From Rhodoferax koreense (GTDB taxonomy: Bacteria; Pseudomonadota; Gammaproteobacteria; Burkholderiales; Burkholderiaceae_C), in contig NZ_CP019236.1 of the NCBI RefSeq assembly GCF_001955695.1, positions 3,472,001 to 3,536,000 on the forward strand: a stretch of DNA of 64,000 nucleotides, given 5' to 3'. Position numbers and translations under genes: made by a program. Positions 1-64,000 of this stretch are shown here, piece after piece (position 1 is the first letter of the stretch; each line of letters starts with the position of its first letter). The notes under the pieces were generated by a model. The model worked only from the letters and a program-made list of their open reading frames with translations, was not told the DNA's origin and ran no database searches.

Positions 1-1
1 C

Positions 2-589
2 TCGGCCTACATCGAGGTCGTGCGCAACACACCTTTCCTGGTGCAGATCTTCCTGCTTTACTTCGGCCTGGCCAGCTTCGGCGTGCGCATGCCGACCTTC
101 GCCGCGGCCGTGCTGGCGATGATCATCAACATCGCCGCCTACGCCGCGGAAATCATCCGCGCCGGACTCGAATCCGTGCCCCGGGGCCAGATCGAGGCAG
201 CAGAATGCCTGGGCCTGTCCAAATGGCGCATCGGCTGGCACGTGATGCTCCAGCCGTCGATCGAGAAGGTGTATCCGGCGCTGACCAGCCAGTTCCTGCT
301 GATGATGCAGGCCTCGGCCATGGCCTCGCAGATTTCGGCGGAGGAATTGACGGCCATCGCCAACACCGTGCAGTCGGACACGTTCCGCTCCCTCGAAACC
401 TACATCGTGGTGGCGGCGCTATACCTGGTCCTGTCGCTGGCGATCAAGCTGCTGACCAGCTTGCTCGGCGAATACCTGTTCCGCCGCCGCCGGGTGGTGC
501 GCCAGGCCGCGGCGCTCAATGCGCGCAACGGCCGGGCGACGGCGTTGCCGCCCACGGCAGCGGTGGCCAGCCGCGGGGGTGCGGCATGA
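2..589 (+). CDS. Polar amino acid ABC transporter permease (5' end outside window)
   Basis: Inner-membrane permease subunit of a polar amino acid uptake ABC transporter (HisM/GlnP family). The frame is open from base 2, and the codons before the first candidate start read SAYIEVVRNTPFLVQ, the usual conserved block of this family, so the true start lies upstream of the window. The EAA loop that contacts the ATPase is visible as IEAAECLGLSKWRIGWHV. Several hydrophobic segments follow. The stop overlaps the start of the second permease in an ATGA, which implies translational coupling. The substrate cannot be told from sequence; the family takes up polar or basic amino acids. Confidence 0.93.
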   Translation, partial: SAYIEVVRNTPFLVQIFLLYFGLASFGVRMPTFAAAVLAMIINIAAYAAEIIRAGLESVPRGQIEAAECLGLSKWRIGWHVMLQPSIEKVYPALTSQFLLMMQASAMASQISAEELTAIANTVQSDTFRSLETYIVVAALYLVLSLAIKLLTSLLGEYLFRRRRVVRQAAALNARNGRATALPPTAAVASRGGAA

Positions 590-1248
590 ACTTCGGCCTC
601 GGCAGCTTCACCGGGACCCACCTGCTGTACCTGTTCACCTCGATCTGGTGGACGCTGGTGCTGTCCGCCCTGGCCTTCGTGCTCGGCAGCGTCGGCGGCT
701 TCGGCGTGATGCTGGCGCGCATTTCGCACAAGGCCTGGCTGCGCTGGATGGCGCTGGTCTACATCGAATGCGTGCAGGGCATCCCGCTGCTGATCCTGCT
801 GTTCATCGTGTATTTCGGCTTGTCGGTGTACGGCTATTCGCTGCCTGCACTGGCGGCCGCTGGCATCGCGATGATGATCTACGTCAGCGCCTACCTCGGC
901 GACATCTGGCGCGGTTGTGTCGAGGCCATGCCCAAGCCGCAATGGGAGGCCGCAGAATGCCTGGCGTTCTCGCGCTGGCAGACGCTGCGCCTGGTGATCA
1001 TCCCGCAGGCGGTACGGCTGTCCCTGCCGCCCACCGTGGGCTTCCTGGTGCAGATCATCAAGATGACCTCGCTGGCCTCGGTGATCGGCTTCGTCGAACT
1101 CACCCGCGCGGGCCAGATCATCAACAACTCGATCTTCCAGCCGTTCCTGATCTTCGCGATCGTCGGCGCGTTCTATTTTGCCCTGTGTTATCCGCTTTCG
1201 CGCTGGAGCGAAGCGATGGAGAGAAAACTGAATGTCGCCAATCGATAG
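586..1248 (+). CDS. Polar amino acid ABC transporter permease, second subunit
   Basis: Second membrane subunit, 220 aa, partner of the upstream permease. The start is the ATG at 586, which overlaps the previous stop (ATGA); the frame is open further upstream but the N-terminus MNFGLGSFTGTHLLYLF fits the family. It has the conserved YIECVQGIPLLILLF block and the EAA loop WEAAECLAFSRWQTLR. About five hydrophobic segments are present. Its 3' end overlaps the ATPase start at 1232. It most likely forms a heterodimeric channel with the first permease. Confidence 0.95.
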   Translation: MNFGLGSFTGTHLLYLFTSIWWTLVLSALAFVLGSVGGFGVMLARISHKAWLRWMALVYIECVQGIPLLILLFIVYFGLSVYGYSLPALAAAGIAMMIYVSAYLGDIWRGCVEAMPKPQWEAAECLAFSRWQTLRLVIIPQAVRLSLPPTVGFLVQIIKMTSLASVIGFVELTRAGQIINNSIFQPFLIFAIVGAFYFALCYPLSRWSEAMERKLNVANR

Positions 1249-2050
1249 TACGCCGCAGGGCCGCCCCCAAGGCGGACAAGCCTTCCCCACGGGGGGTGGC
1301 GAAGCACACGCAGTGGCCAGCCGGGGGGCCATCGTTAAGCTGGATCAGGTCTACAAGAGCTTCGGCTCGAACCAGGTCCTGAAGGGTGTTTCCTTCGAGG
1401 TCGCCAAGGGCGAGATGATTGCCATCATCGGCGCCAGCGGCTCGGGCAAGAGCACGGCGCTGCGCTGCATCGACCGGCTCGAAGTCATCGACCGGGGCAG
1501 CATTGAGGTCTGCGGCATCCGGGTCGACGACCCGGCCATCGACCTGAAACAGCTGCGCCTCGAAGTCGGCATCGTGTTCCAGAGCTACAACCTGTTTCCG
1601 CACCTCACGGTGGAAGAAAACATCCTGCTCGCACTCAAGCACGTGAAGAAGCTGGCCACGGCCGAAGCGCGCCAGGTCGCGCTGCGGGTGCTCGAGCAGG
1701 TCGGGCTGAAGGAAAAGGCCGGCGCCTATCCCGAGCAGCTCTCGGGCGGCCAGCAACAACGCGTGGCCATCGCGCGCTCGCTGGCCATGTCGCCCAAGGT
1801 GATGCTGTTCGACGAGGTGACTTCCGCGCTCGATCCGCAGCTCACCGGCGAGGTGCTGCGCGTGATGGAAGACCTGGCCGCTGGCGGCATGACCATGCTG
1901 CTGGTGACGCACGAGATGGCGTTTGCCAAGCGCGTGGCCGACCGCATCATCTACATGCACCAGGGCAAGGTCTGGGAGGTCGGCGGCGGAGAGATGCTTG
2001 ACGCGCCCCAGACCCCCGAGCTCAGGGCTTTCCTGGACAACGGGCTTTGA
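1232..2050 (+). CDS. Polar amino acid ABC transporter ATP-binding protein
   Basis: ATPase subunit, 272 aa, of the GlnQ/HisP type. Walker A is GASGSGKST, the Q-loop is VFQSYNLFPH, the signature is LSGGQQQR, and Walker B is VMLFDEVTSALD, followed by the H-loop VTHEMAFA. The start at 1232 has a GGAGAG Shine-Dalgarno. The first ~33 residues before IVKLDQVYKSFG are not family sequence. They are encoded by a GC-rich repeat at 1256-1330 that stays open in frame. A GTG at 1313 is an alternative start that would skip most of it, but the ribosome binding site favours 1232. Confidence 0.95.
   Translation: MSPIDSTPQGRPQGGQAFPTGGGEAHAVASRGAIVKLDQVYKSFGSNQVLKGVSFEVAKGEMIAIIGASGSGKSTALRCIDRLEVIDRGSIEVCGIRVDDPAIDLKQLRLEVGIVFQSYNLFPHLTVEENILLALKHVKKLATAEARQVALRVLEQVGLKEKAGAYPEQLSGGQQQRVAIARSLAMSPKVMLFDEVTSALDPQLTGEVLRVMEDLAAGGMTMLLVTHEMAFAKRVADRIIYMHQGKVWEVGGGEMLDAPQTPELRAFLDNGL
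1256..1330 (+). repeat. GC-rich intergenic-type repeat translated within the ABC ATPase N-terminus
   Basis: A C-run/G-run block (GCCCCC... then GGGGGGTGGCGAAGC) followed by ACACGCAGTGG and a final GGGGGG. It has the same order of parts as the block at 21304-21396: C-run, G-run, GGCG(A/C)AG, ACACG, G-run. I recall such blocks between genes in Comamonadaceae genomes. Here it sits between the permease stop and the conserved part of the ATPase and remains in frame, adding about 25 codons. Confidence 0.6.
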
Positions 2051-2115
2051 GGCCGGCCGTTGGGCCACAGCTACCGCATTCCTTCCCCCCGATTCACAAC
2101 CCCAAGGAGACTGAC

Positions 2116-2913
2116 TTGAACAACTCGAAGATCCTCACCCGCACCGCGCTGGCGGCCGCCCTGCTCGCATTCGGCGCCCATGCCGCGCTGGCCGATCAGC
2201 TCGACGACATCAAGAAGGCTGGCAAGGTCCGCGTGGCCATCGCCATCGGCACGCCGCTGTTCAGCTATGCCGATGCCAACCTGCAGCCCACGGGCTCGGA
2301 CGTGGACACGGCCACCGAACTCGCCAAGGATCTGGGCGTGAAGCTGGAGATCGTGCCGATCACCACCGCCGCGCGCATCCCCACGCTGCAGGCCCAGCGG
2401 GCCGATCTCGTCATCTCGAGCCTGTCGATCACCGAGGAGCGCGCCAAGGTGGTGGACTTCTCGATCCCCTACTCCGCCATCACCATCATGGTCGCCGCGC
2501 CCAAGGACATGAAGATCACTGGCTACGCCGACCTGGCCGGCAAACGCATCGGCCTGACCCGCGCCACCACCAACGACACGCTGACCACCAAGGAAGCCAA
2601 GGGCGCCGAGATCATGCGCTACGAAGACGACGCCACGCTGATCACCTCGGTGGTCACCGGACAGGTCGACATCTTCTCCAGCACGCCGTCGAACATGGGC
2701 GAGATCAACAAGCGCGCGCCGGGCAAGAATTTCGAGCTGAAGTTCTCGCAGCTCGACTCGGGCCTGGGCATCACCATGAACAAGGGCGAGCCCAAGCTCA
2801 AGGAGTGGATCAACGGCTGGGTCACCACCAACCTCAAGAACGGCAAGCTCAACGCCATCTACAAGAAGTACCACGGCCGCGATCTGCCGGCCGACGTGAT
2901 CAAGGCCGGTTGA
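2116..2913 (+). CDS. Amino acid ABC transporter substrate-binding protein
   Basis: Periplasmic solute-binding protein (family 3, SBP_bac_3), 265 aa. I place the start at the TTG at 2116, preceded by AAGGAG with proper spacing. The frame is open to 2047, but this start gives a clean signal peptide (basic MNNSKILTR, hydrophobic core [10 protein letters not shown], cleavage near AHAALA-DQ). The mature part shows GKVRVAIAIGTPLFSY, the usual first strand, and IPTLQAQRADLVISSLSIT. It is the last gene of the uptake operon. Its 3' end overlaps by 14 nt the convergent GGDEF-EAL gene. Confidence 0.94.
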   Translation: MNNSKILTRTALAAALLAFGAHAALADQLDDIKKAGKVRVAIAIGTPLFSYADANLQPTGSDVDTATELAKDLGVKLEIVPITTAARIPTLQAQRADLVISSLSITEERAKVVDFSIPYSAITIMVAAPKDMKITGYADLAGKRIGLTRATTNDTLTTKEAKGAEIMRYEDDATLITSVVTGQVDIFSSTPSNMGEINKRAPGKNFELKFSQLDSGLGITMNKGEPKLKEWINGWVTTNLKNGKLNAIYKKYHGRDLPADVIKAG

Positions 2914-5323
2914 GCCCCGCCATGGGCAGCGCGAACGGCATCTCGCCGGCCGGCGCCGGCCGCGCAAACAGATAGCCCTGCCCGTAGTCGCAGCCGGCCG
3001 CGGCCAGCAGGTCGCGCTGGGCGGGCGTCTCCACGCCCTCGGCCACCACCTTCAGGCCCAGCGTGTGGGCCATGACGATGATCACGTTGCACAGCGCCAT
3101 GTCGTCCGGGTCGGTGGTGAGATTGCGCACGAAGGACTGGTCGATCTTGAGGAAATCGATGTCGAACTTTTTCAAGTAGGACAGCGACGAATACCCGGTG
3201 CCGAAATCGTCGAGCGACAGCCCGATGCCGGCTTGCCGGAACACCTGCAGCTGGCCACTCACGTTGTGCCCGGCATCCATCAGCAAGCCTTCGGTGATCT
3301 CCACCAGCACCCCCTGGCCCGGCACGCCCATCGCGCTCAGGTGCGCGAGCCACGATGCCTGGTCGATGCCCTCGTTGCGGAATTGCATCGGCGAGACGTT
3401 GACGCTGACCTGGAACTGCGGATGGTGCGTCCGACGCCATGCCGCCACCTGCTTCACCGCCTCGCGGAACACCCAGTCGCCGAGTTCGACGATCATGCCG
3501 GTCTCCTCGGCGATCGGAATGAAATCGGCCGGACTCACCAGGCCCTCGACCGGATGGCGCCAGCGGATCAAGGCCTCGGCCTTGTGGACCTGGCCCGTCC
3601 GCAGGTCGACGATCGGCTGGTAATGGATGCTGAACTGCTTCTCGGCCATGGCCACGCGCAGGTCGTTGATCAGCCGCATGCGCTTTTGCGCCGCGTCCTG
3701 CATCGACGGCGTGAACACGTTGTAGCGGTTGCGGCCCTGGCTCTTGGCGGCATACATGGCCTGGTCGGCATTCTTCAGCAAGGTCTCGACCAGCGTCGCG
3801 TCCTGCGGATAGAAGGTCACGCCGGCGCTGGTCGAGATGTGCACCTGCTGGCCGCCGAGCACGAAAGGCTCGACCAGCCGCTCCAGCGCGTCCTGCACGA
3901 TCTGGTGCACGTCGCCGATGTCGGCCAGGCCGCTCAGGATCAGGGTGAACTCGTCCCCGCCGAGCCGCGCCAGCAGGTCGTTCTGCCGCACCCCCACTCG
4001 CAGGCGGCGGGCGGCCTCCTGCAGCAGGACGTCCCCCATCTCGTGGCCCAGCGTGTCGTTGACTTCCTTGAAGAGATCGAGGTCGAAGAACACGAGCGCC
4101 AACGAGCGTCCCTCGCGCGCGGCCTCCGCCATTTCCTGCTCCAGTCGTTCCTGGAAGAGATGGCGGTTCGGCAGTCCCGTCAGGCGGTCGAAGTTGGCCT
4201 GGTTCCAGATCATCTCGGCCGCGCGCTTGCGCTCGGTCACGTCTTCCAGCACCAGGATGATCAACTGTTCGCTGCCCAGGGCCACCATGCGCCCGGAGAT
4301 CTCGCACAGGATCGCATTGTCATCCTCGTCCCCGGCCTGATCGCCGATGCGGCGCAGCCAGGCTTCGAAACCCTTGATCTCCCCGGTGTGTTCGATCACC
4401 TCGAGGGCATGCGCCTGGTCGCGCGCTCGGCGCCACAACAAACCGTGGCTTTGGCCGAGCCGCATCTCGCGCGAGCCGCCGAACTGCCGCAGGCCGGCAT
4501 CGTTGATGTCGACGATGGGGTGACCCGGCGCATGTCGCGACACCGTCATCGCCAGCGGCGACGCGTGAAAGATGGCCTTGAACTTGGCGTCGGTCAAACG
4601 CAGGGCTTCCTCGGCCTGCAGCCGATCGTGCAGTTCCTGGCGCAAGTCCGCGTTCTTGATGTCACGTTCGGCGATCAGCGCGCCGAGCGCGGCGCGCATC
4701 TGGTCCAGGCCCAGCGCCAGGCTGCCGATCTCGTCGCGGCGGTGCCAGTCGAGCGGCTGCTCCAATTCGCCGCGCGCCAGCTTGGCGGTGGCCAGCTGCA
4801 GCTTGTACAGCGGGCGCACCACGCGCCGGTCGACCAGCAAGAACACCAGCAGGAAGGAAACACCGACCTGGGCCAGCAGCGCGAGGCCCAGTTGCGCGAA
4901 ATCGCCCCACCATTGCTGCTCGATGCGCGCCGTGCTCAAGGCCACCGTGACCATGCCGATCGGCCGGCCATCGAGATTGACTCCGCGCTGCTGGCGCAGC
5001 ACCGTGCCCCTGCGCCGGGTGTTTTCCTCCGCGCTCACGAAGACGTTGCCGAACTCGTCCATCACCGTGAGTTCGACCACGTCCGGGTTGCGCATCACCG
5101 AGTCGACCAGTTGCTTGGCCACCGCCTTGTCGACGTTCCAGATCGGCATCGCCATCGCACTGGAGAGCAGTTGGGCGTACTGGGCCATCGGCTCCCCGAT
5201 GCGCAGCGCGAGCTCGCGCTCGTGCCGCTCCTTCAACACCAGGCTGCCCAGCAGCAGCGCGGGCAAGGTGATGCCGAGCGCCACGCCCAGCGTGATGACC
5301 TGTCTGAGCGATAGCTTGGGCAC
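2900..5323 (-). CDS. Membrane-bound diguanylate cyclase/phosphodiesterase (HAMP-PAS-GGDEF-EAL)
   Basis: Cyclic-di-GMP turnover protein, 807 aa. Transmembrane segments at ~8-30 and ~144-165 flank a periplasmic region of about 110 residues. A HAMP-like stretch (~165-215), a PAS-like region (~245-365), a GGDEF domain (GGDEF at 455-459, with an RxxD I-site RQND at 446-449) and an EAL domain (EAL at 583-585, with DDFGTGYSSL later) follow. Both catalytic signatures are intact, so it could be bifunctional. It lies 30 nt after a periplasmic binding protein gene on the same strand, which may feed it a signal. Confidence 0.93.
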   Translation of the reverse strand: MPKLSLRQVITLGVALGITLPALLLGSLVLKERHERELALRIGEPMAQYAQLLSSAMAMPIWNVDKAVAKQLVDSVMRNPDVVELTVMDEFGNVFVSAEENTRRRGTVLRQQRGVNLDGRPIGMVTVALSTARIEQQWWGDFAQLGLALLAQVGVSFLLVFLLVDRRVVRPLYKLQLATAKLARGELEQPLDWHRRDEIGSLALGLDQMRAALGALIAERDIKNADLRQELHDRLQAEEALRLTDAKFKAIFHASPLAMTVSRHAPGHPIVDINDAGLRQFGGSREMRLGQSHGLLWRRARDQAHALEVIEHTGEIKGFEAWLRRIGDQAGDEDDNAILCEISGRMVALGSEQLIILVLEDVTERKRAAEMIWNQANFDRLTGLPNRHLFQERLEQEMAEAAREGRSLALVFFDLDLFKEVNDTLGHEMGDVLLQEAARRLRVGVRQNDLLARLGGDEFTLILSGLADIGDVHQIVQDALERLVEPFVLGGQQVHISTSAGVTFYPQDATLVETLLKNADQAMYAAKSQGRNRYNVFTPSMQDAAQKRMRLINDLRVAMAEKQFSIHYQPIVDLRTGQVHKAEALIRWRHPVEGLVSPADFIPIAEETGMIVELGDWVFREAVKQVAAWRRTHHPQFQVSVNVSPMQFRNEGIDQASWLAHLSAMGVPGQGVLVEITEGLLMDAGHNVSGQLQVFRQAGIGLSLDDFGTGYSSLSYLKKFDIDFLKIDQSFVRNLTTDPDDMALCNVIIVMAHTLGLKVVAEGVETPAQRDLLAAAGCDYGQGYLFARPAPAGEMPFALPMAGLNRP

Positions 5324-5353
5324 GTTACTCGGCTTGGTCGATCGGCGTAGCGC

Positions 5354-6172
5354 CTACTGGGTACGCCAGAGTTGGATGCCGGCGTCGACGAGTTTCTTCA
5401 TCACGTTCTGCCGGCCGAACTTGTACAGGGCCTTGGCCAGCGCAGCGCGCATTTCGGGCGTGTTGCAGCTCGACTTGTGCGACAGCGTGAGGTACAGGCG
5501 TTCATTGCTCACCGGTGGGCTGGCAGCGACCAGCCCTCCGATGCCGAGCTGGGCGATGTAGGCGTTGGCCGGGTCTTCCTCGTAGATCAGGTAGTCCACC
5601 CGGCCGAGCTGCAGCATCTTGAGCGCCTGCTCCAGGCTCGGCACGGTGGCGATCTTCAGGTTCGCGCGCGCGAAACGGTCGAACTCCTCGCCGAAACTGT
5701 TGTTGATGACGGTGACGCCGGCGCGGCCCTTGAGGTCCGCCCACTGCTGGTACTTCTGCGTCGCACCCTGGCGCTCCCACACCACCGAACTGGTCTCGCG
5801 CAGCGGCGGGTAGACGTAGTCCATGTAGTCGAGTCGGTCGGTGGTGAAGAACGCACCGGCGACCAGGTCCACGCGGCCCAGCCGTGCTTCTTCCTGCACC
5901 CGCGCCCAGGAGCCCGCGTAACGGACTTCGATGGGCACGCCGATTTCCTTGGACAACAACTGCATCAGGCTCGCATTGGCGCCGATCAACCGCGTCTCGT
6001 TGGCCGGGTCGCGCCACAGGAAAGGCGGGTATTCCGGATTGCCGGTAGCCACCAGTTGCTTGCAGGCTGGATCGGCCCGGGCGGACATCGTGGTCACCAT
6101 CGAGGCCGCCATGAGGCCGGCCACGACCAGGCGCCACAGCCGGCGCGCGCGCGCGCTGCCCGGCGTTCCCAT
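5354..6172 (-). CDS. Periplasmic substrate-binding protein (family 3) next to GGDEF-EAL gene
   Basis: Secreted solute-binding protein, about 272 aa. The ATG at 6172 gives a twin-arginine-free signal peptide (basic SARARRLWR, core LVVAGLMAASMVTTM, cleavage after SARA). The frame is open to 6280, but the extra residues look unlike a signal. The mature protein has the family pattern (VATGNPEYPPF, GRVDLVAGAFFTTDR, GRVDYLIYEED). There is no permease or ATPase nearby. It is the first gene of a two-gene unit with the GGDEF-EAL protein, so a sensory role is more likely than transport. That role is inference. Confidence 0.86.
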   Translation of the reverse strand: MGTPGSARARRLWRLVVAGLMAASMVTTMSARADPACKQLVATGNPEYPPFLWRDPANETRLIGANASLMQLLSKEIGVPIEVRYAGSWARVQEEARLGRVDLVAGAFFTTDRLDYMDYVYPPLRETSSVVWERQGATQKYQQWADLKGRAGVTVINNSFGEEFDRFARANLKIATVPSLEQALKMLQLGRVDYLIYEEDPANAYIAQLGIGGLVAASPPVSNERLYLTLSHKSSCNTPEMRAALAKALYKFGRQNVMKKLVDAGIQLWRTQ

Positions 6173-6301
6173 CGGTGAAGACCCTTGCCCCGTTGCCACT
6201 GTCGTCGACCCCTTCCCGTGTTGCCCGGCTGGATGCGGCCCGGTGCGGGCCGATGTCAGTCGAGCGTAAGCATCTAACATGCCCAGCCCCTGCGCCGCAC
6301 C

Positions 6302-7012
6302 TCAGATCAGCTTCACGGCGCGGCCGATGAACTGGATCGGCCCGGTCGGCCGGTCAATGGGCGATCCGTTCGCCGGCTCCAGCGTAAGCTCGAACAATTG
6401 ATTCGGCTGCAGCGGCGGCAGTTTGTCGAGCGGTATCTGCACCGTCTCGCCGGGCTTGACCAGGCCGAGCGAGACCGGCCCACTCCAATTGTCGCCCTTG
6501 GTCCAGAACTGCAGCGACTTCTCGGCCGGCACCGCGGTCGCGCCCAGCGGGATCAGGCTCAGCCGTCGGCTGTCGCTGGTCTGTACCACCCAGCCGGGCG
6601 CCTTGTCCTGCGGCGCCACCAGCACCACCATGTATTGCGGCGCCGGCACCGGCGACAGCCGCGTCACCAGCACGCCGGCGAGCACAGCCGCCGCGGCGAA
6701 ACCGGTACCGGCCAGGCCTCGCCAGAGCTGCAGGTTGTCCCACCAGCCAACAAAGCGTCCGCGCGCCGGACGCGCCTGGAGCATCTTCGACGGGGCCAGG
6801 CTGCGCTCGATGCGTTGCCAGAGTTGCGCCGATGGCGCCACGGGTTCGGCCAACGCCGTCAACGGCAGCAGGCGTTCCTGCCAGGCCAGCACCTCGGCAC
6901 GCAGTTCAGCGTCGACGTCGATGCGCGCCTCCACCTCTCGACGGCGCGCGGCCGACAGGGTGCCGAGCACGTATTCGGCCGCAAGATCATCGTCGCCCGG
7001 CGCTGCGCTCAT
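6302..7012 (-). CDS. Anti-sigma factor, RskA-like
   Basis: Membrane anti-sigma factor, 236 aa. The ATG at 7012 overlaps the sigma factor stop by 4 nt (ATGA), which decides the start although the frame is open to 7171. The N-terminal part (DDDLAAEYVLGTLSAARRREVEAR) is the zinc-free anti-sigma helical domain. One transmembrane segment (LAGTGFAAAAVLAGVLVTRL) is followed by a periplasmic RskA-type C-terminal domain (YMVVLVAPQDKAPGWVVQTS). It should hold the adjacent ECF sigma factor inactive until an envelope signal releases it. Confidence 0.9.
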   Translation of the reverse strand: MSAAPGDDDLAAEYVLGTLSAARRREVEARIDVDAELRAEVLAWQERLLPLTALAEPVAPSAQLWQRIERSLAPSKMLQARPARGRFVGWWDNLQLWRGLAGTGFAAAAVLAGVLVTRLSPVPAPQYMVVLVAPQDKAPGWVVQTSDSRRLSLIPLGATAVPAEKSLQFWTKGDNWSGPVSLGLVKPGETVQIPLDKLPPLQPNQLFELTLEPANGSPIDRPTGPIQFIGRAVKLI

Positions 7013-7632
7013 CCCATGCACTCCTTCAAGGTGTGCATGCCGCGCTTGATCCAGGCCTTGACCGTGCCCAGCGGGGTTTGCGTGCGCTGTGCGATCTCGC
7101 CGTGCGAGCACCCGTCCACATAGGCGTAGAGGATGCAGTTGCGCCGGCCGGGCTCCAGCCGGGCGAGGCAATCGTTGAGCCGGCCCACGCTGGCATTCAG
7201 GGCAAACGCGTCGACGGTCTGTGAATGGGCGTCCATGGCTTGTCGAACTTCAAGAGCCTCCGCGGTTTCCTCGTCGACCGACACCTCGCGCGCGCCGTTG
7301 CGCACCGCGTTCAGCGCCAGATTGCGCGCCACGCTGTAGATCCAGCCCCGGCCCGAACCCCGCGTGGCGTCGAAACCCTCCGCGCGGCTCCAGATGTTGA
7401 TGAAGGCGTCATGCACCACGTCCTCGGCCTGCTGGCGCTGGCGCACGATGCGCAGCACCACGCCCAGCAGGTGGCGGCTTTCCCGGCGGTAGATCTCCTG
7501 CAGCGCCATGCGATCGCCCCGCGCGCACCGCTGCAACGCTCGTTCGTAATCGAAGGTGTCGGCTGCGTGGTGGGCGTCGGTCGTCACGAAAGGAAAAGTC
7601 GGTCCGCTCGGCCCGGTCGGTTGGAAGGGCAA
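7009..7632 (-). CDS. ECF-type RNA polymerase sigma factor
   Basis: 207 aa sigma-70 family ECF factor. Region 2 reads ALQEIYRRESRHLLGVVLRIV and AEDVVHDAFINIWSRAEGF. Region 4 has the C-terminal helix-turn-helix with GCSHGEIAQRTQTPLGTVKAWIKRGM, which recognises the -35 element. The gene precedes and is translationally coupled to its anti-sigma factor. The DUF3455 lipoprotein gene lies 74 nt upstream on the same strand and could be a target or part of the operon. Confidence 0.93.
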   Translation of the reverse strand: MPFQPTGPSGPTFPFVTTDAHHAADTFDYERALQRCARGDRMALQEIYRRESRHLLGVVLRIVRQRQQAEDVVHDAFINIWSRAEGFDATRGSGRGWIYSVARNLALNAVRNGAREVSVDEETAEALEVRQAMDAHSQTVDAFALNASVGRLNDCLARLEPGRRNCILYAYVDGCSHGEIAQRTQTPLGTVKAWIKRGMHTLKECMG

Positions 7633-7664
7633 CAGCGCCCGCGCCGATGTTAGTCCACGAAACC

Positions 7665-7695
7665 GCCGCCGGCCGCATGTTTTGCGGACGGCGGC
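7665..7695 (-). terminator. Strong GC hairpin between DUF3455 gene and sigma factor
   Basis: Arms 7665-7676 and 7684-7695 pair over 12 bp with one mismatch around a 7-nt loop. On the minus strand it lies just after the DUF3455 stop and only a short T stretch follows, so it may be a leaky terminator or a processing hairpin that separates expression of the lipoprotein from the sigma/anti-sigma pair. Confidence 0.5.
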
Positions 7696-7705
7696 AAATT
7701 TCCGA

Positions 7706-8287
7706 TCAGGCCGCTTTCCAGAAAATGTAGTCGGCCTGGTACTTCACGATTTCCCTGGCGCCCTTGTTGGCCGGGCTGCAGGCCGTCGCCGGTGGCACGC
7801 CGCCCTTGGTGGCCACGCGCTGGATGTGGGTCACGCCGGCCATCGCGCCGCTGCCCATGGCCGGATTGGCCTTCACCAGCTGGTAGGGCAGATTGCCTGC
7901 GCCGGCCGGCGCCACCGCGAGCTGTGTGGCCGTGACCTTGGAGCCGTCCATCGATTCCCAGGTGGCCGGCGGGCCGTAATACTTGCCCACGGCCTTGCCG
8001 CCGCGGTCGTTGAGCACCGCGTTCGGGCCGACGAAAACCCATTCCATCATGCCGGGCGCGGCGGGCATGCCCGGGGCACTGGCCTTGTCGCGGCACTCGT
8101 ACGTGACCTCGCCCACGCCCACGGTCTCCATGGCCACCCTGTTGCCGGCCGGCACCTTGACGGCATCGGGCAGGCTGGCCTGGCTGTACATCATGGCGGG
8201 CGCAGCGCCCATGGAGCCGCAGGCGCCGAGCAGGACAGCGGATGCGGCGGCCACGGCAGAGAGTGCGGACAGTTTTTTGATCGACAT
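7706..8287 (-). CDS. DUF3455 domain lipoprotein
   Basis: 193 aa exported lipoprotein. A signal peptide ends in the lipobox LLGAC (cysteine at residue ~23). The rest matches the DUF3455 pattern as I know it: KVPAGNRVAMETVGVGEVTYECR, a WVFVGPNAVLNDR block, and a conserved C-terminal cysteine in PPATACSPANKG. Function is unknown. It is often found beside ECF sigma/RskA genes in this group, as here, so a role as envelope-stress target is a reasonable inference. Confidence 0.85.
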   Translation of the reverse strand: MSIKKLSALSAVAAASAVLLGACGSMGAAPAMMYSQASLPDAVKVPAGNRVAMETVGVGEVTYECRDKASAPGMPAAPGMMEWVFVGPNAVLNDRGGKAVGKYYGPPATWESMDGSKVTATQLAVAPAGAGNLPYQLVKANPAMGSGAMAGVTHIQRVATKGGVPPATACSPANKGAREIVKYQADYIFWKAA

Positions 8288-8410
8288 GGAAATCTCCTCG
8301 AAGGTTGACGTTGGGAACCGGAACGCAGCGTTTCACGGCTGCTGCAGGTACTACACGCCAGCGCCGGTTTTGGATGCACCCGTGCGCAAGTTTTTTTCGG
8401 GAAAGTGGAA

Positions 8411-10576
8411 TCAGGTCACCGGCAGGAAGCGCCGGTTCGCCAGGCAGGCCTCGAATTCCGGTGCCGAGAGCGGGCGCGAAAACAGGTAGCCCTGGGCATA
8501 GTCGCAGCCGGCTTCGGTCAGCAGGTCGCGCTGCTGTGCCGTCTCCACGCCTTCGGCGACCACCTTGATGCCGAGCTCGTGGGCCATCAGGATGATGGCC
8601 TTGCACAGCGCCAGGTCGGTCGAGTCGGCCACCAGGTGGCGCACGAAGGACTGGTCGATCTTGATGAAATCGATGTCGAACTTCTGCAGGTACGACAACG
8701 AGGAATAACCGGTGCCGAAATCGTCGAGCGAGACCTCGATGCCCGCATCGCTCAGCGCCATCAGGTGGTCGGTGACGCGCCGGCTGGTGTCGAGCAGCAG
8801 GCCTTCGGTGATCTCGACCACGATGCTGCGTCCCGGCAGCCCCATGGCGGCGAGCTGGCTGCCCCAGGAGGGACGTCCCTCGCCGTCGTGCTGGAACTGC
8901 GCGGGCGACTTGTTCACGCTGACCTGGAAGTCGGGATGCAGGCGCTCGCGCCAGGTCTGCACCTGCCGCGCCGCGCGCTGAAACACCCACTCGCCGATCT
9001 CCACGATCAGGCCGCTCGATTCGGCGATGGGGATGAAATGCGCGGGGCTGACCAGTCCACGCGTCGGATGCAGCCAGCGGATCAGCGCCTCGGCCTTGTG
9101 GACCGCCCCGGTGGCGAGTTCGACGATGGGCTGGTAGACCACGCGGAACTGGTGCTCCAGCAGGCCATGGCGCAGATCGGCCGCCAGCCTGGCCCGGGTC
9201 TGCGCCGCCTCCTGCAGCGAAGGCGTGAAGAAGCTGTAGCGGTTGCGCCCCGCGCCCTTGGCCACGTACAGCGCCTGGTCGGCATTCTTGAACAGGCCGT
9301 CGATCTCCTGCGCGTCCGACGGGTACAGGGTGACGCCGATGCTGGCCGACACGAAGACCTGTTCGTTGCCGAGCTGGAACACCCGCTCCAGCGCGCGCAG
9401 GATCTTCTGCAGCGTGGGTTCGAGCCGCCGCCCGTCGTTGACCTCGGTGAGGATCACGGTGAATTCGTCGCCGCCCATGCGCGCCACGGTGTCGAGCTCG
9501 CGCAGGCAGGCCTGGATACGCCGGCCGGCCTCGACCAGCAACAGGTCGCCGTTGTCGTGGCCCAGCGTATCGTTGACTTCCTTGAAATGGTCCAGGTCGA
9601 TGAACAGGATGGCCAGCTGCTGCGCATCGCGCCGGCAGTGCTTGATCTCCTGCTCCAGCCGGTCGCGGAACATGCGCCGGTTGGGCAGGCCGGTCAGCGT
9701 GTCGAAGAAGGCCTGCTGCCAGATCAGCACCTCGGAGGCCTTGCGGTCGCTGATGTCGGTGTGGGTGCCGATCATGCGCAGCGGCCGTCCCTCGGCATCG
9801 CGGCTGATCAGCATGCCGCGGCTCAGCACCCATTTCCAGGTGCCGTCCTTGCAGCGCACCCGGTGCTCGTTCGAATAGGTGGCGGTGAGGCCGTCGAAAT
9901 GCGCCTGGCGGTCCTTGAGCATCTGCGCGAGATCGTCGGGGTGCGTGCGCCCGTCGATTTCCTCGGCCAGGTTCGCCATCTCGCCCTCGCCAAAGCCGTA
10001 GATCTCCATCAACCGCTTGGAAAAATATTCGGCGCCGCTCTGGATGTGCCAGTCCCAGACGCCGTCGCCGGTGCTCTCCAGCGCCAGTCGCCAGCGGTTC
10101 TCGGTGTCCTGCACCGCCATCTGCGCCTGCTTGCGCTCGGTGATGTCAGTGTGGCTGCCGATCAGCCGCAGCGGCTTGCCGGCCGCATCGCGTTCGACCA
10201 CGGTGGCGCGCGAGGCGATCCAGATCCACGCACCGTTCCGGTGCCGCAGCCGCACGTCCTGCTGGAAGCCGGGCGTCGAACCGTCCAGGCAGGCACCCAA
10301 CGCCGCCTGCAGCGCCGGCATGTCGTCGGGATGCACCAGATTGATGAACTCGCGGTAGCCACCCTCGAGATGCGCCGTGCCGTCATAACCCAGCAGCTCC
10401 TCCCATCGCTTCGAGTGGTGCTGCACGCCGGTGCGCAAATCCCAGTCCCACACACCGGCACCGGTCGCCTCGAGCGCGATGCGCCACGGGTTCTCGGGCT
10501 CGCCCTCGGCGGGTGTTGCGGTCCAGTCCAGGGGAGCGGCGAAGACTTTGGTGGCGGATTCGGGGCGAAGGCTCAT
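8411..10576 (-). CDS. Cytosolic PAS-PAS-GGDEF-EAL protein
   Basis: Cyclic-di-GMP synthase/phosphodiesterase of about 721 aa without transmembrane segments. Two tandem PAS domains begin at NPWRIALEATGAGVWDW and NRWRLALESTGDGVWDW, each with a PAC segment (GSHTDITERK, GTHTDISDRK). The GGDEF domain has an intact motif with an RELD I-site, and the EAL domain has KAEALIRW. The frame is open to 10714, but that start lies inside the terminator of the lpdA operon, so I prefer the ATG at 10576. No strong ribosome binding site is visible there. The GVWDW motif is typical of this PAS subtype. Confidence 0.9.
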   Translation of the reverse strand: MSLRPESATKVFAAPLDWTATPAEGEPENPWRIALEATGAGVWDWDLRTGVQHHSKRWEELLGYDGTAHLEGGYREFINLVHPDDMPALQAALGACLDGSTPGFQQDVRLRHRNGAWIWIASRATVVERDAAGKPLRLIGSHTDITERKQAQMAVQDTENRWRLALESTGDGVWDWHIQSGAEYFSKRLMEIYGFGEGEMANLAEEIDGRTHPDDLAQMLKDRQAHFDGLTATYSNEHRVRCKDGTWKWVLSRGMLISRDAEGRPLRMIGTHTDISDRKASEVLIWQQAFFDTLTGLPNRRMFRDRLEQEIKHCRRDAQQLAILFIDLDHFKEVNDTLGHDNGDLLLVEAGRRIQACLRELDTVARMGGDEFTVILTEVNDGRRLEPTLQKILRALERVFQLGNEQVFVSASIGVTLYPSDAQEIDGLFKNADQALYVAKGAGRNRYSFFTPSLQEAAQTRARLAADLRHGLLEHQFRVVYQPIVELATGAVHKAEALIRWLHPTRGLVSPAHFIPIAESSGLIVEIGEWVFQRAARQVQTWRERLHPDFQVSVNKSPAQFQHDGEGRPSWGSQLAAMGLPGRSIVVEITEGLLLDTSRRVTDHLMALSDAGIEVSLDDFGTGYSSLSYLQKFDIDFIKIDQSFVRHLVADSTDLALCKAIILMAHELGIKVVAEGVETAQQRDLLTEAGCDYAQGYLFSRPLSAPEFEACLANRRFLPVT

Positions 10577-10715
10577 CGACGGGCCGGGGAAAGGCTGGGC
10601 ATTTGTTTCAATTTGTGCAGCAAGGAATATACCGAATGCCGTGCCGCTATGACGGCTGCCCAAAGTGGTAATACGGACAGGGTCGGCAACAGGGACGACC
10701 GTCGATTCAGGCATG

Positions 10716-10750
10716 AAAAAGCCGCGCAGCCCTTTCGGAACCTGCGCGGC
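10716..10750 (-). terminator. Rho-independent terminator of the aceE-aceF-lpdA operon
   Basis: Perfect 9-bp stem (10721-10729 with 10742-10750), 12-nt loop, then five T on the minus strand. It lies 36 nt past the lpdA stop. Confidence 0.9.
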
Positions 10751-10785
10751 CAGCTACCGAATCAGTAGCAACCTAAGCGAAGAAC

Positions 10786-12627
10786 TTACTTCTTCTGCGG
10801 CGGCACGTCGGTGCAGCTGCCGTGCGCAATCTCAGCCGCCATACCAATGCTTTCACCCAGCGTCGGATGCGGATGAATCGTCTTGCCGATGTCCACCGCG
10901 TCGGCGCCCATCTCGATGGCCAGCGCGATCTCGCCGATCATGTCGCCGGCGTGCGTGCCGACCATGCCGCCGCCGAGGATCTTGCCGTGGCCGTGGGCCT
11001 CGGGGGAGTCGTCGAACAGCAGCTTGGTGACGCCTTCGTCGCGCCCGTTGGCGATGGCGCGGCCGGAAGCGTTCCACGGGAACAGGCCCTTCTTGACCTT
11101 GATGCCCTGCGCCTTGGCCTGGTCTTCGGTGAGGCCGACCCAGGCCACTTCGGGGTCGGTGTAGGCCACGCTCGGGATCACACGGGCGTTGAACGCGGCC
11201 GCGGCGAGTTCCTTGTTGCCCTGCAGTTCGCCGGCGATGACTTCGGCCGCCACGTGCGCCTCGTGCACCGCCTTGTGCGCCAGCATGGGCTGGCCGACGA
11301 TGTCGCCGATGGCGAAGATGTGCGGCACGTTGGTGCGCATCTGGATGTCGACATTGATGAAGCCGCGGTCGGTGACGGCCACGCCGGCCTTCTCGGCGGC
11401 GATCTTCTTGCCGTTGGGCGTGCGGCCCACGGCCTGCAGCACCAGGTCGTAGACCTGCGGCGCGGGTGCGGTGCCGCCCTCTTCCGCCGAAGCAAACGTC
11501 ACTTCGATGCCTTCGGGCAAGGCGCGTGCGGAGACGGTCTTGGTCTTGAGCATGATGTTGTCGAAGCGCGGCGCGTTCATCTTCTGCCAGATCTTGACCA
11601 GGTCGCGGTCGGCGCCCTGCATCAGGCCGTCGAGCATTTCCACCACGTCCAGGCGTGCACCCAGCGTGCTGTACACCGTACCCATTTCCAGCCCGATGAT
11701 GCCGCCGCCGAGGATCAGCATGCGCTTGGGCACTTCCTTGAGCGCCAGGGCGCCGGTGCTGTCGACCACGCGCGGGTCCTTTGGCATGAACGGCAGGCTC
11801 ACGGCCTGGCTACCGGCGGCGATGATGGCATTCTTGAAGGCGATGGTCTGGGTTTTCCCGGTCTGCTCCTGGCCTTCCTTGCCGGTGGTCTCGGCCACCT
11901 GCAGGTGGTTGGCGCCGACGAACGAGCCGACACCGCGCACGATGGTGACCTTGCGCATCTTGGCCATGGCGGCCAGGCCGCCGGTCAGCTTGCCGATGAC
12001 CTTCTCCTTGTGCGTGCGCAGCTTGTTGATGTCCACCGTCGGCGCGCCGAAGTCCACGCCGAGCGCGGCCATGTGGCTGACCTCGTCCATCACCGAGGCC
12101 ACGTGCAGCAGCGCCTTGGACGGGATGCAGCCCACGTTGAGGCAGACACCGCCCAGCGTGGCGTAACGCTCGACCAGCATGACCTTCAGGCCCAGGTCGG
12201 CCGCACGGAACGCCGCGGAATAACCGCCGGGGCCGCCGCCGATCACGACCACGTCGCACTCCAGGTCGGCGGTGCCGGCGAAGCTGGCCGCAGTGGGCGC
12301 TGGTACCGCTACGGTATTCATAGCAGCTGGCGCAGGTGCTGCCTGCGCTGGAGCCGGTTTTGATTCAGCAACTGGTGCGGACGCTGCGCCGGCGGCTTCC
12401 ACCACGAGCACGACGGAGCCTTCGGCCACCTTGTCGCCGAGCTTGACCTTCAGCTCGGTGACCACGCCGCCTTGCGAGGCCGGGATTTCCATCGAGGCCT
12501 TGTCGCTCTCCACGGTGATCAGCGATTGCTCGGGCTTGATGGTGTCGCCCACCTTGACCAGCAATTCGATCACGGTGACTTCGGCGAAATCGCCAATATC
12601 GGGAACTTTGATTTCAACGGCTGCCAT
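10786..12627 (-). CDS. lpdA: Dihydrolipoyl dehydrogenase (E3) with N-terminal lipoyl domain
   Basis: E3 subunit of pyruvate dehydrogenase, 613 aa, which reoxidises dihydrolipoamide with NAD+. Residues 1-80 form a lipoyl domain (lipoyl lysine K43 in [10 protein letters not shown]). An Ala/Pro linker (~80-120) leads to the FAD/NAD oxidoreductase with GGGPGG, the redox pair C162/C167 in [13 protein letters not shown], and a C-terminal dimer domain with HPHPTLGE. Lipoyl-bearing E3 is common in betaproteobacteria and 100-150 residues longer than E. coli Lpd. Part of the linker (~residues 88-106) is encoded by a ~53-nt repeat. Confidence 0.97.
12308..12360 (+). repeat. Copy 1 of a ~54-nt palindrome-core repeat, inside lpdA linker
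   Basis: Core GCTACGGTATTCATAGC (17 nt, 12308-12324) followed by a second short inverted repeat (GGCGCAGG...CTGCGCTGG) and GGTTT. The same layout occurs at 21192, 43955 and (inverted) 63514. Confidence 0.6.
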
Positions 12628-12679
12628 TTTTCATCTCCACATTGGGTTGTCGGCGAGCGCAGCCAGCGCGCTCACCGTC

Positions 12680-13264
12680 TCATTTCTTCAGTTTGAGCGT
12701 GAACACTTCCACCGGGCCGGCCGAGTTCTTGTCGAACTCGCAAGCCGTGTTCACGCTTTGCAGCGCGAGTTCGCGTGCGCTCTTGGCCGTGTTCCAGGAC
12801 GCATGCAGCGCGCCCAGCGCGAAACTGCGGCCCGAACCGATGCCCCAGAACTCCTTGAACTCGAACACCTCGCGGTAGCTATACAGGCCATAGATGCCGC
12901 TGGCGTTGGCCACCACCACGGTGAACTGGCTCGATTCGTACGGGTCGTTGTCGTCTTCCTTGGTCTGCAGGAAGTAGCCTTCCTTCAGCACAGCGTGCAG
13001 CTTGGAGAAGGTCTCGAAGACATCGTCCTTGCTGCCCAGGTGCAACTGGTCCTTCGGCATGGCCGTCATGGCCTTGCGCAGCACCGGGAAATGCGCCACG
13101 GTGCCGGCCATGCCGATGTAGCTCGGCCCGCCCGTGCCGTCCACCTTGAAGATCTTGCTGTTGTCCTCGAAGCGGTGGCCCAGGCGGGTGTCGCCGAAGG
13201 TCACCAGCGTGTCGGCGGCGATCGCCACCTGGCCCGCCTTCTTGACGACAACGACCGTGGTCAT
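12680..13264 (-). CDS. Ntn-hydrolase of the proteasome/HslV superfamily (BPH-like)
   Basis: 194 aa. The sequence begins MTTVVVVKK and reads like a proteasome beta-type or HslV fold. Removal of Met would expose a catalytic Thr1. Other expected residues are visible: Asp17 in IAADT, a Lys in the NSKIFKV strand, the GMAGTVAHF turn, and the IGSGRSFALGA block matching the HslV IGSG motif. Length and lack of a propeptide fit the beta-proteobacterial proteasome homologue (BPH) described by Valas and Bourne. It starts 0 nt after the aceF stop and precedes lpdA by 52 nt, so it is co-transcribed with pyruvate dehydrogenase. No ATPase partner is nearby. Its substrate is unknown. Confidence 0.8.
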   Translation of the reverse strand: MTTVVVVKKAGQVAIAADTLVTFGDTRLGHRFEDNSKIFKVDGTGGPSYIGMAGTVAHFPVLRKAMTAMPKDQLHLGSKDDVFETFSKLHAVLKEGYFLQTKEDDNDPYESSQFTVVVANASGIYGLYSYREVFEFKEFWGIGSGRSFALGALHASWNTAKSARELALQSVNTACEFDKNSAGPVEVFTLKLKK

Positions 13265-14932
13265 TTAGAGCAGGACCCGGCGGAAGTCCGTCAGCACCTG
13301 GCCGAAGAACGCGTTGAAGCGCGCAGCAGCCGCGCCATCGATCACACGGTGGTCCCAGCTCAGCGACAGCGGCAGCATCAGCTTTGGCACGAAGGCCTTG
13401 CCGTCCCACTTGGGCTCGATCTGGCTCTTGCACACGCCCATGATCGCCACCTCGGGCGCGTTGATGATCGGCGTGAAATACCGCCCGCCAATGCCGCCCA
13501 GGCTGGAGATCGTGAAGCAGGCGCCGCTCATGTCGGCCGGGCCGAGCTTGCCGTCGCGCGCCTTCTTGGCCAGATCGCCCATTTCCTGGCTGATCTGGAT
13601 CACGCCCTTCTTGTCGGCGTCCTTGATCACGGGCACGACCAGGCCGTTCGGCGTGTCGGCCGCGAAGCCGATGTGGAAGTACTTCTTCAGCACCAACTGT
13701 TCGCCGTCGAGCGAGCTGTTGAACTCGGGGAACTTCTTCAGCGCGGCCACCGAGGCCTTGATCATGAAGGCGAGCATGGTCAGCTTGATGCCGGCCTTCT
13801 CGTTCTCCTTGTTCATGCTCACGCGGAAAGCTTCGAGCTCGGTGATGTCGCAGTCGTCGTGGTTGGTGACGTGCGGGATCAGCACCCAGTTGCGGTGCAG
13901 GTTGGCGCCGCTGATCTTCTTGATGCGCGACATGTCCTTGCGCTCGATCTCGCCGAACTTGGTGAAATCGACCTTGGGCCACGGCAGCAGGCCGAGCGCC
14001 TCGCCACCGCCGCCCGCGGCTTTGGGTGCGTTCGCGGCCTGGGCCTTGGTCTGCGCCGTACCCGCCATCACCGACTTGGTGAAGGACTGGATGTCGGATT
14101 CGGTGATGCGGCCCTTGGGTCCGCTGCCCTTGACTTCTTCGAGCGGCACGCCGAGTTCACGCGCGAACTTGCGCACCGAAGGCGATGCGTGCGGCAGTGC
14201 GCCGGTGGGTGCGGTGGTCGGGTTGTGGGCCGGCACCGAAGCGCTGGCGGCCACCGGCGCGGCAGCGGCGGCGGCAGGCGCCGGGGCCGGTGCAGCGGCG
14301 GCAGGTGCGGCCGACGGTGCTGGCGCTGGTGCGGCAGGTGCAGCACCGGCCGCGCCTTCGAGCACGGCCAGCAGGTCACCGATGTTGACCTTGTCGCCGA
14401 TCTTGACCTTCAGTTCCTTGAGCACACCGGCGGCGGAGGAAGGGATTTCCATCGAGGCCTTGTCGGACTCCACGGTGATCAGCGATTGTTCGACCTTGAT
14501 GGTGTCGCCGGTCTTGACCATCACCTCGATCACGGTCACGTCCTTGAAGTCGCCGATGTCGGGCACGAACACTTCGACCGGACCGCTGGCCGCGGCAGGA
14601 GCCGCAGCAGCGGGCGCGGCAGCAGGCGCTGGCGCAGGTGCGGCGGCGGCCGCTGCGGGCGCAGCAGCCGGTGCGGGCGCGGCCGCGGCACCGCCTTCGG
14701 CCTCGAGCATCACCACCAGCGAGCCTTCCTTGACCTTGTCGCCAAGCTTGACCTTGACTTCTTTCACCACACCGGCGGCCGACGATGGAATCTCCATCGA
14801 GGCCTTGTCGCTTTCCACCGTGATCAGCGACTGTTCGGCCTTCACCGTGTCGCCGGGCTTGACCAGCAGTTCGATGACGGTCACCTCGTCGAAGTCGCCG
14901 ATGTCGGGGACGCTAATTTCAATCAATGCCAT
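13265..14932 (-). CDS. aceF: Pyruvate dehydrogenase dihydrolipoyl acetyltransferase (E2)
   Basis: E2 core of the pyruvate dehydrogenase complex, 555 aa, which transfers acetyl groups from lipoamide to CoA. Two lipoyl domains carry K43 and K158 (both in [10 protein letters not shown]). Ala/Pro-rich linkers separate them from the peripheral subunit-binding domain ([20 protein letters not shown]) and the catalytic domain, which ends with the active-site pattern [16 protein letters not shown]. coli AceF has three lipoyl domains, so two is a normal betaproteobacterial variant. The gene is second in the operon, 79 nt after aceE. Confidence 0.97.
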
Positions 14933-15011
14933 GTTTTGTCTCCAGGAACAGGGGAAAACGGCGCCGCGTGGAGACGGCGCCGTTCTTCGAAGCTAGCTTT
15001 TGACGCGCAAT

Positions 15012-17714
15012 TTACGCGTAGAGCGGGTTGATCTTGTCGGCCTTGATGCCGTACTTCGCGATCGCCTCGGCCACCTTGGCCGCCGGCACCACGCCGTCCT
15101 CGGACAGGGCCTTCAACGCGGCCACCACGATGTAGTGGCGGTTGATCTCGAAGTGCTCGCGCAGCTTGCTGCGGAAGTCGCTGCGGCCGAAACCGTCGGT
15201 GCCCAGGGCCTTGTAGGTCCGGCCCTTGGGAACGTACGGACGGATCTGCTCGGTGTAGGCCTTCATGTAGTCGGTGGATGCCACCACCGGGCCGGTGCTC
15301 TTGGCGAGCTGCTCGGTGACGAACGGCACACGCGGCGTCTCCAGCGGATGCAGCAGGTTGAAGCGGTCGGCGTCCTGGCCGTCGCGCGTCAACTCGTTGA
15401 AGCTCGGGCAGCTCCACACGTCGGCGGCGATGTCCCATTCGTTGGCCAGCAGTTCCTGGGCGGCGATCGATTCGCGCAGGATGGTGCCCGAGCCGAGCAA
15501 CTGCACGCGGTTCTTCTGTGCGCCACCGGGCTTGCACAAATACATGCCCTTGATGATCTGCTCTTCCGTGCCGGCGGTGAGGCCGGGCATGGCGTAGTTC
15601 TCGTTGAGCAGGGTCAGGTAGTAGAAGACGTTGTCCTGCTTCTCGACCATGCGCTTCAGGCCGTGGTGCAGGATCACGCCGACTTCATGCGCGAAGGTCG
15701 GGTCGTAGCTCACGCAGTTCGGAATGGTGTTGGCCAGGATGTGGCTGTGGCCGTCTTCGTGCTGCAGGCCTTCGCCGTTGAGCGTGGTGCGCCCCGACGT
15801 GCCGCCCAGGAGGAAGCCGCGGGCCTGCATGTCGCCGGCCGCCCAGGCCAGGTCGCCGATGCGCTGGAAGCCGAACATCGAGTAGTACACGTAGAACGGC
15901 ACCATGATGCGGTTGCTGGTGCTGTAGCTCGTGGCCGCGGCGATCCAGCTGCTCATGCCGCCGGCTTCGTTGATGCCTTCCTGCAGGATCTGGCCGGCCT
16001 TGTCTTCCTTGTAGTACATGACCTGGTCCTTGTCGACCGGCGTGTACTGCTGCCCCGCGGGGTTGTAGATGCCGACCTGGCGGAACAGGCCTTCCATGCC
16101 GAAGGTGCGCGCCTCGTCGACCAGGATCGGCACGACGCGCGGGCCCAGCGCCTGGTCACGCAGCAGCTGCGTGAGGAAACGCACGTAGGCCTGCGTGGTC
16201 GAGATCTCGCGGCCTTCGGGGGTCGGGTCGATCACCGACTTGAAGGTGTCCAGCGACGGCACGGTGAAGCTCTCGTCGGCCTTGGTGCGGCGGTGCGGCA
16301 GGTAGCCGCCGAGCGCCTTGCGCCGCTCGTGCAGGTACTTCATCTCGGGGGTGTCGTCGGCCGGCTTGTAGAAAGGCACGTCGGCGATCTGGCTGTCCGG
16401 GATCGGGATGTTGAAGCGGTCGCGGAAGGCCTTGATGTCCTCGTCGGCGAGCTTCTTGGTCTGGTGGACGTTGTTCTTGCCTTCGCCGATCTTGCCCATG
16501 CCGAAGCCCTTGACGGTCTTGATCAGCAGCACGGTCGGCTGGTCCTTGTGGTTCACGGCGGCGTGGAAGGCGGCATAGACCTTCTGCGAATCGTGGCCGC
16601 CGCGGCGCAGGTTCCAGATGTCGTCGTCGCTCATCTTCGCGACCATCTCCAGCGTGCGCGGGTCCTTGCCGAAGAAGTTCTTGCGCACGAAGGCGCCGTC
16701 GTTGGCCTTCATGGCCTGGTAGTCGCCGTCCAGCGTGTCCATCATGATCTTGCGCAGCGCGCCGTCCTTGTCGCGCGCCAGCAGCGGATCCCAGTTGCTG
16801 CCCCAGATCAGCTTGATCACGTTCCAGCCGGCACCGCGGAACTCGCCTTCGAGTTCCTGGATGATCTTGCCGTTGCCGCGCACCGGGCCGTCCAGGCGCT
16901 GCAGGTTGCAGTTGATGACGAAGACCAGGTTGTCGAGCTTTTCACGCGCGGCCAGGCCGATCGCGCCCATGGATTCGACTTCGTCCATTTCGCCGTCCCC
17001 GCAGAACACCCAGACCTTGCGGTTTTCGGTGTTGGCGATGCCGCGGGCGTGCAGGTATTTCAGGAAACGCGCCTGGTAGATGGCCATCAGCGGGCCCAGG
17101 CCCATGGAGACGGTGGGGAACTGCCAGAACTCGGGCATCAGCTTCGGATGCGGGTAGCTGGACAGGCCCTTGCCGTCGACTTCCTGGCGGAAGTGAAGCA
17201 GCTGCTCTTCCGTCAGGCGGCCTTCGAGGTAGGCGCGGGCATAGACGCCCGGCGAGACGTGGCCCTGGATGTAGAGGCAGTCGCCGCCGTGGTTTTCGCT
17301 CTCGGCGTGCCAGAAGTGGTTGAAGCCGGCGCCGAACATGCTCGCCAGCGAGGCGAAGGAGCCGATGTGGCCGCCGAGGTCGCCGCCGTCGGCCGGGTGC
17401 AGCCGGTTGGCCTTGACGACCATGGCCATGGCGTTCCAGCGCATGTAGGCGCGCAGGCGTTCTTCAATTTCCAAATTACCGGGGGAACGCTCTTCCTTGT
17501 CGGTCTCGATGGTGTTCACGTAGCCGGTGGTGGCCGAGAACGGCATGTCGATGCTGCTCTGGCGCGCGTGCTCGAGGAGCTGCTCCAACAGGAAATGGGC
17601 GCGCTCCGGACCTTCACTCTGGATCACGGCGGACAAGGCATCCATCCACTCGCGGGTTTCCTGGCTGTCCGCGTCGTTCGCGGCTGCGCCGACGTTCAGG
17701 GGTAATGCTGACAT
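15012..17714 (-). CDS. aceE: Pyruvate dehydrogenase E1 component (homodimeric type)
   Basis: Thiamine-diphosphate-dependent E1, 900 aa, which decarboxylates pyruvate and acetylates E2. The ATG at 17714 has an AGAGGAG Shine-Dalgarno and gives the normal N-terminus; the frame continues upstream to 17813 without family sequence. Visible are the SFASLASMFGAGFNHFW region with HIGS, and the ThDP/Mg site GDGEMDEVESMGAI followed by NCNLQRLDGPVRGN. First gene of the operon aceE-aceF-BPH-lpdA. The upstream region (about 205 bp) is AT-rich and shared with a divergent sensor kinase. Confidence 0.98.
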   Translation of the reverse strand: MSALPLNVGAAANDADSQETREWMDALSAVIQSEGPERAHFLLEQLLEHARQSSIDMPFSATTGYVNTIETDKEERSPGNLEIEERLRAYMRWNAMAMVVKANRLHPADGGDLGGHIGSFASLASMFGAGFNHFWHAESENHGGDCLYIQGHVSPGVYARAYLEGRLTEEQLLHFRQEVDGKGLSSYPHPKLMPEFWQFPTVSMGLGPLMAIYQARFLKYLHARGIANTENRKVWVFCGDGEMDEVESMGAIGLAAREKLDNLVFVINCNLQRLDGPVRGNGKIIQELEGEFRGAGWNVIKLIWGSNWDPLLARDKDGALRKIMMDTLDGDYQAMKANDGAFVRKNFFGKDPRTLEMVAKMSDDDIWNLRRGGHDSQKVYAAFHAAVNHKDQPTVLLIKTVKGFGMGKIGEGKNNVHQTKKLADEDIKAFRDRFNIPIPDSQIADVPFYKPADDTPEMKYLHERRKALGGYLPHRRTKADESFTVPSLDTFKSVIDPTPEGREISTTQAYVRFLTQLLRDQALGPRVVPILVDEARTFGMEGLFRQVGIYNPAGQQYTPVDKDQVMYYKEDKAGQILQEGINEAGGMSSWIAAATSYSTSNRIMVPFYVYYSMFGFQRIGDLAWAAGDMQARGFLLGGTSGRTTLNGEGLQHEDGHSHILANTIPNCVSYDPTFAHEVGVILHHGLKRMVEKQDNVFYYLTLLNENYAMPGLTAGTEEQIIKGMYLCKPGGAQKNRVQLLGSGTILRESIAAQELLANEWDIAADVWSCPSFNELTRDGQDADRFNLLHPLETPRVPFVTEQLAKSTGPVVASTDYMKAYTEQIRPYVPKGRTYKALGTDGFGRSDFRSKLREHFEINRHYIVVAALKALSEDGVVPAAKVAEAIAKYGIKADKINPLYA

Positions 17715-17919
17715 GCGTTGTCTCCTCTTGTTGGTGACGTCATTCTGATGGTTGAAACGGCAGTTTTTTCGACTGACGCAAGGGAGTTTCTCATAATTGT
17801 TTTGAGATTTCAAGATGCGATTATTGATTTCATAATGTGATTTTTACCATCCGAAGAACTACGCACGCGGCCTCGCGCCTTTGCGGTTAAAAGCGACACG
17901 GCTCCTCTACACTCCAGGG
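17715..17919. promoter_or_regulatory. AT-rich divergent intergenic region between aceE and the sensor kinase
   Basis: The part from about 17750 to 17850 is markedly AT-rich against its surroundings. It contains repeated ATAAT-type hexamers (CATAATTG, TTGATTTCATAATG) and must hold promoters for both directions. I could not fix a -35/-10 pair with confidence. It is the natural target for the kinase/regulator pair downstream or for a PdhR-like repressor. Confidence 0.5.
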
Positions 17920-20556
17920 ATGCCATCGCGCCCATCGCCTCTCAATCCGACCCCGCGGCCGTCGCGGCGTGGCAACTGGTGGCGCACCTGGTGGAGGCGG
18001 CAGACGCCGCACAGGCAGGACCGCTACGCCATGCTCGCGCCGCTCGTGGCGGTGCTGCTTTTCTTCGCCGCGATCGGCTCCTCGTTCATGTACCTGCGGC
18101 TGCAGGAAATCGAGCGTGAGCAGGAGGCCGTGAAACGCGACGTCGAATACACGCAGCAGCAGATCCGCCTGCGCCTGCTCGAGCGGCAGGAACAGCTGAT
18201 GCGCATCGGCCGCGACATCTCCAACGAGGAGGTCGACGCGCAGGAATTCGTGAGCCGCGCCGAATCGCTGGTGGCGCAATACCCCGAGGTCCAGACCGTG
18301 AGCTGGATCGACGAACGCCGCCGCGTCATCGCCGCCTACTCCGCGCCCAGCCTGCCGCCGGCGCAGGCGCGCGTGACCGACCAGGTGCTGCGCCCTGGCG
18401 GCGACACCGAGAGCACTTTCAGCCTGGCGCGCGACCTGCAGCAGCCGATCTACGCACAACCCGCGGGCAGCGAGGCCGTGGCCTTGCTGCAGTTGCACAT
18501 CCCGCTGAACGACCGCGGCCGCTTCTCCGGCGTGCTGCTGGCGGAATACGCGAACGAGGGCCTGCTGCGCTATGGCGTGCCGTCCGAGGTGCAGGCCAAA
18601 TATGCCGTCTCGCTGCTCAACGGCAACGGCCGTGTGCTGGCGGGCAATGCGCTGCCGATCCGCCCGGTCGGCAGTCGCTTCATGCCCTGGTCGAGCCAGG
18701 CCGAGGCCTACGAGGTGCCGGTGTCGCCGGTGGGCAACGGCCTGGTGCTGCGCGCACAGGCCTACCGCACCTCGCAGGGCGTGATCGGCAGCGGCCTGTT
18801 CTGGCTGGTCGGCGCCCTGAGCGTGCTCACCGCCTGGATGCTGATCGGCAACTGGCGCCACACCCGGCGCAGATTGCAGGCGCAACAAGCCCTTGTCGCA
18901 GAGACCAACTTCCGCCGCGCGATGGAAAACTCCATGCTCACCGGCATGCGTGCGCTGGACCTGCAGGGCCGCATCAGCTACGTGAACGCGGCCTTCTGCC
19001 AGATGACGGGCTGGAACGAGTCCGAACTGATCGGCAAGACCGCGCCCTTCGTCTACTGGCCCGAGGAAGACCGCGACTACCTGGTGGCCCGGCTCGAGGA
19101 CGAACTCAACGGCCGCTCCACGCCCACCGGCTTCCAGGTGCGGGTGAAGCGCCGCGACGGCTCGATCTTCGACGCACGGCTGTATGTGTCACCGCTCATC
19201 GACGCGGTGGGCAAGCAGACCGGCTGGATGACCTCGATGACCGACATCACCGAGCCCAACCGCATCCGCGAACAGCTCTCCGCCTCGTACGAACGCTTCA
19301 CCACCGTGCTCGAGGCGCTCGACGCCTCGGTCTCGGTGGCGCCGATCAACAGCCACGAACTGCTGTTCGCCAACAAGCTCTATCGCCTTTGGTTCGGCGT
19401 GCAGACCGACGGGCACGAGGAACTTGTGGCCCAGGCCGGCATGCCGGTGAACCCAGATAACGACGAGGCGCTCGACGACGTCGACTCCTTCGCCGGCCTG
19501 CCCACCGACAGCCTGACCAATACCGAGGTCGAAAGCGCCGAGATCTACGCGCCCGCGCTCGGCAAGTGGCTGGAAGTGCGTTCGCGCTACCTGAGCTGGG
19601 TCGACGGCCGGCTGGTGCAGATGGTGATCGCCACCGACATCACGCCGCGCCGGCGCGCCGAGGAGCAATACGCGGCGCAGACCGAGCGCGCCCAGAGCTC
19701 GAGCCGGCTCATCACCATGGGCGAGATGGCGTCGAGCGTGGCCCACGAGCTGAACCAGCCGCTGGCGGCGATCACCAACTACTGCAACGGCATCATCTCG
19801 CGCATCAACGGCGCGGGCATCGCCGAGGCCGACCTGATCGCCGCACTCGAGAAGACCGCCCGCCAGGCGCAGCGCGCGGGCCAGATCATCCAGCGCATCC
19901 AGTCCTTCGTGAAACGCAGCGAGCCCAACCGCAGCCTGTCCGACGTGGAGAATATGGTCTTCGAAGCGGTGGAGCTCGCCAACATCGAACTGCGCCGGCG
20001 CAATGTGCGGCTGAGCCACTACGTGGCGGCGCGGCTGCCACGGCTCCTGGTGGATCCGATCCTGATCGAGCAGGTGCTGGTGAACCTGCTGCGCAACGCC
20101 GCCGAAGCCATCGACCTGGCCGAGCGGCCCACGGCGCACCGCAACATCGAGCTGCGCGTGCTGCCGAAGCTGGAGGAGGACAAGCCCGGCATCGAGTTTT
20201 CCGTGACCGACACCGGCCGCGGCCTCGCGCCCGAGGTCAAGGAACGGCTGTTCGAGGCCTTCTTCACCACCAAGCCCGAAGGCATGGGCATCGGACTGAA
20301 CCTGTGCCGCAGCATCGTCGAGTCGCACATGGGCCGGATGCAGGCCGAGAACCTTTACAATGGAACGGAAGGCACAGGCTGCCGCTTCACATTCTGGATA
20401 CCGTTGGCAAAACCCGCATTGGCACTGTCGAACCCCGCTTCGAGCACGGTCCCTCAACAGGCTGCGCACCCGGCCGGAACGCCGGTGGCGCAACAGGCCG
20501 CCAACCCCGCGAATTCCCTCAAAGATTTTCCTAAAGACTCCGGAGTGACTGCATGA
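17920..20556 (+). CDS. PAS-domain sensor histidine kinase (FixL/DctB-like)
   Basis: Membrane histidine kinase of about 878 aa from the ATG at 17920 (the frame is open to 17881). Two transmembrane segments (~38-62 and ~290-312) enclose a periplasmic sensor region that starts with a coiled stretch. A PAS domain (FRRAMENSMLTGMRALD), a second PAS-like region, the H-box MASSVAHELNQPLAAITNY, the N-box LVNLLRNAAEAID and the G-box VTDTGRGLAPEVKERLFEAFF follow. An Ala/Pro tail ends it. The stop overlaps the response regulator start (ATGA). The pair diverges from aceE, so control of central carbon or C4 acid use is possible but unproven. Confidence 0.93.
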   Translation: MPSRPSPLNPTPRPSRRGNWWRTWWRRQTPHRQDRYAMLAPLVAVLLFFAAIGSSFMYLRLQEIEREQEAVKRDVEYTQQQIRLRLLERQEQLMRIGRDISNEEVDAQEFVSRAESLVAQYPEVQTVSWIDERRRVIAAYSAPSLPPAQARVTDQVLRPGGDTESTFSLARDLQQPIYAQPAGSEAVALLQLHIPLNDRGRFSGVLLAEYANEGLLRYGVPSEVQAKYAVSLLNGNGRVLAGNALPIRPVGSRFMPWSSQAEAYEVPVSPVGNGLVLRAQAYRTSQGVIGSGLFWLVGALSVLTAWMLIGNWRHTRRRLQAQQALVAETNFRRAMENSMLTGMRALDLQGRISYVNAAFCQMTGWNESELIGKTAPFVYWPEEDRDYLVARLEDELNGRSTPTGFQVRVKRRDGSIFDARLYVSPLIDAVGKQTGWMTSMTDITEPNRIREQLSASYERFTTVLEALDASVSVAPINSHELLFANKLYRLWFGVQTDGHEELVAQAGMPVNPDNDEALDDVDSFAGLPTDSLTNTEVESAEIYAPALGKWLEVRSRYLSWVDGRLVQMVIATDITPRRRAEEQYAAQTERAQSSSRLITMGEMASSVAHELNQPLAAITNYCNGIISRINGAGIAEADLIAALEKTARQAQRAGQIIQRIQSFVKRSEPNRSLSDVENMVFEAVELANIELRRRNVRLSHYVAARLPRLLVDPILIEQVLVNLLRNAAEAIDLAERPTAHRNIELRVLPKLEEDKPGIEFSVTDTGRGLAPEVKERLFEAFFTTKPEGMGIGLNLCRSIVESHMGRMQAENLYNGTEGTGCRFTFWIPLAKPALALSNPASSTVPQQAAHPAGTPVAQQAANPANSLKDFPKDSGVTA

Positions 20557-21179
20557 GTTTGATTCCAAAAAAGGGCACCGTCTACGTCGTGGACGATGAC
20601 GAAGCCGTGCGCGACTCGCTGCAATGGCTGCTCGAAGGCAAGGACTACCGCGTCCGCTGCTTCGATTCGGCGGAATCCTTCCTGAGCCGCTACGACCAGC
20701 GCGAGGTGGCCTGCCTGATCGTCGACATCCGCATGGCCGGCATGACCGGCCTGGAACTGCAGGACCGGCTCATCGAACGCAAGTCGCCGCTGCCCATCGT
20801 GTTCATCACCGGCCACGGCGACGTGCCGATGGCGGTAGACACGATGAAGAAGGGCGCCATGGATTTCATCCAGAAGCCCTTCAAGGAAGACGAACTGGTG
20901 GGTCTGGTCGAACGCATGCTCGAACACGCCAAGGGCGCTTTCACCGACCATCAGCAGGCTGCCAGCCGCGGCGCGCTGCTGTCCAAGCTCACCTCGCGCG
21001 AGACCCAGGTGCTCGAGCGCATCGTGGCTGGCCGGCTCAACAAGCAGATCGCCGACGACCTGGGCATCAGCATCAAGACGGTGGAGGCGCACCGCGCCAA
21101 CATCATGGAAAAGCTCAATGCCAACACGGTGGCCGACCTGCTGAAGATCGCACTCGGCCAGCAGGCACCAAAGTCCTGA
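20553..21179 (+). CDS. FixJ-family response regulator
   Basis: 208 aa transcription regulator and cognate partner of the overlapping sensor kinase. The receiver domain has the acidic pair DDD at residues 13-15, phospho-acceptor Asp in CLIVDIRMAGMTG, switch residues VFITGHGDVPMAV and the conserved Lys in FIQKPFKED. The C-terminal LuxR-type helix-turn-helix is LTSRETQVLERIVAGRLNKQ. It ends just before a terminator. Confidence 0.95.
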   Translation: MSLIPKKGTVYVVDDDEAVRDSLQWLLEGKDYRVRCFDSAESFLSRYDQREVACLIVDIRMAGMTGLELQDRLIERKSPLPIVFITGHGDVPMAVDTMKKGAMDFIQKPFKEDELVGLVERMLEHAKGAFTDHQQAASRGALLSKLTSRETQVLERIVAGRLNKQIADDLGISIKTVEAHRANIMEKLNANTVADLLKIALGQQAPKS

Positions 21180-21191
21180 TGCCTGCCTGAC

Positions 21192-21245
21192 GCTATCAAC
21201 ACCATAGCTACCCACGCCCGTTTCGCCTAGGCCAGCGGGCGTTTT
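21192..21245 (+). repeat. Copy 2 of the ~54-nt palindrome-core repeat, serving as terminator
   Basis: Core GCTATCAACACCATAGC (17 nt, 21192-21208), then the GC arms ACGCCCG/CGGGCGT and TTTT. Here the second hairpin of the repeat works as a transcription terminator. Confidence 0.6.
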
Positions 21246-21247
21246 CA
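21214..21247 (+). terminator. Rho-independent terminator after the FixJ-type regulator
   Basis: Perfect 7-bp stem 21214-21220 with 21236-21242, 15-nt loop, followed by a T-rich tail. It lies within the repeat copy at 21192-21245. Confidence 0.75.
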
Positions 21248-21303
21248 TTTAACAACTTTTACGATCAGCTCCCATTCAACGACACAACGGATCGAATGCC
21301 AGG

Positions 21304-21396
21304 GAACCCGTGGAACCGGCTTTGCCGGGCCACTGGGTTCGCCCCCTGCCAGGGGGTTGGCGCAGCGACACGCCGTGCGCGCAGACTGGGGGTGAG
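21304..21396 (+). repeat. GC-rich intergenic-type repeat that provides the folD ribosome binding site
   Basis: Contains two small hairpins (ACCGGC...GCCGGG and CCCCCTGCCAGGGGG), then GGCGCAGCGACACGCCGTG and a G-run ending GGGGGTGAG. Its layout parallels 1256-1330. The terminal GGTGAG lies 8 nt before the folD ATG and is the best Shine-Dalgarno there. Confidence 0.6.
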
Positions 21397-21404
21397 CCAC
21401 AAAC

Positions 21405-22256
21405 ATGACAGCCCAACGCATCGACGGCAACGCCCTCGCCCAGAAAATCCGTACCGAAGTCGCCGGCCGCACGGCCGCGCTCAAGGCCCGCGGCATCGCG
21501 CCGCGCCTGGCCGTGGTGCTGGTCGGCGACGACCCGGCCAGCCAGGTCTACGTCAAGCACAAGGTCAACGACAGCCAGCAGACCGGCCTGGAGGCTACGC
21601 TGGAACGCTACCCTGCGAGCATGGCGGAGGCCGAACTGTTGGCGCGCATCGATGCCCTCAACAACGACCCGCTGGTGCACGGCATCCTGGTGCAGTTGCC
21701 GCTGCCCCGACACATGGACAGCCACAAGGTCATCGAGGCCATCGCCCCGGCCAAGGACGTGGACGGTTTCCACGTCGCCAGCGCCGGCGCGCTGATGGTC
21801 GGCCAGCCCGGCTTCTGGCCCTGCACGCCGCACGGCTGCATGAAGATGATCGAATCCATCGGTTATGACCTGCGTGGCAAACACGCGGTGGTCATCGGCC
21901 GCAGCAACATCGTCGGCAAACCCATGGCGCTGATGCTGCTGCAGCAGAACGCCACCGTGACCATCTGCCACAGCGCCACGGCGGACCTGAAGGCCATGAC
22001 GCTGCAGGCCGACGTGATCGTCGCGGCGGTCGGCAAGCGCAACGTGCTCACGGCCGACATGGTCAAGCCCGGCGCGGTGGTGATCGACGTCGGCATGAAC
22101 CGCAACGACGAAGGCAAGCTCTGCGGCGACGTCGATTTCGACGGCGTGAGCCAGGTCGCGGGCTGGATCACGCCGGTGCCCGGCGGCGTCGGCCCGATGA
22201 CGCGTGCGATGCTGCTGGTCAACACCATCACGGCGGCAGAGAACGCCAGCCGCTGA
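21405..22256 (+). CDS. folD: Methylenetetrahydrofolate dehydrogenase / methenyltetrahydrofolate cyclohydrolase
   Basis: Bifunctional cytosolic enzyme of one-carbon metabolism, 283 aa, the usual length. It has the catalytic YVKHKVNDS segment (Y and K of the active site), [24 protein letters not shown], the NADP-binding [18 protein letters not shown] and the terminal [15 protein letters not shown]. It stands alone between a regulator gene and prlC on the same strand. Confidence 0.98.
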
Positions 22257-22335
22257 TGGCCGGGCGCTATCGCGGCGATTGAGCCGCATGCGACCTTGCA
22301 CTTGAACCAAACCGCCCTGGCGCCAACTAAACACC

Positions 22336-24417
22336 ATGACCAATCCGATCCTCTCCCATCCTCTCGTCGCCAATCCGCTGCTGGATTTCTCCGACCTGCC
22401 GCTGTTCGATCGCATCGAGCCCGAACATGTACAGCCCGCGATGGACATCCTGCTGGCCAACGCCAGCACCGCGCTGGAGAAGGTGACACAGCCCGACTTC
22501 CCCGCCGAGTGGACGGCGATCGCCGCCACGCTCGACGTCGCCACCGAGGAACTGAGCCGCGCCTGGGGCGCCGTGAGCCACCTGAACAGCGTGGCCGACA
22601 CGCCTGAACTGCGCGCAGCCTACAACGCCGCGTTGCCCGTCGTGACCGAGTTCTGGACGCGCCTGGGCGCCGACGAACGCCTGTTCGCCAAGTACAAGGC
22701 CATCGACCCTGCGGCATTGAACCCCGAGCAGCGCCGCGCCCATGCGAATGCCGTGCGCAACTTCGTGCTGAGCGGCGCCGACCTCACCGGCGAGGCCAAG
22801 GAACGGTTCGCCAAGATCCAGGAACGCCAGGCCGAGCTGAGCCAGAAATACAGCGAAAACGCGCTTGATGCCACCGACGCCTACGCCTACTACGCCACCA
22901 TCGACGAAGTCGCCGGCGTGCCCGAAGACGTGTTGTCCACCGCGCTCACCGCGGCCAAGGCCGACGGACGGGAAGGCCTGTTCAAGCTCACGCTGAAGAT
23001 GCCCTGCTACCTGCCGGTGATGCAGTTCGCGCAGAGCAGCCAGTTGCGCGAAAAGCTCTACCGCGCCTACGTCACCCGGGCTTCGGATCAGGCCGCGCCC
23101 GATGCGCTGCAGTACGACAACACCGAACTGATCCGCGAAATCCTGGCACTGCGCCGCGAGGAAGCGCAACTGCTCGGCTACCGCAACTTCGGCGAGGTCT
23201 CGATCGTGCCGAAGATGGCCGATTCGCCGGAACAGGTCATCACCTTCCTGCGCGACCTCGGCACCCGCGCCCGCCCCTACGCCCTGAAGGACGTGGCCGA
23301 CCTGCGCGAATTCGCCGCGGGCCAGCTCGACCTGGCCGACCCGCAACCCTGGGACTGGGCCTACGTGGGCGAGAAGCTCAAGGAAGCGCGCTACGCCTTC
23401 AGCGAACAGGAGGTGAAGCAGTACTTCACCGCGCCCAAGGTGTTGGCCGGCCTGTTCAAGATCATCGAGACCCTGTTCGAGGTGTCGATCCGCCAGGATG
23501 TGGCGCCGGTGTGGCATCCGTCGGTGGCGTTCTACCGCATCGAACGCCCGGCAGGCCCTGGCCTGGCACCGCAACTCGTCGGCCAGTTCTACCTCGACCC
23601 GTCCGCACGCACCGGCAAACGCGGCGGCGCCTGGATGGACGACGTGCGCGCGCGCTGGCTGCGGCCGGACAACCACCAACTGCAGACGCCGATTGCCCAA
23701 TTGGTCTGCAATTTCGCCAGCGGCGTGGACGGCAAGCCGCCGCTGCTCACCCACGACGACGTGACCACGCTGTTCCACGAGTTCGGCCACGGCCTGCACC
23801 ACATGCTGACCAAGGTGAACGAACGCGACGTGTCGGGCATCAGCGGCGTCGAGTGGGACGCGGTGGAACTGCCGAGCCAGTTCATGGAGAACTTCTGCTG
23901 GGAATGGGACGTGCTCAAGCACATGACGGCCCATGTCGATACCGGCGAGCCGCTGCCGCGCGCCTTGTTCGACAAGATGGTCGCCGCGCGGAACTTCCAG
24001 AGCGGCCTGCAGACCGTGCGCCAGATCGAGTTCTCGCTGTTCGACATGCTGCTGCACACCGACCACGATCCTTCCGGTGACTTCATGGCGCTGCTGCGCG
24101 CCGTGCGCGCCGAAGTGGCCGTGCTGCCGGCACCCGAATTCAGCCGCTCGGTCCACACCTTCAGCCACATCTTCGCCGGTGGTTATGCGGCCGGCTACTA
24201 CAGTTACAAATGGGCCGAGGTGCTGAGCGCCGACGCCTACGCGGCCTTCGAGGAAACCGCGGGCACCGACGGCTTGCCAAATATCGAAACCGGACGAAAA
24301 TACCGCGAGGCCATCCTCGAGGCCGGCGGCAGCCGCCCGGCGATGGAGTCGTTCAAGGCCTTCCGGGGCCGGGAACCGACGCTCGACGCGCTGTTGCGGC
24401 ACCAGGGCATGGCTTGA
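22336..24417 (+). CDS. prlC: Oligopeptidase A (M3 family metallopeptidase)
   Basis: 693 aa cytosolic zinc peptidase that degrades short peptides, including signal-peptide fragments. The zinc site is LFHEFGHGLHHML (HExxH) with the downstream Glu in GISGVEWDAVELPSQFMEN. The N-terminus NPLLDFSDLPLFDRIEPEHVQPAM is typical of the family. It is followed at short distance by a glutaredoxin-like gene. Confidence 0.97.
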   Translation: MTNPILSHPLVANPLLDFSDLPLFDRIEPEHVQPAMDILLANASTALEKVTQPDFPAEWTAIAATLDVATEELSRAWGAVSHLNSVADTPELRAAYNAALPVVTEFWTRLGADERLFAKYKAIDPAALNPEQRRAHANAVRNFVLSGADLTGEAKERFAKIQERQAELSQKYSENALDATDAYAYYATIDEVAGVPEDVLSTALTAAKADGREGLFKLTLKMPCYLPVMQFAQSSQLREKLYRAYVTRASDQAAPDALQYDNTELIREILALRREEAQLLGYRNFGEVSIVPKMADSPEQVITFLRDLGTRARPYALKDVADLREFAAGQLDLADPQPWDWAYVGEKLKEARYAFSEQEVKQYFTAPKVLAGLFKIIETLFEVSIRQDVAPVWHPSVAFYRIERPAGPGLAPQLVGQFYLDPSARTGKRGGAWMDDVRARWLRPDNHQLQTPIAQLVCNFASGVDGKPPLLTHDDVTTLFHEFGHGLHHMLTKVNERDVSGISGVEWDAVELPSQFMENFCWEWDVLKHMTAHVDTGEPLPRALFDKMVAARNFQSGLQTVRQIEFSLFDMLLHTDHDPSGDFMALLRAVRAEVAVLPAPEFSRSVHTFSHIFAGGYAAGYYSYKWAEVLSADAYAAFEETAGTDGLPNIETGRKYREAILEAGGSRPAMESFKAFRGREPTLDALLRHQGMA

Positions 24418-24450
24418 TTGTTCGAATCCACTTCTGAAGACACCACGACG

Positions 24451-25116
24451 ATGCACCTGCCGACCCTGTCGAAGATCACCCTGACCGCCGCTTGCCTGGC
24501 GCTGTTGACCATCGCCGGCCAGGGCGCATCGGCGCAGACGGTCTACCGCATCGTCGGGCCGGACGGCAAGGTCTCGTTCTCCGACCAGCCGCCGCCGCCC
24601 GCCGCGGCCGGCAAGGCCAGTGTCAGCACCGGGGGACGCGCCGCATCGGGCGCCAGTGCTGGCGCCGGCCTGCCCTACGAACTGCAGCAGATCGTGCGCC
24701 GGTTCCCGGTGACGCTGTACACCGCGCCCGACTGCAACCCCTGCGCGGCCGCGCGCAACCTGCTGGTGAGCCGTGGCGTGCCTTTCAGCGAACGCACCAT
24801 CACCACCAACGAGGACATCGACGCGCTCAAGCGCATCAGCGGCGAGAGCAACCTGCCGTTCGGCACCATCGGCGGGCAGCAGCTCAAGGGCTTCTCGGAC
24901 GTGGAGTGGACGCAGTACCTCGATGCCGCGGCCTATCCCAAGACCTCGCAGTTGCCCCCGACCTACCGCGCACCGGCGGCCACGCCGCTGGTGGCTGCCA
25001 AACCCCTGGACGCACCGGCCGCCGCACCATCGGGCAATGCCTCACCGGCGGCGCAGGCCGACCAACAGCCGCGCAACGCGCCGTCGAACACCAATCCGGC
25101 CGGCATCCAGTTCTGA
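24451..25116 (+). CDS. Exported DUF4124-glutaredoxin fusion protein
   Basis: About 221 aa. The ATG at 24451 gives a signal peptide (core ITLTAACLALLTIAG, cleavage after GASAQ), while the frame opens at 24418. After it comes a short DUF4124-like segment (VYRIVGPDGKVSFSDQPPPP) and then a glutaredoxin fold with redox motif CNPC (LYTAPDCNPCAAARNLL) and the cis-Pro region GESNLPFGTIGGQQLKGF. The Pro/Ala tail is low-complexity. A periplasmic thiol-disulfide role is likely; partners are unknown. Confidence 0.85.
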   Translation: MHLPTLSKITLTAACLALLTIAGQGASAQTVYRIVGPDGKVSFSDQPPPPAAAGKASVSTGGRAASGASAGAGLPYELQQIVRRFPVTLYTAPDCNPCAAARNLLVSRGVPFSERTITTNEDIDALKRISGESNLPFGTIGGQQLKGFSDVEWTQYLDAAAYPKTSQLPPTYRAPAATPLVAAKPLDAPAAAPSGNASPAAQADQQPRNAPSNTNPAGIQF

Positions 25117-25126
25117 GCCGCGGGGC

Positions 25127-25819
25127 TCAGAACGTCAGGGTCTTGACGCCTTCGTCGGTCCCGAGAAGACAGACGTTCGCCTTCTGGTGGGCGAACACCC
25201 CGACCGTCACCACGCCCGGCCACTGGTTCACTTCCGACTCGAAAGCCAGGGGATCGACGATGGACAGGCCCGTGACGTCGACGATGTGTTGCCCGTTGTC
25301 GGTGACCAGCGGTGCGCCGTTTTTCATCCGCACCTGAGCCGTGCCGCCCATGGCTGCGAACTGGCGGATCACGCGGGTCGTGGCCATGGGAATGACCTCC
25401 ACCGGCAAGGGGAACTTGCCCAGCGTCTGCACCAGCTTCGACGCATCCGCGATGCACACGAAACGCCTGGATTGCGCCGCCACGATCTTCTCGCGCGTGA
25501 GCGCCGCGCCGCCGCCCTTGACCATGAAGCCATGGCTGTCGATCTCGTCGGCGCCGTCGATGTAGACCGACAGCTCGGCCACCTCGCCGGCATCGAACAC
25601 CGGGATGCCCAGCGCCTTCAGGCGTTCGGTGGAAGCCTCGGAGCTCGACACGGCGCCCTTGATCTGGTCTTTCATCGTGGCCAGCGCATCGATGAACTTG
25701 TTGACCGTGGAGCCGGTGCCCACGCCGACGATTTCGCCGGGCACGACATATTTCAGCGCGGCCAGGCCGACCAGGGTTTTGAGGGCGTCCTGGGACAAAA
25801 CGGAGTTGGTGGTGCTCAT
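25127..25819 (-). CDS. rpiA: Ribose-5-phosphate isomerase A
   Basis: 230 aa cytosolic enzyme that interconverts ribose 5-phosphate and ribulose 5-phosphate. The conserved motifs are [40 protein letters not shown] and [14 protein letters not shown]. The frame is open for about 2 kb upstream, but only this part is family sequence; the ATG at 25819 gives the normal N-terminus. It diverges from pyrD across 57 nt. Confidence 0.97.
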
Positions 25820-25876
25820 CTGGGAAAATCCGGGTTTTGCTGATGTTGTTTGCTCGATCACAAGCCCAATTATCCG

Positions 25877-26935
25877 ATGTCCCTCCTCCCCTACGGCCTC
25901 GCCCGTCCTTTTCTGTTCAGCATGGACGCGGAAGCCGCGCATGAATTCACCCTTGATAACCTGGCCCGGCTGCAGAACACGCCGCTGCAATGCGCGTTCG
26001 CACAGGCCCGGATCGACGACCCGATCACCCTCGCCGGCCTGAAATTCCCCAATCGCGTCGGCCTGGCCGCGGGCCTGGACAAGAACGCGCGCTGCATCGA
26101 CGCCTTCGGCGCCATGGGTTTCGGCTTCGTCGAGGTCGGCACCGTCACGCCCAAGGCCCAGCCCGGCAACCCGCGGCCGCGCATGTTCCGCCTGCCGCAG
26201 AAAAATGCGCTGATCAACCGCCTGGGCTTCAACAACGAAGGACTGGACGCGTTCCTGGCCAACGTGCAGCGCGCCAGGTTCCGCAAAACCACGCGCGGCC
26301 TGCCCATGCTGCTCGGCCTGAACATCGGAAAGAACGCCGCCACGCCGATCGAGCAGGCCACGCAGGACTACCTGGCCGCGCTCGATGGCGTCTATCCGTA
26401 TGCCGACTACGTGACGGTCAACATTTCCAGCCCCAACACCAAGAACCTGCGCGCGCTGCAGAGCGACGAAGCCCTCGATGGCCTGCTGTCGGCCGTTGCG
26501 GCACGCCGCGAGACACTGGCCACGCAGCACGGCCGGCGCGTACCGATCTTCGTGAAGATCGCGCCCGACCTCGACGCCGACCAGGTGGCCGTGATTGCCG
26601 CGACGCTGAAACGGCATGCCATGGACGGCGTGGTCGCCACCAACACCACCATCTCGCGCGAGGCCGTGGCCGGCCTGCCGCATGCCGAAGAAGCCGGCGG
26701 CCTGAGCGGCGCGCCGGTGTTCGAGGCCAGTAACCAGGTGATCCGCCAGCTGCGCGCTGCGCTGGGCCCTGGTTTCCCAATCATCGGCGTGGGCGGCATC
26801 CTGAGCGGCGACGACGCGGTGAAAAAAATCGCCGCCGGTGCCGACGTGGTGCAGATCTACACCGGCCTGATCTACCGTGGCCCGGCCCTGGTGCGCCAGG
26901 CAGCCGAGGCGATCCGAGCCAGCGTCCGGCGCTGA
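25877..26935 (+). CDS. pyrD: Dihydroorotate dehydrogenase (quinone), class 2
   Basis: 352 aa membrane-associated FMN enzyme of pyrimidine synthesis. Start at the ATG at 25877 ([19 protein letters not shown]); a TTG at 25850 is less likely. The FMN and substrate residues lie in [45 protein letters not shown] (with the class 2 catalytic Ser nearby) and [14 protein letters not shown]. Confidence 0.97.
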
Positions 26936-27055
26936 GCGCCCTCGCCTGCGGATGCGGAACCGGGGGCTTCTCGGGCCCGCGGGCACGGTTCCTGGAAGTC
27001 GGGTACACAATGGATGCTGCACCGCATCAATCCAGCCCGACATCCCGAGGGAATC

Positions 27056-28120
27056 ATGCACCTTCCGATGAGTTTCCTGTGGCCGCAAACCCTTTGGCTG
27101 CTGTTCGCCTTGCCGCTGCTGGTGCTGGCCTATGTCTGGCTGCTGCGGCGCAGGAAGGTGCGGACGCTGCGCTTCTCCAACCTGTCCACCGTGCGGCAGG
27201 CGATGGGCGGCGGCATCCACTGGCGGCGCCATCTGCCGCCGGCACTGCTCCTGATGTCCATGGCCGCGCTGGTGCTGGCCGCGTCGCGGCCGATGGCCAG
27301 GATCGCCCTGCCCTCCGACCATGCCACCATCATGCTGGCCATCGACGTGTCGCTGAGCATGCGCGCCAACGACGTCAAGCCCAACCGGATGGTCGCCGCG
27401 CAGGAGGCCGCCAAGGCCTTCCTCCAGGAATTGCCTAAGAACGTGCGGGTCGGCATCGTCACCTTCGCGGGCTCGGCCCAACTGGTGCAGCCGGCCACGC
27501 TGAACCGTGAAGACCTGGTCGCGGCGATCGACAAGTTCCAGATGCAGACCGGCACGGCCGTGGGCAGCGGCATCGTGGCCTCGCTGGCCGAACTGTTCCC
27601 CGAGGAAGGCATCGACCTGGGCGAAATGACATTCGGCGAGCGGCGCCAGCGCGGCAAGCCCCTGGACGCGACCGGAAAAGCCGATCAGCCTCCGAAGAAG
27701 GAAGTTGCACCCGTGGCGCCGGGCTCCTATACCTCGGCCGCCATCATCCTGCTCACCGACGGCCGGCGCACCACCGGCGTGGACACGCAGCAGGCCGCAA
27801 AGATGGCGGCGGACCACGGCGTGAAGGTGTATGCCGTGGGACTGGGCACGGTGGACGGCGAGGTCGCGAGCTCCGAAGGCTGGTCCATGTACCTGCGGCT
27901 CGACGAACCCAGTCTCAAGGCCGTGGCCGCGACCACCCAGGGCGAATACTTCTACGCCGGCACGGCGGAGAACCTGCGCACGGTGTACGAGCACCTCAGC
28001 ACCCGCATGCGGGTGGAGGCGCGCGAAACCGAGTTGTCGGGCCTGCTGGCGCTGGCCGCGGCGCTGCTGGCGGTGGTGGCGGCGGCGCTGTCGCTGTGGT
28101 GGTTCAACCGGACGCTCTAG
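27056..28120 (+). CDS. VWA-domain membrane protein (BatA-like)
   Basis: About 354 aa from the ATG at 27056, which has a GAGG ribosome binding site; an ATG at 27068 is possible. Two N-terminal transmembrane segments (~10-28 and ~60-77), a von Willebrand A domain with MIDAS motif DVSLS, a Thr in TGTAVGSG and [10 protein letters not shown], and a C-terminal transmembrane segment. The layout matches BatA/BatB-type proteins linked to MoxR systems. No MoxR ATPase is next to it. Its 3' end overlaps the convergent oxidoreductase gene by 17 nt. Confidence 0.88.
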
Positions 28121-29219
28121 CGCTGGCCAGCAACCCGGCCACCCGCTCGCCGATGGCCAGCGAACTCGTGAGGCCGGGCGACTCGATGCCGAACAGGTTC
28201 ACCAGGCCCGGCACACCGTGCACGGCCGGCCCCTGGATCACGAAGTCGTGCGCGGCCTCGTGCGGCGCCTGGATTTTGGGACGAATGCCGGCATAACCCG
28301 GGATCAGCGCGCCGTCGGCCAGACCGGGCCAGTACTTGCGGACTTCGGCGTAGAAGGCGTCGCCGCGGGCCGGATCGACCACCAGGTCGTCGGGTGAGTC
28401 CACCCATTGCACATCCGGCCCGAACTTGGCCTGGCCGCCGAGGTCGAGCGTGAGGTGCACGCCCAGACCCGCCGCTTCGGGCGCGGGATAGATGAGCCGG
28501 CTGAACGGCGCGCGCCCGGCCAGGGTGAAGTAGTTGCCCTTGGCGAAATAACTCGGCGGCACGTGCTCCCGCGCCAGTCCGTCGAAACGCAGGGCCAGTG
28601 CCTGCGCACCAAGTCCGGCGGCGTTGACCACGCTGGTGGCCAGCAGCTCGGTGCCGTCCTGCGCCACGAGCGCGATACCTTCCTGCGTGCACGCGGCACG
28701 GTCGAGCGCCGAATTCAGCACCACCAGGCCACCCGCATGTTCGAGGTCGCCTTGCAGCGACAGCATCAGCGCGTGGCTGTCGACGATGCCGGTGCTCGGC
28801 GAGAACACGGCGCCGACGCAGCGCAGCGCAGGCTCCATGGCCTGGGCCTCGGCCGCGCTCAGCAGCACCAGGTCGTCCACGCCGTTGGCCGCGGCCTTCT
28901 GGATGATGCCCTGCAAAGCGGCCATCTGCGCGGCGTCGGTGGCCACGATGAGCTTGCCGCAGCGGCGGTGCGCCAGGCCGCGCTCATCCAGGTAGGCGTA
29001 CAGCCGTCGCTTGCCTTCCACGCACAGTTGCGCCTTGAGCGAGCCCTGCGCGTAGTAGATACCGGCATGGATCACCTCGCTGTTGCGCGAACTGGTGCCC
29101 GTGCCGATGCCGTCGGCTGCCTCGAGCACCATGACCTCGCGCCCCTGCAACGCCAGTGCACGCGCCGCCGCCAGGCCGACCACGCCGGCCCCGATCACCA
29201 CACAATCGACGCGGTCCAT
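28104..29219 (-). CDS. FAD-dependent oxidoreductase, L-2-hydroxyglutarate oxidase-like
   Basis: 371 aa DAO-family flavoprotein. The dinucleotide fold is [19 protein letters not shown], followed by [18 protein letters not shown], the conserved segment of LhgO-type enzymes, and the C-terminal GYAGIRPKI and [17 protein letters not shown]. The start overlaps the upstream amidohydrolase stop by 1 nt (TGATG). The substrate is likely a 2-hydroxy or 2-amino acid; specificity cannot be fixed from sequence. Confidence 0.88.
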
Positions 29220-30070
29220 CACAAGGCCCTCGGGTCGGTTGTGCGCAGCAGCTCGACCAGCGAGCGCAGGCTGGCCTGCAGCGGCGCGAAGCCCTCGGTG
29301 ATCTCCAGGGTTTCCTCGACCATGTACAGCTTGCGGTTGATCTCGACCTGGATGCTGTGGCGGTGCGCGGCCGGATCGCTGTGGCGCCGCACCAGTTCCA
29401 CGCCCTTGTAGGGATGGTTGTAGGCCACGTCGTAGCCGAGGCCTTGCAGGTGGTCGACGATGAGCCGCGACAGCGCCGGGCTGGCCGTGGTCTGGTCGCG
29501 GTCGCCGATCACGAAGTCGGCATGTTTCTCGCCGGGGAAGCCGGTGGCGAACTTCGAGGCCACGGCCGGCATCGAATGGCAGTTCAGGTGGATGCTGTAG
29601 CCGTGGCGCGCGTGCGCCGCCCCGATGGCTTCGGCCACGGCCGCGTGGTACGGCGTCCAGCAGCTGGCGATGCGCGCCTCCACCTCGGCCACCGAGAGCT
29701 TGCGCCGGTAAAGCGGCATGCCGTCGTCGGTGGTGCGCCAGATCAGGCCCTTGCCGAGCCGTACCTTGGCCATCACCTGCGGGTCGGTGGCCACCGGATG
29801 CGGCCAGGGTGCGTCGAGCAGCGACACGTCCATTTCGGTGGTGTCGCGGTTCGCATCCAGGTAGCTGCGCGGGAAGTGCGCCTCGATCCAGGCCGCGCCG
29901 AGCGCGGGCGCGAAATCGTAGAGTTTCTCGACATGGGTGTCTTCGGCCTGGCGCAGCAGCATGAAGTCGCAGGCGTGGTCGAAATCGTCGGGGTAACACA
30001 CGCCACTGTGCGGCGAGTCGAGTACCAGAGGCGTGGTGCCCGGCACATGGTGTACGGAGGTTTGTCTCAT
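29219..30070 (-). CDS. N-formylglutamate amidohydrolase family protein
   Basis: About 283 aa metal-dependent hydrolase of the HutG/FGase family. Conserved segments are [40 protein letters not shown] and [14 protein letters not shown] start at the ATG at 30070 is chosen over a GTG at 30088. No other hut genes are near. Together with the FAD oxidoreductase it may form a small catabolic unit for N-acyl amino acid derivatives. That is inference. Confidence 0.85.
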
Positions 30071-30296
30071 GGAATCATTGTGCCGCACGAAGCCGGATGG
30101 CGACCGTTCGCGACCTTGCCCGGTCGCCTGCGACGTGTCGTTCAGGTTGAAGTAATACGCAACACTTGTCTGTGCTTTGATGCAAATGCACGGTCTTTTT
30201 ACCGTTTCACGCGCCGTGAAGCATGAAATACTGCGACTGCACCCAATTTGTTGTGCGGGGATTCGGCCCGCTCAGCACCTGCGCTAAGGAATGGAA

Positions 30297-31016
30297 ATGA
30301 TAGAGCTGCATTACTGGCCGACGCCCAACGGATGGAAGGTCTCCATCATGTTGGAGGAGTGCGGCCTGCCCTATCGCATGGTCCCGGTGAACATCGGCCG
30401 GGGCGAGCAGTTCACACCCGAATTCATGGCGCTGCTCGGGCCGCACCACCGCATGCCGGCGCTCATCGACGACCATCCCACCCAGGGCCGCACGCCGATC
30501 GAGTTGTTCGAAAGCGAAGCGATCCTGATGTACCTGGCGCAGAAAACGGGCCGTTTCCTCAGCACCGAGGTGCGCGCTCGGCACGAGACGCTGCAGTGGC
30601 TGATGTGGCAGGTGGGCGGCCTTGGGGTGATGGCCGCGCAGAACGGCCATTTCCTGGCCTACGCGGCCGAAAAGATTCCTTATGCGATCGAGCGCTACGG
30701 CCGCGAGGTCCACCGCCTGTATGGGGTGCTGGACGCCCAGCTCGGACGCACCGGCCAGTTCGTGGCCGGGCCGGAGTATTCGATCGCCGACATCGCCATC
30801 CTGCCCTGGGTGCGCATCCACCGCGCTCAGAAGGTGACGCTCAAGGATTTTCCGCAGGTGCAGCGCTGGTACGACCAGGTATCGCAGCGGCCGGCGGTGA
30901 AGCGCGGGCTGGCGCTCGGCCGCGAGCTGCGGGCGCCGGTACTGAGCGAGGAAGCGCGGCGGGCTTTGTTCGGCGCCGCAGCGCCAAACGGCCCGCGGGA
31001 ATCACCGGCCGGTTGA
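30297..31016 (+). CDS. Glutathione S-transferase family protein (YfcG/YghU-like)
   Basis: About 239 aa thioredoxin-fold N-domain plus helical C-domain. Conserved parts are [49 protein letters not shown] and the C-terminal [10 protein letters not shown]. The ATG at 30291 overlaps the end of the TAAGGA Shine-Dalgarno, so the ATG at 30297 with 6-nt spacing is the better start. The family includes disulfide-bond reductases that use glutathione. The 3' end overlaps the convergent dctA by 15 nt. Confidence 0.9.
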
Positions 31017-32372
31017 GCCTGCGCCGCCGAGCGTGGCGGTCTTCTGGTCGAGCACGGCTTCGGGCTCGTTGGCTTCCACCCAGGTCTCGTTGTTCAGGCC
31101 GGCTTGCAGACGCTGGTTGTCGAGGTCGCCCGTCCACTTGGCCACCACGATGGTGGCCACGCCATTGCCCACCAGATTGGTCAGCGCGCGCGCCTCCGAC
31201 ATGAAGCGGTCGATGCCCAGGATCAACGCCAGGCCGGCCACCGGCACATGGCCCACGGCCGACAGCGTGGCGGCCAGCACGATGAAGCCGCTGCCGGTCA
31301 CGCCCGCCGCACCCTTGGAGGTCAGCAGCAACACCGCCAGCAGGGTGAGCTCCTGCGACAAGGTCAGTGGCGTGTTGGTGGCCTGAGCGATGAACACCGC
31401 CGCCATGGTCAGGTAGATCGAGGTGCCATCGAGGTTGAACGAATAGCCGGTGGGAATCACCAGGCCGACCACGGACTTCTTGGCGCCGAGGTTCTCCATC
31501 TTCTCCATCATGCGCGGCAGCACCGATTCGGACGATGAGGTGCCGAGCACGATCAGCAGTTCCTCCTTGATGTACTTGACGAACTTCCAGATGCTGAAGC
31601 CGTGCAACCGCGCCACGATGCCCAGCACCAGGAACACGAAGATCAGGCAGGTGCCGTAGAACGTGCCCATCAGCTTGCCGAGCGAAAACAGCGAGCCAAT
31701 GCCGTATTTGCCGATGGTGAAAGCCATCGCGCCGAAGGCGCCGATCGGGGCCACCTTCATGATGATGCCGACGATGTCGAACAGCACGTGCGAGATTTTC
31801 TCGATGAAGTCGAACACCATGGTGCCGCGACCGCCGAACTTGTGCAGCGCGAAACCGAACATCACGGCGAACAGCAGCACCTGCAGGATCTCACCCTTGG
31901 CGAAGGCGTCCACCACGGTGGACGGAATCACGTTGAGGATGAAGTCGACCGTGCCCGTCATCTTGCCCGGCCCGGTATAGGCCGAGATGCTCTTGGTGTC
32001 GAGCGTGGACGCATCGACGTTCATGCCGGAGCCGGGCTGGATCACGTTGACCATGATCAGGCCGACGATCAGCGCCAGGGTGCTCATGATTTCGAAATAC
32101 AGCAGGGCCAGGCCGCCGGTCTTGCCGACCTTCTTCATGTCCTCCATGCCGGCGATGCCGACCACCACGGTGCAGAAGATGATCGGGGCGATGATCATCT
32201 TGATGAGCTTGATGAAGCCGTCGCCGAGCGGCTTCATGGCTTCGCCGGTCTGCGGATAGAAATGACCCAGCAGCACACCGATGACCACGGCGGTCAGCAC
32301 CTGGACGTATAGCGATTTGTAGAGGGGACGCTTCCCGGCGGGAGCGTTGGCGTGAAGAGGTGCAGAACTCAT
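31002..32372 (-). CDS. dctA: C4-dicarboxylate transporter DctA
   Basis: 456 aa inner-membrane Na+/H+-coupled symporter for succinate, fumarate and malate (DAACS family). The N-terminus [24 protein letters not shown], the motif [18 protein letters not shown], the serine-rich [10 protein letters not shown] loop and [20 protein letters not shown] are all present. Length is usual. No DctBD pair is adjacent. Confidence 0.96.
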
Positions 32373-32518
32373 GTCGGATGGTCTCGAGTGATGAGCCGTT
32401 CAACCAGCGAACGGCCTGTGGTCAATCTAAACCCACAATTTTAGTAAGCCATTGGGGAAACTACAGGGTTCCATTCCGCCGACAGCTTGATTTGCACCGT
32501 AAAGTAACGGCCGCCGCG

Positions 32519-33733
32519 CTACGCCATGCGGTCGCGGCGGGCCAGCGACGGGAACAGACGCGTCCAGGCCGCCGCCACGAGCAGGGTGCCGATGCCACCC
32601 AGCACCACGGATCCGACCGGACCGAACAGCGCCGCCGTGGCGCCCGACTCGAATTCGCCCAACTGGTTGCTCGCGCCGATGAACACGGAGTTCACGGCGC
32701 TGACACGGCCGCGCATGCCGTCCGGCGTCTCGAGCTGCACCAGGGTCTGGCGCACCACCACGCTGACCATGTCGGCCCCGCCGGAGATGGCCAGCACCAG
32801 CATCGACAGCCGGATGTCGCGCGACACGCCGAACACCAGCATGCACACGCCATACAACCCCACCGCCAGCAGCAGCGTGCGGCCCACGCGCCGCTCCAGC
32901 GGCCAGCGCGTGAGCACCACCGATGTGACGAGCGCGCCCACGGCAGGCGCCGCCCGCAGCAGGCCCAGGCCCCAAGGGCCGGTGTGCAGGATGTCCTTGG
33001 CATACATCGGCAACAGCGCGGTGGCGCCACCGAGCAGCACCGCGAACAGGTCGAGCGACACCGCGCCGAGCACCGGCTTGCGCTGCCAGATGAAGGACAC
33101 GCCGGCCAGCAGGCTCTGCACCGTCACGGGCTCCCGTGGCGCCGGCGTGTGTCCGTAGCGGAGGCCGCCAACCAGCACGCCGCCGATCAGGAACAGGACG
33201 GCGCAGGTCGCGTAGACCGCGCTGGCACCGGCCACGAAGATCACGCCGCCGAGGGCCGGCCCGCCGATGATGGCCGACTGCATGCCGGCCGAACTCAGCG
33301 CCATGGCGCGTGGCAGCATTGCCGGCGGCACCAGCATCGGTGTCAGCGCCTGCTGCGCCGGCATCTGGAAAGCACGCGCCACACCCAGCGCCACAGACAC
33401 GGCGAGCAGCAGTTCGCGGCTGGCCCAGCCACCCTGCGTGCCCAGCACCAGGGTGATGGCTGCCAAGCCCTGCGTGGCCAGGCAGGCCGCGACGATGTGG
33501 CCGCGGTGGACTCGGTCGGCGACATGGCCGGCCACCAGGGTCAGCAGCAGCGCCGGCACGAACTGGTACAGGCCGACCAGGCCCAGATCCCAAGCGCTGT
33601 GCGTCAGGTCGTACATCTGCCAGCCCACGGCCACCATCAGCATCTGGTTGCCGGTGGTGCCGAACAAGCGCGCGAACCACATGCGGACGAAGGCGCGCTG
33701 GCGCAGCAGCGCGGAAAGACTGAGATCAGGCAT
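32519..33733 (-). CDS. MFS transporter, DHA3/enterobactin-exporter-like
   Basis: 404 aa protein with about 12 hydrophobic segments. N-terminal RQRAFVRMWFARLFGTTGNQMLMVAVGWQMYDLT and a conserved loop DRVHRGHIVAAC after the second helix place it in the DHA3-type MFS group, which has drug and siderophore exporters. It lies 146 nt past dctA on the same strand. Substrate unknown. Confidence 0.87.
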   Translation of the reverse strand: MPDLSLSALLRQRAFVRMWFARLFGTTGNQMLMVAVGWQMYDLTHSAWDLGLVGLYQFVPALLLTLVAGHVADRVHRGHIVAACLATQGLAAITLVLGTQGGWASRELLLAVSVALGVARAFQMPAQQALTPMLVPPAMLPRAMALSSAGMQSAIIGGPALGGVIFVAGASAVYATCAVLFLIGGVLVGGLRYGHTPAPREPVTVQSLLAGVSFIWQRKPVLGAVSLDLFAVLLGGATALLPMYAKDILHTGPWGLGLLRAAPAVGALVTSVVLTRWPLERRVGRTLLLAVGLYGVCMLVFGVSRDIRLSMLVLAISGGADMVSVVVRQTLVQLETPDGMRGRVSAVNSVFIGASNQLGEFESGATAALFGPVGSVVLGGIGTLLVAAAWTRLFPSLARRDRMA

Positions 33734-33801
33734 CGGCCGAGCTTATCAGCAGAGCGATGCCGGTCCGGCTGGGCCGGCATACGGCGCCCCGGCGCAGCCT
33801 G

Positions 33802-34476
33802 TCAGCGTCGCGAGACGGTCTCGTGGGTTTCCTGGGTCTCGTGGGTTCCGTGGGTCTCGGTGTGATCGGGGCCAGGCGCGCCATCGGGCGACTGCGGCGT
33901 GAGCACCACCTTGTCGACGGCATAGCCCCATTGCGCCGCCTTCGCCAGCCAGCGCCGGCGCTCGGCCTGGGGCAGCGATGGCGCGCGCGACAACAGCCAG
34001 AGATATTCGCGGTCGGGCGTGCCGACCAGTGCCACTTGATAGTCAGGGTCGATTTCGAGCACCCAGTAGTCGGCCCAGACGGCAGACAGCCAGCTGAGCC
34101 AGCGCGGGGCGAAACGCACTTCGAGCTGGCCTTCCGGCGAGCCCAGCGCGGCCACGCGACGGCCCTCTCCTTCGACCTCCCGGGATCCGCCATTCGCCGT
34201 GCGGCAGCCATTCACCACCTTCAGCCCCCCGGCTTGCGGCGTGTAGCGCGCGATCACGTCGGAGGCGCATTCCCGCTGGAACACGTTGGGCAGGCGTGCC
34301 TGTTCGAACCAGGCGCCGCTATAGCGCTGCAAGTCGAGCTTCTGCACCACCGGAGGCCCGGATGGCCGGGCACCAGCCAGGGCCAGATCCGCAGTGGCGG
34401 TTTCGCCGAAGGCAATCGACGCGGCCGCGGTGAGCGTAGCCACAGCGGCCAGCGCGGAGTTGAACAGGGCTTGCAT
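33802..34476 (-). CDS. Lipocalin family protein (Blc-like) with repetitive tail
   Basis: 224 aa. A weak signal-peptide-like N-terminus (ALAAVATLTAAASIAFG) precedes a lipocalin domain: the GxW motif in RYSGAWFEQARLPNVFQRECASD, then YTPQAGGLKVVNGCR, YWVLEIDPDYQVALVGTPDREYLWLLSR. Members bind lipids at the outer membrane; no lipobox is evident here. The last ~20 residues are a Thr/His/Glu repeat (THETQETHET) encoded by five 9-nt units at 33818-33862. Confidence 0.86.
   Translation of the reverse strand: MQALFNSALAAVATLTAAASIAFGETATADLALAGARPSGPPVVQKLDLQRYSGAWFEQARLPNVFQRECASDVIARYTPQAGGLKVVNGCRTANGGSREVEGEGRRVAALGSPEGQLEVRFAPRWLSWLSAVWADYWVLEIDPDYQVALVGTPDREYLWLLSRAPSLPQAERRRWLAKAAQWGYAVDKVVLTPQSPDGAPGPDHTETHGTHETQETHETVSRR
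33818..33862. repeat. Five tandem 9-nt units at the lipocalin C-terminus
   Basis: Units on the plus strand are GTCTCGTGG, GTTTCCTGG, GTCTCGTGG, GTTCCGTGG and GTCTCGGTG. They encode the THE-type tail of the lipocalin on the minus strand and could vary in number between strains. Confidence 0.7.
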
Positions 34477-34582
34477 GATCGTGGGCTGGTTGTTCCGACG
34501 GGATCACGCCCGTCGCTCACAAATTGTTGCCACGGATGCTGCACCGCGCGGTGGGTCCGCGGCGGAAAGTGCCGTGGGAACT

Positions 34583-34617
34583 GGCCTACAGCGGCGCGAC
34601 TGTAGGCCGAGTCCTAC
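34583..34617 (+). promoter_or_regulatory. Palindrome plus GTCCTAC box upstream of response regulator
   Basis: GGCCTACA (34583-34590) and TGTAGGCC (34601-34608) form a perfect 8-bp inverted repeat, followed by GTCCTAC (34611-34617). CCTAC-type boxes also stand before the DUF1328 gene (37339), the CsbD gene at 40349 (box 40455-40461, minus) and the CsbD gene at 47791 (box 47680). Possible shared operator; function not known. Confidence 0.35.
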
Positions 34618-34761
34618 GAACTCCGACCCTCGGCACTGGCACAATGCAATGGATCGAGGCGGTACGTTCAAGAGAATGCTTTTCAAATCCTTCGGCTACC
34701 GGTTTGGACTGCACGCGATCGATGAAGATGCATAGCACCAACCGCTTGACATGGGCTAAAC

Positions 34762-35139
34762 GTGGGACTGAGAACATATATCGTCGAAGACAATCCGACG
34801 ATTCGCGAAAATCTGATCGCCACGCTGGAAGAACTGGCGGGCATCAAAGCCGTAGGCACGGCCGAAACCGAAAACGAGGGGAAGGCGTGGTTGTCGGAGC
34901 ATGCAGCCGACTGGGATCTGGCGATCGTCGATCTCTTCCTCAAACAAGGCAGCGGGCTCGGGGTGCTGTCCGCGGTGCGGCAACGCCTGCCGGGCCAGAA
35001 GATCGTGGTGTTGAGCAACTATGCCACCGCCGACATCCGCAAGCGCTGTGAGCAACTCGGGGTCGATGCGGTCTTCGACAAATCCAATGAAATCGACGCC
35101 CTGATCGACTTCTGCGTCGAACAGGCGGAGAGATCTTGA
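34762..35139 (+). CDS. Single-domain response regulator
   Basis: 125 aa receiver without output domain. It has the acidic residues ED in YIVEDNPTIREN, phospho-acceptor Asp in LAIVDLFLKQGSG, the switch region VVLSNYATADI and a Lys in AVFDKSNEID. The start is a GTG at 34762 and no ATG is better placed. It lies convergent with a NarL-type regulator and near a CHASE3 kinase, so it may act as a phosphate sink or partner in that system. Confidence 0.85.
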   Translation: MGLRTYIVEDNPTIRENLIATLEELAGIKAVGTAETENEGKAWLSEHAADWDLAIVDLFLKQGSGLGVLSAVRQRLPGQKIVVLSNYATADIRKRCEQLGVDAVFDKSNEIDALIDFCVEQAERS

Positions 35140-35176
35140 TTCCAGGATCTGAAGCCGCCTGATGCCGCTCAGGCCA

Positions 35177-35809
35177 TCAATCGATCAGCTTGTTCTTCAG
35201 CGCGTAGTAGGTCAGGTCGCTGTTGGACGCCAGGTTGAGCTTCTCCATCAGACGCGTGCGGTAGGTGCTCACCGTCTTCACACTCAGCGAAAGCGTATTG
35301 GCGATGTCTCCTGCCGTCTCGCCCTTGGCCAGCTTCAGGAACACCTGGAACTCCCGCTCCGACAGTTGTTCGTGCGCCGGTGCGTCGCCCTTGCGGTTGA
35401 TCTGCTGAGCCAGCAGTTCGGCCACCGCCGGCGTGATGTAGCGCCGGCCCATCGACACCGTGCGGATCGCGTTCACGATCTCCATCGGGTCGCACTCCTT
35501 GTTCAGGTAGCCGCTCGCGCCCTGGCGGATCAGGTTCATCGCGTAGTGCTCCTCGGGATAACCGCTGAGGATCAGGATGCCCAGGTCCGGCGCCTTGGCG
35601 CGGATCATGGCCAATACGTCGATGCCGGTCTGCCCGGGCATGGACAGATCCATCAACAGCACGTCCATCTCGGTGTTGCGCACCAGGTCGATGGCCTCGC
35701 GGCCGCTCGCGGCCTCGCCCACCACACGCAGGTCCACGTGGTCGGAAAAAAACTGCTTCAGTCCGGAACGGACGATGGCGTGGTCATCCACAATGCCGAT
35801 CTTGATCAT
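35177..35809 (-). CDS. NarL/LuxR-family response regulator
   Basis: 210 aa DNA-binding regulator. Receiver: DDHAIVRSGL, phospho-acceptor Asp in VLLMDLSMPGQTG, LILSGYPEEHYA and conserved Lys in GYLNKECDP. Output: LuxR-type helix-turn-helix LSEREFQVFLKLAKGETAGD and SLSVKTVSTYRTRLMEKL. It diverges from the CHASE3 kinase gene across about 130 nt, and the two are probably a cognate pair. Confidence 0.94.
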   Translation of the reverse strand: MIKIGIVDDHAIVRSGLKQFFSDHVDLRVVGEAASGREAIDLVRNTEMDVLLMDLSMPGQTGIDVLAMIRAKAPDLGILILSGYPEEHYAMNLIRQGASGYLNKECDPMEIVNAIRTVSMGRRYITPAVAELLAQQINRKGDAPAHEQLSEREFQVFLKLAKGETAGDIANTLSLSVKTVSTYRTRLMEKLNLASNSDLTYYALKNKLID

Positions 35810-35942
35810 CTGGATCTCTCTCTCTTTTGGGTGCCTGCAGCCGCAGGCATGAACTTGAATTTGCAGCGGTTGCGGTCATATCGGCCGATTGCACGTTGCT
35901 CATTATTCACGAATTAACTGGCTTAAGTCACTGGACACGTCT

Positions 35943-37301
35943 ATGCGATGGTTTTCTATTCCAAAGATGGCGATCAGCCTGCCGCTTGCGGTGGCTGCCG
36001 CCTGTGTTCTGGTCGGCATCAACGAGACGGCCTACAAGCGCTCGGTCGATGCACTCAGCAGCATCTCCGAGGCGCAGCAGACCAGCAGCGAGCTCAACAA
36101 GCTGCTGCAGTACATGCTGGACGCCGAGACCGGACAGCGCGGCTACCTGCTGACCGGTGATGCGCGTTACCTCGAGCCGTACCAGCTCGCCACTTCCAAC
36201 CTCAACACCAACCTCGACACGCTGCGCCGCCTGTACATGCCGCATCCCGAGGAACTGGCCGGCTTCGCGATGCTGTCGCGCAGCGTGCAGGGCAAACTCG
36301 CCGAGATGGACGTGAGCGTGCGCCTGCGCAAGCAGGGCAATGACGACGCCTGGAAATTCGTGCTGACCACCGACGTCGGCAAGGAGCAGATGGATGCGAT
36401 CCGCAACCAGTCCTACCAGCTCATCGACGTGAGCCGGCATCGGCTGTCCAGCGGGCAGTCGCAGATCACGCAGTCCCTGCAGCTGTCGCGCATCGGCATC
36501 GCCATCGTCGCCGTCATCGGCCTGCTGGCCTTCTACATGTACCTGCGCCAGACCAATGCCCTCAAGGCGGTGGACCAGCGCGAGCAGCAGAGCCTGCAGC
36601 GCGAACGCGACCTGCTGGGCCAGCAGGTCAAGGAACGCACGGCCACGCTGGCCGAACTGGCCACCCACCTGCAGCAGGTGCGCGAGGAGGAACGCGGCCA
36701 TCTTGCGCGCGAACTGCACGACGAGCTCGGCGCCCTGCTCACCGCCGCCAAACTCGACGTGGCGCGGCTCAAGTCGCGCATGGGCAGCGAGTCGCCCGAC
36801 GCGGTGCAGCGGCTGCAGCATCTGACGGAAACGCTCAACAGCGTGATCGCGCTCAAGCGCCGCATCATCGAGGACCTGCGCCCCTCCTCGCTGTCCAACC
36901 TCGGCCTGCACGCCTCGCTGGAAATCCTCACGCGCGAATTCGGCGACCGCTCCGGCCTGCCGGTCACCACCAACCTCGAGCCGGTGGAGCTCGACGAATC
37001 CTCGCAACTCACCGTCTACCGGCTGGTGCAGGAGTCGCTCACCAACATCGGCAAATATGCGCAGGCCAGCCAGGTCACGGTCAGCATGCAGAACTATGGC
37101 GGCCACATCTCGGTGGACGTGGGCGACGACGGCCGGGGTTTCGACTCCAGCCACTTCTCGCCTTCGGGCCATGGCCTGACCGGCATGCGCCATCGCGTGG
37201 AGGCCGCCGGCGGCAAGCTCACGATCACCTCCTCGGTGAGCGGCGGCACCCACATCTCCGCCGTATTGCCCACCAGCAAGCCGGCGGCTTCGGCGACTTG
37301 A
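35943..37301 (+). CDS. CHASE3-domain sensor histidine kinase (NarX/DegS type)
   Basis: About 452 aa from the ATG at 35943. A transmembrane segment (~11-27), a periplasmic CHASE3 domain with LLQYMLDAETGQRGYLLTGD, a second transmembrane segment (~185-205), a coiled coil, a HisKA_3 dimerisation domain with phospho-acceptor His in HLARELHDELGALLTAAK, and an HATPase with ESLTNIGKYAQAS and DDGRGFD. Kinases of this kind pair with NarL-type regulators such as the divergent neighbour. The inducing signal is not known. Confidence 0.92.
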   Translation: MRWFSIPKMAISLPLAVAAACVLVGINETAYKRSVDALSSISEAQQTSSELNKLLQYMLDAETGQRGYLLTGDARYLEPYQLATSNLNTNLDTLRRLYMPHPEELAGFAMLSRSVQGKLAEMDVSVRLRKQGNDDAWKFVLTTDVGKEQMDAIRNQSYQLIDVSRHRLSSGQSQITQSLQLSRIGIAIVAVIGLLAFYMYLRQTNALKAVDQREQQSLQRERDLLGQQVKERTATLAELATHLQQVREEERGHLARELHDELGALLTAAKLDVARLKSRMGSESPDAVQRLQHLTETLNSVIALKRRIIEDLRPSSLSNLGLHASLEILTREFGDRSGLPVTTNLEPVELDESSQLTVYRLVQESLTNIGKYAQASQVTVSMQNYGGHISVDVGDDGRGFDSSHFSPSGHGLTGMRHRVEAAGGKLTITSSVSGGTHISAVLPTSKPAASAT

Positions 37302-37486
37302 GCCGCATCGCCGCGCGGCCGGCCGCACCGTCGGCCCGGTCCTACGCGCAACCCGCGCAGCGGATGACGCGGCGAGCCGCCCCAGACTGATCGGCTCTCG
37401 ACAGCAGTGTCTTTAACCTAGCGGCAGGCGATTCGATTCCGAGTCCCAATGCAACCCAAGGGCCTCGACCCGACTAGGAGAAACAA

Positions 37487-37651
37487 ATGCTGCATTACTC
37501 CGTGGTGTTCCTCGTCATCGCGCTCATCGCGGCCATCTTCGGTTTTGGCGGCATCGCCGCCGGTGCCGTGGAAATCGCCAAGATCCTGTTCTTCATCTTC
37601 GCCATCATGGCCGTGGTGAGTTTCGTCATCAGCCTGCTCAAGAAGAGTTGA
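37487..37651 (+). CDS. DUF1328 small membrane protein (YtjA-like)
   Basis: 54 aa protein that is nearly all membrane ([20 protein letters not shown], then a second hydrophobic helix) and ends LLKKS. It matches the DUF1328/YtjA family in length and in the [16 protein letters not shown] pattern. An AGGAG ribosome binding site stands 7 nt before the ATG. First of a run of small envelope or stress genes. A GTCCTAC box lies 142 nt upstream. Function unknown. Confidence 0.88.
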
Positions 37652-37693
37652 AGCTGCCTCCTCTTGCAAGAACATTTTTATAAGGACATCGCC

Positions 37694-38086
37694 ATGTACT
37701 CCCCTTTCTCCAAGACTGACGACCTGAAGTCCGCCACCCGTGACCTCTCCGACACCGTGTTCCAAACGGCCGAAGAAGCCGTGACCAGCACCCGCGACCT
37801 GGCCAACGACGCGATCGGCCGGGCCGACCGCAAGGCCCGCGACCTGCGCGCCAGCATCGATCCCGCCATCGACCACATCGCCAGCCGGGCCCAGGAACTC
37901 GCACGCCGCAGCAGCGCACTCGCCCAGGATGCACGCGCCAAGGCGCAGCAGCGCCTTGCCGAATACGCCGACGTGACCACCCGCTACGTGGCCGAGCAAC
38001 CGGTCAAGTCGGTGCTGATCGCCGCTGCCGCCGGCGCCGTGATCGCGGCGCTGCTGGTCTCGCGTCGCAACCACAACGACTACTGA
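37694..38086 (+). CDS. DUF883 family protein (YqjD/ElaB-like)
   Basis: 130 aa protein with a long amphipathic helical region and a C-terminal transmembrane segment preceded by the family pattern YVAEQPVKSVLIAAAAGAVIAALLVSRR. E. coli homologues ElaB and YqjD bind ribosomes and sit in the inner membrane in stationary phase. The ATG at 37694 follows TAAGGA. It is followed by a YqjE-like gene, as in E. coli yqjDE. Confidence 0.88.
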   Translation: MYSPFSKTDDLKSATRDLSDTVFQTAEEAVTSTRDLANDAIGRADRKARDLRASIDPAIDHIASRAQELARRSSALAQDARAKAQQRLAEYADVTTRYVAEQPVKSVLIAAAAGAVIAALLVSRRNHNDY

Positions 38087-38158
38087 CCGCCCCGCAGCCC
38101 GTCGACCAGAAGCGGCCTCGCCTTTCCTAAACACCATCAGCCACCCAAGCCGCCCGCC

Positions 38159-38539
38159 ATGTTGCATCCCATCTTTTCCACGCTGGTCACACGACCGGAT
38201 CTCATCGTGGACCATCTCTCGGGCTACACCGCCCTGCTCGGCGAGGAAACCAAGTCCGTGGGTACGGAGCTCGTCGTCAAGGCGATGGCCTGGGTGATGA
38301 TGGGCTTGATGCTGATGTTGTGCCTCACGCTTGCCGGCACCGCGGTGATGCTGGGCGTGATGCACGGCCACTTCCACTGGGCACTGGCGGCGGTGCCCGG
38401 CGTGGCGCTGCTGTTGGCGCTCGTCGCCTTCGTGCTCGCCAGGAAACCGCTGTCGGGCGGCCACTATGCCGAATTCAAGTCGCAGATCGAAAGCGATGTC
38501 GCCACCTTGCGCGCCGCCGGAGGCCATCATGGACGTTGA
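38159..38539 (+). CDS. YqjE-like phage-holin-family membrane protein
   Basis: 126 aa with two transmembrane segments (~42-64 and ~70-92) after a helical N-terminal region (SGYTALLGEETKSVGTELV), as in the YqjE/DUF1469 family. It follows a YqjD-like gene and overlaps the next gene by 11 nt, so it is part of the same operon. The name holin is a family label; no lysis function is implied. Confidence 0.8.
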   Translation: MLHPIFSTLVTRPDLIVDHLSGYTALLGEETKSVGTELVVKAMAWVMMGLMLMLCLTLAGTAVMLGVMHGHFHWALAAVPGVALLLALVAFVLARKPLSGGHYAEFKSQIESDVATLRAAGGHHGR

Positions 38540-38960
38540 AGGCCTGGACATCACCTCCCTGAGTGCCAAGCAACGCCTGGCCCTCAGCCGCAACGCCATC
38601 TCCCGCCACATGGCGAGGGGCCGCCTGCCACAGCACGATGAAGACGAACGCATGAGCGAAGATCCGGCGCTGGCGCCACGTGGCACCTGGGGCAAGCTCA
38701 AGTTCCTGGCGCGCAGCTGGTGGCGCAACCATCCAGTCAACTACGCGGTGCAGATCGCCCGCCCCTCGATCGATGAATACGCGGCCCAGGAGCCGTTCAA
38801 GATGGTCGGAATCGCGGCGGCCGTGGGCGCCGCGGCGATGGTGATCAAGCCGTGGAAGATCCTGCCGTTGACAGCCCTGCTGCTCGCGCCTTTGAAATCG
38901 TCGGGATTCACCTCGACCGCCGTGACGCTGTTCGCACCGCCGAACGCGGACGGGGCATGA
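38529..38960 (+). CDS. Hypothetical membrane-associated protein after yqjE-like gene
   Basis: 143 aa, start ATG at 38529 overlapping the previous stop. The N-terminal half is polar and charged. It then has WWRNHPVNYAVQIARPSIDEYAAQEPF and a C-terminal hydrophobic stretch (MVGIAAAVGAAAMVI, then LPLTALLLAPL). It occupies the place of yqjK in the E. coli yqjDEK operon, but I see no clear sequence match to YqjK. Function unknown. Confidence 0.72.
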   Translation: MDVEGLDITSLSAKQRLALSRNAISRHMARGRLPQHDEDERMSEDPALAPRGTWGKLKFLARSWWRNHPVNYAVQIARPSIDEYAAQEPFKMVGIAAAVGAAAMVIKPWKILPLTALLLAPLKSSGFTSTAVTLFAPPNADGA

Positions 38961-39062
38961 AGTCCGCTATCCTTTTTTGCAGCCGGGTCGGCGTGGTGCC
39001 GCAGACCCGGATGTCTTTCAACTACGCACCGACACAAACTCAAAATATCTGAAGGAATCATC

Positions 39063-39377
39063 ATGAAATACGCTCGTGCTCTCGCTTTCGCCGCCCTGGC
39101 CGGTATCACCATCGTCACCACCGGCTGCGCGGTCGTCCGCGACCAGCAATCGGCTGGGGCGTACGTGGACGACGCGGCAATCACCACCAAGGTGAAGGCC
39201 CAGTTCGTCGAATCCAAGGCCGTCGATGCCGGCGCCATCAACGTGCAGACGTTGAACGGCACGGTGGCGCTGTCCGGCTTCGCCAAGTCGCAAACCGAAA
39301 AGTCTGCCGCCGAATCGATCGCTCGCGGTGTCAAGGGCGTCAACAGCGTGCGCAACAACCTCGTGATCCGTCCTTAA
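39063..39377 (+). CDS. BON-domain protein
   Basis: 104 aa exported protein. The signal peptide ends near TTGCAV, a possible lipobox. One BON domain follows: YVDDAAITTKVKAQFVESKAVDAGAINVQTLNGTVALSGF, ending VKGVNSVRNNLVIRP. BON domains bind membranes and are frequent in osmotic-stress proteins such as OsmY. An AAGGA ribosome binding site precedes it. Confidence 0.9.
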   Translation: MKYARALAFAALAGITIVTTGCAVVRDQQSAGAYVDDAAITTKVKAQFVESKAVDAGAINVQTLNGTVALSGFAKSQTEKSAAESIARGVKGVNSVRNNLVIRP

Positions 39378-39550
39378 TCCCGGCCGTCGAGGCCAGGACC
39401 GCGGGGCGTGCCCCGCCGGACCTTCAAGGGCAGGCATCTGGAACGTCCAGAGCCTGCCCTTTGTCTTTGCACATCTTGCGGCGAAGGATCCGGCGAAATG
39501 CCACCGCCTGGCCGGTCGTCGCGGCCCTCCTCCCCAGCTTCTAGGGCATA

Positions 39551-39580
39551 AAAAAACTGCCTCCGTGGAAGCAGTTTTTT
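39551..39580. terminator. Bidirectional rho-independent terminator
   Basis: Perfect 10-bp arms AAAAAACTGC/GCAGTTTTTT (39551-39560 with 39571-39580) around a 10-nt loop. It works for both converging BON-domain genes. Confidence 0.92.
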
Positions 39581-39602
39581 GGCCCCTGTCACCAGGATCG
39601 GA

Positions 39603-40097
39603 TCAGCCAGCCGGTGCCGTCAAGTTGTTGGTCACCGATGTCACACCCTTGACCCCCTGTGCGATCGAGGTGGCGCGTTCCTTCGCGGCAGCCGACGGGG
39701 CCGGTCCGCTGAGGCTGACCGCGCCGTTCTTGGTGTCGACGTTGATCTTGATGGCGCTCAGGTCCGGATCTTTCACCAGCGCGGCGGAAACCGATGTGGT
39801 GATCGCCATGTCGTCCACGGTGTTGGCCACCGCGTTGGCGGCCTCCTTCGCGTCGGCCTTGGCTTCACTGCCCGAACCCTTCATCGAGGATTCGGCGGAG
39901 GCCATGGCGTTCTTCGCGTCGTTCTTGGCTTCACCCGCCGCCTGTTCGGTCTTGGCCACGGCGTTGTCGAGCTTCTGTCCCACGGTCTGGCCGCCGTCCT
40001 GCTTGTTGCAGGCCGACAGGCCCAGGGTCAGCGCCAATGCGCCTGCCGCCACCAGGGTCGTGCGCAGGCCTGGGTTCGCTTGCTTGAATTGATGCAT
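39603..40097 (-). CDS. BON-domain lipoprotein
   Basis: 164 aa. Signal peptide with lipobox LGLSAC (cysteine near residue 29). A helical Ala/Lys/Glu-rich segment (KLDNAVAKTEQAAGEAKNDA, resembling CsbD or LEA-type sequence) is followed by a BON domain (DDMAITTSVSAALVKDPDLSAIKINVDTKNGAVSLSG). It lies 54 nt after a CsbD gene on the same strand and converges with another BON gene. Confidence 0.88.
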   Translation of the reverse strand: MHQFKQANPGLRTTLVAAGALALTLGLSACNKQDGGQTVGQKLDNAVAKTEQAAGEAKNDAKNAMASAESSMKGSGSEAKADAKEAANAVANTVDDMAITTSVSAALVKDPDLSAIKINVDTKNGAVSLSGPAPSAAAKERATSIAQGVKGVTSVTNNLTAPAG

Positions 40098-40151
40098 TTC
40101 TGTCTCCCGGTCAAATGGCGACCGGCCGCCGAAGCGGCTGGCCGGTGCGGA

Positions 40152-40349
40152 TCACAACTTGTCGACGGCTTTCTTGGCGGTGTCCTTGGCCTTCTCGCGG
40201 GCATCGCCCACGGTGGCCTCGACCTTGCCAATGCCCTTCTGAACCTTGCCTTCGGCTTCCAGCCGGTCGTTGCCGACGGCCTTGCCAGCGACTTCCTTCA
40301 CCTTGCCGGCGACCTGGTCGACGCGGCCGGAAACTTGGTTCTTGTTCAT
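40152..40349 (-). CDS. CsbD family stress protein
   Basis: 65 aa hydrophilic, Lys/Glu-rich protein: MNKNQVSGRVDQVAGKVKEV and GKVEATVGDAREKAKD. This is the CsbD pattern, which is part of general stress regulons in many bacteria. The ATG at 40349 has an AAAGGA ribosome binding site; the frame opens at 40385. A GTCCTAC box is 106 nt upstream. Confidence 0.88.
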   Translation of the reverse strand: MNKNQVSGRVDQVAGKVKEVAGKAVGNDRLEAEGKVQKGIGKVEATVGDAREKAKDTAKKAVDKL

Positions 40350-40537
40350 GTCAAATCCTTTGCGGTGGTTTGCGGTAACTGACACCCGTCATCTACCTGT
40401 GATCACTATCATTTAAGCTGTGCTCGACAGGTGTCGGCGTTGCCTGAGACTGCTGTAGGACACCAGGAAAAACCTGCGCGCCCAGCCGGGAGCAAAGCCA
40501 ACGGAAAGCCGCCGTTTTACCCCCACAATGGCCCCCT

Positions 40538-41407
40538 ATGGAAACCACTGAAAATATCAAAGAAAGCAAGCTCGCCCAGGCCTGGGCCGACCTTCAGGCG
40601 CACGCCAACAACGGTGATCCCCTGGCCGCGGACGCCTACCGGCTGGCCTTCGCCGATCCCGAGTTCCTGCTGCGCCGCGAGACCCGCGGCATCCGCTTCC
40701 AGCTCGAGATGCTCAAGCCCGACCTGCAGCAGCAGCAACTCGGCATCGAAAACACCATCGTCGTCTTCGGCAGCGCGCGTTTTCCGGCACCGGAAGATGC
40801 GCAGAAGGAACTGGCCGCCGCACGCGCGAGCGACGACCCGGCCATGCGCAAGGTCGCCGAGCGGCGCATGCGCAACGCCCATTACTACGACCAGGCGCGG
40901 CTGTTCGCGCGGCTCGTCGCAACCTACAGCGCCGGCCGCGAAGCCGCCGATCGCCTCTACATCTGCACCGGCGGCGGGCCGGGCATCATGGAGGCGGCCA
41001 ACCGCGGCGCGCACGAGATGGGCGCGCTCACCGTCGGCCTGAACATCGCGCTGCCGCACGAGCAAAGCGGCAACCGCTTCGTCTCGCCGGAACTCAACTT
41101 CAAGTTCCACTACTTCGCGCTGCGCAAGATGCATTTCATGATGCGTGCCAAGGCGCTGGTGGCTTTCCCGGGCGGTTTCGGCACGCTCGACGAACTCTTC
41201 GAAGTGGTGACGCTGGTGCAGACCGGCAAGGCCAAGCCGGTGCCGATCATCTTGTTCGGCTCCGACTACTGGAAGCGCCTGCTGAACCTGGACGTGTTGA
41301 TCGAGGAAGGCGCGATCTCGCCCGAGGACCTGAAGCTGTTCCAGTACGTGGACGAGCCGCAGGCCGGCTGGGACGCGATCAAAGCGTTCTATCAGCTGGA
41401 GGCTTGA
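40538..41407 (+). CDS. LOG family protein (TIGR00730-type, Rossmann fold)
   Basis: 289 aa. The family core IVVFGSARF, CTGGGPGIMEAANRGA and the phosphoribohydrolase motif FPGGFGTLDELFE are intact. LOG proteins release cytokinin-type bases from nucleoside monophosphates; many bacterial members act on AMP or other nucleotides. The N-terminal ~75 residues extend beyond the small LOG form, as in the longer subgroup. Its 3' end overlaps the convergent MFS gene by 29 nt. Confidence 0.9.
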   Translation: METTENIKESKLAQAWADLQAHANNGDPLAADAYRLAFADPEFLLRRETRGIRFQLEMLKPDLQQQQLGIENTIVVFGSARFPAPEDAQKELAAARASDDPAMRKVAERRMRNAHYYDQARLFARLVATYSAGREAADRLYICTGGGPGIMEAANRGAHEMGALTVGLNIALPHEQSGNRFVSPELNFKFHYFALRKMHFMMRAKALVAFPGGFGTLDELFEVVTLVQTGKAKPVPIILFGSDYWKRLLNLDVLIEEGAISPEDLKLFQYVDEPQAGWDAIKAFYQLEA

Positions 41408-42557
41408 GCAGCCAGGCGCCGCGGGCGCTGCCACCCACGAAGGCGCCGACGATCCAGAACAGCCCGGCCACGCCGATGAGCGAGCTCAGGGCGCCGAACA
41501 GCATCGGCATCAGCACGCTGGAGGCGTTGATGCTCATGAGCCGCAGGCCCAGCGCCTCGCCGTGGCGGTGCTCGGGCGTGATCTGGTGCAGCGTGCTCAT
41601 CACCATGGGCTGCACCGAGCCCAGCGCCAGGCCGAGCAGCACCGACACCAGGCCCATGGTCCAGGCGGTCGGCAAGAACGGATACACCGCGAACAGCACC
41701 GCCGTGGCGACCATCGCCCCGGTGATCACCGCCCATTCGCGCAGCCGCTCGGCCAGCAGCGGCATGATGACGCGCACGGCGGCCGCGGCGATGGCGAACG
41801 CGCCGAGAATGCCACCGATCAGGGACGCACTCAATCCGCGCTCGTGGCCCAGGATCGGCACGACGAAGGTGTGCACATCCCAGCACGAGGACAGCGCCCA
41901 GTTGACCAGCAGCAGGCGGCGCAGCATGGGCTCGTGCAGCAGGTCCCACACCCGCGGCTTTGCAGCGCCCGGCACATGCGGAATGCGCGGCAGCTCTTTC
42001 GCCGTGCGCACCAGCAGCCAGCTGACGATGGGCAGCAGCGCCATGGCGGCGAACGCGGTCCGGTAACCGGACAGCGCGCCGGCCGTGGCGCCGGCGTGGT
42101 CGATCATCAGGCCGGCACAGAAGGGCCCGAAGAAATTGGAAAACGCCGGCCCGGTGGCCAGCCAGCTGAACACCTGCTTGAGTTGGGTTGCGCCCTCGGC
42201 GACACGGCCCACATGGCGCTGCAGCACGATGGAGGCCACGCCGGTGGCGCCGCCCGTGGTGAGCGCCGCGAAGCACAACACCGGGTAGATCGGGAACACC
42301 GCCGCCAGGCCCGCGCCGAGCACGGCGGCGACCACCGCATAGATCACCGGCCGGCGCAGACCGTGGCGGTCGGCATAACGTCCGGCCGGCAGCGCCAGGA
42401 ACACCTGGGTCAGCGCAAACAGCGCCAGCAGGAAGCCGACCGGCATGGCACCATAACCCTGACTCAGCGCGAGCAACGGCGCGGCCAGCCGGGTGCCGGC
42501 CATGCAGGCATGCACACAGACGTGGGCCAGGATCAGGCGGGCCAGGGCAGCGTTCAT
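41379..42557 (-). CDS. MFS transporter
   Basis: 392 aa with about 12 hydrophobic segments. The loop between helices 2 and 3 reads GRYADRHGLRRPVI, the usual MFS signature. The N-terminus carries HVCVHACMAGTRLAAPLLAL. It is downstream of rmuC on the same strand with a 10-nt gap. Substrate not predictable. Confidence 0.88.
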   Translation of the reverse strand: MNAALARLILAHVCVHACMAGTRLAAPLLALSQGYGAMPVGFLLALFALTQVFLALPAGRYADRHGLRRPVIYAVVAAVLGAGLAAVFPIYPVLCFAALTTGGATGVASIVLQRHVGRVAEGATQLKQVFSWLATGPAFSNFFGPFCAGLMIDHAGATAGALSGYRTAFAAMALLPIVSWLLVRTAKELPRIPHVPGAAKPRVWDLLHEPMLRRLLLVNWALSSCWDVHTFVVPILGHERGLSASLIGGILGAFAIAAAAVRVIMPLLAERLREWAVITGAMVATAVLFAVYPFLPTAWTMGLVSVLLGLALGSVQPMVMSTLHQITPEHRHGEALGLRLMSINASSVLMPMLFGALSSLIGVAGLFWIVGAFVGGSARGAWLLKPPADRTL

Positions 42558-42567
42558 GCTTCAAGCC

Positions 42568-43950
42568 TCATGAACTGCCGGTGGACGCATCTTCTTCGTC
42601 TACCGCATCGATGGCCAACAAGGCCTTGGCCTGCGCGTCGGGCAGCGCCTCCACGACCTTCAAGGCGCGGCGCAGCTGGCGCGTGCGCGTGTCGGCCTTG
42701 TCCAGCGTGTCGGAGGCTTTCTGCACCTGTTCGCGGATGCGCGCCACCCATTCGCCGTAGCGCTCGAATTCCGTCTTCACCGCACCGAGCACCTTCCACA
42801 CCTCGCTGGCCTGCTGCTCCAGCGCCAGCGTACGGAAACCCATGTGCAGGCTGTTCAGCATGGCCAGCAAGGTGGTCGGGCCGGCGAGTGTCACGCGGTG
42901 GTCGCGCTGCAGGCTGTCCATCAGGCCCGGACGGCGCAACACCTCGGCATACAGGCTTTCGATCGGCAGGAACAGGATGGCGAAGTCGGTGGTGTGCGGC
43001 GGCGCGAGGTAGCTTTCGGCGATCGATTTCGCCTCGGCGCGGATGCGCGCTTCCAGCGCCTTGGCGCTGATTTCGGCGGCCACGGCGTCGGCCCGTTCGT
43101 GCGCGTCGAGCAGGCGCTCGTAGTCGTCGCGCGGGAACTTGGCATCGATCGGCAGCCACACCGGCGCGCCGTCGCCATCCGAACCTTGGCGGCCGGGGAA
43201 GCGCACGGCAAAGTCCACGCGCTGGTTGCTGCGCGGCTTGGTCTCGACCTGCTTGCCGTATTGCTCGGGCGTGAGCACCTGTTCGAGCAAGGCCCCGAGC
43301 TGCACCTCGCCGAAGATGCCGCGCGTCTTCACATTGGTCAGCACCCGCTGCAGGTCGCCCACGCCCTGCGCCAGCGACTGCATCTCGCCCAGGCCCTTGT
43401 GCACCTGCTCCAGCCGGTCGGCCACCTGCTTGAAACTTTCGCCCAGCCGCGCCTCGAGCGTGGTCTGCAGCTTCTCGTCCACCGTGTGGCGCATCTCGTC
43501 GAGCTTGGCGGCATTGCTTTGCTGCAACTGGGCGAGTTGCGATTCGAGCGTCGCGCGCACCTCGCCCAGGCGCCGCGCATTGGCCTCGCTCAGGTTCTGC
43601 AACTGCGTGGTGAGGGTGTCCGAGAGCGTCTTCTGCAGCAGCGTGAGTTGCTGCGCAAACGCGTCGATCTGCGCGTTCTGCGTGCGCAGTGCCTCGCCGC
43701 TTTGCTGCATCAGCGTGCGCTGGAAAGTGGCCATGTTGCCGGCCAGTTCCTGGCGCGCGGCACGACCGGATTCCGTGATTTCGCGCCGCAGTTCACGCTC
43801 GATGTGTTCGTTGCCCTGCTGCACGCCAGCCAGCACCTCGGCCGGATCGAAGCGCGGCGCGCCCCGCAGCAGCAGCACCGCCAACAGGATGAAATTCAGC
43901 ACGGCCAGACCGATGGCGATCCAGCCCAGCGCAGACAGGTCAAACGGCAT
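42568..43950 (-). CDS. rmuC: DNA recombination protein RmuC
   Basis: 460 aa. An N-terminal membrane anchor (LGWIAIGLAVLNFILLAVLLL), a long coiled coil with Gln/Glu-rich heptads (~60-200) and the RmuC nuclease-like domain: KTRGIFGEVQLGALLEQVLTPEQY, VDFAVRFPG, LPIDAKFPRDDYERLLDA and FLPIESLYAEVLRRPGL. The family limits inversions and is a predicted endonuclease. It follows the hydroxyacid dehydrogenase gene by 9 nt. Confidence 0.95.
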   Translation of the reverse strand: MPFDLSALGWIAIGLAVLNFILLAVLLLRGAPRFDPAEVLAGVQQGNEHIERELRREITESGRAARQELAGNMATFQRTLMQQSGEALRTQNAQIDAFAQQLTLLQKTLSDTLTTQLQNLSEANARRLGEVRATLESQLAQLQQSNAAKLDEMRHTVDEKLQTTLEARLGESFKQVADRLEQVHKGLGEMQSLAQGVGDLQRVLTNVKTRGIFGEVQLGALLEQVLTPEQYGKQVETKPRSNQRVDFAVRFPGRQGSDGDGAPVWLPIDAKFPRDDYERLLDAHERADAVAAEISAKALEARIRAEAKSIAESYLAPPHTTDFAILFLPIESLYAEVLRRPGLMDSLQRDHRVTLAGPTTLLAMLNSLHMGFRTLALEQQASEVWKVLGAVKTEFERYGEWVARIREQVQKASDTLDKADTRTRQLRRALKVVEALPDAQAKALLAIDAVDEEDASTGSS

Positions 43951-43954
43951 CGAT

Positions 43955-44009
43955 ACTATCTATTTTGTAGCTAATACCGCAGGATTGATGGGCGTGAGCG
44001 GCTTGTTTT
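43955..44009 (+). repeat. Copy 3 of the ~54-nt palindrome-core repeat, at the end of the hydroxyacid dehydrogenase gene
   Basis: Core ACTATCTATTTTGTAGC (43955-43971) followed by GCGG/GGGCG-type segments and TTTT. On the minus strand it encodes the last residues (AVLATK) and the TAG stop of the dehydrogenase. Confidence 0.5.
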
Positions 44010-44946
44010 CCTCAAAGAATCCGATCAGGTTGTCGCTGGCCAGACGGGCCATGGCCATGCGGGTGGGCACGGTGGCGCTGGCGATGTGCGGCGTGAGCAC
44101 CACGTTGGGCACGTCCAGCAGCGCGGCATGCACCACGGGTTCACCTTCGAACACGTCCAGGCCCGCGGCGGCGATGCGCTTCTCGCGCAGGGCCACGGCC
44201 AGCGCCGCATCGTCCACGATGCCGCCGCGCGCGATGTTGACCAGCGTGGCGCTGGGCTTCATGAGCGCGAGTTCGGCCGCGCCGATGGTGTGGTGCGAAG
44301 CCGCCGAATACGGCACCACCAGCACCACGTGGTCGGCGGTCTTCAGCAGTTCCTCCTTGCCGACGTAGCGGGCCTTGCATTCGGCTTCGAGCGCCGGGTC
44401 GAGCCGGGAGCGGTTGTGGTAGATCACCTTCATGCCGAAGCCGTGCGCGCCCCGCTTGGCGATACCCTGGCCGATGCGGCCCATGCCGATGATGCCCAGG
44501 GTGCTGCCATGGATCTCGGCACCGGTGAACATGTCCACCCCCCATTTGGTCCACAAGCCGGCGCGCAGGTAATGTTCGCTCTCGGTGATGCGCCGCGCCG
44601 TGGCCATCAGCAGCGCGAAGCCGAAGTCGGCGGTGGTTTCGGTCAGCACGTCGGGCGCGTTGGTGGCCAGTACGCCGGCGGCCGTCATGGCGTCGATGTC
44701 GAAGTTGTTGTAGCCGACCGCCATGTTGGCGCAGATCTTGAGATCCGGGCAGGCCTCGAGCACCTCCGCGTCGATGCGTTCGCTGCCGGTGGTGAAGGCG
44801 CCGGCCTTGCCCTGCAGCCGCTCGATGAGACCGGCCTTGGTGAAGACGGTGTCCGACGGGTTGGCTTCGACGTCGAAATGCTGTTCGAGCCGGGCGATGA
44901 TTTCGGGAAAGACGGCGCGGGCGACGAGGATCTTGGGCTTGGACAT
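43960..44946 (-). CDS. D-2-hydroxyacid dehydrogenase (glyoxylate/hydroxypyruvate reductase-like)
   Basis: 328 aa NAD(P)-dependent enzyme. The nucleotide site is LGIIGMGRIGQGIAKR. The catalytic Arg lies in LVNIARGGIVDDAAL, the Glu in GLDVFEGEP and the His in VLTPHIASAT. It fits GhrB-type glyoxylate/hydroxypyruvate reductases. The start is the ATG at 44946; the frame is open further upstream into the transporter gene. The last six codons and the stop come from a repeat copy. Confidence 0.93.
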   Translation of the reverse strand: MSKPKILVARAVFPEIIARLEQHFDVEANPSDTVFTKAGLIERLQGKAGAFTTGSERIDAEVLEACPDLKICANMAVGYNNFDIDAMTAAGVLATNAPDVLTETTADFGFALLMATARRITESEHYLRAGLWTKWGVDMFTGAEIHGSTLGIIGMGRIGQGIAKRGAHGFGMKVIYHNRSRLDPALEAECKARYVGKEELLKTADHVVLVVPYSAASHHTIGAAELALMKPSATLVNIARGGIVDDAALAVALREKRIAAAGLDVFEGEPVVHAALLDVPNVVLTPHIASATVPTRMAMARLASDNLIGFFEENKPLTPINPAVLATK

Positions 44947-44960
44947 GTTGGGAATGGTCA

Positions 44961-46361
44961 CTACTTGAACCAGATGAAGGTGGTCACGATGAACAAAGGC
45001 ACCAGAATGCCGACCGACCAGGCCATGTAGCCGAAGAAGCTCGGCATGCGCACGCCGCGTTCCTCGGCGATGGCCTTGACCATCATGTTGGGCGCATTGC
45101 CGATGTAGCTGTTCGCCCCCATGAACACCGCACCGCCGGAGATGGCCGCCAGCGTCGGTGCCAGCGTGGTCATCAGGGTCTGCGGATGGCCGCCGGCGGT
45201 GTTGAAGAACACGAGGTAGGTCGGCGCGTTGTCGAGGAAGGAACTCAACAGCCCCGTGGCCCAGAAATACATGGCCGGGTCGGGCTGGCCGTCGGGCCGG
45301 GTGACGGCCGCCACCACCGCGCCGAAGGGGCCGTCGGTGCCCGCGCGCAGCATGGCGATCACCGGAATGATGGTCAGGAAGATGCCGGCGAAGAGTTTGG
45401 CCACCTCCTGCATCGGGCCCCAGGAAAACTGGTTGTCGGCATGCACCTTGGCGGGCGTGAGCCACAGCGACAGCAGCGTGACCAGCACCAGCCCGGCGTC
45501 GCGCACCAGGCCGGGCAGGCCGACCTCGGTGCCGGCCACGTCGAAGGCCACCGGAGACTTCCACAGGCCGCTGAGCAAGACCAGCACGATGACGGCCAGC
45601 AGCAGCAAGAAGTTGAGACCGCCATCGAAGCCGACGCGCCCTGTGTCGGGCGTCGGGTCGGCACGCAGCACGCCTTCCTTGCGGAAATACCAGCTGTCCA
45701 GCGCATAGAACAAGGCGAGCAGCACGCCGATCAGGAACAGCGTCTCCTGGAAGATGTGGCTCACCGTCCAGAAGAAATCGATGCCCTTGAGGAAGCCGAG
45801 GAACAGCGGCGGGTCGCCCAGCGGCGTGAGCGAGCCGCCGATGTTGGACACGATGAAGATGAAGAAGATCGCCACATGGGCCTTGTGCAGGCGGTTGTCG
45901 TTGGCGCGGATCAGCGGGCGGATCAACAGCATCGAGGCGCCGGTCGTGCCCATGAAGCTGGCCAGCACCGCGCCGATGGCCAGGATGGCCGTGTTCAGCC
46001 CCGGGCTGCCATGCAGGTTGCCCCGGATGTAGATGCCACCGGCCACGGTGAACAGGGCCGTCAGCAGGATGATGAACGGGATGTACTCCGCCACCAGCGC
46101 GTGGACCAGGCTGCTGCCGGCCAGCGCCGGGCCGTAGACGGCGGCGAAGGGCAGCAGGAAGGCCAGCGACCACGCCGCCGCGATCTTGCCGAAGTGGTGG
46201 TGCCAGAAGGCCGGCGTCAACAGCGGACACAGCGCGATCGACAGCAGGATGCCGGCGAACGGCACGCCCCAGAGCGCCGACAGCTGCGCGCCCGGCACCT
46301 CGGCCGCCAGCGCCAGGCCCGGCGACAACAGCGCCAGCGAAAGTATGGCGCGGCGCATCAT
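44961..46361 (-). CDS. Ion transporter of the ArsB/NhaD superfamily (NhaD-type Na+/H+ antiporter-like)
   Basis: 466 aa membrane protein with a cleavable-looking N-terminus ([19 protein letters not shown]) and about 12 hydrophobic segments. Conserved parts are [36 protein letters not shown] (read as two blocks), [32 protein letters not shown] and [20 protein letters not shown]. These match the sodium:proton antiporter branch. The start overlaps the pncB stop in ATGATG. The gene runs towards the hydroxyacid dehydrogenase. Confidence 0.86.
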
Positions 46362-47554
46362 GTTGGCGAGGCGATCTCGAAGACCTGGCGCAGGTAGGCC
46401 AGGTATTTCTCGTCTTCGCACATGTTCTTCGACGGCGTGTCGGACAGCTTGGCCACCGGCTGGCCGTTGCAGCGCACCATCTTGATGACGATCTGCAGCG
46501 GCACGTGCGCCGGCGGATCGCCGAGGTCGTTGGTCAGGTTGGTGCCGATGCCGAAGGCCAGCAGGCAGCGGCCCTGGAACTGGCGGTACAGCTCGATGGT
46601 GCGCGGCACGGTGAGGCCGTCGCTGAAGATCAGGGTCTTGGTCAACGGGTCGACGCGGTTGTTGCGGTAGTGCGCGATGAGCCGCTCGCCCCACTGGAAC
46701 GGGTCGCCGCTGTCGTGCCGCGCGCCGTCGAAGAGCTTGCAGAAATACATGTCGAAGTCGCGCAGGAAGGCGTCCATGCCATAGACGTCGGACAGCGCGA
46801 TGCCCAGGTCGCCGCGGTATTCCTTGGCCCATGATTCGAAGCCGAACACCTGGCTGTCGCGCAGCCGCGGACCCAGCGCCTGGCAGGCCTGCAGGTATTC
46901 ATGGGCCATGGTGCCCAGCGGCGTCAGGCCGAGCTTCATGGCGAACAACACGTTGCTGGTGCCCGCGAACTGCCCGCGCGGCCCGGCGCCGAGCCGCGCC
47001 ACCAGCACGCGCAGCACCTCCTCGTGCCAGGCCTTGCTGAAGCGGCGCCGCGTGCCGTAGTCGGCGATCTTCAGCTCACCCAGGCCCTCGGCATGCAGTT
47101 CGCCGATCTTCACGTCGAGCCGCCGCCGGCCTTCGATGAAGTCAGGCACCGTCTGCGTGTTGCGGAAATAGACCTCGTTGATGATGGCCAGCACCGGGAT
47201 CTCGAACAGGATGGTGTGCAGCCACGGCCCCTTGATCGAGATCTCGATCTCGCCCGAGGGCTGCGGCGTGACCTGGATGTATTTCTCGTTGAGCCGGAAC
47301 AGGCCGAGGAAATCGATGAAGTCGCTCTTGATGAAGCGCATCGAGCGCAGGTAGGCGAGTTCGGCGTCCTGGAACTGCAGGCTGCACAGCGAGCGGATCT
47401 CGTCGCGGATCTCGGCCGCATAGGGCGCGAGTTGCACGCCGGGGTTGCGGCACTTGAACTTGTACTCCACCTGCGCGCCGGGAAACTGGTGCAGCACGAC
47501 CTGCATCATGGTGAACTTGTAGAGGTCGGTGTCGAGCAGGCTGGTGATGATCAT
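46358..47554 (-). CDS. pncB: Nicotinate phosphoribosyltransferase
   Basis: 398 aa cytosolic enzyme of NAD salvage that joins nicotinate to PRPP with ATP. The start is the ATG at 47554 ([20 protein letters not shown], the usual N-terminus); the frame is open to 47629. Conserved segments are [38 protein letters not shown] and [23 protein letters not shown] with the phospho-His site nearby. First gene of the pncB-transporter pair. Confidence 0.97.
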
Positions 47555-47790
47555 GATGAGGCAGGCTGGGCACTCCGCTTGTCCGGGCGGTAGGCGGTGG
47601 ACCGTATTTCTGAAGCGCCATTGTGGCATCCCTGGCGGGCAACGAATGTCGGCTTCAGCCTACGCCCCGCAATCGGCGCGTCCTACCACCCGGCCGCGCC
47701 GCTCTGCCTACAGTCATCTCACGCCGGAACTGACCACGCAAGACGCGTTGCAGCCGGCGGACATGTACCGCAAAAAAGAAGGAGAGCCAT

Positions 47791-48012
47791 ATGAACAGCG
47801 ATCGCATCGAAGGCAACTGGAAAGAGTTCAAGGGCAAGCTCAAGGAGCAATGGGGCAAGCTGACCGACGACGACCTCGACGTCTTCGAAGGCCGCCGCGA
47901 CCAGTTGATCGGCCGCATCCAGCAGCGCCACGGCCTGACGCAGGAAGCCGCGGACCGTGAAGTGCTGGATTGGGAGAAGAAGAACCCCAGTTTCTTCTTC
48001 GAGAAATCCTGA
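47791..48012 (+). CDS. CsbD family stress protein
   Basis: 73 aa hydrophilic protein beginning MNSDRIEGNWKEFKGKLKEQ and continuing WGKLTDDDLDVFEGRRDQL. This is the longer CsbD form (E. coli YjbJ type). AAGAAGGAGA lies before the ATG. A GTCCTAC box stands 104 nt upstream among further CCTAC sequences. It precedes the cysteine-repeat protein gene on the same strand. Confidence 0.92.
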   Translation: MNSDRIEGNWKEFKGKLKEQWGKLTDDDLDVFEGRRDQLIGRIQQRHGLTQEAADREVLDWEKKNPSFFFEKS

Positions 48013-48065
48013 TCCCGCTTCCCAAATCATCTCCATCACAACTTTGACTCTGAAGGAATAACACC

Positions 48066-48641
48066 ATGAATATCAAGAACACTAAGCTCGTCCTCGCCCT
48101 CGCCATGTCCCTGGGCTGCGCCACGGGCGCCATGGCCCTGACCTCGGCCGAGCACAAGGCACAGAACGAGCGTATCGAAGCCGACTTCAAGGTCAACCGC
48201 GACAAGTGCGGTGCCATGAGCGGCAATGCCAAGGACATCTGCGTCTCCGAAGCCAAGGGCGCCGAGAAGGTCGCCAAGGCCGAAAACGATGCCCAGTACA
48301 AGCCCAGCGCCAAGAACGACGTGAAGGTGCGCGAGGCCAAGGCCGACGCCGCCTACGACACGGCCAAGGAAAAGTGCGATGACCTCTCCGGCAACGCCAA
48401 GGACGTGTGCGTGAAGGATGCCAAGGCGGCCCACACCGTGGCCCTGGGCAATGCCAAGGTCGCCGAATCGGCGATGAAGGCCAATAACGGCAACACCGCC
48501 AAGGTCGCCGAAACCCGCCAGGAAGCCACGGCCGACAACCGCAAGGCGCTGTATGCCGCGGCCAAGGAACGCTGCGACGCCATGAGCGGCAATGCCAAGG
48601 ACACCTGCATCGCCGACGCCAAGACCAAGTACGGCATGTAA
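48066..48641 (+). CDS. Secreted protein with three Cys-pair repeats
   Basis: 191 aa. A signal peptide (MNIKNTKLVLALAMSLGCAT, cleavage after AMA) precedes an Ala/Lys/Asp/Glu-rich helical protein. It holds three copies of the unit C-x3-SGNAKD-x-C-(x3)-AK with cysteine pairs at 48/59, 104/115 and 170/181. Each pair is 11 residues apart, so each unit may close a small disulfide or bind a metal. The gene follows a CsbD gene. I know of no function for this type. An AAGGA ribosome binding site precedes the ATG. Confidence 0.83.
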   Translation: MNIKNTKLVLALAMSLGCATGAMALTSAEHKAQNERIEADFKVNRDKCGAMSGNAKDICVSEAKGAEKVAKAENDAQYKPSAKNDVKVREAKADAAYDTAKEKCDDLSGNAKDVCVKDAKAAHTVALGNAKVAESAMKANNGNTAKVAETRQEATADNRKALYAAAKERCDAMSGNAKDTCIADAKTKYGM

Positions 48642-48708
48642 CCCATCAGGGAGCGTCGCGCCGGAGCATATCGGCGCGACATCGGATTGAAGGGCGAGAG
48701 CCTCTACG

Positions 48709-48742
48709 CCGTCCAGTGCAGCAATGCCTGGGCGGTTTTTTT
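48709..48742 (+). terminator. Rho-independent terminator after the Cys-repeat gene
   Basis: CCGTCC (48709-48714) pairs with GGGCGG (48730-48735), with one G-U pair and extra pairing (GCA/TGC) within the loop; seven T follow directly. Confidence 0.7.
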
Positions 48743-48798
48743 ACGCCTGCGCTATCTCCGGATCGAGGCGGCCGCGCGGTTTAGGAGCTGCGCCCTAA

Positions 48799-48876
48799 TA
48801 TGTTGCAGTGCAGCGAAAAGCGCTTGCCAGCCAGGAATCGGTGCCTATAATTCAATCCATGCTGCACTGCAACATA
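48799..48876 (+). promoter_or_regulatory. Phasin promoter flanked by a perfect 16-nt inverted repeat (probable PhaR operators)
   Basis: TATGTTGCAGTGCAGC at 48799-48814 and its exact reverse complement at 48861-48876. Between them stands TTGCCA (48824-48829), 16 nt, and TATAAT (48846-48851). The second box would lie at about +1 to +16. Each box has an inner TGC-rich palindrome of the kind PhaR binds at phasin genes, so PHB-responsive repression is likely. The assignment to PhaR is inference. Confidence 0.8.
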
Positions 48877-48948
48877 ACCGGGTCGGCCGGAAAGATCAGT
48901 CGGAGCAGTCCCTAGGTTCCCTTTTTTTATTTACTGGAGATATTGATT

Positions 48949-49491
48949 ATGTTGACCGCAGAACAAATTCTGGCTTCCCACAAAGCAACCGTCGAAACCC
49001 TGTTCGGCCTGACCAACAAGGCTTTCGAAGGCGTGGAAAAACTGGTCGAGCTGAACGTGACCGCTTCCAAGGCTGCCCTGTCCGAAGCCGCTTCGCACTC
49101 GCAAGCCGTGCTGAGCGTGAAGGACGCGCAAGAGCTGCTGGCCCTGCAAGCCAGCCTGCTGCAGCCTCTGGCCGAGAAGACCGCCGCCTACAGCCGTCAC
49201 CTGTATGACATCGCCCAAGGCACCGGCACCGAATTCACCAAGGCCATCGAATCGCAAGCTTCCGAAGCTCAGAAGAAGATCGCCGGTCTGGTCGACAGCG
49301 CCGTGAAGAACGCGCCTGCCGGTTCCGAATCCGCCGTCGCCGTGATGAAGAGCGCCATGGCCACCGCCAACAACGCTTTCGAATCCGTGCAAAAGGCCGT
49401 GAAGCAAGCTTCCGACGTCGCCGAAGCCAACTTCAAGGCTGTGGCCACGACCGCCGTGAACGCTGGCGCCGCTGCCACCAAGAAGCGTTAA
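48949..49491 (+). CDS. phaP: Phasin, polyhydroxyalkanoate granule-associated protein
   Basis: 180 aa amphipathic helical protein of the PhaP family. It starts [20 protein letters not shown] and has long Ala/Val/Glu/Lys heptads ([20 protein letters not shown]) with no membrane segment. It coats PHB granules and sets their size and number. The ATG at 48949 has GGAGA 8 nt before it. A strong promoter with paired operators lies upstream and a strong terminator downstream. Codon use is highly biased, which fits high expression. It implies that the organism stores PHB. Confidence 0.95.
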
Positions 49492-49565
49492 TTCGCTGCA
49501 CGACTCGGATTTCAGAGAGTCTCCTCGGGTCCTTTCGTAGCCATCCGGCTCAGGGATCCTTGCAG

Positions 49566-49594
49566 GGCCCCGTCGCAAGACGGGGCCTTTTTTT
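49566..49594 (+). terminator. Strong rho-independent terminator of the phasin gene
   Basis: Perfect 9-bp stem GGCCCCGTC/GACGGGGCC with a GCAA tetraloop and seven T after it. Confidence 0.95.
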
Positions 49595-49616
49595 GTCTGG
49601 CGTCGTCACTCAAGGT

Positions 49617-50540
49617 CTATTTGCGCCTGGCTTCCATCGCCGTCCTGAGCTGGGGCAAGGCCTGCAGCATGGCCTGCCGGCCCGCTTCGATGGAGCGCAG
49701 CCGGGCGTTGAAGTCGGCACTCTGCACGCCCAGGAGACCGGGCCGCACCACCAGGTCGGCGTCGCGCAGTTCGTAGGTGTTGATGCTTTTGCCCATGATG
49801 GCGAAGGTCTGCAGCAGGATCTGCAGCGTGTCGCCGGCCAGGTTGCCCTCGGGCGGGCTGGAGATGTCCACCGCGATCACCAGTTCGGCCCCCATCTGCC
49901 GCGCATAACGCACCGGCACGGGCGAGACCAGGCCACCGTCCACGTATTCGTGACCCGAAATCTTCACCGGCTGGAACACCGCTGGCACCGCGCTGGAGGC
50001 CCGCACGGCCGTACCGGTGTCGCCGCGCTGGAACAGAACGCCCTGTCCGCTGTTGAGGTCGGTGGCAACGATGCCCAGGGGCAGCGGCATGTCCTGGATC
50101 AGCTTGCCGCCGAGTTGCGCGTTGACGTAACGCGCCAGCGCCTCGCCGCGCAGCATGCCGCGGCTGAAGATCGGCAGCGTCCAGTCCGTGAATGCGGCCT
50201 CTTCCATGGTCTGCGCCACCCGCAGCAGCTGCGCGCCGCTCTTGCCGCTCGCATACAGCGCCGCGACCAGGCTGCCGGCCGAAGTGCCGACCACCAGATC
50301 GGGCCGGATGCCGGCCTCCTCGAGCACCTGGATCACGCCCACATGGGCAAAGCCCCGCGCCGCACCGCCGCCGAGCGCCAGGCCGATGCGCGGCGGCCGT
50401 AGCGCGGCGCTGGGAATCTGCACCGTGGGCAATGCTGGCGGCGCCACCGGTGGGGTGGACATGCAGCCGGCGAGCGCCGCGCCGGCCAGCAGGGCCGCCA
50501 CGGCACGGCGAAGGCGCGGCACGGCGGCGGCGGGGAACAT
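49617..50540 (-). CDS. Patatin-like phospholipase lipoprotein (RssA family)
   Basis: About 307 aa from the ATG at 50540 (a TTG at 50558 is less likely). Signal peptide with lipobox ALAGC, then a patatin domain: oxyanion loop LALGGGAARGFAHVG, catalytic Ser in VVGTSAGSLVAALYASG, and the catalytic Asp in EYVDGGLVSPVPVRYAR. It is a predicted lipid acyl hydrolase at the cell envelope. It converges with the phasin gene, and any link to storage lipid is speculative. Confidence 0.92.
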   Translation of the reverse strand: MFPAAAVPRLRRAVAALLAGAALAGCMSTPPVAPPALPTVQIPSAALRPPRIGLALGGGAARGFAHVGVIQVLEEAGIRPDLVVGTSAGSLVAALYASGKSGAQLLRVAQTMEEAAFTDWTLPIFSRGMLRGEALARYVNAQLGGKLIQDMPLPLGIVATDLNSGQGVLFQRGDTGTAVRASSAVPAVFQPVKISGHEYVDGGLVSPVPVRYARQMGAELVIAVDISSPPEGNLAGDTLQILLQTFAIMGKSINTYELRDADLVVRPGLLGVQSADFNARLRSIEAGRQAMLQALPQLRTAMEARRK

Positions 50541-50696
50541 GGAAAAAGCGGTTCGCAATCTGGCTCCTGGGAGAACTGGGCGCCTATTCTCGCTCGGCCG
50601 ATCTAGTTCCCTCCCGGCGCCATGCCGCCGGCGGGCCGTGCTTCGTCGGCGTCGCTATAGTGCAGGTTTGTCCATCGCACCGCAGGGAACATCCGA

Positions 50697-51803
50697 ATGA
50701 AAACCAAAGCCGCCGTCGCCTGGAAATCCGGCGCCCCATTGACCATCGAAACCGTCGACCTCGAAGGCCCGAAGTTCGGCGAAGTGCTGGTCGAGATCAA
50801 GGCCACCGGCATCTGCCATACCGACTACTACACCCTCTCGGGTGCCGATCCGGAAGGCATCTTCCCCGCCATCCTGGGCCATGAAGGCGCAGGCATCGTG
50901 GTCGACGTCGGCCCCGGTGTCACCACCCTCAAGAAGGGTGACCACGTGATTCCGCTCTACACGCCGGAGTGCCGCCAGTGCAAGTTCTGCCTGTCGCGCA
51001 AGACCAATCTGTGCCAGCTGATCCGCGGGACCCAGGGCAAGGGCCTGATGCCTGACGCGACGAGCCGCTTCAGCCTCGACGGCCAACCGATCTTCCACTA
51101 CATGGGCACCAGCACCTTCAGCAACTACACCGTCGCGCCCGAGATCTCGCTGGCCAAGATCCGCGAGGACGCGCCGTTCGACAAGGTCTGCTACATCGGC
51201 TGCGGCGTGACCACCGGCATCGGTGCGGTGATCTTCACGGCCAAGGTGGAGGCCGGCGCCAACGTGGTGGTGTTCGGACTGGGCGGGATCGGCCTGAACG
51301 TGATCCAGGGCGCGAAGATGGTCGGCGCCGACAAGATCATCGGCGTGGACCTGAACCCCGAGCGCGAAGCCATGGCGCGCCAATTCGGCATGACGCACTT
51401 CATCAATCCGAAGAACACCGAGAACGTGGTCGATGCCATCGTGCAATTGACCGACGGCGGTGCCGACTACAGCTTCGAATGCATCGGCAATACCAAGGTG
51501 ATGCGCCAGGCGCTGGAGTGCACCCACAAGGGCTGGGGCCGCAGCATCATCATCGGCGTGGCCGAAGCCGGCGCCGAGATCAGCACCCGGCCGTTCCAGC
51601 TCGTCACCGGCCGCAAGTGGGAAGGCTCGGCCTTCGGCGGCGCGCGCGGCCGCACCGACGTGCCGAAGATCGTCGACTGGTACATGGAAGGCAAGATCAA
51701 CATCGACGACCTGATCACGCACACCATGCCGCTGGAAGACATCAACAAGGGTTTCGATTTGATGAAAGCTGGCGAGTCGATCCGCGGCGTGGTTCTGTAC
51801 TGA
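50697..51803 (+). CDS. frmA: S-(hydroxymethyl)glutathione dehydrogenase / class III alcohol dehydrogenase
   Basis: 368 aa zinc- and NAD-dependent enzyme that oxidises the formaldehyde-glutathione adduct. Catalytic zinc ligands lie in [14 protein letters not shown] and GHEGAGIV, structural zinc cysteines in [15 protein letters not shown], and the NAD site is [18 protein letters not shown]. The class III pattern is intact. It is followed by the S-formylglutathione hydrolase gene after 3 nt, so the two form one operon for formaldehyde removal. No FrmR-type repressor gene is adjacent. Confidence 0.97.
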
Positions 51804-51806
51804 GCC

Positions 51807-52676
51807 ATGGCTGAAACATTGAAGCTGGTGTCCGAGCACCGCTGCTTCGGCGGCGTGTTGCGCTTCTACGAACATGACTCGCGCGAGATCGGCCTGCCGA
51901 TGCGCTTTTCGGTGTTCCTGCCGCCGCAGGCCGTGCAACCAGGACAAGGCCCGGTGCCGGCGCTGATGTACCTCGCGGGGCTGACCTGCAACGAAGAAAC
52001 CTTCATGGTCAAGGCCGGTGCGCAGCGCCTCGCGGCCGAACTCGGCATCGCGTTGATCGCACCTGACACGAGCCCGCGCGGCGCGCAGGTCGAGGGCGAG
52101 GGCGCCAGCTGGGACTTTGGCGTCGGCGCCGGTTTCTATCTCGATGCGACCGAAGCCCCCTGGGCCACGCATTGGCGCATGGAAAGTTACCTGATGCAGG
52201 AACTGCTGCCGCTGGTGGGTGCCGCGTTGCCGATCGACAGCGAGCGCATCGGCCTGTTCGGCCACTCGATGGGCGGGCATGGCGCGTTGACACTGGCGCT
52301 GCGCCACCCCGGCCGCTTCCAGTCGCTGTCGGCCCTGGCGCCGATCTGCGCCCCCACGCAATGCCCGTGGGGCCAGAAGGCCTTCGGCGGCTACCTCGGC
52401 GCCGACCAGAGCCGCTGGCTCGAACACGACGCCACGCAACTCATGCGGCACCAGCCGGTCGCGCCCTATCCGCAGGGCATCCTGATCGACCAGGGCCTGG
52501 CCGACAAATTCCTGACCGAACAATTGCATCCGCATCTGTTCGAAGCCGCCTGTGAAGGCCTGGGCCAGCCACTCACGCTGCGCCGCCATACGGGCTACGA
52601 CCACGGCTACTACTTCATCCAGAGCTTCATGGCCGACCATCTGCGCCACCACGCGGCGACGCTGGTGGGCGCCTGA
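51807..52676 (+). CDS. fghA: S-formylglutathione hydrolase
   Basis: 289 aa esterase D-type alpha/beta hydrolase, which gives formate and glutathione in the second step of formaldehyde oxidation. The nucleophile Ser is in LFGHSMGGHGALTLAL, the usual YLAGLTCNEETFMVKAGAQR (read as the N-terminal block) is present, and the catalytic His lies in GYDHGYYFI. Operon partner of frmA. Confidence 0.97.
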   Translation: MAETLKLVSEHRCFGGVLRFYEHDSREIGLPMRFSVFLPPQAVQPGQGPVPALMYLAGLTCNEETFMVKAGAQRLAAELGIALIAPDTSPRGAQVEGEGASWDFGVGAGFYLDATEAPWATHWRMESYLMQELLPLVGAALPIDSERIGLFGHSMGGHGALTLALRHPGRFQSLSALAPICAPTQCPWGQKAFGGYLGADQSRWLEHDATQLMRHQPVAPYPQGILIDQGLADKFLTEQLHPHLFEAACEGLGQPLTLRRHTGYDHGYYFIQSFMADHLRHHAATLVGA

Positions 52677-52692
52677 AACGGCGCGAGCCCCA

Positions 52693-53076
52693 ATGAGCGC
52701 GTTCGTTCAGAGTCTGCACGAGGTTTTCGAAGGCATGGGCCGCATCCAGGCCCGGCGCATGTTCGGCGGCCATGGCATCTACCATGAAGGCCGCATGTTC
52801 GCCCTGGTGGTGCGCGAGACGCTCTATCTCAAGGCAGACGCGCAGACCGCCGGGTTCTTCGATGCGCTGGACTTGCCAGCCTTCAGCTACGAACGCCAGG
52901 GCCGGATCACGGCCATGAGTTACCGGCAGGCACCGGCCGATGTCTTCGAGGACCGGTCGGAGGCTGCCTTGTGGGGACGCCGCGCGTGGGAAGCCGCGCT
53001 GCGCTCCGGCAAGCCGCCCAAGCCCGGCCGCGCTGCGCCGCCCTCATCGCGCCAAAGCGCGGGCCGATCGACTTAA
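52693..53076 (+). CDS. TfoX/Sxy N-terminal domain protein
   Basis: 127 aa. The start is the ATG at 52693, 17 nt after fghA; the frame is open further upstream in fghA. The TfoX_N pattern RRMFGGHGIYHEGRMFALV, LYLKAD and ITAMSYRQAP is present. The C-terminal domain of full Sxy competence regulators is missing, as in many short homologues; the tail is a basic Ser/Pro-rich segment. Function unknown. Confidence 0.88.
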   Translation: MSAFVQSLHEVFEGMGRIQARRMFGGHGIYHEGRMFALVVRETLYLKADAQTAGFFDALDLPAFSYERQGRITAMSYRQAPADVFEDRSEAALWGRRAWEAALRSGKPPKPGRAAPPSSRQSAGRST

Positions 53077-53115
53077 AGCAGGCTTAATGCCCTCGGCTGG
53101 CGCGACAATGGAGGG

Positions 53116-54852
53116 ATGTCCCGGCCCCAGCCCCCTTCCTTCTCCGCAGTCGCGCCCTCCTCCACATCGCCGGCCCAACGGCCCGAACGGCAGCGCCAGT
53201 CGCTCTGGCTGATGCTGGCCGCCAGCCTGTGGATCGCCACAGTGTGCAACCTGCCGCTGTGGCGTGAGTTGCTGAAACTGCCCGAGTTGCAGACCGTTCG
53301 CGGCCTGTGGTTCGGCCTGTGTTTCGCGGTGATGATCGCCGGCGCCACCACGGCGCTGCTGAGCCTTTTCGCCTGGCGCTGGACGCTCAAGCCGGCGATC
53401 ACGCTGTTCCTGGTGTCGGCGGCCGCGGGCGGCTATTTCATGATGGCCTACGGCATCGTCATCGACCCGACGATGATGGTCAACGCGCTGCAGACCGACG
53501 CCCGAGAAACGCGCGACCTGCTGAATTGGCAGTTCGCGGCCGCCATCGTGGTGCTGGGCATCCTGCCGGCCTGGTGGGCCTGGCGCCAGCCGGTGCGCCG
53601 CACGCCGGTGCTGCGGCAGTTGCTGCGCAACCTGCTGAGCTTCGCGCTCGGCCTGGCGGTGCTGATCGGCGCGCTGTTCGCCGTGTTCCAGGACATGTCG
53701 TCCTTGATGCGCAACCACACCCAGCTGCGCTACCTCATCAATCCGCTGAACTCCTTCTACGCCCTGGGCAAGGTGGCCGCCAAGCCCTTCGAACGCGACA
53801 ACACCAGGATCCTGCCGCTCGGTCAGGACGCCCGGATCGCCGACGCGACGGACACGGCCAGCAAGCCGCCCTTGCTGTTGCTGGTGCTCGGCGAGACCGG
53901 CCGTAGCGGCAACTTCGCCCTGAACGGCTATGCGCGGCCGACCACGCCCGGCCTGTCCGCCCTGGCCGCCCGGCCGGACGAGCGCCTGACCAGCTTCCGC
54001 AACGCCTGGTCCTGCGGCACCAACACCGCGGCCTCGGTGCCGTGCATGTTCTCGCACCTCGGCCGGACCGCCTTCGAAGACCGCAAGGCCAACTACGAAG
54101 GCCTGATGGACGTGCTTTCGCGCAGTGGCATGGCGGTGCTGTGGATCGACAACCAGTCGGGCTGCAAGGGGGCCTGCGACCGCATACCCAACGTCAGCAC
54201 CACGCAGTTGCAGGATCCCGCGCTGTGCAGCGAGGGAGAATGTTTCGACGACATCATGCTCAAGGACCTGGACGGCCGCATCAAGGCCCTGCCCGCCGAG
54301 CGCCGCGCCAAAGGCGTGGTGGTGGTGTTGCACCAGATGGGCAGCCATGGCCCGGCGTATTACAAGCGCACGCCGACGGCGTTCAAGAAGTTCATGCCCG
54401 AATGCACCAGCAACGCGCTGCAGGAATGTTCGCCCGCGCAACTGGTGAATGCCTACGACAACACCATCTTCTACACCGACCACTTCCTGAGTTCGGCCGT
54501 CGACTGGCTCAAGACGCAGGAAACGGCGTCGGCACCGGCCATGATGTATGTGGCCGACCATGGCGAATCGCTCGGCGAGAACAACATCTACCTGCACGGC
54601 ATGCCCTACAACATCGCGCCGGACGTACAGAAACACGTGCCGTGGATCACCTGGCTGTCGCCGGCCTTCGAGGCCCGCAGCCGCATCAGCACCGGCTGCC
54701 TGCAAAAACGCGCCGACGAGCGCATCAGCCACGACAACTACTTCCATTCGGTGCTGGGCATGTTGGGCGTGCAGACCGCGGTCTACCAGCCGGCACTCGA
54801 CCTGTTCGCGCCCTGTACCGACCGGCAGGCCGCGGCAACGAAAAGCCCCTGA
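53116..54852 (+). CDS. Phosphoethanolamine transferase (EptA-like)
   Basis: 578 aa inner-membrane enzyme with a periplasmic sulfatase-fold domain that adds phosphoethanolamine to lipid A. About five transmembrane segments occupy ~30-200. The catalytic nucleophile Thr is in LGETGRSGNFALNGYARPT. Also visible are CGTNTAASVPCMFSHL with the conserved cysteines, HQMGSHGPAYYKR and YVADHGESLGENNIYLHGMPY with zinc ligands. Such enzymes can lower susceptibility to cationic peptides; many environmental species carry one natively. The assignment to EptA rather than a close paralogue is not firm. Confidence 0.92.
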   Translation: MSRPQPPSFSAVAPSSTSPAQRPERQRQSLWLMLAASLWIATVCNLPLWRELLKLPELQTVRGLWFGLCFAVMIAGATTALLSLFAWRWTLKPAITLFLVSAAAGGYFMMAYGIVIDPTMMVNALQTDARETRDLLNWQFAAAIVVLGILPAWWAWRQPVRRTPVLRQLLRNLLSFALGLAVLIGALFAVFQDMSSLMRNHTQLRYLINPLNSFYALGKVAAKPFERDNTRILPLGQDARIADATDTASKPPLLLLVLGETGRSGNFALNGYARPTTPGLSALAARPDERLTSFRNAWSCGTNTAASVPCMFSHLGRTAFEDRKANYEGLMDVLSRSGMAVLWIDNQSGCKGACDRIPNVSTTQLQDPALCSEGECFDDIMLKDLDGRIKALPAERRAKGVVVVLHQMGSHGPAYYKRTPTAFKKFMPECTSNALQECSPAQLVNAYDNTIFYTDHFLSSAVDWLKTQETASAPAMMYVADHGESLGENNIYLHGMPYNIAPDVQKHVPWITWLSPAFEARSRISTGCLQKRADERISHDNYFHSVLGMLGVQTAVYQPALDLFAPCTDRQAAATKSP

Positions 54853-54858
54853 CCGCCG

Positions 54859-55977
54859 TCAGAACAGCGATGCCTGGCCGAGCAGGCTCGCCGGGCGGAA
54901 CAGGTCCAGCCTGGGTTCGTGCCGCACGCGGTTCATGCCGAGCCGGGCGCAGGCTTTCTCGAACCGCTGGCGGATGAGGTCGGCCCACAGGCCCGTGCCC
55001 TTCATGCGCGTGGCGAAATTCGCATCGTAGTCCTTGCCGCTCTGCCGTTGGGCATCGCTGACGCCGTGCATGTCCTGCACCCGAGCCATGATACGGTCGG
55101 CGCGCTGGGGGTAGTGCAGTTCGAGCCACTGCCGGAACAGCGGACTCACCTCCCAGGGCAGGCGCAGCACGGTATAGAAAGCCGAACGCGCGCCGGCATC
55201 GAAGGCGGCGGCCAGCACCTGCTCCATGTCGTCGTTCACGAAAGGGATCTGCGGTGCCACGCTCACGCCGACGGGGATGCCGGCCTCGGCCAGCATGCGG
55301 ATGGTACGCAGCCGCCGGTAGGGCGCGGCCGCCCGCGGCTCCAGCTTGCGTGCCAGTTCGCCGTCGAGCGTGGTCACCGTGATATACACCGCGGCCAGGT
55401 GCTGCGCCGCCATCGGCGCGAGCAGATCGATGTCGCGCTCCACACCGCTGCCCTTGGTGACGATGGCCACCGGGTGCCGGCAGCGCACCAGCACCTCGAT
55501 GGCCGCGCGCGTGAGGCCGAGTTCGCGCTCGATGGGCTGGTAGCCGTCGGTCACCGTGCCGATGGCGATCAGGCGCGGCTCGTAGCGCGGCGCCAGCAGT
55601 TCACTTGCCATGACTTCGGCGAGGTTGCGCTTGGCGATCAGCCGGGTTTCGAAGTCAAGGCCGGGTGAAAGATTCAGGTAGCTGTGGGTCGGCCGCGCGT
55701 AGCAGTAGATGCAGCCGTGCTCGCAGCCGCGATAGGGATTGAGCCCGTAGTCGAAGTAGATGTCGGGCGAACTGTTGCGGGTGATGGCGCTTTTCACGTC
55801 CTCGAAGCGCACCTCGGTCTGCGGCGCCGAGGCCTCTTCCTGGTCCTTCTCCGAATCCTCCAGCGTGCCCCAGCCGTCGTCGAACGCGCCGCGCTGCTCA
55901 CGCTCGAAACGGTGCGCCAGCCGGGTGGCCGCGCCGCGGCCCTTGAGGGCGTGCAGGGGAATGTGGGCGTCGCTCAT
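54859..55977 (-). CDS. PA0069-family radical SAM protein
   Basis: 372 aa. The radical SAM cluster is CEHGCIYCYARPTHSYLN (CxxxCxxC). The N-terminal part contains LKGRGAATRLAHRFE and NPYRGCEHG, typical of the PA0069/SplB-like group. The specific reaction is unknown. It converges with eptA with a 6-nt gap and stands alone. Confidence 0.92.
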   Translation of the reverse strand: MSDAHIPLHALKGRGAATRLAHRFEREQRGAFDDGWGTLEDSEKDQEEASAPQTEVRFEDVKSAITRNSSPDIYFDYGLNPYRGCEHGCIYCYARPTHSYLNLSPGLDFETRLIAKRNLAEVMASELLAPRYEPRLIAIGTVTDGYQPIERELGLTRAAIEVLVRCRHPVAIVTKGSGVERDIDLLAPMAAQHLAAVYITVTTLDGELARKLEPRAAAPYRRLRTIRMLAEAGIPVGVSVAPQIPFVNDDMEQVLAAAFDAGARSAFYTVLRLPWEVSPLFRQWLELHYPQRADRIMARVQDMHGVSDAQRQSGKDYDANFATRMKGTGLWADLIRQRFEKACARLGMNRVRHEPRLDLFRPASLLGQASLF

Positions 55978-56047
55978 GAAGTACTGTTGTTAATCACAGT
56001 ATTCCACGATCAAACCAGGGCGTCAACCGCCCCGCGAAAATCCTGCG

Positions 56048-57352
56048 TCAGCCGACCAGCATCTGCATGCTGTTCTCATAGTCCTCGGTCAACTGCTCGA
56101 AGACATCGAGCACACCTTCGCTCGCTGCAGCGAGCTGTCCGATCGCCGCGCCGCCACCCTGGAGGCCGTCGGTCGCCACCACCATGTGCCGCCAGTGCGA
56201 AGCACCGGTTTCCAGCGAGGCGCGGATGCCGGTGGAGGTGAGCGGGATGCCGTTCAAGAAGCTCAATGCCTGTTCGAAGGCCGTGCGCGCCTCCAGCAGG
56301 CCGGCCTGGTTGCGCGCGGCCACGCCGCCGCCGGCACCGACCGCACCCATGGCGCCGAGCAGCGCGTACTTGGCGTAGCGTTGCGACCACATGCGCTGGC
56401 GCGCCACCACGTTGAGCACGTGCAAGGGCGGCGCGGCACCGGCGTGTTCGAGGTCGTTGGTCAGGCGCTCGGCGTCGTCGAGCAGGCGCTCGGCCAGGCT
56501 GTCCACGCGCATCACCTGGCGCGCATCGATGCCGCCTTGCGGATCGAGCGCGGCCTTGAGCTCGCCCCAGCCCCGCACCACCTGACCCAGCAGGTCGCCG
56601 AAGGTGGGTTTGGAAAGGGTCTTGCCCAGACCGGCGATGTTGGCCTCGATGCGTTGCACCGAATCCTGCAGCAGCGGCTGCGCCTGTTGCCCAGCGCCGG
56701 CGATCTGCAGCAACTGCAGCTTGACCAGCCGTTGCGACAGCATGCGCAACTGGCCCGCGCGGTTCACCGCATCGGCGAAACGCGCGGAGTGGATGATCTG
56801 CTGCGAGACCTGGCCGAGCCGCTGGTTGGTGTGCATGGACGCCGTGCGCAGGATCTGGAAGGCGTCGTCGTCCGACACCTGGCGCGCATGCATCAGGATG
56901 CCCTTGGCGCGGTCCACCATCTTGCGTTCCTCGAAGCGGTTGGCCAGGTCGGCGAGTTGCGTCTGCAGCGCGCGCTCGCGCTTGAAGCGTGCCTGCGCGA
57001 TGTGGATCAGCGGCCGCAGCCGGTGCGCGCCATAGCCGTTGACCACGTAGGCATGGATGCCGGACTCGGCGGCGCGCGCGATGTGCTCCACCCCCGCGTC
57101 GTTGGTGAACACGATCACCGGGCACGGCGCGGTGTCGGCGATGGCCTGCGTGGTCCTGAACAGCAGGTCGCTGGGCAGCGGATCCAGGCAGATCACCACA
57201 TCTGGTGCATGGCGCACCACTTCCTGCACCAATTTGCTGCGATCGATGCTGGCGCCGAGCACCTGGATGCCCGCGGCCTCCAGGTCGGCCACCAGGGGAT
57301 GCGGTCCTTTCGTGGCCTCCAGGCCGTGCAGGTCGACAAGGGCAGAAATCAT
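56048..57352 (-). CDS. Nitrate-responsive ANTAR regulator with P-box sensor region
   Basis: 434 aa soluble protein. Residues ~1-125 form a receiver-like domain with an Asp57 but Asn where the conserved Lys should be (AYVVNGYG). An ANTAR RNA-binding domain spans ~128-190 (LANRFEERKMVDRAKGILM, QRLGQVSQQII). Residues ~190-430 are a helical NarX/PilJ-type region with a nitrate P-box-like segment ADAVNRAGQLRMLSQRL (193-209) and a weaker copy VARQRMWSQRYAKY (316-329). It diverges from narK. By analogy with Klebsiella NasR (NIT-ANTAR) it likely binds nitrate and remodels the nas leader RNA. The domain order is different. Confidence 0.87.
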   Translation of the reverse strand: MISALVDLHGLEATKGPHPLVADLEAAGIQVLGASIDRSKLVQEVVRHAPDVVICLDPLPSDLLFRTTQAIADTAPCPVIVFTNDAGVEHIARAAESGIHAYVVNGYGAHRLRPLIHIAQARFKRERALQTQLADLANRFEERKMVDRAKGILMHARQVSDDDAFQILRTASMHTNQRLGQVSQQIIHSARFADAVNRAGQLRMLSQRLVKLQLLQIAGAGQQAQPLLQDSVQRIEANIAGLGKTLSKPTFGDLLGQVVRGWGELKAALDPQGGIDARQVMRVDSLAERLLDDAERLTNDLEHAGAAPPLHVLNVVARQRMWSQRYAKYALLGAMGAVGAGGGVAARNQAGLLEARTAFEQALSFLNGIPLTSTGIRASLETGASHWRHMVVATDGLQGGGAAIGQLAAASEGVLDVFEQLTEDYENSMQMLVG

Positions 57353-57457
57353 GGGGGAAATTCGTGGCTTTCAGAGGGAAAAGGACATTCGACTAGAGGC
57401 TGTACGCAAGTCGCGCACCATCTTTGCGGCCGTGCTGGCGAGGCAGTGGCAATGATA

Positions 57458-57473
57458 TGGCATGGCTTTTGCT
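57458..57473 (+). promoter_or_regulatory. Candidate sigma-54 promoter of the narK-nasA operon
   Basis: TGGCATGGCTTTTGCT has GG at 57459-57460 and GC at 57471-57472, exactly GG-N10-GC, with the preferred TTGC at -12. The start point would be about 57484. A possible NtrC half-site (GCACCA at 57415-57420) lies upstream. Confidence 0.65.
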
Positions 57474-57483
57474 GAGCTTTCCC

Positions 57484-57597
57484 TGAACGCGACGCAGCGT
57501 TCGGTCTTTGCCCCAGCACCGCGGGCCAGCGCACAACGAAGTGCGCGAATGGTGTGCCTCACCCTCCGGCTCGAACGCAGCCGGCCCCGGAGTCGCC
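57484..57597 (+). ncRNA. Predicted ANTAR-responsive leader of the narK operon
   Basis: From the predicted start point to the narK ATG, ~114 nt. Hairpin 1: stem 57485-57490/57497-57502 with hexaloop GACGCA. Hairpin 2: stem 57529-57534/57541-57546 with hexaloop AACGAA, which has the A1 and G4 typical of ANTAR targets. A third structure pairs CTCCGG (57564-57569) with CCGGAG (57587-57592), or CCGGCT (57566-57571) with AGCCGG (57579-57584). The first form buries the narK Shine-Dalgarno. No T-run follows it, so a classic terminator is not evident. Confidence 0.55.
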
Positions 57598-58992
57598 ATG
57601 TTGTTTTCCTCCCCCACCGTCAATGCCACCGGCCCGAAGGCCAACCGCATCGACCTGTTCTCGTTTTCCACGCCGCAGATGCGGGCCTTTCACGTCACCT
57701 GGCTGGCCTTCTTCGTGTGCTTCTTCGCGTGGTTCGCGGCGGCACCGCTCATGCCGCTGATCCGCGCCGAATTTGGCCTCACCAAGGACCAGATCGCCAA
57801 CATCAACATCGCCTCGGTGGCGGTGACGATCCTGGTGCGGCTCATCATCGGCCCGCTGTGCGACAAATACGGCCCGCGCCGCACCTACACCTGGCTGCTG
57901 CTGGTCGGCGCCCTGCCGGTGTTCGGGCTGGCGTTCGCCAAGTCATACGAAGTGTTCCTGTTCTTCCGCCTGTGCATCGGCGCGATCGGCGCTTCCTTCG
58001 TCATCACGCAGTACCACACGAGCGTGATGTTCGCACCGAACGTGGTCGGCACGGCCAACGCCACCGTGGGCGGCTGGGGCAATGCCGGCGGCGGCGCCGC
58101 GCAGAGCCTGATGCCGCTGGTGGTGGCGGCGGTGCTGAGCCTCGGCGTGGAGCAGGCCTTTGGCTGGCGCGTGGCGATGTTCGTGCCCGGCGTGGCGATG
58201 GTGGTGATGGCCTTCGTCTATGCGCGCTACACGCAGGACACGCCGCAGGGCGACATCGTCGACCTGCGCGCCAGGGGCATCCAGATCGAAGGCGGCAAGA
58301 AGGGTGGCATGGCCATCTTCCTGCAGGCCTGCCGCAACTACCGCGTGTGGATGCTGGCCGCCACCTACGGCGCCTGCTTCGGCGTGGAGATCTTCATCCA
58401 CAACATCGCGGCCAGCTACTACGTGGACCGCTTCGGCCTGTCGATCGCCAACGCCGGCTTCGCCGCCGGCATCTTCGGCGCGCTGGCGCTGTTCGCCCGT
58501 GCGCTCGGCGGCATCGCCAGCGACCGCATCGCCGCGCGCCGCGGCCTGGACGGCCGAACGCTGCTGCTGTTCGGCCTGATGCTCGGCGAAGGCATCGGCC
58601 TGGTGCTGTTCAGCAAGGCCGACAGCGTGGCGCTGGCGATCGGCGCGATGGCGCTGTTCGGCCTGTTCACGCACATGGCCTGCGGCGCCACCTATGCGGT
58701 CATGCCCTTCGTCGACCGCAAGGCCCTGGGCGGCGTGGCCGGGCTGATCGGCGCCGGCGGCAACATCGGCGCGGTGGCCGCGGGCTTCCTGAACAAGGCG
58801 ACCGACACGCCGCAACAAACCCTCTTGATCCTCGGCCTGATCGTGGCCGGCACTTCTTTGTGCGCGATCTCCGTGAGATTCTCTGCACAGCACAAATCCG
58901 CCGAGCAGAAGCTGCTGGACGCGGCGCTGGCCATGCGCCGCACGGAAACCGACCTGGCCCCGGCCCCCCGCGCCACGACTGGCCTGGCCTGA
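57598..58992 (+). CDS. narK: Nitrate/nitrite MFS transporter
   Basis: 464 aa, about 12 transmembrane segments. The start is the ATG at 57598 with GGAG 6 nt upstream; the open frame reaches 57508 but overlaps the leader hairpins. RIDLFSFSTPQMRAFHVTWLAFFVCFFAWFA (read as two blocks) is the usual NarK/NasA N-terminus. The nitrate signatures GWGNAGGGAAQSLMP and GLIGAGGNIGAVAAGFL are present. It takes up nitrate for the assimilatory reductase encoded downstream. Confidence 0.95.
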   Translation: MLFSSPTVNATGPKANRIDLFSFSTPQMRAFHVTWLAFFVCFFAWFAAAPLMPLIRAEFGLTKDQIANINIASVAVTILVRLIIGPLCDKYGPRRTYTWLLLVGALPVFGLAFAKSYEVFLFFRLCIGAIGASFVITQYHTSVMFAPNVVGTANATVGGWGNAGGGAAQSLMPLVVAAVLSLGVEQAFGWRVAMFVPGVAMVVMAFVYARYTQDTPQGDIVDLRARGIQIEGGKKGGMAIFLQACRNYRVWMLAATYGACFGVEIFIHNIAASYYVDRFGLSIANAGFAAGIFGALALFARALGGIASDRIAARRGLDGRTLLLFGLMLGEGIGLVLFSKADSVALAIGAMALFGLFTHMACGATYAVMPFVDRKALGGVAGLIGAGGNIGAVAAGFLNKATDTPQQTLLILGLIVAGTSLCAISVRFSAQHKSAEQKLLDAALAMRRTETDLAPAPRATTGLA

Positions 58993-59029
58993 CACCGCAT
59001 CGCCGCCCGGCACGCCCTGGAGCTACCCC

Positions 59030-60277
59030 ATGAAAAAATCGAAACTGGTGATGATCGGCAATGGCATGGCCGGTGTGCGCACCCTCGAAGAGCTGCTGAA
59101 GATCGCCCCCGAGCTCTACGACATCACCGTCTTCGGCGCCGAGCCACACCCCAACTACAACCGCATCATGCTGTCGCCGGTGCTGGCCGGCGAGCAGACG
59201 CTGGACGAGATCGTGCTGAATTCATGGGCCTGGTACGCCGAGCACCAGATCACGCTGCATGCGGGCAAGAAGGTCGTCGAAGTCGACCGCGTGAACCGCA
59301 TCGTGCGCGCCGAGGACGGCACCGAAGCCGAATACGACCGCCTGCTGATGTGCACCGGCTCCAACGCCTTCATGCTGCCGGTACCGGGCAACCACCTCCG
59401 GGGCGTGATCGCCTACCGCGACATCGCCGACACCAACGAGATGATCGACACGGCCACCCGGTACAAGAACGCCGTGGTCATCGGCGGTGGACTGCTGGGC
59501 CTGGAGGCCGCCAACGGCCTGGCCCTGCGCGGCATGAAGGTGTCGGTGGTGCACAAGAACGATTGGCTCATGGAACGTCAGCTCGATGATGTCGCGGGCA
59601 GGCTGCTGCAACAGTCGCTGGAAGCGCGTGGGCTCCGCTTCCTGCTGGGCGCGCAGACCAAGGAACTCGTGGGCGGCCCGGAAGGCCGCGTCACGGCGAT
59701 CCGCTTCGAGGACGGCCGCGAGATCCCGGCCGACCTGGTGGTGATGGCCGTGGGCATCCGCCCCAACACCGAACTGGCCGAGAAGATGCGGCTGCACGTC
59801 GACCGCGGTATCGTGGTCAACGACACCATGCAGACCGTGACCGACGCGCGCATCTACTCGGTGGGCGAATGCGCCGCGCACCGCGGCATCGCCTATGGCC
59901 TGGTGGCGCCGCTGTTCGAGCAGGCCAAGGTGGCGGCCAACCATCTCGCGCAATCCGGCATCGGCCGCTACGTCGGGTCGCAGACCTCCACCAAGCTCAA
60001 GGTCACCGGCATCGACCTGTTCAGCGCCGGCCAGTTCCAGGGTGGCGACGGCACGGAGGAAATCGTGATGAGCGACCCGTTCGGCGGCGTCTATAAGAAG
60101 CTGGTGCTGCGCGGCGACAAGCTGGTCGGCGCCTGCCTGTATGGCGACACGGTGGACGGCAGCTTCTACTTCAAGCTGCTGCGCGAAGGCCGCAACGTGG
60201 CCGACATCCGCGACAAGCTGATGTTCGGCGAGAACCATGTCGATGAACCGGAAGCGAACCAAGGATCCGAGGCGTGA
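59030..60277 (+). CDS. NirB-like FAD/NAD(P)H oxidoreductase, short form
   Basis: 415 aa flavoprotein similar to the N-terminal half of assimilatory nitrite reductase NirB: KLVMIGNGMAGVRTLEELL (FAD site), EPHPNYNRIMLSPVLAG, VVIGGGLLGLEAANGLALRG (NAD site) and YSVGECAAHRG. The BFD and siroheme-[4Fe-4S] halves of NirB are missing, and the gene ends naturally (no frameshift). It overlaps nasA by 4 nt. It is most likely the electron donor that feeds the C-terminal [2Fe-2S] domain of NasA. Direct nitrite reduction is excluded by the missing siroheme domain. Confidence 0.88.
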   Translation: MKKSKLVMIGNGMAGVRTLEELLKIAPELYDITVFGAEPHPNYNRIMLSPVLAGEQTLDEIVLNSWAWYAEHQITLHAGKKVVEVDRVNRIVRAEDGTEAEYDRLLMCTGSNAFMLPVPGNHLRGVIAYRDIADTNEMIDTATRYKNAVVIGGGLLGLEAANGLALRGMKVSVVHKNDWLMERQLDDVAGRLLQQSLEARGLRFLLGAQTKELVGGPEGRVTAIRFEDGREIPADLVVMAVGIRPNTELAEKMRLHVDRGIVVNDTMQTVTDARIYSVGECAAHRGIAYGLVAPLFEQAKVAANHLAQSGIGRYVGSQTSTKLKVTGIDLFSAGQFQGGDGTEEIVMSDPFGGVYKKLVLRGDKLVGACLYGDTVDGSFYFKLLREGRNVADIRDKLMFGENHVDEPEANQGSEA

Positions 60278-63066
60278 CGGAAACCAGATCCACCTGTCCC
60301 TACTGTGGCGTTGGCTGCGGCGTGGTCATCGAATCCACGGGTGACCAGATCACCGGCATGCGCGGCGACCCGGACCATCCGGCGAACTTCGGCCGGCTGT
60401 GTACCAAGGGGTCCACCCTGCACCTCACGGCAACGGCCGCGATCACACGCCAGACGCGGCTGCTGCAGCCGATGCAGCGCCTGCAACGCGGCCAGCCGCC
60501 GCAACCCGTGGCCTGGGACACGGCGCTGGACCTGGCCGCCGGCAAGTTCGCCCAGGTGGTGCGCGACCACGGCCCGGACGCCGTGGCCTTCTACATTTCG
60601 GGGCAGTTGCTCACCGAGGACTACTACGTCTTCAACAAACTCGCCAAGGGCCTGATCGGCACCAACAATGTCGACACCAATTCGCGGCTGTGCATGAGCA
60701 GCGCGGTGGCGGGCTACAAACGCACGCTGGGGGCGGACGCGCCGCCCGCGTGTTACGACGACCTGAACCACGCGCAATGCCTGTTCATCGCCGGCAGCAA
60801 CACGGCGTGGGCGCACCCGATCCTGTTTCGCCGCATCGAGGACGCGCGCGCGGCCAATCCGCGCATGAAGGTCATCGTGGTCGACCCGCGCCGCACCGAT
60901 ACCGCTGGGACCGCCGATCTGCACCTGGCCATCCAGCCCGGCACCGACGTGATGCTGTTCAACGGCATGCTGCACATCATGCTGCTGGAGGGCTGGACGC
61001 AGCGCCAGTACATCCATGAACACACGAACGGTTTCGACGAACTCAAGGCCACGCTGCGCGACTGCACGCCGGACCGCGTGGCCGAGGTCTGCGGCATCGG
61101 CCGGGAGGAGCTCTTCACCGCGGCACGGTGGTTCGCCAACTCGGGTGCCACACTGAGCCTGTACTGCCAGGGCCTGAACCAGTCGAGCGCCGGCACCGAC
61201 AAGAACGCCGCGCTGATCAACCTGCACCTGGCCACGGCGCAGATCGGCCAGCCGGGCATGGGCCCGTTTTCGCTCACCGGCCAGCCCAATGCCATGGGCG
61301 GACGCGAGGTCGGCGGCATGGCCAACCTGCTCAGCGGCCACCGCGACCTGGCCAATGCCGCGCACCGCGCCGAAGTGGCGGCGTTGTGGGGTGTGGCCGA
61401 TGTGCCGTCCAAGCCCGGCAAGACCGCGGTGGACATGTTCCAGGCCGCGGCCGACGGCGAGATCAAGGCGCTGTGGATCGCCTGCACCAACCCCGCGCAG
61501 AGCCTGCCCGACCAGGCGCTGGTGCGCCGCGCGCTCGAACGCGCCGAGCTGGTGATCGTGCAGGAGGCCTTCTCCACCACGGCCACCTGCGACTACGCCG
61601 ACCTGCTGCTGCCCGCCACGACCTGGGGCGAGAAGATCGGCACCGTGACCAATTCCGAGCGCCGCATCAGCCGTGTGCGCCCCGCCGTCGCCGCGCCGGG
61701 CGAAACGCGCCACGATTGGTCGATCGCCGTGGACTTCGCACGTCGCCTCGAAGCCCTGATGCCCGCGCGTGGCGCGGCCGCCAGCCTGTTCCCCTATCCC
61801 GACGCCGAATCCATCTGGAACGAGCACCGCGAGTCCACCCGCGGCCGCGACCTCGACATCACCGGCCTGAGCTACGCCATGCTGGATGAAAAGGGGCCGC
61901 AGCAGTGGCCGCTGCGCGAAGGCGAGGCGACTGGCCAGGCCCGGCTCTACGCGGACGGCGTATTCCCCACGGCCGACGGCCGCGCGCGTTTCGCCGACAC
62001 ACCCTACCGAGGCGTGGCCGAGCCGCGCGACGCGCGTTATCCCTTCGCGCTGACCACCGGCCGGCTGCGCGACCACTGGCACGGCATGAGCCGCACCGGC
62101 ACCCTGGGCCGGCTGTTCGGCCACGTGGCCGAGCCGGCCGTGCAGCTGCATGCCCAGGCGATGGCCCGGCTCCAGCTGAAGGACGGGGACCTGGTGCACC
62201 TGACCTCGCGCCGCGGCTCCATCATGCTGCCAGCGCAGACGTCAACCGAGGTCGCGCCGACGCAGGCCTTCGTCGCCATGCACTGGGGAGAGGAATACCT
62301 GAGCGGCGTGAGCACCAGCGGTAAACGGCTCGGCGGCATCAACGCCGTCACCAACCCGGCGTATTGCCCGGTCTCCAAGCAGCCCGAACTCAAGCACACG
62401 GCGGTGAAGATCCTGAAGGCCGAACTGCCCTGGGCCCTGCTCGGCGTGGCCTGGCTGCCCGAAGACGATGCCTTGGCCGCGCGCGAGCAGTTGCGCGAGC
62501 TGATGGCGCTGTTTCCGTTCGCCACCTGCGTGCCTTTCGGCCGCGAGCGCACCGGCCTGCTGTTCCGCGCGGCGGGATACGAGGCCGCGCCCGACGCGGT
62601 GGTGGCGCGCATCGAAACCCTGCTCGGCCTGAGCGGCCCCGAAGTCCTGCGTTATGCCGACCGCAGGAAGGGCCAGCGCCGCGCCGTGCGGCTGCTGCGC
62701 ACAGCCGAGCGCGCCGAAGTCGCAGGCTTCGTGCTCGCCGGCGACATCAGTGCGGAAGGCTGGATCAAGACGCTGCTGCAGGACCAGTTGCCGGCCCAGG
62801 CCTACGGCCGGCTGCTGCTGGTGCCGGGCGCGAAGGCGCCGGTGGCGTTGCAGGCGCGCGGCAAGCAGGTCTGCACCTGCTTCAACGTGACCGACATGGC
62901 CATCCAGGCACAAATCGCGTCGCAGTCGAACACGGTCGTCGACACAGAAGCGAAGTGCTTGGCGACGCTGCAGGCCGCGCTCCAATGCGGCACCAACTGC
63001 GGCTCCTGCCTGCCGGAGGTGCGCCGGCTGGTGCGCATGGCCATGCCCGCAAGGCAGCCGGCCTGA
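60274..63066 (+). CDS. nasA: Assimilatory nitrate reductase catalytic subunit with C-terminal BFD domain
   Basis: 930 aa molybdopterin enzyme that reduces nitrate to nitrite in the cytoplasm. The GTG start at 60274 overlaps the previous stop. An N-terminal [4Fe-4S] site uses C8, C11, C15 and C43 (CPYCGVGC, LCTKG). The molybdenum ligand Cys is C140 in TNSRLCMSSAV. Further blocks are GQPNAMGGREVGGMANLLSG and TTGRLRDHWHGMSRTG. A BFD-type [2Fe-2S] domain closes the protein (C867, C869, C909, C912). It lacks a Tat signal, as expected for the assimilatory form. Confidence 0.97.
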   Translation: MTETRSTCPYCGVGCGVVIESTGDQITGMRGDPDHPANFGRLCTKGSTLHLTATAAITRQTRLLQPMQRLQRGQPPQPVAWDTALDLAAGKFAQVVRDHGPDAVAFYISGQLLTEDYYVFNKLAKGLIGTNNVDTNSRLCMSSAVAGYKRTLGADAPPACYDDLNHAQCLFIAGSNTAWAHPILFRRIEDARAANPRMKVIVVDPRRTDTAGTADLHLAIQPGTDVMLFNGMLHIMLLEGWTQRQYIHEHTNGFDELKATLRDCTPDRVAEVCGIGREELFTAARWFANSGATLSLYCQGLNQSSAGTDKNAALINLHLATAQIGQPGMGPFSLTGQPNAMGGREVGGMANLLSGHRDLANAAHRAEVAALWGVADVPSKPGKTAVDMFQAAADGEIKALWIACTNPAQSLPDQALVRRALERAELVIVQEAFSTTATCDYADLLLPATTWGEKIGTVTNSERRISRVRPAVAAPGETRHDWSIAVDFARRLEALMPARGAAASLFPYPDAESIWNEHRESTRGRDLDITGLSYAMLDEKGPQQWPLREGEATGQARLYADGVFPTADGRARFADTPYRGVAEPRDARYPFALTTGRLRDHWHGMSRTGTLGRLFGHVAEPAVQLHAQAMARLQLKDGDLVHLTSRRGSIMLPAQTSTEVAPTQAFVAMHWGEEYLSGVSTSGKRLGGINAVTNPAYCPVSKQPELKHTAVKILKAELPWALLGVAWLPEDDALAAREQLRELMALFPFATCVPFGRERTGLLFRAAGYEAAPDAVVARIETLLGLSGPEVLRYADRRKGQRRAVRLLRTAERAEVAGFVLAGDISAEGWIKTLLQDQLPAQAYGRLLLVPGAKAPVALQARGKQVCTCFNVTDMAIQAQIASQSNTVVDTEAKCLATLQAALQCGTNCGSCLPEVRRLVRMAMPARQPA

Positions 63067-63139
63067 AAGCCGGGCCCAGACGAAGCCAAAAGCCATCTCA
63101 TAACCAAAAGTCATCAGCCATACCCGACAATCGAGCCCC

Positions 63140-64000
63140 ATGGGAATCAGCCAATACATCAAGGAAATCGGCCGCGGCAAGGAAGGCGCGCGCTCGCTGA
63201 GCCGCGATCAGGCGGCGGACCTGTTCGGCCAGGTGCTCGACGGCAGCGTGACCGACCTGGAGATCGGCGGCTTCTGCCTGGCCATGCGCATCAAGGGAGA
63301 AACCCCGACCGAGATGGCCGGCTTCCTCGACGCCACCGCGGCACGCATCGACGCCCTGCCCGCCTCGGACCGCCCGCTCGTGGTGCTGCCGAGCTACAAC
63401 GGGGCGCGCAAGCTGCCGGTGCTCACGCCGCTGCTGGCCCTGCTGCTGGCGCGCGAGGGCCTGCCGGTGCTGCTGCACGGCACGGCCACCGAATCGCAAC
63501 GCGTTTTTGTACCAAATGTGCTTACAGCGCTTGATCTTCCTGCGCTGTCTGCTATCAGAAAGGTAGCAAATGGCGAAGTCGCCTATGCGGCCACCGAACT
63601 GCTCTGCCCCGGCCTGAAACGCCTGCTCGATGTGCGCCGCGTGGTCGGCCTGCGCAACCCGGCACACAGCCTGGTCAAGCTGATGTCCCCCTGCGCCGGC
63701 GCCAGCCTGGTGGTCAGCAGCTACACGCATCCCGAATACGCGGTGTCGATGGGCGCCACGTTCTCGCTGATGAAGAGCCACGCGATGCTGCTGCGCGGCA
63801 CCGAAGGCGAAGTGGTGGCCGATCCGCGCCGCCTGCCGCAGATGACCGGCTTCCTGGCCGGCGAGTCCACCGTGCTGCAGGAAGCCCAGGCCGGCCCCCT
63901 GGCCGCCGTGCCGGAACTGCCGAAGGACATCGACGCCGACACCACCGCGCGCTACATCCAGGACGTGCTGGCCGGCCGCAAACCGGTGCCCACGCCCATT
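63140..64000 (+). CDS. ybiB: DNA-binding protein YbiB (TrpD2 family), 3' end outside window
   Basis: 287 codons from the ATG at 63140 with no stop before the window end. The fold is that of anthranilate phosphoribosyltransferase-like TrpD2: ISQYIKEIGRGKEGARSLSRDQAADLFGQVLDG (read as two blocks), LPVLTPLLALLLAREGLPVLLHG and NPAHSLVKLMSPC. The PRPP-binding sequence of TrpD is not conserved; TrpD2 proteins bind nucleic acid. Residues about 122-145 (VFVPNVLTALDLPALSAIRK) use AT-rich codons unlike the rest and come from a repeat copy. It starts 74 nt past nasA. Confidence 0.9.
   Translation, partial: MGISQYIKEIGRGKEGARSLSRDQAADLFGQVLDGSVTDLEIGGFCLAMRIKGETPTEMAGFLDATAARIDALPASDRPLVVLPSYNGARKLPVLTPLLALLLAREGLPVLLHGTATESQRVFVPNVLTALDLPALSAIRKVANGEVAYAATELLCPGLKRLLDVRRVVGLRNPAHSLVKLMSPCAGASLVVSSYTHPEYAVSMGATFSLMKSHAMLLRGTEGEVVADPRRLPQMTGFLAGESTVLQEAQAGPLAAVPELPKDIDADTTARYIQDVLAGRKPVPTPI
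63514..63567 (-). repeat. Copy 4 of the ~54-nt palindrome-core repeat, inside ybiB
   Basis: In inverse orientation to copies 1-3. The core on the plus strand is GCTATCAGAAAGGTAGC (63551-63567), preceded by ACAGCGCTTGATCTTCCTGCG and AAATGTGC. It is translated in frame in ybiB. Confidence 0.6.

Follow-up and report, generated by a model that had tools for sequence, protein, structure and literature searches.

Conserved two-hairpin, ANTAR-target-like leader behind a sigma-54-type promoter upstream of narK in Rhodoferax koreense

The nasF promoter of Klebsiella is of the sigma-54 type. In Klebsiella oxytoca, this assimilatory nitrate operon carries two hexaloop hairpins and is paired with a nitrate-responsive ANTAR protein, the NIT-ANTAR protein NasR (PMC7496416). 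NasR SELEX (PMC7496416) and EutV (PMC3369931) give a loop rule of A at position 1 and G at position 4 (A1/G4), and NasR SELEX gives a C:G pair closing the loops (PMC7496416). Linkers between the hairpins of eut leaders are 5–12 nt long; 14 nt drastically reduced induction (PMC3369931), and a 20-nt extension abolished antitermination (PMC8934654). Actinobacterial ANTAR targets overlap the ribosome-binding site or start in about 37% of cases, and a translational output has been proposed for them (PMC8164766). Their linkers were curated as 2–25 nt. The motif N-x-x-G-x-x-R-M marks nitrate-binding sensors of the PilJ/NIT/NarX type (PMC8199190).

The window analyzed is a 64-kb stretch of Rhodoferax koreense (NZ_CP019236.1, positions 3,472,001–3,536,000, forward strand). 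Its forward strand encodes a narK-type nitrate/nitrite MFS transporter (57598..58992; TIGR00886, 300 bits, just under the 311.7 cut-off), an FAD/NAD(P)H reductase resembling the N-terminal part of NirB (59030..60277; TIGR02374, 454 bits, below cut-off), and a molybdopterin oxidoreductase with a C-terminal BFD-like [2Fe-2S] domain (60274..63066; NCBIfam matches shown all below cut-off), the last probably an assimilatory nitrate reductase. The start of narK, the first ORF, comprises a Shine-Dalgarno (SD) GGAG at 57589–57592 and an ATG at 57598–57600 (57589..57600, forward strand).

A divergent gene (56048..57352, reverse strand) encodes a regulator with a degenerate receiver, an ANTAR domain (135–187), and a tandem PilJ/NIT-like sensor (about 190–434). 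The ANTAR domain, already part of the original prediction, scores 64.2 bits against a cut-off of 27.3. Alignment A2 (56 sequences) comprises the window, 43 of 120 listed proteins, and 12 of 22 loci. In it the nitrate box is invariant (N197, G200, R203, and M204 in 56/56); a second copy keeps N314 and R320 in 56/56 and G317 in 51/56, with Ala in the window. The NasR-family arrangement, NIT N-terminal to ANTAR, was not found; the sensor-like region of this protein is C-terminal. The REC-ANTAR-PilJ gene is divergent and adjacent in the window, as it is at each of the 30 loci examined initially. In a relative, Polaromonas sp. P2-4 (L083), the regulator range has five stops on translation, and the narK-like ORF of L013 is 111 codons only; these are possibly broken genes or assembly errors.

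Two ANTAR proteins are encoded in the genome, the second a NasR-like NIT-ANTAR protein beside nirD. At that locus (L059, C1:4558001–4572000), the NIT-ANTAR gene follows nirB-nirD. The region upstream of nirB has one sigma-54-like CGGCATGAAGCTTGC and no convincing hexaloop pair (stems of 4–5 bp only).

Relatives were gathered by regulator. Of 299 family genomes, 154 matched, and about 56 matches extend over the C-terminal region by reading of the table. Alignment A1 holds 51 distinct leaders aligned by MAFFT without structure. They derive from the 30 loci first taken, one more of the same search, and 22 loci on named contigs, most of them from Rhodoferax, Polaromonas, and Hydrogenophaga (L003–L033 and L063–L084, 53 in all, minus the identical L067 and L074). 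None of 25 loci with distant regulators (L034–L058) is in A1: eleven have no motif, three spurious ones only (L037, L040, L055), and eleven a part or the whole of it. Both hairpins are present in L034; most others of these eleven have P1 without P2. At L049–L054, which have distant PilJ-type regulators, a sigma-54 site is accompanied by a single hairpin of the AACG or AATG type at +1, with no clear P2; about 100 nt further on, some of them have what looks by eye like a terminator hairpin, with C[CT]GGT as its loop.

A covariance model was built from relatives, with the window's own sequence as one of its 51 rows. Across the whole 5.9-Mb genome it scores the leader at 85.1 bits and the next best site at 17.1 bits. 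It found the leader in 56/299 family genomes and matched 15 in a draw of 399 order genomes. By hand comparison of lists, the PilJ-type regulator is present in 42 of the 56 and absent in 14; several of these 14 are weak matches, and L133 and L136 look like coding DNA.

The sigma-54 (−24/−12) promoter TGGCATGGCTTTTGCT lies at 57458..57473 on the forward strand and is identified by consensus match and conservation. As predicted, GG (57459–57460) and GC (57471–57472) are separated by 10 nt, within a TGGCAY/TTGC context. The pattern TGGCAYN5TTGCW occurs once in the window against 0.22 expected; at least one is present in 19/100 dinucleotide shuffles, so the match alone is weak evidence. TGGC and TGC are invariant in 51/51 aligned leaders, and TGGC-N8-TGC stands upstream of the regulator at each of the 30 loci taken first. 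The usual −24/−12 spacing places +1 near 57484, so that the 5′ arm of hairpin P1 is predicted to form the first few transcript nucleotides. The distance between the T of TGG and the P1 loop is 33 nt in 34/51 leaders and 32–35 nt in 45/51.

Both rpoN and ntrC are present in the genome. NtrC control, proposed in the original prediction, gained no clear support: NtrC-like sites are not clearly enriched between regulator and promoter, and none there is clear. Scored against the NtrC consensus, the best site in this interval reaches 8/12 (p about 0.18). The mean best score is 7.67/12 over 51 leaders and 7.27 in shuffles, and p was at most 0.02 in 5/51 (L022, L026, L031, L071, L077). By eye, a GCAAGTCGCGCACCA-like block and an AATCATA/AATGATA stretch at 57390–57457, just 5′ of the −24 box, are kept in relatives of the same clade and are perhaps the promoter of the divergent regulator. 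In 11/27 long leaders (L004, L006, L010, L011, L013, L064, L066, L069, L070, L072, L083), a second sigma-54-like site lies downstream of the ANTAR leader, 41–70 nt before the NirB-like gene, as if to bypass the switch.

Two hairpins follow on the forward strand: P1 (57485..57502, GAACGC-GACGCA-GCGTTC), at the predicted transcript 5′ end, and P2 (57529..57546, GCGCAC-AACGAA-GTGCGC). Reading of the sequence confirmed the predicted positions and loops of both, and pair probabilities are 0.94–0.96 for P1 and 0.99–1.0 for P2. The known description of an ANTAR target, two hairpins with hexanucleotide loops and short stems, applies to them. A single A1/G4 hexaloop hairpin of at least 6 bp is not rare in this GC-rich window, because a Markov copy contains a mean of 13.65; 6 were counted on the forward and 17 on the reverse strand. 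The full layout (TGGC-N8-YGC, a hairpin loop 30–38 nt on, a second loop 38–51 nt further, both stems at least 6 bp, both loops R1/G4) occurs once on the two strands and in none of 20 Markov copies of 64 kb. Rfam gave nothing above a gathering cut-off in the window. The narK RNA family (RF03032) was rejected at 14.6 bits against a gathering cut-off of 43.2, and among the 16 loci given of the 30 then in A1 it matched none at E values up to 1.

Covariation in relatives, which the original prediction had set as its check, was found in both stems over the 51 leaders. Standard pairs make up 97.7% of cells in P1, where 5/6 pairs have two-sided changes, and 92.5% and 94.1% in the two parts of P2. All 17 pairs given have 80 two-sided changes against 29.5 (sd 4.2) in shuffles, with 0/500 shuffles reaching 80; neither these shuffles nor the arm swaps described below take account of how the leaders are related. 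Pairing falls to 30–49% when partner columns are slid by one to three. The stems are thus not drifting freely, since two-sided changes exceed shuffles and pairing is kept. On this sequence evidence the P1/P2 leader is real and conserved, and the covariation indicates function; the predicted succession of a sigma-54-type promoter and, immediately after it, an ANTAR-target-like RNA is supported.

G4 is kept in 51/51 P1 loops and 50/51 P2 loops (both in 50/51). At position 1, P1 loops have A in 29 leaders and G in 22, and P2 loops have A in 42 and G in 9; both loops are A1/G4 in 25/51 leaders. The local rule is therefore R1/G4, looser than A1/G4. In the window, the P2 loop AACGAA fits A1/G4 fully, as predicted, and the P1 loop GACGCA has G1, fitting R1/G4. 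This G had been counted as a shortfall; with G there in 22/51 leaders, it is no defect. The closest relative, L063 (regulator 80% identical), has A1 in P1 and G1 in P2. The loop-closing pair is U-G in 33/51 and C-G in 18/51 for P1, never C-A, and C-G in 41/51, U-G in 8, and other in 2 for P2. Both loops of the window are closed by C-G, matching the SELEX-derived NasR preference. As far as its sequence allows, the leader resembles an ANTAR target in every tested feature but the strict A1 rule for P1.

The linker (57503..57528, forward strand) is 26 nt long in the window and 25–29 nt in 48/51 leaders. Most relatives have a third helix (PL) within it. Folded alone, the linker is below the shuffle mean energy in 45/51 leaders (mean z −1.44). 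Its ends pair at −10.1 kcal/mol with each other and at −7.3 (sd 0.33) with the ends of other species (0/10,000 permutations). By columns, which are poorly aligned there, 74.4% of cells are standard pairs, with two-sided changes at 4/5 pairs. Eleven leaders were held out when the linker-helix idea was formed. Eight were parsed (unparsed: L130, L147, L158) and gave mean z −2.16 and 0/10,000 permutations. The window itself has a weak helix by folding (GGUCU 57503–57507 with GGGCC 57523–57527), with linker z −0.16 and PL probability 0.03 in the full leader. Linkers of L078, L079, and L084 are without structure, and L076 has a small local one only.

A ribosome-site complement (57549..57560, forward strand) lies just after P2. 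AUGGUG (57549–57554) pairs with CGCCAU (57594–57599) and CUC (57558–57560) with GAG (57590–57592). Hairpin P3 (57566..57584, forward strand, CCGGCU...AGCCGG) is nested within, and the minimum-energy fold consists of P1, P2, and the ribosome-site helix around P3. This helix has a pair probability of 0.56–0.64, with a local GGUG/CACC hairpin competing at 0.3, and is compatible with P2. As a whole, the leader is hardly more stable than its shuffles (z −0.95). Neither this complement nor the linker helix of relatives was part of the original prediction. Searches of open-licence papers turned up no linker helix in ANTAR targets and no REC-ANTAR-PilJ regulator, which is weak evidence of novelty.

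In PL-type leaders (60, being 51 of A1 and nine hold-outs), AUG-N3-CUC(C), whose reverse complement is an SD with start codon, often stands directly 3′ of P2. Motifs of this type occur in 21/30 leaders with a ribosome site and ORF at most 100 nt after P2 and in 3/29 without (Fisher p 3e-6); the pattern was written after inspection of the sequences, and the tests disregard relatedness. The complement zone pairs with its own ribosome site more strongly than shuffled zones (n 26, Wilcoxon p 7e-5). One by one, 10/26 leaders are below 0.05, and the window is at 0.24. Swapping complement and ribosome site between species gave p 0.058 (n 26, as 34/60 leaders have no parsed start) and 0.26 in nine hold-outs; both halves are conserved. 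The mean unpaired probability of the SD is 0.09 in the 11 short leaders parsed, among which the start of L068 is probably spurious, against 0.40 in 23 control starts (p 1.3e-4).

Pairing between the P2 5′ arm and a downstream GUGUGC, attractive by eye, was rejected as an alternative fold (own pairing not above swapped, p 0.84). No alternative was supported for the P2 3′ arm, both P1 arms, or the linker with the downstream zone, or between P1 and P2. L065, whose contig ends at P2, was dropped from the motif-association and alternative-pairing tests. AUG-N3-CUCC was also rejected, by eye, as a conserved leader-peptide start: its reading frames and stop codons are not consistently placed with respect to the following gene, and the window's own frame continues across narK (ORF 57462–59033).

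The whole account is favored on balance, by a small margin over doubt: the narK-reductase operon would have a sigma-54 promoter, its transcript would start almost exactly with P1, and P1 and P2 would together be the target of the divergently encoded ANTAR regulator, which very probably reads them. The regulator would be a one-component protein, with nitrate or nitrite sensed by its C-terminal tandem PilJ/NIT-like region. Nitrate would trigger binding, and binding next to P2 would open the 57549–57560/57589–57599 helix and switch on narK translation. We read this helix as a putative mask beside the landing place of the protein. The least certain step is the direction of the effect; activation was preferred given that the operon serves nitrate uptake and reduction. 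The leader is most likely a translational variant, and the switch may act on protein synthesis, unlike textbook relatives that stop transcription. A ribosome site close to P2 is absent in 29/59 leaders examined, which rules out translation in the proposed form as the output of those leaders.

That absence bears on the main rival, Rho-linked attenuation, in which Rho would end transcription in the leader without a bound ANTAR protein or leader translation, and binding would avert this. P1 and P2 are strongly kept even where no ribosome site is near, and P2-overlapping terminators are rare. Several relatives have short ORFs after P2 that could couple translation to Rho; the window has no separate leader ORF, and Rho-dependent attenuation is considered unlikely. 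Less likely still is classical antitermination of the Klebsiella nasF kind, which works on an intrinsic terminator. Promoter type and hairpins bear out the predicted likeness to nasF, and leaders of the same order have P2 overlapping a U-run terminator. The output does not agree, as a scan found no intrinsic terminator overlapping P2 in the window. This crude scan (hairpin then T tract, which missed L132) flagged any candidate in 14/60 PL-type leaders, including P2 in 3/60 (L010, L073, L124) and leaving 57/60 without a flagged P2 hairpin. The sole candidate in the window is the ribosome-site helix (57549–57599) followed by TGTTGTTT (−19.4 kcal/mol). It is clear of P2, and the T tract behind it is interrupted and lies within narK. 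P2 cannot exclude a candidate that it does not overlap, and by terminator the leader is not of the nasF antitermination type.

The leader might instead be read in its own genome by the second ANTAR protein, which is judged as improbable as antitermination. Among 16 chosen genomes for which ANTAR proteins were listed, PL-type leaders occur where the sole ANTAR protein found is of the NasT type (G129) or NIT-ANTAR (G097), and in G109, with NIT-ANTAR only, the leader matches the model and is unparsed. Against this stands the divergent, adjacent REC-ANTAR-PilJ gene in the window and all 30 loci. Very improbable is that the two dyads are DNA operators, even though they lie at or just past the predicted start site beside a divergent regulator gene. 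ANTAR is an RNA-binding domain, and the loops are conserved on one strand only. Pairing exceptions are G-T rather than A-C in 40 versus 5 cases in P1 and 32 versus 6 in P2 (72 versus 11 together, 39 versus 11 excluding the P1 closing pair). This excess argues that forward-strand RNA, not DNA operators, is selected.

The locus differs from described systems in several respects. Compared with nasF/NasR, the order is REC-ANTAR-sensor, P2 has no terminator, loop position 1 may be G, and most relatives have a linker helix. The linker is far longer than in the Enterococcus eut leaders read by EutV (REC-ANTAR). Hairpins of actinobacterial targets themselves cover the ribosome-binding site or start, whereas here a separate complement does so. 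If the account is true, an ANTAR switch moves from antitermination towards translation within one order with promoter and hairpins kept, one way is suggested for a long linker to work despite the EutV length limit, and a nitrate one-component sensor has the NasR domain order reversed.

Also close in kind are terminator-type Burkholderiales leaders, found by the model in other families and in two same-family genomes. They share a TGGCA-type −24/−12 promoter, a P1 loop 33–40 nt on, and a P2 loop 34–46 nt past the P1 loop (10/12 parsed). They differ in that P2 overlaps an intrinsic terminator and no covarying linker helix is found (mean z −0.65, arm-swap p 0.22; 10 of the set of 12 parsed, L152 and L154 unparsed, L134 left out). 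Their linkers of 18–29 nt without a conserved helix imply that the helix is not the sole way to use a long linker. In L131, by script, the 5′ arm of a T-run terminator consists of the P2 loop together with the 3′ arm of P2; the same overlap was seen by eye in L132, L146, L148–L151, L153, L156, and L157. A NasT-type gene is present in the 3-kb locus of 7/10 terminator-type leaders from other families, and NIT-ANTAR in L131 and L132. More tentatively, a Comamonadaceae-wide class of terminator-free ANTAR targets can be envisaged, with P1 at +1 and in most members a linker helix holding P1 and P2, in which a nitrate-bound ANTAR protein (REC-ANTAR-NIT-like, NasT, and NIT-ANTAR interchangeable) would unmask the ribosome site of narK or a leader ORF and switch translation on.

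Short ORFs of 17–65 codons with a ribosome site lie between P2 and the first operon gene in L006, L012, L022, L023, L029, L030, L033, L063, L064, L066, L083, L122, and L124–L128, and by eye their sequences look unrelated. L063, the nearest relative of the window, is among them. In a genome of another family (G510), two model matches about 14 kb apart (L147, L158) have linkers that appear helical by eye and an unparsed P2.
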